Of a DNA stretch of 38,650 nt, positions 1-38,650 are shown piece after piece. This DNA comes from Candidatus Sulfopaludibacter sp. SbA4 (lineage in GTDB: Bacteria; Acidobacteriota; Terriglobia; Bryobacterales; Bryobacteraceae). The translations under genes were made by a program, and so were the position numbers. Each line of letters opens with the position of its first letter. Within the stretch, counting starts at the first letter, position 1. The notes beneath the pieces were generated by a model. It had not been told where the DNA came from. It saw only the letters and a list, made by a program, of their open reading frames with translations, and ran no database searches. The DNA is taken from positions 1-38,650 of the forward strand of contig OMOG01000623.1 in assembly GCA_900290305.1 (NCBI GenBank), given 5' to 3'.

Positions 1-5
1 CGCTC

Positions 6-28
6 TTCACATACACGTGATAAGCGTA
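6..28. promoter_or_regulatory. Second copy of the toxin-antitoxin operator half-site
   Basis: This 23-bp stretch matches 19 of 23 bases of the operator core at 739-761 in the same orientation (both read TTCAC..TA..ACGTG..AAGCGTA). It lies just beyond the antitoxin stop codon, so the HigBA-type pair is bracketed by two related sites. It may be the operator of the next gene outside the window, or the scar of a duplication. Its position is seen directly; binding by the antitoxin is inferred. Confidence 0.45.
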
Positions 29-59
29 CGGCCGCGGCGTTCAGGTCCTTCCTGCTAAG

Positions 60-407
60 CTAGCTGGCCTTACGGAGCGCGTCTTCTACAGCATCGGGAT
101 GGTGGGCGATGACGGCAAGAAGCACGCGCGCGGGGCCATCAGGCTGCGTTCGGCCTTGCTCCCAGTTTCTTACCGTGGCAGGTGTGAATCCGAAGCGCGC
201 GGCGAACTTGGTTTGGCTCAGGCCGAGCTTCTGGCGAATCGCGCGCACGTCGATCTGAGCCGGGCGATCCACCTGGACGTAGGTGACCCGAACCCCGGGA
301 ACGTCTTCTCCGCTCGCCCAGGCGATCGCCTCCTTAGCGCTGGCGATGAGCCGCCGGCCGGCCGCGGTGTGTTTGGTGGCCGGTCGCTTTTTCGTCTGAC
401 TGTTCAT
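60..407 (-). CDS. HigA-type antitoxin, XRE-family helix-turn-helix protein
   Basis: A 115-residue DNA-binding protein, expected to neutralise the toxin encoded upstream and repress the pair. Residues about 50-100 form an XRE/Cro helix-turn-helix: IRQKLGLSQTKFAARFG is the first half and TPATVRNWEQGRTQPDGPA the recognition part. The first 35 residues are basic and probably flexible. The ATG at 407 follows the toxin stop by 5 bp, and an AAGGAG Shine-Dalgarno lies in the toxin 3' end, so translation is probably coupled. The toxin-first order is the HigBA arrangement rather than the usual antitoxin-first one. The family call is confident; the pairing follows from gene order and the toxin family. 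NadS-like regulator is an alternative name for the same fold. Confidence 0.85.
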   Translation of the reverse strand: MNSQTKKRPATKHTAAGRRLIASAKEAIAWASGEDVPGVRVTYVQVDRPAQIDVRAIRQKLGLSQTKFAARFGFTPATVRNWEQGRTQPDGPARVLLAVIAHHPDAVEDALRKAS

Positions 408-412
408 AGGGT

Positions 413-718
413 CTAACTCCTTTTGGCGTATTGCGATGGGATCTGCGAAAGTACCCGTTTCAGGCCACGCTTGTCGCTCTCCGAAAGATCAGCCTTCTCG
501 CTCTTGGCATAGATGTCGAAGACGAACAGAGGGATGGATTCGTTATGGTAGTAGTAGATCGTCCGCGCGCCGCCGGTTCCCGGTATCAGTAGGCCGGCTT
601 CCGGGTTGCTGGCGACGTAAGCCACCAGGTCGGCGCGTTCGGATTCGGTAAGGATGCCTTTGGCGTGTTCCAGAAAGCGCTCCGTTTCTACGACGGCCAC
701 CGGCGGCATCATTGCCAT
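413..718 (-). CDS. RelE/HigB-type toxin (mRNA interferase fold)
   Basis: A 101-residue protein of the RelE/ParE superfamily, HigB-2 branch. The core reads GGARTIYYYHNESIPLFVF followed by DIYAKSEKADLSESDKRGL, the typical beta-strand and C-terminal helix pattern of ribosome-dependent endoribonuclease toxins. Catalytic residues are not well conserved in this branch, so activity is inferred from family. The gene starts at ATG 718, with alternative in-frame ATGs at 712 and 709. The promoter -10 hexamer ends only about 9 bases upstream and there is no Shine-Dalgarno, so the message may be nearly leaderless. The antitoxin gene follows after 5 bp. Confidence 0.82.
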   Translation of the reverse strand: MAMMPPVAVVETERFLEHAKGILTESERADLVAYVASNPEAGLLIPGTGGARTIYYYHNESIPLFVFDIYAKSEKADLSESDKRGLKRVLSQIPSQYAKRS

Positions 719-727
719 ATGCCAACG

Positions 728-756
728 ATACTACGCTATTCACGTATACGTGTCAA
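728..756 (-). promoter_or_regulatory. Promoter of the toxin-antitoxin operon
   Basis: Read on the minus strand there is a perfect -35 box TTGACA (756-751), a 17-bp spacer and a -10 box TAGTAT (733-728). Transcription would start at about 721, only a few bases before the toxin ATG at 718. Confidence 0.7.
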
Positions 757-761
757 GCGTA
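732..761. promoter_or_regulatory. Palindromic operator overlapping the toxin-antitoxin promoter
   Basis: A 30-bp interrupted palindrome with outer arms TACGCT (732-737) and AGCGTA (756-761) around the perfect 12-bp core CACGTATACGTG (741-752). Twelve of fifteen positions per arm pair. It covers the whole -35/-10 spacer, so antitoxin binding here would block transcription. Autorepression is inferred from the family. Confidence 0.65.
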
Positions 762-791
762 GGTAGGAGCCGGGCAAACCGCCGCCTGAAA

Positions 792-823
792 CAGAAAAAG
801 CCGCCGCCCTCGCGGGCGGCGGC
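792..823 (-). terminator. Rho-independent terminator of the receptor operon
   Basis: A perfect 10-bp GC stem, GCCGCCGCCC (800-809) with GGGCGGCGGC (814-823), has a 4-base loop. On the minus strand it is followed by a CTTTTTCTG tract. It lies 24 bp past the stop codon at 847. Confidence 0.85.
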
Positions 824-846
824 TCGATTGACCTGACTGACAATTC

Positions 847-3800
847 TCAGAAGAACAACCGGATTCCCAACTGCATCATGCGCGCGAAGTTCACCTGCGA
901 GGTGATGCGGCCGAAGCTGCTGCTGCCCAGCGAGGTATTGGGCGCGGCGAACATCGGGGTGTTGAAGAAATTGAGAGCTTCCGCGCGGAACTGCGCCTTG
1001 AAGCGCTCCGCGATGGCGAAGTTCTTGAACAACGAGGCATCCCAGTTGGCCTCTCCCGGACCCCGCATATCCAGGGTGCGGGCCACGTTGCCGAAGGCTC
1101 CGCGCGCGGACGTGGTGAAGGCCGCGGGGTTGATGTAATTGCTCAGCCGGTCTTCCAGGCTGCCGCTGGTGACGGGCGACACTCCGGTGGCATTCGGCCG
1201 CTGGCTGGCATAGCCGAATACCGAGTTGTTGTTGGTGCTCTGCGAGATCTGCAGCGGGAAGCCGGACTGATAAACGCCGATCATGTTGATCGACCAGCCG
1301 CCCACCACATAGTTGAGAGCCTTACCGGACGACAGCCATTGCTTGCCCTTGCCGAAAGGCAGCTCATAGGTGAAGGCGCTGGTCCAGCGGAGCGGCGCAT
1401 CCACATAGGAGAGTCCGTACTCGGCCGCCAGGTTGTAGGGATTCTGCGGTCCCACGTTGCCGCCATTCAGGAAATTGCCGGCGCCGCCGGAGCTGTTGTC
1501 ATAGTTGCGCGACCAAGTCAGGGTGGAGAGCAAAGTCAGTCCCATGCTCATGCGCTTCTGTACCTTGGCTACCAGCGAATCGTAACGCGCCTGGCCGCTG
1601 TCGTGGTACAGCAGGCTGACGGTGCTGAAAGTGGGATAGGGCAGCAGGAGTTGCACCTGGCTCACCGTGGCGGTTCCAACTACGCCCAAGCCGCCATGGT
1701 TGTAGTACGGATTGGCGACCGTCTGGGTGAGGGCCGACCCTTGCGAGAGCAGAGACGGATCGAGCGCGTTGATATTGATGCTGGGGGTGGACTGCGTGAG
1801 GTGCGAAGACCGCGACCCGACGTAGCCGATTTCCGCAGCGACGCCGAAAGGCAGTTGGCGCTGGATATCGATCGAGAACTGCTGGACGCGAGGCGACCGC
1901 GCGTTGGGATCGATGATCGAAAGAGCCTGTCCGATGCCGGTCAGAGCGCCGAGCGAGTTGCCGGTGGGGACGGCGAGGCCGGCCGGGAAGGGATTCGTCA
2001 GGTTGTTGGCGGGCGTAGAGTTGCCGTCGAGAGAAGCGACATAGGTCGTGGTGGCGGTGTAGCCCGGCGGATTGTAGGGCGTGCCGATGGCGAACTGGGG
2101 AGCCCAGAAGAGTCCGTAACCACCGCGGACAATGGTCTTCGGAGTCACTTGCCAGGCGAGACCGGCGCGCGGGCCGAACTTATTCAGGTTCGGGTTGCTG
2201 ACATGAATGCCGTTGCCGCCCACGCCGGCGAATTCGATGATGCCCTTGCCGCCCAGGGGATTGCTGTCCTGGGTATCGAAGCCGACCACCATGTCGTTGT
2301 TCTTCTCCTGCAGGCCGTACTCGCGCTCCCAGCGGATGCCGGCGTTCAGCGTGAGAGTTTTGGTCAGTCGGATATCGTCCTGGAAATAAGCGCCGTAGTA
2401 GTTGGCGTATTCGTACAGCTTGGTGGGGATGTAGCCGGTGCCGCTCGAAGCGGCGCCCAGCAGCATGTCGGCCAGGTCGGCGCCGGTGCCCGACACCGCG
2501 GTGAGCGGTGTGGAGCGGGAGAAGACGCCGTTGAAGCTGAACGCTCCGGCGCTGTTGGAGAAATCGTTGCCATCGTCATGAATGCGGCGATAGTCGAACC
2601 CCGCCTTGAGGTTGTGAATGCCTTTGTACTTCGCGATGCTGGCCGAGAAATTCTTGGAGTAGTGAGTGTAATAGAAGTTATTGTTGGTGCCCAGGCTGTA
2701 CTGCGAGGTCATCGAGACATTGGGGAACGTAGGCGAGGGCACCTGGGCGACAAAGGCGGGATTGAAGCCGAGGCTCGCCAGGTTGAAGCCCTGGCTCACC
2801 TGGTAACCGTAGTTGGGAAAGCGGTTGAAACCGTACCGCACCGAGAGCACCGCGGTGGGCGAGAGCGTGATCACGTTGTTGAACGCGGTGGCATCCACGC
2901 GCCGCTGCAGGCGCCACTGGTCGAGCGACGAGATAGTCTTGAACCAGGTGTTGCCAGGCTCGAGCGAGAAGTAACGCGCGTAGCTCAGGCTGGCGCGCCA
3001 CCAGGAAGTCACCGTATGATCGAGTTTCGCGGTATCCTGCGACGCGCGGCAGGGCAGAATCGCCGCGGCCGTCAGGTTGGGCGCCCCGTAATAGGCGGAC
3101 GTGGTTTGCGGCAGCACGTAAGTGGCGGCGATGTTGACGCCCACGTTGTTCAGCCGCGCGGTGGGAATGACGTTGCCCGGAAATGCCTGGCGGGTGCAGG
3201 TGCCGCCCGTGCACACGGTGGTAGACGGATCGTAGATGACGTTCAATCCGCCGCCCGCGGCCTTGCTCTGCGAGAAATCCCCGACACGCTCCAGCGTAGT
3301 GGGTGTGCTGAACTGCGACGTGTTCGACTGTGTATCGTCGTATCCTTCCCAGGCGAGCCAGAAGAACGTGCGGTTGCGGCCGTCGTAGAGTTTGGGGATC
3401 TTGACGCGGCCGCCGAAGCTGGCGCCGAAGGTGCGGTTGGGCTGCGGCGGCAGCGGAATGCCGGCGGCGTTGTTGAAGAAGTTGTTGGCCGCCCAGCCGG
3501 TGTCGCGCATGATTCCGAAGAGGCTGCCGTGGTAATCGTTGGTGCCCGACTTCAGGTACGTATTGAACATGCCGCCGCCGGTGCGCGCCATCTCGGCGTC
3601 GTAGGTGTTGGCCTGAACCTTCACTTCCTGCACGGCCTCCAGCGTGGGGATGATGATGGCGCGGTTGTCCGCGTCGGTGATCGGAATGCCGTCCAGCAGG
3701 TAGTTGTTGCCGCGCACGGGACCGCCGGCGATGGCGATCTGCGACGAGCCGCTCTGGTCTTCCATACGGTTGTAGTGCGGGTCGCCCACCGGCACGACGT

Positions 3801-4281
3801 TCTGCGCGAGCTTCGACATCATGAACGGATTGCGGCCCAGGTTGGGCAGATCCTCGAGCTTCTGGCGGTCGAGCACCTGGCCCTGGGAAGCATTGGCGGT
3901 CTCGATGAGCGAGACGTCCGCAGTCACCTGGATGCTCTCGCTCACCGCGCCGACTTCCATCTTGGCGTCGAGCGTGACAAACTCCTGCGTGCCGATGACG
4001 ATGTCCATGTGCTCGAATCGCTTGAATCCGGGCGATTCGACGACCAACTTATAAGTGGCGGGATCGACGGACGCGAAAGCGTACTCACCCTGCCCATTGC
4101 TGAGAGTGGCGCGCGAGACATTGGTCGCCTGGTTGACCAGGGACACTTTGGCGTCGCCAATGACAGCGCCTCCCGGATCTTGCACCACACCTCGGATGCC
4201 GCCCTGATAGGACTGGCCCCACATAGACAAGCTTGCGAGCGCGGCCAATACCGCGGCGCGTGAAATCGAACGTATCTTCAT
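847..4281 (-). CDS. TonB-dependent-receptor-like outer-membrane protein with N-terminal carboxypeptidase-regulatory domain
   Basis: An 1144-residue outer-membrane protein of the large acidobacterial receptor type. Residues 1-23 are a signal peptide. About 26-115 is a carboxypeptidase-regulatory/CNA-B-like beta sandwich (IRGVVQDPGGAVIGDAKVSL is its first strand pair). A plug-like segment follows (about 125-260, with NNYLLDGIPITDADN), then a long beta-barrel ending in aromatic GIRLFF, as expected for BAM-dependent insertion. A canonical N-terminal TonB box is not obvious. The substrate cannot be read from sequence; these proteins are usually linked to polysaccharide or oligomer uptake. The ATG at 4281 has an AAGGAG site 9 bp upstream and overlaps the SulP stop by 4 bp, so the three-gene operon is translationally coupled. 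A terminator follows. Confidence 0.9.
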   Translation of the reverse strand: MKIRSISRAAVLAALASLSMWGQSYQGGIRGVVQDPGGAVIGDAKVSLVNQATNVSRATLSNGQGEYAFASVDPATYKLVVESPGFKRFEHMDIVIGTQEFVTLDAKMEVGAVSESIQVTADVSLIETANASQGQVLDRQKLEDLPNLGRNPFMMSKLAQNVVPVGDPHYNRMEDQSGSSQIAIAGGPVRGNNYLLDGIPITDADNRAIIIPTLEAVQEVKVQANTYDAEMARTGGGMFNTYLKSGTNDYHGSLFGIMRDTGWAANNFFNNAAGIPLPPQPNRTFGASFGGRVKIPKLYDGRNRTFFWLAWEGYDDTQSNTSQFSTPTTLERVGDFSQSKAAGGGLNVIYDPSTTVCTGGTCTRQAFPGNVIPTARLNNVGVNIAATYVLPQTTSAYYGAPNLTAAAILPCRASQDTAKLDHTVTSWWRASLSYARYFSLEPGNTWFKTISSLDQWRLQRRVDATAFNNVITLSPTAVLSVRYGFNRFPNYGYQVSQGFNLASLGFNPAFVAQVPSPTFPNVSMTSQYSLGTNNNFYYTHYSKNFSASIAKYKGIHNLKAGFDYRRIHDDGNDFSNSAGAFSFNGVFSRSTPLTAVSGTGADLADMLLGAASSGTGYIPTKLYEYANYYGAYFQDDIRLTKTLTLNAGIRWEREYGLQEKNNDMVVGFDTQDSNPLGGKGIIEFAGVGGNGIHVSNPNLNKFGPRAGLAWQVTPKTIVRGGYGLFWAPQFAIGTPYNPPGYTATTTYVASLDGNSTPANNLTNPFPAGLAVPTGNSLGALTGIGQALSIIDPNARSPRVQQFSIDIQRQLPFGVAAEIGYVGSRSSHLTQSTPSININALDPSLLSQGSALTQTVANPYYNHGGLGVVGTATVSQVQLLLPYPTFSTVSLLYHDSGQARYDSLVAKVQKRMSMGLTLLSTLTWSRNYDNSSGGAGNFLNGGNVGPQNPYNLAAEYGLSYVDAPLRWTSAFTYELPFGKGKQWLSSGKALNYVVGGWSINMIGVYQSGFPLQISQSTNNNSVFGYASQRPNATGVSPVTSGSLEDRLSNYINPAAFTTSARGAFGNVARTLDMRGPGEANWDASLFKNFAIAERFKAQFRAEALNFFNTPMFAAPNTSLGSSSFGRITSQVNFARMMQLGIRLFF

Positions 4282-5621
4282 ATCCCCTGACTCCTTTGCG
4301 GGGCAGGTTCCCGGCCTGCCCCTGATTTCTCCCCGTTAGACAACCAACCAACACAGGCAAGAATGCCTGTGCCACGTATGCGCACCCAGGCAGTGTGAAC
4401 TCCGTAGAACGCACAACCGATTGCGACAGCGAGCACCGCATTGACGGCCAGGACGCCGACGGCGGTCCCCAAAAAAGCGGCCGCGTCGACGCGGCTCATT
4501 TTGGGCAGGCGGCGCCAGGCGCTCCAATCGAGCAGGCACAGGCCCATCCATGCCGTGACTCCCGCCAGCGCCGCCAGCGGGATGTGCGGGACGAGTCCCG
4601 CACCGAGATACAGAATCCCTACCAGAAAGACCGCGTGCAGCAGGTTGGCCACGCGCGTGGAACCGCCGCATCGCACCACCGCCAGGCTGCGCGCCGGGAT
4701 GCCGACGCTGGGCGGCGCGCCGAACACCCCGGCGCAGATGTTGGCGATTCCGTAGGCGCCCAACTCGGCATCCGCGTCGGAGATCTTCATGCGCTTGTGA
4801 CGCCCGCGGAAATGCTCGACGACGCGGGAAGTGATCAGAATGTTCACCGACGAGACGAAGGCCAGCGCCAGGGCCGATGGCAGGACGGTGAAGACGTCCT
4901 GCGGGCTCCAGGCGAACCCGGTGAAGGAGGGCAGCATCGACGCCATCTCGCCCACTTCCTTCTCGCGGAGGCCCAACGCGCGCGCCAGCAGAATCGCCAA
5001 GGCCACCCCAGCCAGGGGCGCCGGCATGCGCGGGGACCACCGTGCGGCCAGCGTGGCGGCGACGATCACGGTGAGGCCGAGCACGAGGGGCACGATTCGC
5101 ACTTCACCCAGCCGGTACATCACCGCCACGAGCTGCCCCAACGTGGAGCCGGCCTGCCGCGTGAACGGCGTGGCCACTCCCAGAATGATGTCCAATTGCG
5201 AAATCAGCATCATGCCGCCAATGCCGCAGGAAAATCCCGATACAACGGCATGCGGCACACGCGCGATGTGCCGGCCCAGGCGCATGACACAGAAACCCAT
5301 CATGATCACCGAGGCCACGATGGAAACTTTGGCGGCGCCGCCGACCCCCTGGTTCCTTACCGCGAGTGCGATGAAAGGGACGGTAGCACTGGCCGTTCCG
5401 CCTATGAGCACCGGATTGCGGCCCAGCAGCGCGATTATCGGCGCCGTAAGAATCGACGTGAAGACCCCCGACACGGGAGGCAGGCCCATGAGCGACGCCA
5501 TGGCCAGACCGTAGGGAAGCGCGATCAACGCGGCAATCGCGCCGCCCGAAGAGTCGCCGAGGAATTGGGTCCAGCCGTAGCGCGCCCCGCGCGGGGATCT
5601 TCGTAAGGCTCCCAGGTTCAA
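4278..5621 (-). CDS. SulP-family anion permease lacking a STAS domain
   Basis: A 447-residue inner-membrane transporter of the SulP (SLC26-like) family with about ten to twelve hydrophobic helices. Family-like segments include ALPYGLAMASLMGLPPVSG near residue 36 and the NPVLIGGTASATVPFIALA region near 69-90. The family usually ends in a cytoplasmic STAS domain of about 100 residues; this protein stops after the last helix. Its final 35 or so residues (from about residue 413) are encoded by two palindromic repeats (4300-4322 and 4352-4375) and have no resemblance to the family. The start is TTG at 5621, overlapping the aminotransferase stop as TTGA, with AAGGTG just upstream. The substrate (sulfate, bicarbonate or an organic anion) is unknown. 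Confidence 0.82.
   Translation of the reverse strand: MNLGALRRSPRGARYGWTQFLGDSSGGAIAALIALPYGLAMASLMGLPPVSGVFTSILTAPIIALLGRNPVLIGGTASATVPFIALAVRNQGVGGAAKVSIVASVIMMGFCVMRLGRHIARVPHAVVSGFSCGIGGMMLISQLDIILGVATPFTRQAGSTLGQLVAVMYRLGEVRIVPLVLGLTVIVAATLAARWSPRMPAPLAGVALAILLARALGLREKEVGEMASMLPSFTGFAWSPQDVFTVLPSALALAFVSSVNILITSRVVEHFRGRHKRMKISDADAELGAYGIANICAGVFGAPPSVGIPARSLAVVRCGGSTRVANLLHAVFLVGILYLGAGLVPHIPLAALAGVTAWMGLCLLDWSAWRRLPKMSRVDAAAFLGTAVGVLAVNAVLAVAIGCAFYGVHTAWVRIRGTGILACVGWLSNGEKSGAGREPAPQRSQGI
4300..4322. repeat. Short palindromic repeat, CAGG/CCTG family
   Basis: Arms GGGGCAGG (4300-4307) and CCTGCCCC (4315-4322) form a perfect 8-bp stem with a 7-base loop. It lies inside the 3' end of the SulP gene and is translated as part of its tail. 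Confidence 0.65.
4352..4375. repeat. Short palindromic repeat, CAGG/CCTG family
   Basis: Arms CACAGGCA (4352-4359) and TGCCTGTG (4364-4371) are followed by CCAC. The core differs from the copy at 35847-35866 only in the loop and flanks. It encodes the GTGILACVG part of the SulP tail. Confidence 0.75.
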
Positions 5622-6766
5622 CTCATCACCTTGAGGAACGCCGTCTTGAACTTGTTCATTTCGTCCTGCGTTCCGACCGAAACCCGCACGTAGGTGGGCC
5701 AGCTCGGCCAGACGCGCCCGATGTAGATCTTCTCCTTTCTCATGGCCTCGATGATTTCGTTCCCGGGGCGTTTGACATCGACCATGAATTTGTTGGAAAC
5801 CGACGGAACGTACTTGAAGTTGTGCTTATCGAGGAACGAAAGCACGTCGGTGCGCACGCCAGCGATGATCTTGCGGCGCTCGGGCACCAGCGACTTGGAT
5901 TTCAGGCTGGCCGCGGCGCCCGCCATGCCGGTGACGGGAAGCGCGCCGCTGCTGAACGGCGTGATCTTCTGCAAAAGGTCGGGCCGCGCGATGGCCGCGC
6001 CGGCGCGTAGTCCGGCCATGCCGTAGATCTTGGAGAAGGTGCGCAGCACGATGATGTCCTTGTCCTTGGCCACCAGGTCTGAACACATGGGGGCGCCGGC
6101 GATGTGGATGTAAGCTTCGTCCAGGAGCAGGATGCTGCCCTTCGGCTTGTTCTCGAGCAGCCACTCGATATCGGCGCGCGGCGTCAGCGTGCCCGTGGGA
6201 TTGTTGGGATTGCAAACGTAGATCAGGCCGGCATTGGGGTCGGTGGCGGCCATGGCCCTGACGTCGTGAGCATAGGTCTTGGTCAGTGGCACGGCGATGA
6301 CCTTGGCGCCGATGTACTTGGCCGCGCGCTCGCCGGCTTCGTATCCGGGGTCGGCGGTCACGAAGGATTTGGTGGGCGACGTGAAGGCCAGCACCGCCTG
6401 GTGCAGGGGTGCGCTCGATCCGGCGAACGGCTGCACGTAATTGGGCTTGACGCCTTCGAGACCGGCCATGGTTTCCTGGAAGCCGAAGGTCTCTTCGTAC
6501 AAGTAGCGGCCGCCCTTCTGCACGATGTTGTGGATGGCTTCGGCGGCCTCGGGGCAAGGCCCGAGCGGGTTTTCGTTGGCGTTGATCTTGACGGCGTCGG
6601 GAGGCATCGGCCCGCGGATGGCGGAAAGTTGCGCCATGGCGGATTCGTTGTAAAAGGGAAGCGAAGCTCCGGCGGTTAATACGGCGGCCAGACGGCCAAA
6701 GCTGCGGCGCGAAAAGCCGCGATTGACGAAGTCGCGTTTCTGTTCCGGACTGAAACAGGTGTACAT
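5618..6766 (-). CDS. Histidinol-phosphate-aminotransferase-like PLP enzyme with Tat signal
   Basis: A 382-residue class I/II aminotransferase most like HisC. The fold is marked by NENPLGPCPEA (about 63-73), CNPNNPTGTLTP in the PLP-binding region, LLDEAYIH with the PLP-contacting Asp and Tyr, and RTFSKIYGMAGLRAG carrying the Schiff-base Lys. Residues 15-45 contain a twin-arginine motif (SRRSFGRL) followed by a hydrophobic stretch and AMAQ, a typical Tat signal. The enzyme is therefore predicted to be exported already folded with its cofactor. The ATG at 6766 has a good AAGGGGGA site 5 bp upstream. It leads the SulP/receptor operon with a 4-bp overlap, and no histidine genes are nearby, so the substrate is open. 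Confidence 0.85.
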   Translation of the reverse strand: MYTCFSPEQKRDFVNRGFSRRSFGRLAAVLTAGASLPFYNESAMAQLSAIRGPMPPDAVKINANENPLGPCPEAAEAIHNIVQKGGRYLYEETFGFQETMAGLEGVKPNYVQPFAGSSAPLHQAVLAFTSPTKSFVTADPGYEAGERAAKYIGAKVIAVPLTKTYAHDVRAMAATDPNAGLIYVCNPNNPTGTLTPRADIEWLLENKPKGSILLLDEAYIHIAGAPMCSDLVAKDKDIIVLRTFSKIYGMAGLRAGAAIARPDLLQKITPFSSGALPVTGMAGAAASLKSKSLVPERRKIIAGVRTDVLSFLDKHNFKYVPSVSNKFMVDVKRPGNEIIEAMRKEKIYIGRVWPSWPTYVRVSVGTQDEMNKFKTAFLKVMS

Positions 6767-6929
6767 TGTTTCCCCCTTTGCGAAGTGCTGGATATGGATG
6801 GCTCTCAGACCAGGAGCCCGATGCTACGCCGCCATGGGCGTAAAAGGGAATGTTTTGGAAAGCTTAACAGGTTGTTGAAAGGGTGTCGAATCAAAATAAT
6901 TTATGCGCACGATCAATGGGGCCGGCTCA

Positions 6930-6955
6930 GACAGGCCAGGAGGACTGTCCCACTA
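6930..6955. repeat. Short palindromic repeat that supplies a stop codon
   Basis: Arms GACAGGCC (6930-6937) and GGACTGTC (6942-6949) pair at 7 of 8 positions. Read on the minus strand the element begins TAGTGGGACAG, where TAG (6955-6953) is the stop codon of the preceding gene. The copy at 24291-24316 starts with the same 11 bases. Confidence 0.7.
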
Positions 6956-7534
6956 TGGCTGGGTGTAAATCCGCTCCAGGTCGGTCGAGCTGAGGCGCAA
7001 ATCGGGAGAGATGAGATTGCTGCCCGAAAGGGCCGAGCGCGCGACGCCCTCGCGGCCGTGATCTGCGGACTTGGAGAGAATGTGGACCAGTTCGTGGGCC
7101 ATCACGCGCGCCAGGGCGCGGCCGAACAGCAGGTCGGCGTGCGCGAAGTCGCGTCCCGACATGGCGGAGCGGGCCGCGTTGGCCACCTGGTCGCAGGCCA
7201 CTTCGCTGAAGGGTTGGACGGCGCCGGCGGTGGCATAGGTGAAGGCCAATGGGCCGCGCTCGTCGTAGAGCCAGGGTACGGGATCCAGCACGCACTTGCC
7301 CTTGAAGCGGACCACCACCAGATTGTCGAACGACTGGCCGGAGGTTTCCTCGCGGAATCGCCAGTCGAAGGTCAGGCCCGAGCCCTCGAACAGGGTTTCG
7401 AATTCGCGCTTCATTTCGGGGAGAGAGCGGGTGGGTGGTGCGCCCTGGAACTCGAGCACAATGGTGAGATTGCCCGCCGCGGCGAGCGAGGCGAGGGCCG
7501 CCAGACAAAATGCGCGAATGAGGACGTGGCGCAT
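6953..7534 (-). CDS. Secreted HExxH protein, putative zinc metallopeptidase
   Basis: A protein of about 193 residues with a signal peptide (MRHVLIRAFCLAALASLAAAG) and a zinc-binding HELVH motif in VMAHELVHILSKSADHG, about residues 130-146. A downstream Asp or Glu that could be the third zinc ligand is not clear, so catalysis is not assured. The reading frame extends upstream to GTG 7582, but a TATAAT hexamer on the minus strand (7577-7572) lies within that extension. I chose ATG 7534, where the signal peptide begins. The gene lies about 85 bp past the DUF1501 stop and may have its own promoter. It ends on TAG inside a palindromic repeat. I do not recognise a named family. Confidence 0.65.
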   Translation of the reverse strand: MRHVLIRAFCLAALASLAAAGNLTIVLEFQGAPPTRSLPEMKREFETLFEGSGLTFDWRFREETSGQSFDNLVVVRFKGKCVLDPVPWLYDERGPLAFTYATAGAVQPFSEVACDQVANAARSAMSGRDFAHADLLFGRALARVMAHELVHILSKSADHGREGVARSALSGSNLISPDLRLSSTDLERIYTQP

Positions 7535-7571
7535 CGGAGTGCCATTGGGAGCTGCAGGGCTCCGCATGGAT

Positions 7572-7577
7572 ATTATA
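7572..7577 (-). promoter_or_regulatory. Candidate -10 box for the HExxH protein
   Basis: A consensus TATAAT on the minus strand, 37 bp before the ATG at 7534. No convincing -35 box is seen 16-18 bp upstream (GC-rich), so this is a weak promoter call. Confidence 0.35.
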
Positions 7578-7619
7578 TACACGAAGGGGGCCGGCCCGCG
7601 AACTGCTACAGGGGGAAGC

Positions 7620-8996
7620 TCATGCCAGCACCGGCTTGACCACTTCGCCGTCTACGTCGGTCAGGCGGAAGTCGCGGCCTTGAAAGCGATAAGTCAGTCG
7701 CTTGTGGTCGATCCCCAGGCAGTGCAGGATGGTCGCCTGCAGGTCGTGGACATGCACCGGATCTTTGACAATGTTGTACGAGTAGTCGTCGGTTTCGCCG
7801 AAGGTGATGCCCGGCTTCATGCCCCCGCCCGCCATCCAGACCGTGAAGCACCGGCCGTGGTGATCGCGGCCATAATCGGTCGCGGTGAGGCGGCCCTGGC
7901 AATACACGCTGCGTCCGAACTCTCCGCCCCAGATGACCAGCGTGCCGTCGAGCATGCCGCGCTGGGCGAGATCCGTGACGAGGCCCGCGGACGCCTGGTC
8001 GACATCCTTGCAGCGCTTGGGCAGGCTCGCCGGCAGGTCGCCGTGGTGGTCCCAATCGCGGTGGTAGAGCTGGATGAATCGCACCCCGCGTTCGGCCAGC
8101 CGGCGCGCCAGCAGGCAGTTCGCCGCGAAAGTGCCGGGCTTTTTCGCGTCCTCGCCGTAAAGCTCGAACGTGGTGGCCGGCTCCTTCGAGATGTCAGTAA
8201 GCTCGGGCACCGAAGCTTGCATGCGAAACGCCATCTCATACTGCGCTACTCGGGCGGCGATTTCCGGGTCGCCGAATTCGTCGAAGGTGGCCCGGTTCAG
8301 CTCCCCTAAAGCGTCCAGGAAAGAGCGGCGTTTCGCGGTCGAGAAGCCCTCAGGGTTGGACAGGAAGAGCACAGGGTCACCTGCGGAGCGGAACTTCACG
8401 CCCTGGTGGCGGCTCGGTAGAAACGCGCTGCCCCACAGGCGGTCGTAGAGCGGCTGGCCGCCTCCGGAATTCGAGATCATCACGCAGAACGCGGGCAGTT
8501 CGTCGGTCTCGCAGCCTATGCCGTACGACACCCAGGCGCCCAGGCTGGGCCTCCCGCCCAAGCGGAAGCCGGTCTGCATCATGGTGGCCGCCGGATCGTG
8601 GTTGATCTCTTCGGTGTGCACTGACTTCAAGAAGGTGAGGCGGTCGGCGATCTGAGCGGTGTGAGGCAGTAAGTCACTGACCCACGCGCCCGACTGGCCG
8701 CACCGCGCGAACGCGAACTTCGACGGCACCACGGGAAACGTCGACTGCGACGCCGACATGCCGGTGAGCCGCTGGCCATTGCGCACTGACTCGGGAAGCT
8801 CCGTTCCCTGGAACTCGACCAGCCGCGGCTTGTAATCGAACAGCTCGATCTGCGAAGGCCCGCCCGATTGGAACAGGAAGATGACGCGCTTGGCTTTGGG
8901 CGGGAAGTGCGGCAGTCCGGGAAGGCCGCGCTGCTCCCGCTCGGCGGCCTTCAGCACCGATGCCAACGCCAGACCCGTGAAAAAGCGCCTCGTCAT
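7620..8996 (-). CDS. DUF1501 family protein (alkaline-phosphatase/sulfatase-like fold)
   Basis: A protein of about 458 residues from the DUF1501 family. It opens with a Tat-like signal ([17 protein letters not shown]) and continues with the family hallmark [20 protein letters not shown]. Other family segments are [17 protein letters not shown] and the C-terminal region [21 protein letters not shown]. The fold belongs to the alkaline-phosphatase superfamily, but the biochemical role is not settled. ATG 8996 was chosen because AAGGAG lies 6 bp upstream; the upstream GTG at 9002 would overlap the PSD1 stop. It is the constant partner of PSD1/DUF1549/DUF1553 cytochromes in Planctomycetota and Acidobacteriota, and here it follows one directly. 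Confidence 0.9.
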
Positions 8997-8998
8997 AT

Positions 8999-11965
8999 TC
9001 ACTCCTTGGTGATGGCCTCGTCCATGTTCAGAATCAGGCTCGCTACGCTGGCGTAGGCGGCCAACTCGGCGCGGTCGAGGCCCGCACGCACCGCCGATTC
9101 ACCAACGGCGACGAACGCCGCGGCGGCTTTCGGATCGGCGCGAAACTCCGCCGCGAACTTGTCGAAGGTCCGCATCAGCACATCCGCCTGGCGCGCGCCG
9201 GGCGTCCGCGCCAGCACCAGGGCGTAGCCGTATCCGATGCGCTCCTGCGGGGCCGCGCCGCCTTCGGTCATCATGCGCTCGGCAAGCTTGCGCGCCGCTT
9301 CTACGAATGTCACCTCGTTCATCAGGTCGAGGCCCTGCAGCGGCGAGTTGGTGCGGTTCTCGAAGACCGCGCACTGCTCGCGATTGGGCGAATCGAAGTT
9401 CATCATGTAGGGCGGCGGCACGGTGCGCTTCCAATAGGTGTACAGGCTGCGGCGGTACAGGTCCGCGCCCTTCGATTGCACGTAGCCCTTGTCGCCCGAA
9501 AGTTCCTGCCACAGGCCCGCCGGCTGGTAGGGCTTCACCGAAGGCCCGCCGATCCGCTCGGCCAGCAGTCCGGAGACCGCCAGCGCCTGGTCGCGGATCA
9601 TCTCCGGTCCGAGGCGCAGGCGCGGACCGCGCGCGAGCAGGCGGTTGTCAGGGTCCCGCTCGAGCATGGCGGGAGCGATGGCCGAGGATTGCCGGTAGGT
9701 GGCCGACATGACGATCAGCTTCTGCAGCGCCTTAACGTTCCAGCCGCTCTCCATGAATTCCGCCGCCAGCCAATTCAGCAGCTCCGGATGCACGGGCCAC
9801 TCGCCCTGCGAGCCGAAATCGTCGACCGTCTTGACGATGCCGAAGCCGAAGTAGGATTGCCAGAAGCGATTCACCGTGACCCGCGCGGTCAACGGGTTCG
9901 ACCGCGAGACCAGCCACTGCGCCAGGCACAGGCGATCCGCGCAATCCGGTCCGCCGAGCGCCGCGGGAATGGCAGGTGTGACCTTCTCGCCGTGCGCATC
10001 GTACGCCCCGCGCTTCAGCACGAACGTGTCGCGATGCGCGCCATCGGCCATCACCATCACGGTGGGAATCTGCTCGTAGAAGGCGTCGCGGGCGGCCTGC
10101 GCTTCTTCGACTGCGGTGCCCGCCTGGCGAATCTGGAGCGGAGCTTTGGTGTCGAGGAAGGCCAGGTCGAGCTTGGCCTGCTGGGCCCTGGTGCGCTGAG
10201 CAGCCAGGCCGCGCGCGATCTCCGCGATGGGCTCCGCCACCGAGACGGCCGCCGCTTCCTCGGGCGCAAGGGCGCGCTTGTAAATACGGGCGTCGCGGAT
10301 CGAGCCGTCGAATTTCATGCCGCCACCCGCGCCCACCCGGATGGGCGTATCCTTCTTGTGGAACGGTTCGTTGTTCTGGTCGAAAAGAATTCTGGTCTCG
10401 CGCGGTTCGCCATCCACGTAGATCCGCACGCCCGAGGCCATCCGCTTGCCGTCGTACGTGACCAGCACGTGCTGCCACTGGTTCAGCTTCACCGGCTCCG
10501 CGGTTTCGACGCGCCATCCGAGATCGGTGAAACGATGGGTCAGGTGCATGCGCACGCGACCCTTCATGAGGTAGAGCCCGTGGCCCTGGCTCTCCATGTA
10601 ATCGTCGAGGCGCGTGAGGATCGCGCCATCCGCGGCGGCCGGCTTGATCCAGGCGGAGTACGTGAAGGGCTGCAGGTAACTGAAATCGGCGGCGTCGCCG
10701 TTGAACTCGCCGGTGGATTCGGAGCGAAACACCAGGTCCCGTGTGGGAGTCCAATCCGCGGCGTGCGGAGCGGCGGCCTTTTCCCACCGCGCCTGCGCCT
10801 TGCGCAGTTGCGGCTGAAGAGCCTCGTAGGCGCGGCGCCGGTTCTCCACCGCCCGGTCGAGTTCCGCGAGCCTCGTCTGCTGATCGGCCAGCGGGGCCTT
10901 CACAAAGGGCTCCTCGGGACCGTAGTTCCAGACGAAGCCGCGCTCGTTGGGCACCTGGTTGAAGTAGGCGAAAAGTCGGTAGAAATCCCGCTGTGCGATG
11001 GGGTCGTACTTGTGGTCATGACAGCGCGCGCAGCCCGCGGTGAGGCCCATCCAGACCGTAGCGGTGGTCTGCGCGCGGTCGGCCACGTACTCCACGCGAT
11101 ACTCCTCGGGGATGATCCCGCCTTCGCCGGTGGTCCGATGATTGCGATTGAAGCCCGAGGCGATGCGCTGCTCAAGCGTGGCGCCGGGCAGCAGGTCGCC
11201 GGCGAGTTGCTCGATGGTGAAGCGGTCGTACGGCAAGTTGCGGTTGAAGGCGTCGATCACCCAATCGCGCCAGCGCCACATATCGCGCGCGCCGTCGGTC
11301 TGGTAGCCGTTGCTGTCGCCGTAGCGCGCCACTTCCATCCAGCGGAAGGCCATGCGCTCGCCGTAGCGCGGCGACGCGAGCAGCCGGTCCACCACCTTCT
11401 CGTACGCGCCCGGAGACGAATCGGCCACGAATGCCTGGACCTCGGCGGGAGAGGGCGGCAGGCCCGTGAGATCGAACGAGACGCGCCGGATCAGCAGGCG
11501 TTTGTCGGCCTCGGGAGACGGGTGCAGTCCTTCGCGTTCGAGCTTCGCGAGGATGAAACGGTCGATCGGATTCTTCGCCCACGCCGTGTCCTTAACGGCA
11601 GGCAGGTCCGGACGCCGTGGAGGAACGAACGACCAGAATGGCTGCCACGGCGCGCCCTGCCGGATCCACGCGCGCAGCAACTCGATCTCGTGCGCGGTGA
11701 GCTTCGCCTTGCCCGACGCGGGCGGCGGCATGCGCTCCGCGGGGTCGCCGGACGCCACGCGGCGCAAAATTTCGTCCCCGACTTCTTTGGCGCCGCCCTC
11801 CAGATCGAGGCGGAGTCCGGCCTGGCGTTGCGCGCCGTCGGGGCCGTGGCAGGCGTAGCAGTGATCGGAAAGGATCGGCCGGATGTCGCGATTGTATTCG
11901 ACAGTTTGGGCGAAGATCGACGGCACGAACAGCAACGCGGCAAGGATGTGTCCCCTCCGGTCCAT
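8999..11965 (-). CDS. Planctomycete-type cytochrome c protein with PSD1, DUF1549, LamG and DUF1553 domains
   Basis: A secreted protein of about 988 residues. After a short signal peptide ([20 protein letters not shown]) comes a PSD1/PSC1 cytochrome domain with the heme motif CYACH. DUF1549 follows, with a second CxxCH ([13 protein letters not shown]), then a coiled-coil stretch, a LamG/concanavalin-like domain in the middle ([19 protein letters not shown]) and DUF1553 at the C-terminus ([19 protein letters not shown] to the end). The family is linked to surface polysaccharide breakdown, but no reaction is proven. I used ATG 11965; the frame reaches TTG 11998 but lacks a signal before Met 12. 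It is coupled to the DUF1501 gene (stop codon 2 bp before its ATG) and divergent from the TPR gene. Confidence 0.9.
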
Positions 11966-11997
11966 TAAGGCCACGTTATCACGTTCCGGCTGATACA

Positions 11998-12954
11998 ATG
12001 AGTCCGAACATGCATCGGACCGCGGCGTTCGTTTTCCTGGTGTGCGCTGGTTTACGGGCGGATGCGCCGCAGGCTGCGGCTGTGGCCCGCGGCGTCGAGC
12101 TGGCCCTCCAAGGGCACTGTGCCGAGGCCATGCCGCTACTCGACCAGGCCATGCGCGACGCCGGAAATTCAGTGGACGCGAAACGTAAGGCGGCCTTCGC
12201 CGGCGTGCGCTGCTCCATGACGCTCAACAAGCAGAGCGATGCCATGAGCTTCATCGCCTGGCTGCAGGAGGCCTATCCCAAGGATCCCGAGGTCCTCTTC
12301 CTGGCGGTGCACGTGTTCTCCGATTTGAGCCTTCGGAATTCGCAGGAGTTGCTGGATACGGCGCCCGATTCGCCGCTGGTCATCCAACTGAATGCCGAGA
12401 ATTTCGAGAAGCAGGGCGATCTGGCCAAGGCTATCGCGGAGTACCGCATCCTGCTCCAGCGGCAGCCGGACAAGCCGGGAATTCACTTTCGGATCGGCGG
12501 CCTCATCATGGATCAACCGGCCACCGCCACCAGCTCGGAGGAGGCCCGCAAGGAGTTCGAACAGGAACTGAAGCTCAATCCGCAGAACGCCGCGGCGGAA
12601 TATTACCTGGGCGAGCTGGCGCGCCACGGCGACAAGTTGCCCGAGGCCATCAAGCATTTTTCCAGCGCCATCGCACTCTATCCCGAATTCGCCGAAGCCC
12701 ATGCCGGCCTGGGCCGGTCGCTTCTGGACTCAGGCAAAACCGCGGACTCCGTGACGCCGCTCGAGACCGCCGCTAAACTAGCACCGGAGAATCCGGCGGT
12801 GCACTTCGCCCTGGCCACCGCCTATCAGCGCCTGGGGCGCAAGCAGGATGCCGCCCGTGAATTCGCCCTCCAGAAACGCACCGCGGAGAAAATCAATCGG
12901 AATACCAAGACCCTTCACAAGAATGTATCCGGAGCCGAAACTGTCAAGCAGTAG
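11998..12954 (+). CDS. Secreted tetratricopeptide-repeat protein
   Basis: A 318-residue protein with an N-terminal signal peptide (MHRTAAFVFLVCAGLRADA) and several TPR units. Clear helical repeats run through AKAIAEYRILLQRQPDKPG, EEARKEFEQELKLNPQNAA, EAIKHFSSAIALYPEFAEA and SVTPLETAAKLAPENPAVH (about residues 140-270). It is probably a periplasmic protein-protein scaffold. A TACAAT hexamer at 11994-11999 overlaps the ATG at 11998. If that is the -10 box, translation begins at the in-frame ATG at 12010 on a nearly leaderless message. The CRTAC1 gene starts inside its 3' end (32-bp overlap), a pairing common in acidobacteria. The function beyond scaffolding is unknown. Confidence 0.8.
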   Translation: MSPNMHRTAAFVFLVCAGLRADAPQAAAVARGVELALQGHCAEAMPLLDQAMRDAGNSVDAKRKAAFAGVRCSMTLNKQSDAMSFIAWLQEAYPKDPEVLFLAVHVFSDLSLRNSQELLDTAPDSPLVIQLNAENFEKQGDLAKAIAEYRILLQRQPDKPGIHFRIGGLIMDQPATATSSEEARKEFEQELKLNPQNAAAEYYLGELARHGDKLPEAIKHFSSAIALYPEFAEAHAGLGRSLLDSGKTADSVTPLETAAKLAPENPAVHFALATAYQRLGRKQDAAREFALQKRTAEKINRNTKTLHKNVSGAETVKQ

Positions 12955-14608
12955 ACTGCTGGTTGCCGCGGCCGGCGTGGCGGGCGTGCTGTGGTTCGGC
13001 GCGCTCGCATCTCCCCAGGCCAAGCGGCCTCACTTCACCGACATTGCCCCGCGGTCGAAACTCTCCTACATTTCCAACAACGATCTCTCGCCGCGCAAAT
13101 ATTTCATCCAGCCCATGTGCGGCGGAATTGCCATCCTGGATTTCGACAATGACGGTAAGATGGATATCTTTTTCACCAATGGAGCCAAGCTGCCGGAGTT
13201 GAAGAAGACCGGCCCATCCTTCTATAACTGCCTGCTCCACAACCGCGGCGATGGCACCTTCGAGGATGTGACTAAGAAGGCCGGCCTGCTGGGCGAGGAA
13301 CTCGACTACAACCTGGGCGTAGCGGCCGGTGACTACGATAACGACGGGTACACCGACCTGTTCATTTGCTCCGCCGGGCGGAACGCGCTCTATCACAACA
13401 ACGGAAACGGCACCTTCACCGATGTCACCCGGCAATCCGGCATCGGCGGTAAGCCAGCGGGCACCATGAGCGTCGGTGCGGCCTGGTTCGATTACGACAA
13501 CGACGGCCTGCTCGACCTGGTGGTCTCCAATTACACGCTTTGGACGCCCGGAACCGACAAGCGCTGCGCCGCCGCGGGAGTAGAGTACTACTGCGACCCG
13601 CGCCTGTTCTATGAGCCCGTCCCGCATCGCCTCTATCACAACCTGGGCCACGGCAAATTCGAGGACGTCACCGAAAAATCCGGGTTCTCCCGCGCGCCCG
13701 GCAAAGGCATGGGCATTTCCATCGCGGATTTCAAAGACGACGGATGGCAGGATGTCTTCATCGCCAACGACACCGAGGCGAATTCCCTGCTCATCAACAA
13801 AGGCGACGGGACGTTCGAGGACCAGGGACTGTCTCTCGGAGTGGCTTACGATGACAGCGCCAAGGCGGTCTCGTCGATGGGCAGCGACGCCAAGGACTAC
13901 GATAACGATGGCCGCGTCGATATCTTCTATAACAACCTCATGGGGCAGATTTGGGGGCTGTTCCAGAATCTCGGCGATTCGTTCCGGTATGTCTCTCCGC
14001 AAGCCAAATTCAATCAACTCAGCGGGGCATATTCGGGCTGGAGCAACGGCTTCATCGACTACGACAACGACGGCTGGAAGGATCTCTACTCGGCCAACGG
14101 CGACGTGGACAACATCAAGCCCAACGCACGCCAGCACGACACGATGTTCGAAAACCTCGGCGGCAAGACGTTCCAGGACGTATCCGCGGAGATGGGGAGA
14201 GACTTCCTGCACGTGGGTTATCAGCGCGGCTCGGCGATCGGCGATCTGAACAACGATGGATTCGAGGACCTGGTAGTCACATCCCTGATGGAGCCGCCCC
14301 GGATTCTGATCAACTCGGCGGACAACGGCAATCATTGGCTGGTGCTGGAGCTAGTCGGGCGATACAGCAACCGCGACGCTATCGGGGCCAAGGTCAAGCT
14401 AACCACGGGCACGGGACGGGTCCTCTACAATCACGTGTCTGTGAGCGTGGGATTCATGTCGTCCAGTGATAAGCGCGTTCACTTCGGACTGGGGAGTGAG
14501 AGGCAGATCCGGTCGATCGAAATCCGCTGGCCTCGGGGAGCAGTGCAGCAACTGACTTCACTGACTGCCGACCGGTTCCTGAAGGTAGAAGAGCCGCTTC
14601 CACAATAA
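12923..14608 (+). CDS. CRTAC1-like protein with FG-GAP/VCBS repeats and ASPIC/UnbV domain
   Basis: A secreted beta-propeller protein of about 561 residues. Residues 1-30 hold a signal or anchor segment (LLVAAAGVAGVLWFGALASP). Several FG-GAP/VCBS blades follow, each with a calcium-binding acidic loop: DFDNDGKMDIFF, DYDNDGYTDLFI, DYDNDGLLDLVV, DYDNDGRVDIFY, DYDNDGWKDLYS and DLNNDGFEDLVV. The C-terminal 100 residues are an ASPIC/UnbV domain (NHWLVLELVG to IEIRWPRGAVQQL). It probably acts in surface binding or adhesion. The long frame reaches back to 12848, but ATG 12923 gives the natural signal sequence and overlaps the TPR gene by 32 bp, so the two genes are likely co-translated. A hairpin shared with the converging receptor gene follows. 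Confidence 0.9.
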   Translation: MYPEPKLSSSRLLVAAAGVAGVLWFGALASPQAKRPHFTDIAPRSKLSYISNNDLSPRKYFIQPMCGGIAILDFDNDGKMDIFFTNGAKLPELKKTGPSFYNCLLHNRGDGTFEDVTKKAGLLGEELDYNLGVAAGDYDNDGYTDLFICSAGRNALYHNNGNGTFTDVTRQSGIGGKPAGTMSVGAAWFDYDNDGLLDLVVSNYTLWTPGTDKRCAAAGVEYYCDPRLFYEPVPHRLYHNLGHGKFEDVTEKSGFSRAPGKGMGISIADFKDDGWQDVFIANDTEANSLLINKGDGTFEDQGLSLGVAYDDSAKAVSSMGSDAKDYDNDGRVDIFYNNLMGQIWGLFQNLGDSFRYVSPQAKFNQLSGAYSGWSNGFIDYDNDGWKDLYSANGDVDNIKPNARQHDTMFENLGGKTFQDVSAEMGRDFLHVGYQRGSAIGDLNNDGFEDLVVTSLMEPPRILINSADNGNHWLVLELVGRYSNRDAIGAKVKLTTGTGRVLYNHVSVSVGFMSSSDKRVHFGLGSERQIRSIEIRWPRGAVQQLTSLTADRFLKVEEPLPQ

Positions 14609-14612
14609 GAAA

Positions 14613-14636
14613 GGGCTGCCTCCGTGGAAGCAGCCC
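14613..14636 (-). terminator. Terminator between converging CRTAC1 and receptor genes
   Basis: Stem GGGCTGC (14613-14619) pairs with GCAGCCC (14630-14636) around an 10-base loop that can partly pair. On the minus strand the stem is followed by a T-rich run (CCTTTCTTATT), so it best serves the receptor gene ending at 14665. It may also act on the plus strand, although no U tract follows there. Confidence 0.7.
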
Positions 14637-14664
14637 GGTCCTGCCTGTGTTGCTTCTTACTCAC

Positions 14665-17600
14665 CTAAAACGTATACTTCAACCCAAACTGCAAGTTCCT
14701 TGCCCCGGTCGACGTATTCACGACGCCTTCATTGCTGCCGCCGTGCACGTCGATCCCATATCCGGTCACTGTCAGAACGGGCGTATTGAAGGCATTGATC
14801 GCTTCAAACCGGAATTCCATCTTCTGCCTCTCGTTGATCCGGAACATCCGCGACAACCCCAGGTCGATCTGCTTCAACCCCGGTCCCAACTCGGTGCCCA
14901 CACCGCAGGTGCCGAGGTGGCCCGGAGCCGGGTCCGCCATGGTGCTCGGATCGAACCAGATATACCCGCCTCCGGCAAAGTTCTTGTAGGGGGTCTGACG
15001 CGAGGGAGCGATACAATCCGGACGCCCCTGCGCGGAGCCCGTGCCGCCATCGCCCGCCCAATCCAGCATCGAGATCGGGAAGCCGCCGTGCACGGAGAAG
15101 ATGGCGTTCACCTGCCAATCGCCCAGCACGGCGTCGGCAACTTTGTTCGCGATAGGCAGAGCGCGATTGTGTCCGAACGGAAGCTCCCAGTTGGTATAAC
15201 CGCTGAACACCTGAGCCACGTCGCGGTCGCACAGGCCATATTCCAGGTTCATGTTGTAGGCATACAACTGGAACGCCACGTCGGCGGTGGCCTGGCTGCC
15301 GGCGATGTCGCCGTAGCGGCCGTAGTAGCCTTGCGCATTGGTCAGGCACTTCTGAAAGCTGTAGTTGAGCCCGAATGCCAGGCCCTTGGTCAGCCGCTGC
15401 TGCGCGTTCAACTGCAGCGCCTGGTAGTTCTGCAGGCCGGTCGTGGCGTTGAGCCTCACTTGGCCCAGGCCGTCGCTGGTCAGTGCCTTATTGCCTGACA
15501 GGTAAGGTGACGGTGAAGTGGTGCCGTTCGGGTTCAGCATCAACTGGCCCGCGAAGAAGATGTCAGCTAGGTGGTCGCTGTGCTGCCCGACGTACCCGGC
15601 CTGCACGGTCGTCGCCTTGCCAAAGAGATGCTGCACCGTGAAATTCCATTGGTTGGAAATGCCCGGGCGGTAGTTCGGGTCGGTCATGTGGATGCGGACT
15701 CCGGCGAAGCAGGAGGCGGGCGCCGAGAGGACCGTAGTGGTGTTGCATGGCGTGCCGCCGATGGCGGCGCCCAGCGCGCTGAAGCCCTGGTCGAGAGTCA
15801 CCTGGTTGGAGGGAATTCCACCGTTCGTCCCGGCAACGAACTGACTCGAAAGGTCGATGTTCCACGGTGAGTTGGTGGCCAGGCGGTTATACTCGCCGGT
15901 GCCTTCCTGGAAGCTGGAGCGCGAGAACGCGGCGCGGATCACGGTGCTGTTGCCCCATGGCGTCCAGGCCAGCCCGACGCGCGGCAGGAAGTTGGCGATG
16001 CCGTTGTACTGGTTATAGAGTGCGCGGCTGTTGCCGTTCTGACCCGCCAGCTCGATCTGACCGGTGTACATATTGAAATTCGTCATCCGGTCATGCACCT
16101 CGTAGATCGGTGTGAACACTTGCCACCGCAGTCCGAAGTTCAGAGTCAGATGGCTGTTCACCCGCCAGTTATCCTGCGCGAACAAGCCGTAAGTACTGTT
16201 GCGCTGTCCTACGGTGCCGGCGAAGCCTTGCCCGTAGGCCATATATTGAGGAAGGCCCAGCAGGAAGTCGGTTTCCGCGTTGCCCGTGTACTGACCGCTA
16301 AAACCAATCTGTCCCGCCGCGCCGTCGCTGCTGGTGCCGGGATTATAGTCGTTGCGATAGCGCAAGAACTGGAAGCCGAACTGTAGGGTGTGCGACCCGT
16401 GGGTGAGAATCGCGGTGTCGGAAATCTGGCCCGTGGTCTGATGGAAGATCTCCGGGGAATCCGTAGTGCCGAAGGGGAATGGGCCGTTCTGGCCGCCGCC
16501 CACCGGAGCGCCGGTGAAATACAGACCGGGCAGGAACGAGGTCGGCTGGCCGGGAATCAGCCCCGAGCCCGGGTTGGTAGTGCCCGCACCCTGGATGTTC
16601 CCTTCCGCGGGAAAGTAGTTGATGCCGAAGCGGAAGTCATTGACCAGCGTCGAGCTGAACGTATGGGTGTAGCCGATCACGTCGTTCCACAGCGGGAACA
16701 GGTTGTTGCCGCTGCTGTTGTACAACAGCGCCTGGCTGTTCACCGTGGGATTCTCGACGTGTTGTTGGGTGTACCGCACCATGAAGCGGTCATTCTGGGT
16801 GGGAGCCCAGTCCACCTTGAAGTCACCCTGGTCGCCGTGCGTGTAGGTCTGCTGGGTATTCGTCGCATTGTTGAGCAGGGCCGAACCGGTAGCCTGGGGA
16901 AGCGCGGCGAGAATCTTGAGCGCCGTCGGGCTGATGCCGGCGATGCACGGCGCGGAACCCATCTTCTGGCCGGCACCGCAAAGGGCGGCCTTGGTCAGGT
17001 CCGACGGCATCGTCACCGTCGTGCCCGGATAGTGGAGCGTAACGCCCAAGTCAGTGAAATTCCCGGTCCGCTCAGGCGTGGTGAAAGTCGTGATCGGGTT
17101 GGCGGTAGCGGGAGTATCGAAACGCGAACCCTGGTAGTCCGCGAAGAAGAACAGCTTGTCCTTCTTGATAGGACCGCCGATGGTCCCTCCGAACAGGTCC
17201 CACTTCTGCTTGACCGGCGAACCGTTCACGGTGGGATCGGGACTGAAATTCCGCGACCAGTCGTTGGCATTCAGGGCATCGCGCCGGAAGGTCCAGAACG
17301 CGCTGCCGTGAAGCTGGTTGGTGCCCGATTTCAGGCTGGCGCTGATCACTCCGCCCATGAACTGGCCATACTCCGCCGACGGGCTGTTGGTCACGATGTT
17401 CAGCTCCGCAATGGCCTCGACGCTGGGTGAGTAGGCGACATTGTTATCGACAAACTCGTTGTTATCCACGCCGTCCAACACGTAGTAGTTGGCCTGCTCG
17501 CGATTGCCGTTGATCTCGGGACGGCCGGAGTTGAAGGTGGCCTGGGGGGCATTAAAGGATGCCGGGCTGGTGGTCACCGCGCCCGGAACCAGCAATGCCA

Positions 17601-18060
17601 ATTGGTTGTAGTTCCCGGTTTCGAGCGGAAGCTCCGCGATGGACCCGGACGTCATCACGCTTCCTACCTGTGTGGTCTCGGTCTGGAGCAGCGGAGCGGC
17701 GCTGGTAACCTCGACGGTGGACGAGACCTGCCCGATCGTCAAGGTCAGATCGATGCGCGCCGTCTGGTTCAACTCCAGGTTGAACGCAGGTCTCAGCGCC
17801 GTCTGAAAACCGGCGGCTTCCACCCGCACTTCGTACCGGCCAATGGGCAGGCGAGGCAGGTTGTAAACGCCTTCAGTATTGGTCTTGGTGGACCACGTTG
17901 TCCCCCTATCCACGTCATTGACGGTGACGGTCGCATTGGCGACGGCCGCACCGGAAGGATCTGTAATCTTGCCGGTGATCGCGCTGGATTCCTGGGCCAT
18001 CCCAGTTTGCGCGAAGGCAATTAGCAGCGTGATCGCTAGAATCAGGTAGCTTCTTCTCAT
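14665..18060 (-). CDS. Second TonB-dependent-receptor-like outer-membrane protein
   Basis: A protein of about 1131 residues with the same architecture as the receptor at 847-4281. It has a signal peptide (MRRSYLILAITLLIAFAQTGMAQ), a carboxypeptidase-regulatory domain (ITGKITDPSGAAVANATVTV), a plug-like part (YYVLDGVDNNEFVDNNVAY) and a C-terminal barrel ending LQFGLKYTF. The frame begins at 18147, but ATG 18060 starts the signal peptide and is preceded by GAGGAG at good spacing, so I use it. It is a single-gene unit with its own terminator, facing away from the MFS/chitobiose cassette. The ligand is unknown; proximity to the cassette makes an amino-sugar oligomer conceivable but unproven. Confidence 0.9.
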   Translation of the reverse strand: MRRSYLILAITLLIAFAQTGMAQESSAITGKITDPSGAAVANATVTVNDVDRGTTWSTKTNTEGVYNLPRLPIGRYEVRVEAAGFQTALRPAFNLELNQTARIDLTLTIGQVSSTVEVTSAAPLLQTETTQVGSVMTSGSIAELPLETGNYNQLALLVPGAVTTSPASFNAPQATFNSGRPEINGNREQANYYVLDGVDNNEFVDNNVAYSPSVEAIAELNIVTNSPSAEYGQFMGGVISASLKSGTNQLHGSAFWTFRRDALNANDWSRNFSPDPTVNGSPVKQKWDLFGGTIGGPIKKDKLFFFADYQGSRFDTPATANPITTFTTPERTGNFTDLGVTLHYPGTTVTMPSDLTKAALCGAGQKMGSAPCIAGISPTALKILAALPQATGSALLNNATNTQQTYTHGDQGDFKVDWAPTQNDRFMVRYTQQHVENPTVNSQALLYNSSGNNLFPLWNDVIGYTHTFSSTLVNDFRFGINYFPAEGNIQGAGTTNPGSGLIPGQPTSFLPGLYFTGAPVGGGQNGPFPFGTTDSPEIFHQTTGQISDTAILTHGSHTLQFGFQFLRYRNDYNPGTSSDGAAGQIGFSGQYTGNAETDFLLGLPQYMAYGQGFAGTVGQRNSTYGLFAQDNWRVNSHLTLNFGLRWQVFTPIYEVHDRMTNFNMYTGQIELAGQNGNSRALYNQYNGIANFLPRVGLAWTPWGNSTVIRAAFSRSSFQEGTGEYNRLATNSPWNIDLSSQFVAGTNGGIPSNQVTLDQGFSALGAAIGGTPCNTTTVLSAPASCFAGVRIHMTDPNYRPGISNQWNFTVQHLFGKATTVQAGYVGQHSDHLADIFFAGQLMLNPNGTTSPSPYLSGNKALTSDGLGQVRLNATTGLQNYQALQLNAQQRLTKGLAFGLNYSFQKCLTNAQGYYGRYGDIAGSQATADVAFQLYAYNMNLEYGLCDRDVAQVFSGYTNWELPFGHNRALPIANKVADAVLGDWQVNAIFSVHGGFPISMLDWAGDGGTGSAQGRPDCIAPSRQTPYKNFAGGGYIWFDPSTMADPAPGHLGTCGVGTELGPGLKQIDLGLSRMFRINERQKMEFRFEAINAFNTPVLTVTGYGIDVHGGSNEGVVNTSTGARNLQFGLKYTF

Positions 18061-18136
18061 AAACTCCTCTCGGACCCCTTGTTGTCTCGGCTTGTGGCCT
18101 GGCTTCTCGGACATACTGACCCTCCCCGTGCCCCGT

Positions 18137-18300
18137 GTCCAGTTCACAACGGTTGCAGGGTGGTTCAGACAGGTTCGTTACGTCATCGAACGTGCTTATT
18201 CTTTAGTCAGTTGCGGAGGAACGAGGCGCCGGCCTTCGGGAACGGCGCTGCCTGGCGAGTGACGGCACGAGAGGGGATGAACAACGGTTGTGAACTGGAC
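18137..18300. promoter_or_regulatory. Divergent intergenic region with a long inverted repeat pair
   Basis: The 289-bp gap between the divergent receptor and MFS genes holds the 14-bp sequence GTCCAGTTCACAAC (18137-18150) and its exact reverse complement (18287-18300). Pairing extends with mismatches through an AACGGTT-like centre. The arms are 136 bp apart, one near each gene. They could be paired operator sites for one regulator serving both genes. Clear -35/-10 pairs were not identified. Confidence 0.4.
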
Positions 18301-18349
18301 AGCGGCTCCCGGCCGGGCTAGCCTTGGCATAGCCCTTCGAAGAAGCTCT

Positions 18350-19633
18350 ATGGATAAACCAGGCGCACGCGCCCACCCCGCCCGCTGGGTGCCCACCCTC
18401 TACTTCGCCGAGGGCTTGCCGTTCTACGCCGTGTCGCTGATGGCGCTGATCTTCTACCAGCGGATGGGACTGCGCAACGATGTAATCGCATTCACTACCA
18501 GCCTACTGGGGTTGCCCTGGTCGCTCAAGCCGCTGTGGAGCCCGTTCCTGGAAATGTACCGGACGAAGAAGTTCTTCGTGGTGCTGACGGAAACTGCCGG
18601 AGGGTTGAGCCTGGGGATGGTGGCGCTGTGCCTGCCGCTTCCCTCCTATTTCCGATTCAGCCTGGCCCTGTTCGCGCTGGCCGCGTTCTGCTCGTCCACC
18701 CACGACATTGCCGCGGACGGCATTTATATCGGCAGCCTCTCCGCCAAAGAGCAGGCGGCTTACGCCGGGTGGCAAGGCGGCTTTTATAATGTTGCGCGGT
18801 TCTTCGCGCAGGGCGGGCTGATCATCCTGGCCGGCTACCTGGAAGACCGCATGCCGGTGATCCGTGCCTGGATGGCCATCTTCGGTGTGCTCGGATTGCT
18901 GCTGGTCGGCCTGGCGCTGTATCACGCGCGCGTGCTGCCTAAGGGAGGCAAGGAGCGCCACGCCCAAGCGGTAGGCCGCACGTTTTGGGACGTGGTCAGC
19001 AGCTTTTTCCGCAAACCCAACATCCTGTTTTTCCTGGTGTTCATCTTTCTCTACCGCGCCGGAGAGGGCCAGGTGGTGAAGATCGGACCGCTGTTCTTGA
19101 AAGCCGCCCGTTCTACCGGAGGACTGGGACTCACCACGGCGCAGTTCGGCGCCATTTACGGCACGTTCGGAACGGGGGCCTTCATCCTGGGGAGCATCCT
19201 GGGCGGGTATTTCACCTCCTGGCTGGGACTGCGCCGGGCGCTGTTGCCGTTGGTGGCGGTGATGAATCTTCCGATGCTGGCATACTTCTACTTGAGTACG
19301 GCGCTTCCGACGAATACCGTGTTGATCACTTTGGCGATGAGCATGGAAATGTTCGGCTATGGTTTTGGATTCGTGGGTGTGATTCTGCTGATGATGCAGG
19401 AAATCGCGCCGGGGAAATACCAGACCGCGCACTATGCTTTTGCGAACTCGCTGATGAACCTGGGACTGATCGTGCCCGGCGCGATCAGCGGTAAAATCCA
19501 GATGGCCATCGGCTATCGCAATTTTTTTATTTGGGTGTTGATATCGGCGGTCCCGGCGTTGCTGCTGGCGCGGATCGTGCCGATTCATAAGGGCGCGGCG
19601 CCGGAGGTGGAGATGGAACCGGAACATGTCTAG
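18350..19633 (+). CDS. MFS transporter, AmpG/PAT-like, likely sugar importer
   Basis: A major-facilitator membrane protein of about 427 residues with roughly twelve hydrophobic helices. The N-terminal segment WVPTLYFAEGLPFYAVSLM and the following SLLGLPWSLKPLWSPFLEM resemble AmpG and related importers of amino-sugar compounds. The C-terminal half has LGGYFTSWLGLRRALLPLV and a Met-rich helix. The frame extends upstream to 18290, but ATG 18350 (MDKPGARAH) gives a normal cytoplasmic N-terminus. The stop TAG at 19631-19633 begins a palindromic repeat. The genes downstream encode a GlcNAc-1-phosphate-type enzyme fusion and chitobiose phosphorylase, so a chitobiose or related GlcNAc disaccharide substrate is inferred from context. 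Confidence 0.82.
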   Translation: MDKPGARAHPARWVPTLYFAEGLPFYAVSLMALIFYQRMGLRNDVIAFTTSLLGLPWSLKPLWSPFLEMYRTKKFFVVLTETAGGLSLGMVALCLPLPSYFRFSLALFALAAFCSSTHDIAADGIYIGSLSAKEQAAYAGWQGGFYNVARFFAQGGLIILAGYLEDRMPVIRAWMAIFGVLGLLLVGLALYHARVLPKGGKERHAQAVGRTFWDVVSSFFRKPNILFFLVFIFLYRAGEGQVVKIGPLFLKAARSTGGLGLTTAQFGAIYGTFGTGAFILGSILGGYFTSWLGLRRALLPLVAVMNLPMLAYFYLSTALPTNTVLITLAMSMEMFGYGFGFVGVILLMMQEIAPGKYQTAHYAFANSLMNLGLIVPGAISGKIQMAIGYRNFFIWVLISAVPALLLARIVPIHKGAAPEVEMEPEHV

Positions 19634-19674
19634 TGTGCCAGGAACCGTGGCGCAGGCACGAGTGCCTGCGCCAC
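19631..19674. repeat. Palindromic repeat between MFS and fusion gene
   Basis: Starting with the MFS stop TAG, this stretch includes a perfect 13-bp inverted repeat, GTGGCGCAGGCAC (19647-19659) and GTGCCTGCGCCAC (19662-19674). It is the best-paired copy of the CAGG/CCTG family in the window. It could be transcribed as a stable hairpin just before the start of the next gene. Confidence 0.75.
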
Positions 19675-19685
19675 ACCTTAATGCC

Positions 19686-21818
19686 ATGCCTTCAGACGCT
19701 CTCAAAGCCATCGTTCTCGCCGCCGGCAAAGACGCCGGGTCGCTCCTCACCAAGCACCTCGGCGACCGCACCATCGTCGAATGCGTGCTCGCGAATCTGT
19801 CCCAGATCGTGCCCCCCGGCGAGATCTACCTGGTTACCGCCGGCGGCCAGGCGCCGCTCGCCAACGGCTATCACCACGTGGTCCAGGAGTCGCCGCTCGG
19901 CACCGGCCACGCCGTACTGCAGGCCGCCCATGCGCTGCGCGACTATCGCGGCAATCTCTTGATCCTCTACGGCGACACGCCGCTGGTCCGCTCCGGATCG
20001 CTTCTCGGACTGCTCAATCGGCACCGCCTGCGCCAGGCGCACCTCACGCTGCTCACCGCCGTGGCGGACCGTCCGCTGCCTTATGGGCGGATCATCCGCG
20101 ACGCCGCCGGCCACATCATGGACATCATCGAAGAGAAGGAGGCCTCGGCCGATGTGCGCGGTATTCGCGAGCTGAATGTGGGCGCGTACGTGGTCGAGGC
20201 CGGCGTCCTGTTTCACGCTTTAGAGCGCCAAAACCGTCTCACCGATTGCGTGCATGCGCTGATTCGTTCCGGCCTGCGCGTCGAAAGCTACCGCATCTAC
20301 GACCAGGACGAGGTGCAGGGCATAAACTCCGCGGAGGATCTCGCGCGCGCCGAGTTTATCGTGGAGAAGCGCCTGTTCCGCCCGCGCCGCCAGGAGGAAC
20401 AGAACCTCGTCACTTTCGGCACCGGGGGATGGCGCGCCGTCATCGGCGAGGGCTTCACCATGCACAACGTGCGGCGCCTCAGCCAGGCGCTGGCCAATGA
20501 GATCACTCGCCAGGGTCAGGAGAGCCGCGGAGTTGTGATCGGCTACGACCGGCGTTTCCTTTCCAGGCAGGCCGCCGAGGCTTCGGCGGAAGTCTTTGCC
20601 GGTAACAACGTTTCCGCGGTGCTCTTGACGGAGGATGCGCCCACTCCGCTCATCACCTACGCCACGTCGATTCGGGGCTCGGCTTACGGACTGGCCTTCA
20701 CCGCCAGTCACAACCCCCCGGAGTGGAACGGACTCAAAGTCTTTCGCGGCGATGGGTCCTTGCTGCTGGATCACGAGACGCGTGCGATTGAAATCGAGAC
20801 GAACTCACTCACTCCGCACCAGGTGATCAAGCTGGAACTGGACATCGGCCTCGAAGCCGGCATCATCCAGCCCGGCGATTTCACCAACCAGTACGTGGAC
20901 GCGGTGGAAGCCTTGATCGATCTGGAGGCCATCCGCAAGGCCGGGCTGAAGGTAATGGTGGACCCCATGTACGGGGTCGGTCAGTTGACCTTGGGAACCG
21001 TCCTCACTGAAGCCCGCTGCCGAGTCAGTTTCATCCACGAGCGCCACAACCCGCTGTTCGGCGGGCGCTCGCCCGCACCCAACCAAGAAGCGCTGCGGCT
21101 GCTGGCGTCCCACATGCGCGAAGGAGTCTACGATATCGGGCTCGCCATGGATGGCGACGCCGACCGCATCGCCATCGTGGACGAGCGCGGCGAGTATATC
21201 CCGGTGAACGATATCCTGCTGCTGCTGTATTGGTACCTGCACGAGATGCGCGGCGAGCGCGGCGGCGTGGCGCGCAACCTTTCCACCACGCACCTGCTGG
21301 ACCGCCTGGCGCACAACCTGGGCGAGGAATGTTACGAGGTCCCGGTCGGTTTCAAGCACATCGTATCGACCATGCAGGAGCACCAGGCGCTGCTGGGCGG
21401 CGAGTCTTCGGGCGGGTTGACGATTCGCGGCCACATCCTGGGCAAGGATGGCATCTTCGCGGCCGCGCTGATCGTGGAGATGCTTGCCTGCACAGGCCAG
21501 AAGGTTTCCGGGTTGCGCAAGACGGTCTATGGCATCACGGGCCGCCTCTACGCGCTGGAGGAAAGCCTGCCCGCCACCCCGGAGATGCGCGTCGCGGTTC
21601 CGCGCCGATTGAAGGAGATGCCGGCGGGGCGCATCGGGCAGTACCCCGTGCTGCGGGTTTCGCAGATGGATGGGACGAAGCTGTATCTCGAAAACGACAA
21701 CTGGGCTTTGGTGCGCTTCTCCGGGACCGAGCCCGTTCTCCGCCTGGCGGTGGAAGCCGATTCGGAACAGAAGGCCACTGAGTTAGTGGATTGGCTGCGA
21801 CAGTTTGTAAGGGCTTGA
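19686..21818 (+). CDS. Fusion of GlmU-like uridylyltransferase domain and phosphohexomutase
   Basis: About 710 residues in two parts. Residues 1-235 resemble the N-terminal pyrophosphorylase domain of GlmU, with LAAGK, QESPLGTGHAV, LYGDTPLV, PYGRI, IIEEKEA, ELNVGAY and the metal-binding GINS. The usual GTRM nucleotide loop after LAAGK is replaced by an unrelated, shorter stretch, so transferase activity is uncertain. Residues 240-710 form a phosphoglucomutase/phosphomannomutase-type enzyme with catalytic Ser 341 in TASHNP, metal loop DGDADR (489-494), sugar loop GGESSGG (571-577) and phosphate loop RFSGTEP (677-683). No hexapeptide-repeat domain is present. The frame opens at 19626, but the first 20 residues are repeat-encoded, so I prefer ATG 19686 despite a weak ribosome site. 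Likely role: handling GlcNAc-1-phosphate made by the next gene. Confidence 0.82.
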   Translation: MPSDALKAIVLAAGKDAGSLLTKHLGDRTIVECVLANLSQIVPPGEIYLVTAGGQAPLANGYHHVVQESPLGTGHAVLQAAHALRDYRGNLLILYGDTPLVRSGSLLGLLNRHRLRQAHLTLLTAVADRPLPYGRIIRDAAGHIMDIIEEKEASADVRGIRELNVGAYVVEAGVLFHALERQNRLTDCVHALIRSGLRVESYRIYDQDEVQGINSAEDLARAEFIVEKRLFRPRRQEEQNLVTFGTGGWRAVIGEGFTMHNVRRLSQALANEITRQGQESRGVVIGYDRRFLSRQAAEASAEVFAGNNVSAVLLTEDAPTPLITYATSIRGSAYGLAFTASHNPPEWNGLKVFRGDGSLLLDHETRAIEIETNSLTPHQVIKLELDIGLEAGIIQPGDFTNQYVDAVEALIDLEAIRKAGLKVMVDPMYGVGQLTLGTVLTEARCRVSFIHERHNPLFGGRSPAPNQEALRLLASHMREGVYDIGLAMDGDADRIAIVDERGEYIPVNDILLLLYWYLHEMRGERGGVARNLSTTHLLDRLAHNLGEECYEVPVGFKHIVSTMQEHQALLGGESSGGLTIRGHILGKDGIFAAALIVEMLACTGQKVSGLRKTVYGITGRLYALEESLPATPEMRVAVPRRLKEMPAGRIGQYPVLRVSQMDGTKLYLENDNWALVRFSGTEPVLRLAVEADSEQKATELVDWLRQFVRA

Positions 21819-21823
21819 CAAGA

Positions 21824-21882
21824 CCGCTCCCTTACCGTCGCGGCTCCGAAAGCGCATCGGAGCCGCGACCGTAAGGGAGCGG
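21824..21882 (+). promoter_or_regulatory. Long leader hairpin hiding the chitobiose phosphorylase ribosome-binding site
   Basis: Two 26-base arms (21824-21849 and 21857-21882) pair at 25 of 26 positions around a 7-base loop. It begins 6 bp past the fusion-gene stop and ends 5 bp before the ATG at 21888. The right arm contains AAGGGAG (21873-21879), the only good Shine-Dalgarno, 8 bp from that ATG. The ribosome site would be buried unless a ribosome finishing the upstream gene opens the stem. It has no T tract, so I do not read it as a simple terminator. The sequence is unlike the CAGG/CCTG palindromes. Confidence 0.7.
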
Positions 21883-21887
21883 TTGGA

Positions 21888-24293
21888 ATGGAGCTTATGC
21901 GCTACGGCTGGTTTGACAACGAAAACCGCGAATACGTAATCGACCGCCCCGATGTCCCAGTCTCCTGGACTAACTACCTGGGAGTCGAGAGTCTCTGTAC
22001 GGTCATCTCCCACAATGCCGGCGGGTATTCGTTCTATAAGTCCGCCGAGCATGGCCGAGTCACTCGCTTCCGCCCCAACGGCGTGCCGCTCGACCGGCCG
22101 GGTCACTACTGCTACGTCCGCGACGATGACACCGGCGAATATTGGTCCATCTCCTGGCAGCCCGTGGGGAAAGACTTCGGGCAGGCCCGCTACGAGTGCC
22201 GCCACGGCCTCTCTTACTCGCGATTCACCTGCGACTACCGCGACCTGCACGCCGAGCAGACCATCTTCATCCCGCTGGGCGACGACGTCGAGGTATGGGA
22301 CGTGCGGATTCGCAACGATAGCCCCACGCCGCGCCGTCTCAGCGTGTTCGGGTACGTCGAGTTTTCTTTTCACCACATCGACATCGATAACCAGAATCTG
22401 CAGATGAGCCTGTATGCCAGCGGATCGAGTTATCGCGATGGCGTGATCGAGTACGATTTCTTTTACGAGCCATGGACCTTTCACTACTTCACAGCCGGCT
22501 TCGAAGCCCAAAGCTTCGACAGCCTGCGCGACAGCTTCATCGGCAGCTACCGCAACGAGACTAACCCCATCGCGGTGGAGCGCGGCCATTGCGGCAACCG
22601 CTCGGAGCTGGGCGGCAATCACTGCGGCGCCCTGCATACTCGAGTGACTCTGCCGGCGGGGAAATCGGTGCGGCTGCCATTCCTGCTGGGCGTGGGCCCG
22701 CGCGAAAAGGGCCGGCAGATCCGCGCCAAGTATTCGAGCGCGGCCGCGGTGGATGCCGCCTTCGCCGGACTGCGGTCGTACTGGCAGGAGAAGCTTGGCG
22801 CGTTCCAGTCGCAGACTCCGCACCCGGGTCTCGACACCATGATCAACACGTGGACGCTGTACCAGGCGGAGACCTGCGTGGTCTGGTCGCGGTTCGCGTC
22901 CTTCATCGAAGTCGGCGGGCGCATGGGACTGGGATACCGCGATACCTCGCAGGATGTGATGTCGGTGGCCCATACCAATCCGGCCAAATGCCGCCAGCGG
23001 ATCATCGAGCTTTTGAAGGGCCAGGTGAACCAGGGCTACGGGCTGCATCTCTTCGACCCCGATTGGTTCGACCTCGAAAAGCAGGCCGCGCCCAAGTTCA
23101 AGTCACCCACCGTCACGCCCTCGCCCGACCGCAAGAGCATCATACACGGGCTGGCCGACGTCTGCTCCGACGACGCGTTGTGGCTGGTGGTCTCCATCTG
23201 CGAGTACGTGAAGGAGACTGGCGAAACCGCCCTGTTCGACGAAGTCGTGCCGTTCGCCGACGAAGGCGAGGCCACGGTCTACGAGCACCTCAAGCGCGCT
23301 CTCGATTTTTCGGCGGAGCAGGTCGGCCCCACCGGCATCTGCAAGGGCCTCCGCGCCGACTGGAACGATTGCCTCAACCTGGGCGGCGGCGAAAGCGCCC
23401 TGGTGTCGTTCCTGCACCACTGGGCGCTGCGGGCCTTTGTCGAAGCCGCCGAGTACTTAGGCCGCACCACTGACTCGACTCAGTATTGTCGCCTGGCCGA
23501 GAAGGTTCGCCAGACGTGCGAGAGCGAGCTTTGGGACGGCGAGTGGTACATCCGCGGCATCACTTCGAGCGGCGTCCGGATCGGCACTCACAAAAGCGAA
23601 GAAGGCAAAATCTTCCTCGAAAGCAACACCTGGGCGGTGGCATCGGATCTCGCTCCGCCGGACCGCGCGCGAAGCACCATGGATGCGATCGACCGTCACT
23701 TATTCTCCGAGTACGGCATCCACTTACTCTGGCCGGCGTTCTCCAAGCCCGATGACCAGATCGGCTTTGTGACTCGGGTGTACAAGGGCATCAAGGAGAA
23801 TGCCGCGATCTTCAGCCATCCCAACCCGTGGGCGGTGATCGCGGAGTGCAAGCTTGGCCGCGGCGACCGCGCCATGAAGTTCTACGACGCGCTGCTGCCT
23901 TATCGCCAAAATGACTGCATTGAGACTCGCGAGGCGGAGCCGTACTCCTATTGCCAGTTCGTCATGGGCCGCGACCATACGGCCTTCGGCCGCGCGCGCC
24001 ACCCGTGGCTGACCGGCAGCGGCGGCTGGAGCTACACGGCCGCGACGCGATGGATCCTCGGGGTGCGGCCGGGCTTCGACGGGCTCATCGTAGACCCCTG
24101 CATTCCGGCCGATTGGAAGGAATTTCAAGTGACCAGGCGATGGAGGGGTGCGACGTACCACATCACCGTCCGCAATCCTGATGGCGTGCAGAAGGGCGTG
24201 AGGGCGGTGAGCCTGAATGGCGGCCCATTGGTGGCCACGATACCGCCGCAGCCCGCTGGATCGGTGAACGAAGTTTCGGTAGAGATGGGCTAG
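21888..24293 (+). CDS. chbP: N,N'-diacetylchitobiose phosphorylase (GH94)
   Basis: An 801-residue cytoplasmic GH94 enzyme, the same length as characterised Vibrio chitobiose phosphorylases and, from memory, closely similar throughout. It cleaves GlcNAc-GlcNAc with phosphate to give GlcNAc and GlcNAc-1-phosphate. Family landmarks are FDNENREYVIDRPDVP at the N-terminus, TNYLGVESLCTVISHNAGG, LYQAETCVVWSRFASFIEVG, GYRDTSQDVMSVAHTNPAK, the catalytic region GLRADWNDCLNLGGGES (Asp 491 or 494 as general acid), WLTGSGGWSYTAATRWILG and VDPCIPADW. The start could be ATG 21888 or ATG 21897; the latter gives MRYGWFDN, matching the family N-terminus. The upstream hairpin suggests translational coupling to the fusion gene. 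Its TAG stop is part of a palindrome shared with the converging sigma-factor gene. Confidence 0.93.
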   Translation: MELMRYGWFDNENREYVIDRPDVPVSWTNYLGVESLCTVISHNAGGYSFYKSAEHGRVTRFRPNGVPLDRPGHYCYVRDDDTGEYWSISWQPVGKDFGQARYECRHGLSYSRFTCDYRDLHAEQTIFIPLGDDVEVWDVRIRNDSPTPRRLSVFGYVEFSFHHIDIDNQNLQMSLYASGSSYRDGVIEYDFFYEPWTFHYFTAGFEAQSFDSLRDSFIGSYRNETNPIAVERGHCGNRSELGGNHCGALHTRVTLPAGKSVRLPFLLGVGPREKGRQIRAKYSSAAAVDAAFAGLRSYWQEKLGAFQSQTPHPGLDTMINTWTLYQAETCVVWSRFASFIEVGGRMGLGYRDTSQDVMSVAHTNPAKCRQRIIELLKGQVNQGYGLHLFDPDWFDLEKQAAPKFKSPTVTPSPDRKSIIHGLADVCSDDALWLVVSICEYVKETGETALFDEVVPFADEGEATVYEHLKRALDFSAEQVGPTGICKGLRADWNDCLNLGGGESALVSFLHHWALRAFVEAAEYLGRTTDSTQYCRLAEKVRQTCESELWDGEWYIRGITSSGVRIGTHKSEEGKIFLESNTWAVASDLAPPDRARSTMDAIDRHLFSEYGIHLLWPAFSKPDDQIGFVTRVYKGIKENAAIFSHPNPWAVIAECKLGRGDRAMKFYDALLPYRQNDCIETREAEPYSYCQFVMGRDHTAFGRARHPWLTGSGGWSYTAATRWILGVRPGFDGLIVDPCIPADWKEFQVTRRWRGATYHITVRNPDGVQKGVRAVSLNGGPLVATIPPQPAGSVNEVSVEMG

Positions 24294-24886
24294 TGGGACA
24301 GGCCTCCTGGCCTGTCGTTCTCCCCAGTCAGTGCGGCAAACAACCACGTCTTGGCCATTCTCCAATCGCGCTTGGCCGTCTTCAGCGAGATTCCCAGGAC
24401 CTCGGCGGTTTCCTCGACACTCAGTCCGCCGAAATAACGCAACTCCACCACGCGGCCTTTGCGGGCATCGATCTTGGACAACGACTCGAGTGCCTCATCC
24501 AGGGCCAGGATTTCGATTCCGCGGGCCCGCTCCGCCAACACCACGTCATCCAGCGGCACCCGCACTGCATCGCCGCCGCGCTTGGCATACCCACGGCTGC
24601 GCGCATGGTCCACCAGAATGCGCCGGATGATTTGCGAACAGAGCGCCAGAAAGTGCGCGCGATTTTCACAGCGAAGGCCGCCCGCTCGAACCAGCTTGAG
24701 ATAAGCCTCATTGGCCAGCGCGGCCGACTCCAGCGTTTCACCAGCGGGGCGGAGTCGCAGGTGCTGTCTCGCGATTCGCCGCAGTTCCGGGTAGACGAAA
24801 GACATCAGGTGGCTCAGCGCTTCTTCGTCGCCGTTGTTCCACGCAGCGAGCAAAGCGCTGATCTCGTGTCCACCCTCGACGGCCAT
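24290..24886 (-). CDS. ECF-type RNA polymerase sigma factor
   Basis: A protein of about 198 residues of the acidobacterial/planctomycete ECF group. Region 2 (LMSFVYPELRRIARQHLRLR, then LANEAYLKLVRA and HFLALCSQIIRRILVDHAR) is followed by the region 4 helix-turn-helix (GRVVELRYFGGLSVEETAE and LGISLKTAKRDWRMAKTWL). No anti-sigma gene is adjacent. The nearby receptor kinase at 25750-28577 is a possible signalling partner, because ECFs of this group often lie beside such kinases. I chose ATG 24886 (MAVEGGHEIS), where similarity begins; the frame extends to 24973. The last eight residues, DRPGGLSH, are encoded by the palindromic repeat at 24291-24316. Confidence 0.87.
   Translation of the reverse strand: MAVEGGHEISALLAAWNNGDEEALSHLMSFVYPELRRIARQHLRLRPAGETLESAALANEAYLKLVRAGGLRCENRAHFLALCSQIIRRILVDHARSRGYAKRGGDAVRVPLDDVVLAERARGIEILALDEALESLSKIDARKGRVVELRYFGGLSVEETAEVLGISLKTAKRDWRMAKTWLFAALTGENDRPGGLSH
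24291..24316. repeat. Palindromic repeat supplying stop codons for two converging genes
   Basis: Arms GACAGGCC (24297-24304) and GGCCTGTC (24309-24316) form a perfect 8-bp stem with loop TCCT. The plus-strand gene stops at TAG 24291-24293 and the minus-strand sigma gene at TAG 24292-24290, both read from the same CTAG. Confidence 0.75.
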
Positions 24887-24975
24887 GCCGGTGCCGATCC
24901 TACCACAAAATAATTCATCGCCGGTGACCCTTTTTCCCGCCCGTTCCCGGAATACAGGCAGGAGGTAGTTCAATC

Positions 24976-25521
24976 ATGCCGAAACTTCTAAGTTCCTTGG
25001 GCCTGCTGGCGCTGGCAGCCATGCCCCTCGCGCTGATGCCCGCAGCGGCCCAAGCCCAGGGGATGCCAATCCAGGGAACTTTTACGGTCCAGTTCGAGGC
25101 GATTGCAGCGATTGCAGCCTGCGGTCCCAACGATACGAATTGCAGCGTGTGTCTCAACAATTCCGGCCTTTATATTGAGGCACAGGGTATTGGTAACACC
25201 TCGCTGGGTACGCTGTTCCTTGAGATCCAAAAGTGTTACTACAACCCGGGGTTTGGGACTTACAAAGGGACTTTCAAAATGACCGCTCCCAATGGAAAAG
25301 ACTCCGTGAAGGGGACGTATACAGGAAAGGACGACGCTCCGGGGGACGCCTACGGCTTCGGTCCGTTTAGCGGCACGTTAACGATCGCGGGGGGAACGGG
25401 CAGCCTCAGCCGCGCAGATGGGAGTATCAGCTTCACGGCCGTGGGGGGCCCCGCGACGGCCGGACCGAGTGCCAACACCTACGTGGGGATGGCGTTCTAT
25501 TCAGTCCAGGGAAGGCTCTGA
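24976..25521 (+). CDS. Small secreted protein of unknown function
   Basis: A 181-residue protein with a clear signal peptide (LLALAAMPLALMPAAAQAQG). The mature part is Gly/Thr-rich and predicted all-beta (GTFTVQFEAIAAIAACG, TYKGTFKMTAPNGKDSVKG, FSGTLTIAGGTGSLSRADG). The pattern recalls the lipocalin-like or allene-oxide-cyclase-like barrels often annotated as hypothetical in acidobacteria. Four cysteines (two in CGPNDTNCSVC) may form disulfides. A strong AGGAGGT ribosome site precedes the ATG at 24976. It is divergent from the ECF sigma gene, whose product could control it. No function can be assigned. Confidence 0.75.
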   Translation: MPKLLSSLGLLALAAMPLALMPAAAQAQGMPIQGTFTVQFEAIAAIAACGPNDTNCSVCLNNSGLYIEAQGIGNTSLGTLFLEIQKCYYNPGFGTYKGTFKMTAPNGKDSVKGTYTGKDDAPGDAYGFGPFSGTLTIAGGTGSLSRADGSISFTAVGGPATAGPSANTYVGMAFYSVQGRL

Positions 25522-25522
25522 T

Positions 25523-25557
25523 GTGGGGCAGGCGATCGTTTTCTGTCGCCTGCTCAC
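25523..25557. repeat. Palindromic repeat next to the stop of the small secreted protein
   Basis: Arms GTGGGGCAGGCGA (25523-25535) and TCGCCTGCTCAC (25546-25557) surround a TCGTTTTCTG loop. It begins 1 bp after the TGA at 25519-25521. The left arm and the TCGTTTT loop core match the copy inside the sigma-54 gene at 37094. Confidence 0.7.
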
Positions 25558-25705
25558 CCGCCTATGGAAGCGGCAGGCCACAAAAGCTTGCTGCCCGCGG
25601 GGCGGGCCAAGACGTAAAGGAACAGGCCGGTCTTCGCCAAACATTCGCCAAATTTTGGGATTCGCTAACAAATCTATTTTCAGTGGCTTAGCGACATGTT
25701 CCTTA

Positions 25706-25726
25706 GAAAACGATGGCCTGCCCCAC
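25706..25726. repeat. Inverted half-copy of the palindromic repeat
   Basis: This 21-bp stretch is the reverse complement of the left arm and loop at 25523-25543, with one mismatch. With the intact copy it brackets about 160 bp of non-coding sequence that also contains a stray GGCAGGCCAC arm near 25573-25582. The region separates the small secreted protein from the kinase 3' end and shows no gene. Confidence 0.55.
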
Positions 25727-25749
25727 GGGCATTCATGTCCCCCTGAGAT

Positions 25750-28577
25750 TCATGGAATAGGGATTCGGTACAGGTTCCGCAAGGACGTCCCGCGGTAGAA
25801 CGCGTACTGGCCGGGGGACGGACCCGGCACCACATAATACTCATCGATTCTCCGCGCTCCCGGCAGGCGGGCCACTTCCTCCTCGGAGTGAAATCCGCCT
25901 GGCGGAATGCGCGGGAGTATCTGACCGGGTGGCAGGGGGACGAGATAACTCCTGCCCTCGGGAATGGGCGCTATATTTTCAGAGAAAAACGCGACCGAAC
26001 GGCCGTCAGGCGACCATCTCGCATACGTCCCGCCGGCCAGTGTGACTGGAGAACCGCCATCCAGCGGAAAGGCCTGAACCGCCGGAGGCCCGTTATCTCC
26101 TACCGGCGCCCATGCGACGACCCATTGGCGATCCGGCGAAATCGAGTCGACGTACAGGACCGGATGCGGGCTCGCTTTCCGTAATCCCGTGCCGTCGCGG
26201 TGCACGCGGTAAATAAAGCCGGTGGTGCCCTCCATTCTGGACCCTTCCACGTGGCGGAACACAATGTCGCCGTCCCGTCCGAACCTCGGAGACCCGCCCT
26301 CGACGTTCGGGATCTGGCGCGGCGACACGCTGCGGTCCATCGCCGCAATCCACAGCCGCTGCTTCCCTTCTGGGTCCGGCGCCGCCATCACCACCTCACG
26401 GCCGTCCGCGGACAGATCATAGCTGAGCGCCAGAAAGCCGGGCACCAGGGGATCGGAGCGGCCGGACTCCAGGTCTGCCATGCGCACTTCCCCCGCATCC
26501 CGGTAGTACGTCCACTCGCTCGGCGGAGCCTTCACCATCCGGTAGCACAGCTTCTTGCTGTCGGGCGTAAACATCGGATCGGCGGCGTTGCCTTCCAGCG
26601 AAATCCGCCGCTCGCCCTTGCCATCGTGAACCCAAAGCGAGGAGTTCTGCAACGCCACCGACGTGACGAAGGAACGGCCATCCGCCGCCATGGCAATGCC
26701 TTCCTCTTCCGTCGGTCCAGGAGTGACCAGTTCCGGCCGCCGCCGGGAAATCGCTGCCGCCAGATGTGATTGGCTCCCACCGCGTTCGAAGTCAGATAAA
26801 TCCATTTGCCATCCGGCGTCCAGGCGCCGGCCGTGCAGCCTCCCCCGGGCGGACCCACTTTCCGGCCCTGCGAACTGCCGTCCGCCGGCACCACGCGGCA
26901 AGGCTCCCACAGATGGTCCTCGTCCATCTCCACCAGGAGCACCCATTTCCGATCGGGCGACAAATAGGAACGATGCGCCATGTTCGGTTCGGGGCCTGGC
27001 AGGTAGATGTCGCGTGCTCCCATGCGGTTGTCCGCCGCCGTCACAAGCCCCATGTGGACGCCCCTCTTGATCTCCGAAAACATCAGTTGATGCGGGCCCG
27101 TCCATACCAGCCCCGAAACGTTCTTGAGCCACAGTTGCGGCTCACCGCCCAGCACCGGAACCATCCACGTATCCCAAGCAAATACCTCGTCCGTGTAGAC
27201 GGTATAGGCGATGCGCGTGCCATCCGCTGAAAACACCGGGCTCATTTTTGACAGATTGTCATGCGTCAGTTGTACCGGCTCTCCATCGGGAAGCATCTTG
27301 ACGAAGATCTGCCCAGGCCCGAAGAACGTGGAGTCGCCGTGGATAAACGCCAGCATCTTGCCGTCCGGCGAAAGCGCGGGTTGGGTCACCGAGTCGGGGA
27401 AGTTCGTGAGCTGGACCCACTCGGAGCGGTCCGCCGGACGGGCCGGGCCGCGCATCCACAGAGCCACACCAATCGCGAGGATCCCAACGGCGGCCGCGGC
27501 GGCAACGATTTGCCAGCGCTTCGAGCCACGCTGTACTTCCTCAATCGTTTTGCGCGCGTCTTCGATGTTGGGCAGCCGGCGGTCAGCGTCCTTCTGCAGA
27601 CACTGCCGCAACAGCTCGCGGATTTTTGACGGGGTCTTCGCCGGCAGTGCCTGCCAGTCCGGCTCGCGCTCCAGCACGGCCGCAATCGTGTCGGAGATAG
27701 TCTCACCGGAAAACGCGCGCTTGCCGGTGAGCAGCTCGTACAACAGGCATCCGAATGCCCAGATGTCGGTCCGCTTGTCGACCTCTTTTCCGCGCGCCTG
27801 CTCCGGGCTCATGTAGCCAGGCGTCCCGACAATGTGTCCGGCGAGAGTCTCCAGGCCGGTCACGGTCGGTGCTTGCGAGAGATCCTGGTTCTGCTCCGGC
27901 CCCCAGACTGCTTTCGCCAGACCGAAGTCCAGCACCTTCACCCTGCCTTGGGGCGTGACCTTGACGTTGGCGGGCTTCAGGTCGCGGTGAATGATCCCCT
28001 TGGCGTGCGCCGCTTCCAGCGCCTCGGCGACCTGGCGCGCGTAATCCAGTGCCCGCTCGATGGGCAGCGGACCGCGCAGGTTCTCGCCCTCCACCAGTTC
28101 CAGCACCAGGCAATCTACATCGCCGGATTCTTCCAGGCCATAAATTGCCGCGATATTAGGATGATTCAGCGAGGCCAGCGTGCGGGCCTCGCGGCGAAAG
28201 CGCGCCAGGCGCTCCGGATCGCGCGCGAACGCATGCGGCAACATCTTGATGGCGACATCGCGGCCGAGCTTGCTATCGTGCGCCCGATAGACCTCGCCCA
28301 TGCCACCGGCGCCGAGCGGAGACACAATCCGATACGGTCCGAATTCGCGGCCCACAGCGGTCTCGGCGGCCGTCTGGGTGACCGTCACGTCCCGCATGGC
28401 GGGTGATTCGAGGAAACTCCCGGCCTCTTCTTCCTTGGCCAGAAGCAGTTCGACCTGCTGCCGCAGGCCGGTGTCTCCGCCGCATGCATCGTCGAGGAAT
28501 ACCCGCCGCCGTTCCGGCGTGCGCTCCAGCGCGGCGTGGAAGAGATCCTCTACTCTCTGCCAACGTTCCTGATCCAT
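25750..28577 (-). pseudogene. Ser/Thr receptor kinase with TolB-like beta-propeller, broken by a frameshift
   Basis: Intact length would be about 942 residues. Residues 80-345 are a Hanks-type kinase: glycine loop LGAGGMGEVYRAH, ATP Lys 111, HRDLKPAN (197-204), DFG (217-219) and GTPGYMSPEQ. A transmembrane helix (about 354-375) follows, then WD40/TolB-like propeller repeats (LSPDGKMLAFI, WTPDGKWIYLTS, ISPDRQWVVAW, WSPDGRSVAFF) that would be outside the membrane. One frame runs 28577-26532, the other 27132-25750. Similarity passes from the first to the second at about 26733-26747, in a GGC-rich run on the minus strand; one missing base would explain it. The kinase half remains intact, so a soluble-domain-truncated but membrane-anchored kinase could still be made. 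A sequencing or assembly error is possible. The start is ATG 28577. Confidence 0.8.
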
Positions 28578-28668
28578 GGCAGTCGCCTCTTGGCTGTGTC
28601 TACAATCTTACCCCATGTGTTTTCGGTGCTAGAATCGATACCAGCAGAAATCGAAAACCGGTGGACTC

Positions 28669-29889
28669 ATGTCTCAGGGACAAACCCCGAAGCCATCTTC
28701 GGCCCCGGCTTCGGAGAGCGCCGGTGCGGAACCCCCGAATGAAGATTCGATCCGGGAAGAGCTGACCCGTGTGCTGGCCAGCCACGAGTTTCGCTCCAGC
28801 AAACGAAGCCAGGACTTTCTCAGGTACGTCGTGGAGAACACACTCAGTGGCCATGGCGACATGCTGAAGGAGCGGACCATCGGCATCGACGTCTTCGGCC
28901 GCTCCACCAGCTACGATCCCAGCGACGATGCCACGGTGCGCGTCAAGGCCGGCGAAGTGCGCAAGCGCCTGGGGCTCTACTATTCCGACCAGGGAACCCA
29001 AGATCCCCTTCGCATCGAATTGCCGTCGGGTACCTATGTTCCCGAGTTTCGCCTGATGCACAGGCAAGGGGCTGAAGCCGCGGCTCCGGTTGTACCTGCG
29101 GCTCCGTCCGCGTCCGCACGGATGCCGGTCGTCACCCCGCGCCGCGCCGTAGCAGCCGGAGCGGCCCTGGTCGCCGTGGCCGCGTTGATTTGGACACTGA
29201 CTCGCCCTTCCAGCACCGTGCTCGACGAATTCTGGGCGCCCGTGTTGAAAGGGAGCGCGCCGGTATTCGTGTGCGCGGCCTTCGTGCCGGTGTGGAACCT
29301 GGACCGCGAGCCCGGCGCCAAAGGTCCGCCGGGGCCGGAAGATTACGTAGCGCTCGCCGACCAGTTTGTGGGAGGCGGCGACCTGATCGCCGCCTCGCGA
29401 CTGACTTCCATGCTCACGCGCCTGCGCCGGCCGTACCGCTTGAAAGTAGGGAACGACGTTTCGTTTGCGGACCTCCGCTCCGGGCCGGCCATTCTGGTGG
29501 GCTACTCCTATACGCGCTGGCAGGAGATCAGCAGCCAGATGCGCTACTTCATCGATGGCGTGCGCCGCCCCATCGGCATCCTGGACAATGGAAAGCCGAC
29601 GGCCTGGGCACTTCCGAACCTGCCGCGCGACCGCCGCACCACCGAGGATTATGCCATCGTGTCGCGCCTCTTCCATCCGGATACGCACGCCATGCTGGTG
29701 GAACTCGCGGGCATCACGCAGTACGGAACCGATGCAGCCGGGGACCTGGTGACCAACCCGGACCTGATGGCCGAAGCCCTCCACGGCGCCACGGGCTGGC
29801 AGTCGAAGAACCTGCAGCTCGTGCTGCACGTGAAGGTAATTTCCGGCGCGCCCACCTCGCCGCAGGTGGTGGCCCGATACTTCTGGTAG
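28669..29889 (+). CDS. Membrane-anchored protein with an N-terminal domain common in acidobacteria
   Basis: A 406-residue protein. Residues 25-125 form a cytoplasmic domain I have seen before adenylate-cyclase-like or TolB-like regions in acidobacteria (SKRSQDFLRYVVENTLSG, DVFGRSTSYDPSDDATVRV, YYSDQGTQDPLRIELPSGTY). The function of that domain is not established; a DNA-binding role has been suggested but cannot be judged here. One transmembrane helix (about 160-178, AAGAALVAVAALIWTL) leads to a 210-residue extracytoplasmic part. That part resembles substrate-sensing or ligand-binding folds weakly. The gene is divergent from the receptor kinase and 91 bp away, so it may belong to the same signalling unit. 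The esterase gene follows 42 bp downstream. Confidence 0.7.
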   Translation: MSQGQTPKPSSAPASESAGAEPPNEDSIREELTRVLASHEFRSSKRSQDFLRYVVENTLSGHGDMLKERTIGIDVFGRSTSYDPSDDATVRVKAGEVRKRLGLYYSDQGTQDPLRIELPSGTYVPEFRLMHRQGAEAAAPVVPAAPSASARMPVVTPRRAVAAGAALVAVAALIWTLTRPSSTVLDEFWAPVLKGSAPVFVCAAFVPVWNLDREPGAKGPPGPEDYVALADQFVGGGDLIAASRLTSMLTRLRRPYRLKVGNDVSFADLRSGPAILVGYSYTRWQEISSQMRYFIDGVRRPIGILDNGKPTAWALPNLPRDRRTTEDYAIVSRLFHPDTHAMLVELAGITQYGTDAAGDLVTNPDLMAEALHGATGWQSKNLQLVLHVKVISGAPTSPQVVARYFW

Positions 29890-29931
29890 GCAACACTTGA
29901 CGCGAGGAATCCCCGGGCACACACTGGCTAC

Positions 29932-30786
29932 ATGGCTGTCTGCGTGTTCTCGACCACCCGCTGGCGACTGGTCGCCGCCCTGCTGGCGATTTCCGCCGCT
30001 CTTCCGGCCGCGGACCATGGCGCCAAGCTTGCCGACAAGTCGTCCGTCAACTACAACATCCCGCTCTGGGAAGAGGGCAAGGCGCCGCTCGCCACGGGCA
30101 ACGGGCCACTGGACAGCCCGTTCCTCACGGTCTTCCTTCCCCCGGAAGGCAAGCGCAACGGCGGCTCCGTGATCGTCGCGCCGGGAGGCTCCAACATCAT
30201 GCTGATGTACGGGGTGGAAGGGCTCGACATCGCCGAGCGCTACAACACCTGGGGAGTCACGGCGTTCGTGCTGACCTACCGGCTCTCGCCGCGCTACGGC
30301 GAAAACGTGCGCGTCATGGAAGGCAAGCGCGCCGTGCAACTGGTTCGCTCGCGCGCCGCCGAATTCAAGCTCGACCCCAACCGGGTGGGCTACATCGGAT
30401 TCTCCGCCGGCTCGAACACGGCGCGCAGCGTGGTGGGCACTTCGGGACCCGGCGATCCCAATGCGCCCGACCCGATCGACCGCCTCAGCTCGCGGCCGGA
30501 CTACCTGGTGCTGGTATATGGCGTGGGGCGCGCTTCACCGGGTGAATCGCTGAAGAATTTCCCGCCGACGTTCCTGGTCTCGGCAGCGGCCGATACCGGG
30601 CCGGCGCTCGGCAACGCGCAACTGTTCGCGGACCTGATCCGCGCGGGAGTGACCGCTGAGATTCACGTCTACCAGAAGGGCCGCCACGGGTTCGGGAGCG
30701 GCTTCGGAAGTCCCGAATTCTCCGACTGGATGGGGCGCCTGGAACTGTTCCTCAAGCTGGATGGATTCCTTCCGGGGGCCAACTGA
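29932..30786 (+). CDS. Secreted alpha/beta-hydrolase, esterase-like
   Basis: A 284-residue protein with an N-terminal signal peptide (LVAALLAISAALPAADHG). The hydrolase fold is marked by the oxyanion-region GGSVIVAPGGSNIM, the nucleophile elbow GFSAGS (Ser 158), VSAAADTGPALGN near the likely catalytic Asp, and KGRHGFGSGFG with the likely catalytic His. The layout matches acetyl-xylan-esterase/BD-FAE-type enzymes. The exact substrate is unknown. The TGA at 30784-30786 overlaps the ATG of the next gene by one base, so the two are translationally coupled. Confidence 0.82.
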   Translation: MAVCVFSTTRWRLVAALLAISAALPAADHGAKLADKSSVNYNIPLWEEGKAPLATGNGPLDSPFLTVFLPPEGKRNGGSVIVAPGGSNIMLMYGVEGLDIAERYNTWGVTAFVLTYRLSPRYGENVRVMEGKRAVQLVRSRAAEFKLDPNRVGYIGFSAGSNTARSVVGTSGPGDPNAPDPIDRLSSRPDYLVLVYGVGRASPGESLKNFPPTFLVSAAADTGPALGNAQLFADLIRAGVTAEIHVYQKGRHGFGSGFGSPEFSDWMGRLELFLKLDGFLPGAN

Positions 30787-31682
30787 TGCGCGGCCTCGGC
30801 CTGAGCCGTGCAACGATGTTGCCGGCCGCCTGGCTGCTCGCGGCACTCCTCGCCGCAGCCCCCGCGGGGGCTCCTCCGGTAGTGAATGACGGCCATGGCG
30901 ATTACGTCTACGTGCCCGCCGGAGCGTTCCGCATGGGCGACAACTTCGGCGACGGCGACCCGCGGGAACGGCCCGTGCACTTGGTCGAGCTGGATGCCTT
31001 CTATATCGCCAAATACGAAATGACCAACGGCGAGTGGAAGAAGTTCCGCGACGATCCCGGTTACGACGACCCCCAGTTCTGGCCCGGCGGAAAAGTGGCG
31101 CCGAAAAACCAGGTTCCCTATTGGAACGATGCCCGCAATCACGGAGGTGGAACGCCCGGAACGGACGACTATCCGGTGTTGGGCGTGAATTGGGATTCGG
31201 CCGTGGCCTACTGCAACTGGCTCAGCGCCAAGGCCGGCAAGCGGTACCGTCTGCCCACCGAAGCGGAATGGGAAAAAGCCGCGCGCGGCACCGATCAGCG
31301 CCGGTACCCGTGGGGAAATAACATCGACCGCTCTTACGCGAATTACGTGGGCGCGCAGAGCTTCGATACCGGAAGCCTGGTTGGATACTACGATGGCAGC
31401 CTGCGCGGCGGCCTGCAGACTCACAGCAACGCGTCGCCATACGGGGCCTTCGATATGGCGGGCAACGTGATGGAGTGGTGCTCGGATTGGTACAGCCGCG
31501 ATTACTACTCGGTCTCGCCGCGCAAGAATCCGAAGGGCCCCGCGGAGGGTGCGTACCGTGTACTGCGCGGCGGCACGTTTTTCATGGAGCAGTTCGAGCT
31601 GCGGTCGTACGCGCGAACGGCCGCGTGGCCTTCGTTTCAAGGGCACCGCATGGTGGGATTCCGGGCCGTGCGGGAGCCGTAG
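30786..31682 (+). CDS. SUMF1/formylglycine-generating-enzyme-fold protein lacking catalytic cysteines
   Basis: A 298-residue secreted protein with an N-terminal signal (LPAAWLLAALLAAAPAGAP). The C-type-lectin-like SUMF1 fold is clear: FRMGDNFGDGDPRERPVH, FYIAKYEMTNGEWKKF, YPVLGVNWDSAVAYCNWLS, YRLPTEAEWEKAARG, YPWGNNIDRSYANYVG, GAFDMAGNVMEWCSDWY, RVLRGGTFF and GFRAVREP. True formylglycine-generating enzymes have two catalytic Cys in the C-terminal part; here the matching region (RSYARTAAWPSFQGHRMVG) has none. No sulfatase gene is near. It is more likely a binding or other-function member of this large family. It starts 1 bp into the esterase stop. Confidence 0.85.
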   Translation: MRGLGLSRATMLPAAWLLAALLAAAPAGAPPVVNDGHGDYVYVPAGAFRMGDNFGDGDPRERPVHLVELDAFYIAKYEMTNGEWKKFRDDPGYDDPQFWPGGKVAPKNQVPYWNDARNHGGGTPGTDDYPVLGVNWDSAVAYCNWLSAKAGKRYRLPTEAEWEKAARGTDQRRYPWGNNIDRSYANYVGAQSFDTGSLVGYYDGSLRGGLQTHSNASPYGAFDMAGNVMEWCSDWYSRDYYSVSPRKNPKGPAEGAYRVLRGGTFFMEQFELRSYARTAAWPSFQGHRMVGFRAVREP

Positions 31683-31702
31683 GCCGCTGCCGCACCAACC
31701 CG

Positions 31703-32242
31703 TCAAGGCTCTACCTGTACTCGGACACCCGACAGGATGCCGTTGCCGCTGCCCACCGGGATCACATTTCCGTTCGGATCGTACACCGTACTTGCCCACG
31801 GCGCCGTAAAGGAATTGCCATCGCCGGCGATCACGGGTTGGAAGCTTACCTTCTCGGTTCCAAAGAACGCTCCGTTCAAAGCGGCGTTGCCGGGAGCGCC
31901 CTGGACCAGCGCGAAAGTGGTTGCCGCAATCTGGTTCCCGTTGATCCGCTTCCACGCGCCGTGGGCTGTAGTCTCCAGGACTCCAAAAGCCGGGATCTAA
32001 CTGAGCCGGGATTGCAACATGGTGCCATCGGCGTGGAACGTCATCAGCACGGGAAATGAGGGAACGCCTGGAGGGTTGGTTACGTTCACGGTCACCCGCC
32101 AGGAGCCAACCAGGCCATTGGCTTCTCCCTGTCCAACCTGGGCGCGCGCCGGCCCCGTGGCCACGCCCGCTCCCGCAACAGCCGTGAGAACTGCCACGGC
32201 CCATACTCGCTTCGGAAATGTACTCAGTCTCGTCGGCTTCAT
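31703..32242 (-). pseudogene. Small secreted beta-sheet protein interrupted by an amber codon
   Basis: Together the two parts would encode 179 residues. A signal peptide (VWAVAVLTAVAGAGVATG) starts near ATG 32242, followed by LVGSWRVTVNVTNPPGVPSF and VLMTFHADGTMLQS. A TAG at 31999-31997 then ends the frame at 81 residues. The same frame continues without another stop for 97 codons (from IPAFGVLETTAHGAWKRI, with WKRINGNQIAATTFALVQG and VYDPNGNVIPVGSGNG) to TGA 31705-31703. The continuation looks like the normal second half of this family of acidobacterial secreted proteins, so a recent nonsense mutation, a sequencing error or stop-codon readthrough are all possible. No function is known. Confidence 0.7.
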
Positions 32243-32383
32243 GATCGTTCCCTTTCTTGCTTCGAGCTGCGCCGGAAATGATCGCCGCTCTTACTTGGTA
32301 AGGCGAAAGGCGCGCCGGTTTATTCGGCACTCCAAAAGTTTTTTTGGCCAGGGCTGCCGCCGCAATTGCTACAATCTGGGGCG

Positions 32384-32731
32384 ATGCCACGCTTTTTCTT
32401 CTGCCTGATATCGATTGCTCTGCTCGCACAGGACACGGGTGACCTGAGCCAGGCACTGAGTCCATACCGGCAGCGAATCGACAACATCGACGGACAGATC
32501 ATGAAACTCCTCAATGAGAGGGCCATGGTTGTCCGCGATGTTGGGATCGTGAAAAAACGCTTCGGTGCTCCAGCCAGTGCACCAGGCCGCGAGGAGGAGG
32601 TTCTACGCCGGGTGTCGTCTCAGGCGCGCGCCCCATTGACGCCAGCAGACGCCCAGACGATTTACAAGGTCATTCTTGCAGCCATGGCGTCAATGGAGCA
32701 GAGAGAAATGCATCGGACCCCGGGTCCTTAG
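32384..32731 (+). CDS. Exported AroQ-type chorismate mutase
   Basis: A protein of about 115 residues with a short signal peptide (MPRFFFCLISIALLAQ) and an AroQ-class helical chorismate mutase domain. It would turn chorismate into prephenate. Likely active-site residues in the family pattern are Arg 29 (YRQRIDNID), Arg 46 (LLNERAM), Lys 57 (VGIVKKRFG), Glu 72-74 (REEEV) and Glu/Gln near the end (ASMEQ). Exported chorismate mutases exist (AroQ-gamma class), but their role outside the cytoplasm is poorly known. The long frame starts at 32366, but ATG 32384 begins the signal peptide. A TACAAT at 32370-32375 lies 8 bp upstream, suggesting a leaderless message. No aromatic-amino-acid genes are nearby. 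Confidence 0.82.
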   Translation: MPRFFFCLISIALLAQDTGDLSQALSPYRQRIDNIDGQIMKLLNERAMVVRDVGIVKKRFGAPASAPGREEEVLRRVSSQARAPLTPADAQTIYKVILAAMASMEQREMHRTPGP

Positions 32732-32829
32732 CGGAAGCGCGCGTCGAGACGCCCGGGGGCCTGGAACGGACCCGCAAACTTCGCGCGCCGAGTCATTACC
32801 AGCTTGACATTCACAAGGCACACTGTGCA

Positions 32830-33201
32830 TCAGCCAAGTGATACTCCGCGTGGGTTTGTCCCAGGCGGACCGAGCGCACGAACGACCGCAGCCTTGAGCG
32901 GCGGCAGATCATCGCGGACAGTCTTAAAGATGACGGGCAATTCGATGCGCTCATATTGGTGGCGCAGCCAGTTGCCAATGCCCCGGATGTCGGACCATGC
33001 GATGCCCGGACACCGCCCTTCGGCTTCGCTGCCTAACCTGATAGCGGCCTCGCTGATAATTTGGAGCTTACGTTCTACGGCCGCGACGGTCTTGGGGTCT
33101 TCGCGGAACCCCTCGAAATCCATGCCCAGCGTGAATTGCTCGATCATGCCGATCGCATCCGCAATATCGCGCAGCGATCTGTCGGCATCCCTAAAAGGCA
33201 A
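32830..33201 (-). CDS. HepT-like (DUF86) HEPN protein with degenerate motif
   Basis: A 123-residue HEPN-fold protein of the DUF86/HepT type. Recognisable segments are DADRSLRDIADAIGMIEQF, KLQIISEAAIRLG and DIRGIGNWLRHQYERIE. In HepT toxins the last motif is typically RGMRNxLxH-Y, giving the RX4-6H RNase signature. Here Gly 76 stands where the conserved Arg is expected, while His 81 and Tyr 83 (the tyrosine that MntA AMPylates in studied systems) remain. RNase activity is therefore doubtful. It overlaps the MntA-like gene by 11 bp. The C-terminal 25 residues are Pro/Gly-rich and probably unstructured. Confidence 0.75.
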   Translation of the reverse strand: MPFRDADRSLRDIADAIGMIEQFTLGMDFEGFREDPKTVAAVERKLQIISEAAIRLGSEAEGRCPGIAWSDIRGIGNWLRHQYERIELPVIFKTVRDDLPPLKAAVVRALGPPGTNPRGVSLG

Positions 33202-33487
33202 GCACGGCCTCGCGTGTTGCCCGTTCCCTGATGCCGTCTTTCAGCGTCCGCGCAGGCGTGAGGTCCACCTTGACCCCGAGCATATCGGCAAGCCGCCTTT
33301 CCAGACGCACCCTGTCCAGCAGAGAGTATTCCCGCCTACTGTCGAATTCCGCCATCAAGTCCACATCCGATTCTGCCGTGGCTTCTCCGCGGGCAACTGA
33401 TCCGAACAGGGACAGGCGCACAATTCCGGCGGCTCTCAGCTCCGATTCATGCTCACGAAGTTTGGCTATAATGCCACTCCTGTCCAT
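33191..33487 (-). CDS. MntA-like minimal nucleotidyltransferase antitoxin
   Basis: A 98-residue MNT-type nucleotidyltransferase. The signature GSVARGEATAESDVDLM holds Gly 29-Ser 30, Arg 33-Gly 34 and the metal-binding Asp 41 and Asp 43. In MntA/HepT systems this enzyme inactivates the HEPN toxin by AMPylating a tyrosine. The ATG at 33487 has GGAG 5 bp upstream. The reading frame extends far beyond it on the minus strand, but that part lies antisense to the acyl-CoA mutase gene and is not coding. It overlaps the HepT-like gene by 11 bp, as usual for these pairs. Confidence 0.82.
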   Translation of the reverse strand: MDRSGIIAKLREHESELRAAGIVRLSLFGSVARGEATAESDVDLMAEFDSRREYSLLDRVRLERRLADMLGVKVDLTPARTLKDGIRERATREAVLAF

Positions 33488-33537
33488 GGAATGCTCTCCA
33501 CGTCTGCCTTCTTCTTTTAGCCTATACCAAACCGCAA

Positions 33538-35034
33538 CTACCCCTCGCGGTACTCGCCAAACACCCCGCGCAGCCGGTCGGAGATCTCGCCCACGGTGAC
33601 GTACGCGTCCGCGGCGTCGAAGATCGGCGGCATCAGGTTCGTGCCGTCGCGGGCCGCCTGCTCCAGCGCCGCGAGCTTTTCCTCCACCAGCGACGGGCTG
33701 CGCGACGCACGCACTTGCCGCAGTCCTTCCACCTGCGAGCGCTCCAGCGCCGGATCCAGCCGGAAGGTCGGAACCGCGCGCTCCTCCTGCTGGAAGCGGT
33801 TCACCCCCACCACAATCCGCGTGCCCGATTCGATTTCGCGCTGATAGTCGTAGGCCGCGTTCTGGATTTCGTTCTGAACGTAGCCGGTCTCGATGGCGCG
33901 CAACGTGCCTCCCATCTCGTCGATGCGCTTCAAGTATTCGCCGACTCCCCGCTCGATGGAATCGGTGAGGGCTTCGATGTGCTCGCTGCCGCCGGCCGGG
34001 TCGGCGGTGTTGGTCACGCCCGTTTCGTACGCGATCATCTGCTGGGTACGCAGGGCCAGGCGTGCGGATTCCTCGGTGGGCAGCGACAGCGCCTCGTCGC
34101 GGGAGTTGGTGTGCAGCGATTGCGCGCCTCCCAGGACGGCGGCCATGGCCTGGAGCGCGGTGCGCACGATGTTGACGTCCGGCTGCTGCGCGGTCAGCGT
34201 GGAGCCGGCGGTCTGCACGTGGAAGCGCAGCATCAGGGAGCGCGGGTCGCGGGCGCCGAAGCGGTCGCGCATCAGGAAGGCGTAGATGCGGCGCGCGGCG
34301 CGGAACTTGGCGATCTCCTCCAGAAAATCGTTGTGCGAGTTGAAGAAGAAAGAAAGACGCGGCGCGAAGGAATCCACCGCCAGCCCCGCCCGGATGGCCG
34401 CCTCGATGTAGGCGATGGCGTTGGCAAATGTGAACGCCAATTCCTGCACGGCGGTAGACCCCGCTTCGCGGATGTGGTAGCCGGAAATCGAGATGGTATT
34501 CCATTCCGGCATCTCCCGGCCGGCCCAGGCGAAGACATCCGTGATGATGCGCATGGCCGGGCGCGGCGGATAGATGTAGGTGCCGCGGGCGATGTATTCC
34601 TTGAGGATGTCGTTCTGAATCGTACCCGCCAGCTTCCCGAGGTCGGCGCCCTGGCGGCGCGCCACCAGCGCGTAGTACGCCAGCAGAATCGAGGCCGTGG
34701 AGTTGATGGTCATGGACGTCGAGACGTCCTGCAGCGGGATGCCATCGAACAGGCGCAGCATATCGGCGAGCGAGGAAATGGCCACGCCGACGCGGCCCAC
34801 CTCGCCGGCCGCCATGGGGTGGTCGGAATCCAGACCCATCTGGGTCGGAAGATCGAAGGCCACCGAGAGCCCGGTGGTCCCCTGTGACAATAGATAGCGG
34901 TACCGGCGATTACTTTCGTCGGCAGTACCGAATCCGGCGTACTGCCGCATGGTCCAGAAGCGGCTGCGGTACATCTCGCGGTAGACGCCGCGCGTGTACG
35001 GGAACTCGCCCGGTTTACCTGGCCCGTCACTCAT
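33538..35034 (-). CDS. Acyl-CoA mutase large subunit, methylmalonyl-CoA mutase family, without B12 domain
   Basis: A 498-residue catalytic TIM-barrel subunit. Family segments are [125 protein letters not shown] and [18 protein letters not shown]. It lacks the cobalamin-binding domain, as in split mutases where that domain is a separate gene, which is not in this window. Tyr in RQYAGFG is the methylmalonyl-type residue (Phe in isobutyryl-CoA mutase). From memory, the Arg that binds the substrate carboxylate appears replaced by Glu (YIEAA), so specificity is open. The ATG at 35034 overlaps the upstream gene by 4 bp. Confidence 0.88.
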
Positions 35035-35348
35035 GATCGCGAAATTTTACGAGCGCGCAGAAACGAGGTTAAGCCGAAATAAAGCATCACCAGGGTGCAG
35101 AAGGCGGATACCGACAGCCAGAACAGGTCCCCGATGGGATCGGCCGAAGGGCCCTTCCGGTAATTCAGGATCAGGCGTCCCGTCTTGTACGCGAACGTCC
35201 CGCCGAAACACAAGAAAACAAAGCCGATGAACTCATTCCACAAGGTCCGTGCGGGCTTGATGACGGCGGGCACCACATGCCGGACGAACTCCCGCCCGTG
35301 GCGTGCTGCGATACGGCCGGCAGCGCGGCCGGTTGAGCTGCTGATCAC
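35031..35348 (-). CDS. Small membrane protein coupled to the acyl-CoA mutase
   Basis: A protein of about 105 residues with a basic N-terminus ([19 protein letters not shown]) and two hydrophobic helices ([19 protein letters not shown] and [18 protein letters not shown]). I do not recognise a family. Its TGA overlaps the mutase ATG, so the two are translationally coupled. The start at 35348 is GTG with a poorly spaced AAAGGGG; the GTGs near Val 24-25 are alternative starts. Confidence 0.6.
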
Positions 35349-35534
35349 CCCTTTATCGTAACAAATGCCGTCCGGGAAGCGCCGCTATGGTGTCTGGTAC
35401 CTGGATTGCCGATAGATTTATTGGTTGTGCTTGTGAACCGGGGTCGCCTCCACTACAATCGGAACAGGTGGAAGCTGAGGCCCGACGGGTGGAACGCTGC
35501 TTGTACCCGGTGCATCCACTAAAGGGGAGAGTTT

Positions 35535-35846
35535 GTGGAAGAGCCATTGAAGCACCTGATGCAGGAATTGGGAAACGCGATTAACGATTCCCTTTCCGAA
35601 TCCGACCGGATCGCGGAGGCGATCGGCGAAATCAAGAGAGCCGGCTACGATGTCTTCCTTGTCTTGGAGGCCACCATTGGTTTCAACCGACGGGATGAAA
35701 ACAGCGAAGAGGACGATGAGGAACACTCCGAAGGAAACGAGGAACCGAAGCGTGGTTTTGAAACCACCGGTAAAATCAAGCTCACTTCCCAGGATCAACG
35801 CTTCTTGCGCGCCCTCAAAATAGCGGTAGACGAAGAAAATCGGTAG
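35535..35846 (+). CDS. Acidic hypothetical protein
   Basis: A 103-residue cytoplasmic protein with no signal peptide. It has an N-terminal helical half (LKHLMQELGNAINDSLSES, then RIAEAIGEIKRAGYDVFLVL) and a very acidic stretch (ENSEEDDEEHSEGNEE), then KIKLTSQDQRFLRALKIAV. It reads like a conserved acidobacterial protein of unknown function. The GTG start at 35535 has AAGGGGAG 5 bp upstream, which also supports this strand over the antisense frame. The TAG stop at 35844-35846 is immediately followed by a palindromic repeat. Confidence 0.7.
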   Translation: MEEPLKHLMQELGNAINDSLSESDRIAEAIGEIKRAGYDVFLVLEATIGFNRRDENSEEDDEEHSEGNEEPKRGFETTGKIKLTSQDQRFLRALKIAVDEENR

Positions 35847-35866
35847 CACAGGCATTCTTGCCTGTG
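35844..35866. repeat. Palindromic repeat directly at the stop of the acidic protein
   Basis: Arms CACAGGCA (35847-35854) and TGCCTGTG (35859-35866) form an 8-bp stem with loop TTCT, directly after the stop TAG (35844-35846). The stem sequence equals the copy in the SulP tail. It also lies 4 bp past the stop of the converging glycosyltransferase gene (35870). Confidence 0.75.
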
Positions 35867-35869
35867 TTC

Positions 35870-36853
35870 TTATTGCTGTATCACTTCCTGGTAGACCTCC
35901 CAGGTCTCGCGGACAGTCTTATCCCAGGTAAACAAACTCGCCCGCAATTCCCCGCGTCGCGATAACTCCTGCCTCAGCCCATCCCTCTCCGTCAGATCGC
36001 GGAGCGCTTGGCCCAGCGCTTCGACACTCTCGGGATCCACCAGAATCGCGGCATCGCCGGCCACTTCCGGGAGGGCGGAACGATTGGAGGTGACGATCGG
36101 AACGCCCGCCGCCATGGCCTCCAGCAGGGGCATGCCGAAGCCTTCATCCAGGGACGGGAAGGCGAAAATCATGGCGCCGGCGTAGAAAGCCGCCAGCGTG
36201 GCGGGCGAGACGTAGCCGGCCACCGAGATCCGTTCGCGCGCCGGGCTTTGCTCGATGCGCCGCAGGATCTCCTCGGAACCGTATCCGCAAGCCCCGGCGA
36301 GCACCAGTTTCCAGGAGCGGTCGACGGTCTCGAAGGCTTCCACCAACCGTGCGATGTTCTTCCGTTTCTGCACCGCGCCCACGTTCAGGATCACCTTTTC
36401 CCGCCCGGCGCCTGCCGGAAGCCGCAGTTTGCGGGTGCCGTGGTGGATCACCCGCACCTTCGCCGGATCCACACCCAGCAACGACACCACTTGCCCCTTG
36501 GTGAAGGCCGAAACCGCGATAATGGCGCTGGCTCGGGCTGCCGCATCGCGCGCCTGCACGGTGAAACGCGCGCGAAAATCGGGCGTCGAGTACTCGCCGG
36601 TCATCACGAATAGGTCGTGGAACGTGGCGATGGCGCGGCGCATGGGGAGGCGCGGCAGCCGCTGGTTCAGCCCGTGGAAAAGGACCGCCGAACGCGGCCC
36701 CAGCGGCTCGGCCAGCAGGCGCCGCCTCGCGTTGGGCGGGAGTTCGATGGATCGCGAACGGAGATAGCGGTGCGGGCGGTAACAGAAGTCGAAGCGCACC
36801 TCGGGATGCGCGGCCGCCACGCCTATCAGGATCTCGCGCGAATAAAGCCCCAC
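35870..36853 (-). CDS. GT4-family glycosyltransferase with missing start codon region
   Basis: A GT-B glycosyltransferase of about 327 or more residues. Family features are FHGLNQRLPRLPMRRAIAT, TFHDLFVMTGEYS, IIAVSAFTKGQVVSLLGV, ILNVGAVQKRKNIARLVEA and the donor-site E-x7-E motif in DEGFGMPLLEAMAAGVPIV. It probably adds a sugar to a cell-surface glycan. The GTG at 36853 is the first usable start, but about 15 more codons in frame upstream (IALDATYSIGGELSGVG, from 36898) match the expected family N-terminus and have no ATG, GTG or TTG before them. That is where the palindrome 36904-36923 begins. The true start may have been lost, or translation may begin at CTG 36892 or at GTG 36853. Confidence 0.8.
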   Translation of the reverse strand: MGLYSREILIGVAAAHPEVRFDFCYRPHRYLRSRSIELPPNARRRLLAEPLGPRSAVLFHGLNQRLPRLPMRRAIATFHDLFVMTGEYSTPDFRARFTVQARDAAARASAIIAVSAFTKGQVVSLLGVDPAKVRVIHHGTRKLRLPAGAGREKVILNVGAVQKRKNIARLVEAFETVDRSWKLVLAGACGYGSEEILRRIEQSPARERISVAGYVSPATLAAFYAGAMIFAFPSLDEGFGMPLLEAMAAGVPIVTSNRSALPEVAGDAAILVDPESVEALGQALRDLTERDGLRQELSRRGELRASLFTWDKTVRETWEVYQEVIQQ

Positions 36854-36903
36854 CCCCGAAAGCTCGCCGCCGATGCTGTAGGTGGCGTCCAGCGCGATAG
36901 TGG

Positions 36904-36923
36904 CACCGGCCTTCCGGCCGGTG
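36904..36923. repeat. Palindrome variant between glycosyltransferase and sigma-54 gene
   Basis: Arms CACCGGCC (36904-36911) and GGCCGGTG (36916-36923) with loop TTCC. It resembles the CAGG/CCTG palindromes but has ACCGG cores. It replaces the sequence expected to hold the glycosyltransferase start codon. Confidence 0.6.
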
Positions 36924-36941
36924 TGAAACTTCGTCGATAGG

Positions 36942-38015
36942 CTATGCGATCCCGTACTCCTTCATTTTGCGATAAAGCGTGCTCCGGCCGATGCGCAAAA
37001 TGCGGGCCGCCTTGCCACGCTCCCCGTGGGTGGAGGCCAACGCCGCCGAGATGGCCTGTTTTTCGCTCTGCGGCAGCGAGATGACCGGAGACTGTGGGGC
37101 AGGCCATCGTTTTTCGTGGCCTGCCACCTCGCTCTGCGGCAGCGAGATGACCGGAGACTTGGGCGCCAGGTGGAATTCCGGCACGTCGCGCAGGTCGGCC
37201 GGGTCGTTCGCCACCACATCCGCCAGGCGATCGAGCCCCGCCGCGGCGGTATGGTTCCGCAGCGAAGACGGCAGATCGGCCATTTGGAGCGCTCCTTCGG
37301 ATTGCATGGCCGTCATTCGCTCCACGCAGTGCTGCAACTCGCGAACGTTGCCCGGCCAGTCGTAGGCCAGCAGCAGGTCGAGAACTTCCTGGCTCGGGTA
37401 GAAGCCCCCCATCCCCTGCGGCGGCTGCAGGAAATGGTCGATCAGAGACGGGAGATCTTCTTTGCGGGAGCGCAGGGGCGGCAGGTGGATGTTGAAGACA
37501 TTCAGGCGGTAATAGAGGTCCTTCCGAAAGCGTCCCGCGGCCACTTCAATCTTCAGATCGCGATGCGTGGCGGCAATGATGCGGAGATCGACCTTGCGCC
37601 ACTGCAGCGAGCCGACCGCGCGGAATTCGCGCTCCTGAAGGAGCCGCAGCAGCTTGACCTGCATTTCGAGAGGCAGGTCGCCGATCTCGTCGAAGAAGGC
37701 GGTTCCCCCGTCGGCCAGCTCCACCAGGCCTTTTTTGTTCTCGGCCGCGCCGCTGAAGGAGCCCTTCACGTGGCCGAAAAGCTCGCTCTCCATGAGGGTC
37801 CCCACCAGCGAGCCGCAGTCGATGGGAACGAACTGCCCGCGCGGGTTGGAGTCGTGGATGGCGCGCGCGACTACTTCTTTGCCGGTGCCGGTCTCGCCCA
37901 ACAGCAAAACGGGCAGCCGGTTGCGGGATGCTTTATCAATTAAGCGGCGGATGGAGCCCATCTGCGACGACTGTCCCACGAGGGCGCGGGGACTGCCCGG
38001 GACGGTCCTGTTCAT
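36942..38015 (-). CDS. Sigma-54 activator, AAA+ with Fis-type helix-turn-helix
   Basis: A 357-residue enhancer-binding protein without an N-terminal receiver or sensor domain. The AAA+ domain has Walker A GETGTGKE (40-47), the sigma-54 contact loop GSFSGA (85-90, usually GAFTGA), Walker [11 protein letters not shown] (103-112) and the arginine-finger region [12 protein letters not shown]. The Fis helix-turn-helix covers about 317-354 ([18 protein letters not shown]). The decapeptide [10 protein letters not shown] occurs twice (287-296 and 309-318) because a palindrome and a 31-bp duplication are inserted in frame between the domains. It overlaps the RlpA-like gene by 80 bp. Its signal and target promoter are unknown. 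Confidence 0.88.
37063..37159. repeat. 31-bp direct repeats flanking a palindrome inside a gene
   Basis: Perfect 31-bp copies at 37063-37093 and 37129-37159 frame a 35-bp palindrome (37094-37128). Repeat plus palindrome equals 66 bp, exactly 22 codons, so the reading frame of the sigma-54 activator is kept. It looks like an insertion that duplicated its target, or slippage around the hairpin. Confidence 0.9.
37094..37128. repeat. Palindromic repeat inserted in the sigma-54 activator gene
   Basis: Arms GTGGGGCAGGCCA (37094-37106) and TGGCCTGCCAC (37117-37127) with loop TCGTTTTTCG. The left arm and TCGTTTT loop core match the copy at 25523-25543. It encodes the [12 protein letters not shown] segment in the activator linker. 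Confidence 0.8.
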
Positions 38016-38650
38016 TGGAAGAATCTAGTCGCACGACGAAGGCATTATTCTCACCAGAATCGTTCCGGATGCGCGCCGCCAGGGTCTCGGCGTCTTCCCT
38101 GGTAGTTTCGAAGCCCACCAGCACACGCCAGATGCCGGAATCCTCGTCCGGAGGCACCAGCCGCGCGGCGCCGTATCGGGATTTCATCAGCGCGAAGTAG
38201 CGCCCGGCGTTATCCGGATTGCGGAAGGCCCCGGTCTGGACGGCGAAAGTGCCGGACGAACCCGGCGGCGGGGCGGCGGGCGCAGGCGCCATGCGTGCCA
38301 CAGCCGCGGGCGCCGGTACGGCCGGCCGGGAAGCGGCGGCCGCCAGGACCAGCGGCCTGGCATCCCCCGGCTGCCCATTCAATGTCCCAACCACCTCCAC
38401 GCGCACCTGCGCCGTGCCGGGCTCGATCAGCCCGATGCTGCGGGCGGCGGCGCGCGACAGGTCGATGATGCGTCCATCCACGAAGGGGCCCCGGTCGGTG
38501 ATGCGAACCCGGATGCTCTTGTCGTTGCTGAGATTCACCACCCGCACCAGGGTGTTGAAAGGCAGCGTCGGATGGGCGGCCGTCAGCTCGTCCATGTCGT
38601 AGACTTCGCCGCTGGCGGAGAACCGGCCGTGGTAGGGATAGCCGTACCAA
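37936..38650 (-). CDS. rlpA: RlpA-like septal lytic transglycosylase with SPOR domain (partial)
   Basis: Only the C-terminal 237 residues are in the window; the 5' part runs off the end. The double-psi beta-barrel RlpA domain is visible in WYGYPYHGRFSASGEVYDMD, LTAAHPTLPFNTLVRVVNL and RITDRGPFVDGRIIDLSRAA. After an Ala/Pro linker comes a SPOR domain (GTFAVQTGAFRNPDNAGRYF to about VLVGFETTREDAETLAARI), which binds denuded septal peptidoglycan. RlpA cleaves glycan strands without peptide stems at the division septum. The last 25 residues ([13 protein letters not shown] and on) overlap the sigma-54 activator gene and look like a tail added after the SPOR domain. Confidence 0.87.
   Translation of the reverse strand, partial: WYGYPYHGRFSASGEVYDMDELTAAHPTLPFNTLVRVVNLSNDKSIRVRITDRGPFVDGRIIDLSRAAARSIGLIEPGTAQVRVEVVGTLNGQPGDARPLVLAAAASRPAVPAPAAVARMAPAPAAPPPGSSGTFAVQTGAFRNPDNAGRYFALMKSRYGAARLVPPDEDSGIWRVLVGFETTREDAETLAARIRNDSGENNAFVVRLDSSNEQDRPGQSPRPRGTVVADGLHPPLN

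Follow-up and report, generated by a model that had tools for sequence, protein, structure and literature searches.

The window, as we call the whole 38,650-nucleotide stretch that was analyzed, includes an open reading frame on the forward strand (positions 19626 to 21818) that encodes 730 amino acids and is flanked by two genes in the same orientation. Upstream is a gene for an AmpG-like MFS transporter (18290 to 19633), whose match to TIGR00901 scores 137.9 bits, under the cut-off of 350. Downstream is a gene for a GH94 N,N′-diacetylchitobiose phosphorylase (21888 to 24293), as identified by Pfam GH94 and by a match of 1217.7 bits to PDB 1v7v, which we take to be the Vibrio enzyme. A perfect, GC-rich hairpin of 12 bp (19647 to 19674, forward strand; RNA fold z −3.3), of which there is one exact copy in the genome, lies between the transporter stop codon and an in-frame ATG at 19686, the second of the reading frame. 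Given this placement, translation of the fusion gene probably starts at 19686. Elsewhere in the window, the reverse strand encodes a large outer-membrane beta-barrel (847 to 4281; PF25183, 695 bits) that also carries a carboxypeptidase regulatory-like domain.

Sequence searches divide the 730-residue protein into two parts. Residues ~27 to 252 match the uridylyltransferase domain of GlmU (19686 to 20411, counted from the second in-frame ATG), and residues ~262 to 730 match alpha-D-phosphohexomutases (20409 to 21815). The GlmU-like domain is thus located where the initial annotation had placed it. It matches PDB 1g95 (phmmer E = 2.4e-27) and NCBIfam NF010934 (144.6 bits), and its predicted structure (pLDDT 89.1) aligns to Mycobacterium tuberculosis GlmU 3spt with a Z of 31.0 and an rmsd of 2.5 over 235 residues. 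The mutase part scores above the cut-offs of PF02878, PF02879, PF02880, and PF00408 and includes domains I to IV with the phosphoserine, metal, sugar, and phosphate loops, whose motifs are TASHNP (Ser codon 20706 to 20708), DGDADR, GGESSGG, and RFSGTEP. In a model of the full-length protein (pLDDT 85.8, pTM 0.86), the C-terminal part matches phosphoglucomutase 9du5_A (Z 43.8, rmsd 2.4, 435 residues). Hexapeptide repeats and a left-handed beta-helix acetyltransferase were absent from the window protein in a Pfam scan, and the mutase domains are present instead. Judging by its motifs, the fused mutase is apparently intact, and solely from the GH94 neighbor we infer that its substrate is GlcNAc-1-phosphate.

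In GlmU, Arg18 and Lys25 (E. coli numbering is used throughout) hold the beta and gamma phosphates. In an alignment with E. coli GlmU (sequence from NC_000913), the residues KDAGSLLT follow LAAG in the window at the place where the E. coli protein carries KGTRMYSDLPKVL. The altered phosphate loop, KDAGSLLTKHLG (19728 to 19763, forward strand), replaces KGTRM...PKVL and provides no equivalent of either Arg18 or Lys25. This agrees with the observation made in the initial annotation that the loop after LAAG is altered and that the catalytic Arg of GTRM is gone.

A scan of genome contigs yielded 35 loci, 32 of which carry the fusion, so that 33 N-terminal domains were available when the window was included. 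Further genome searches added 20 more for a total of 53, which are sequences rather than independent events; six of the 20 lack the sugar-side hairpin described below and are outside the 33-row set. One fusion, L031, is frameshifted within its N-terminal domain and is included in counts of 33 and excluded from counts of 32. At this locus (6001 to 8162) in the complete genome of Paraoerskovia sediminicola, the fusion and the GH94 gene each appear frameshifted, reflecting either sequencing error or real loss. The 43 ordinary GlmUs used for comparison were chosen, E. coli apart, by the pattern GxG[TS]R, and their Arg18 is therefore present by construction; L049, L108, and L114 (which reads GKSTRF) were left out as not matching. 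As judged by record titles, carriers of the fusion include Acidobacteria, Chloroflexi, Alphaproteobacteria, and Actinobacteria, and the gene is found in 18 of 396 genomes from one actinobacterial order. A search of plasmids recovered no records with the N-terminal domain and only mutases, in two records.

The initial annotation had proposed that a normal GTRM loop in orthologues would mark the window copy as merely decayed. The loop GxG[TS]R is found in none of the 53 N-terminal domains across four bacterial groups, and a lysine at the position of Lys25 is missing from all 33 fusions of the first set and all 20 of the second. The absence of the loop from every fusion orthologue examined, together with selection on the domain (see below), rules out the decay of one copy. 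That the loop is shortened, as had also been claimed, is true of the window (8 residues versus 13) but not of the family, wherein 23 of 33 fusions keep the 13-residue length of E. coli GlmU and carry mostly Ile or Leu in place of Arg18 and mostly Leu or Ile in place of Lys25. On this alignment, the five-residue shortening in the window is a later, local change. Loop length ranges from 5 to 18 residues across the 33 fusions and the sequence is variable, with no column in which Arg or Lys is present in all fusions; the highest occupancy, 24 of 33, is at an LGDR turn. Relative to most orthologues, the window domain also has extra in-frame deletions near 19850 and near 20233.

The fusion N-terminal domains form a single clade with support of 1.0. 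This finding suggests that a single loss of the loop probably preceded the fusion or followed it shortly, and that the gene then probably spread between phyla. No fusion with an intact loop was present as an intermediate among those examined. The nearest thing to one is the Chloroflexi fusion L013, whose GKGTI sequence retains GKGT and has Ile for the catalytic Arg.

The remainder of the pocket presents a very different picture from the loop. Asp105 and Asn227 are Mg ligands of GlmU, whereas Glu154 and Asn169 are sugar-side residues. In the window, the motifs listed in the initial annotation are all in place on the forward strand: YGD (19968 to 19976) with the equivalent of Asp105, a putative Mg ligand, at 19974 to 19976; a sugar-side hairpin region (20082 to 20177) that includes YGRI from 20082, the Glu154 equivalent in IEEKEA (20130 to 20132), and the Asn169 equivalent in ELN (20175 to 20177); and the Asn227 equivalent in GIN (20325 to 20327), also a putative Mg ligand. 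The claim that the domain keeps its sugar side is correct but incomplete, because Ala13, Gly14, Gln76, Gly81, and Thr82 on the uridine side are retained along with the Mg ligands Asp105 and Asn227. The equivalents of Gln76 (19884 to 19886) and of Gly81 and Thr82 (19899 to 19904) lie on the uracil side of the pocket. A study on M. tuberculosis GlmU lists Ala14, Gln83, and Gly88 as uracil contacts (PMC9105790); the counterparts of the latter two, Gln76 and Gly81, are present in every one of the 33 fusions.

Indeed, Leu11, Ala12, Gln76, Gly81, Thr82, Asp105, Gly140, Glu154, and Asn169 are invariant in the 33 fusions, and conservation is nearly complete for Ala13 and Thr199 (32 of 33 each) and for Gly14 and Asn227 (31 of 33 each, one of the Asn227 misses being the frameshifted L031). 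Among 31 alignment columns that are at least 95% conserved in the 43 ordinary GlmUs, all eight within residues 16 to 32 are lost in fusions, although three of these eight are conserved partly through row selection, since the selection pattern covers residues 16 to 19. By contrast, of the other 23 columns, 18 retain their residue in 90% or more of 32 fusions (hypergeometric p = 1.6e-4). At a threshold of 85%, only two group-wide switches are evident, in which Thr113 is exchanged for Ser and Tyr197 for Arg. Position 197, which we presume lines the GlmU pocket, is Tyr in 43 of 43 ordinary GlmUs and Arg in 28 of 32 fusions (28 of 33 with L031 included); the window carries this Arg at 20235 to 20237. 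The suggestion in the initial annotation that the domain might use another nucleotide is unsupported, given that Gln76 and Gly81 on the pyrimidine side are unchanged in all 33 fusions and that uracil-binding residues are kept alongside those for sugar and metal. Conservation of these pocket residues could also serve folding.

One actinobacterial branch departs from this pattern. In loci L153 to L158, which represent six of the 18 fusions from the actinobacterial order, ~35 residues comprising the hairpin with Tyr139-Gly140-Arg141 and Glu154 are lost, Asn169 is replaced by Asp and Thr82 by Pro, and position 197 is occupied by Ser instead of Arg. These proteins retain Gln76, Gly81, Asp105, and Asn227, and in the four that were checked, no mutase motif is damaged. 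The GH94 gene follows the fusion in five of the six loci; for L158, the contig stretch ends inside the fusion gene. The dN/dS values for the N-terminal domains of this branch are 0.26 to 0.49. With the hairpin lost and GH94 still adjoining in five of six loci, sugar binding is dispensable in this branch and cannot explain why the domain is retained there.

Pairwise dN/dS values for 12 pairs, which are not independent and include some high dS values, range from 0.04 to 0.33 for the N-terminal domain versus 0.02 to 0.14 for the mutase. Thus, the N-terminal domain is under purifying selection, and this constraint is looser than that on the mutase in most pairs. The loosest pairs are two that involve the window (0.26 and 0.33) and L024/L025 (0.27). 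The faster evolution of the window domain, together with its further deletions, suggests that this particular copy may bind a ligand only weakly.

The fusion gene often adjoins one for an enzyme of chitin sugars. In 16 of 28 loci having at least 1 kb of downstream sequence, the next gene after the fusion is a GH94 gene at a distance of up to ~430 bases, and it follows the fusion in 15 of 17 loci from the second, actinobacterial set. An AmpG-like transporter gene is upstream in 11 of 32 loci. In the window's own genome, NagA is detected at 230.8 bits (cut-off 225.65). The sugar may differ at the 12 of 28 loci that lack an adjoining GH94 gene, some of which have GH130 or GH20 genes instead. The neighbors there include GH130 phosphorylases (L016 and L017), GH20 and transporter genes (L010), and ABC transporter parts (L013), while at the other such loci the neighbors give no pointer to any sugar. 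L016 and L017 are two fusion genes in one Chloroflexi assembly, each near a GH130 phosphorylase gene, hinting at a different sugar-1-phosphate.

Most carriers also encode a separate GlmU. Of the carrier genomes, 31 in number, a complete or almost complete copy was detected in 25, a C-terminal piece in two more, and none in four; 20 of the 31 pass the GlmU family's own cut-off. The free GlmU loci of these carriers have a GxxTR loop in 24 of 26 cases, with the N terminus missing in one and one being ambiguous, so that the contrast between fused and free domains holds inside the same genomes. The window's own genome, whose assembly is 84% complete, yielded no full GlmU above the cut-off, and such a GlmU was found in 37 of 61 genomes (its own and 60 relatives). 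The presence of an ordinary GlmU in most carriers means that the N-terminal domain is not generally supported as the sole source of UDP-GlcNAc.

Because the loop for the beta and gamma phosphates is gone family-wide, the N-terminal domain very probably no longer joins UTP to GlcNAc-1-phosphate. Our best reading of the whole, which we put forward tentatively, is that this pseudo-GlmU controls the mutase to which it is fused by binding a ligand that resembles UDP-GlcNAc. The domain has a GlmU fold that would no longer accommodate the beta and gamma phosphates of UTP and that retains the rest of the product pocket for uracil, Mg, and GlcNAc. The phosphorylase would release GlcNAc-1-phosphate, the attached mutase would convert it to GlcNAc-6-phosphate, and the dead domain would tune the mutase by binding most likely UDP-GlcNAc and less likely GlcNAc-1-phosphate. 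The size of the pool of cell-wall precursors would then decide whether chitin carbon is burnt or spared. The parts of this proposal differ in strength: loss of catalysis is strongly indicated by the conservation pattern, regulatory ligand binding is plausible at slightly less than even chances, and UDP-GlcNAc as the specific regulatory ligand is doubtful. The initial annotation had offered a GlcNAc-1-phosphate sensor, a channel, or an inactive domain; the evidence points in that general direction, with none of 53 domains carrying the GxG[TS]R loop, but the hairpin loss in L153 to L158 counts against a sugar sensor.

The GlmU fold might instead be a scaffold that only stabilizes, orients, or oligomerizes the mutase, or docks it on the phosphorylase, in which case the pocket residues would be inherited and slowly lost. 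Such a role is consistent with the actinobacterial branch, which is without the sugar hairpin and Thr82 and is still fused, with GH94 adjoining in five of six loci and dN/dS values of 0.26 to 0.49. The faster evolution of the N-terminal domain than the mutase in most pairs fits as well, as does the pTM of 0.86, which suggests a defined packing in the predicted structure. However, a scaffold does not predict uracil residues that are invariant, together with Glu154 and Asn169 (33 of 33), beside a loop that varies freely, and we regard this explanation as somewhat unlikely.

Two further possibilities give Arg197 a direct role. It is improbable that the domain captures GlcNAc-1-phosphate released by the phosphorylase, with Arg197 holding the phosphate, and passes it to the mutase. 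The replacement of Tyr197, found in 43 of 43 ordinary GlmUs, by Arg in 28 of 32 fusions is one of only two group switches, and GH94 adjoins the fusion in 16 of 28 loci, both of which favor capture; however, capture leaves unexplained why uracil-binding Gln76 and Gly81 are so strictly conserved, and the placement of residue 197 in the pocket is our own assumption. Alternatively, the domain could still be a uridylyltransferase wherein Arg18 and Lys25 are replaced by the relocated Arg197 or by an Arg or Lys of the LGDR turn, so that GlcNAc-1-phosphate is salvaged straight to UDP-GlcNAc. Another Arg in the same spot had been named in the initial annotation as grounds for refuting its claim, and the new Arg197 would be a candidate for this part. 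The remaining substrate and metal residues are all retained, and GH94 would supply the GlcNAc-1-phosphate. Yet neither replacement is universal (28 of 33 for Arg197 and 24 of 33 for the LGDR turn), the loop varies in sequence and from 5 to 18 residues in length, and most carriers have a separate GlmU, all of which make this explanation very unlikely.

A fusion of this kind is easily taken for a bifunctional maker of UDP-GlcNAc, but the conservation pattern makes it unlikely that the usual chemistry takes place. Should the domain be a sensor, as in the regulatory reading that we prefer, chitin breakdown would be linked to the cell-wall precursor pool. Moreover, the family would offer a natural series, from full GlmU to loss of the loop to the additional loss of the sugar hairpin, in which the conversion of an enzyme into a regulator could be studied.

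Among known systems, the N-terminal domain of GlmU itself (1g97, 3spt) is similar in fold (Z 30 to 31), in sequence (~32% identity), and in its uracil, sugar, and Mg residues, whereas the window domain is without the GxGTR/Lys25 loop, has Arg for Tyr197, and is joined to a mutase instead of a left-handed beta-helix acetyltransferase. The same reactions that we propose, involving GH94 and a GlcNAc-1-phosphate mutase, make up the Vibrio chitobiose phosphorylase route, to whose phosphorylase the window GH94 is closely similar (1217.7 bits to 1v7v). A chitobiose phosphorylase and a GlcNAc-1-phosphate mutase are described from a genome of chitinolytic Acidobacteria (PMC6252331), and this route is described in Chitinispirillum (PMC4814513). 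The passages on the route in those papers mention no such fusion, whereas the window mutase carries an apparently dead GlmU domain; a search of open-licence literature for the fusion or its pathway found no description of the fusion.

A precedent for regulation is GMPPA, the non-catalytic paralogue of GDP-mannose pyrophosphorylase, which binds GDP-mannose and inhibits GMPPB (PMC11228364). In GMPPA, a nucleotidyltransferase fold that has given up catalysis still binds what was once its product and controls an enzyme, and the window domain may do likewise, an analogy that implies no homology beyond the shared superfamily. The target of GMPPA is a pyrophosphorylase in a separate chain, on which it acts in trans, and what it senses is GDP-mannose, whereas the window domain is fused in cis to a mutase and its ligand is putative. 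The domain might have become a sensor of UDP-GlcNAc that controls, in cis, the GlcNAc-1-phosphate mutase of chitobiose phosphorolysis and so decides whether GlcNAc-1-phosphate from chitin is burnt or reserved for building the cell wall. It would be a bacterial counterpart of GMPPA, spread between four groups and losing its sugar half in one actinobacterial branch, although we consider this full proposal questionable.

A nucleotidyltransferase and a phosphohexomutase are also present in one chain in the fused mannose-1-phosphate guanylyltransferase/phosphomannomutases, in which the loop is intact and the two domains are separated by hexapeptide repeats. In its scores, the window protein is far nearer to GlmU (144.6 bits) than to NF052502 (31.5 bits). 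Another fusion was noted in a relative, where L066 (2836 to 5199) joins a nucleotidyltransferase to a GHMP kinase. It carries an intact GKGTR loop and belongs to a different family.
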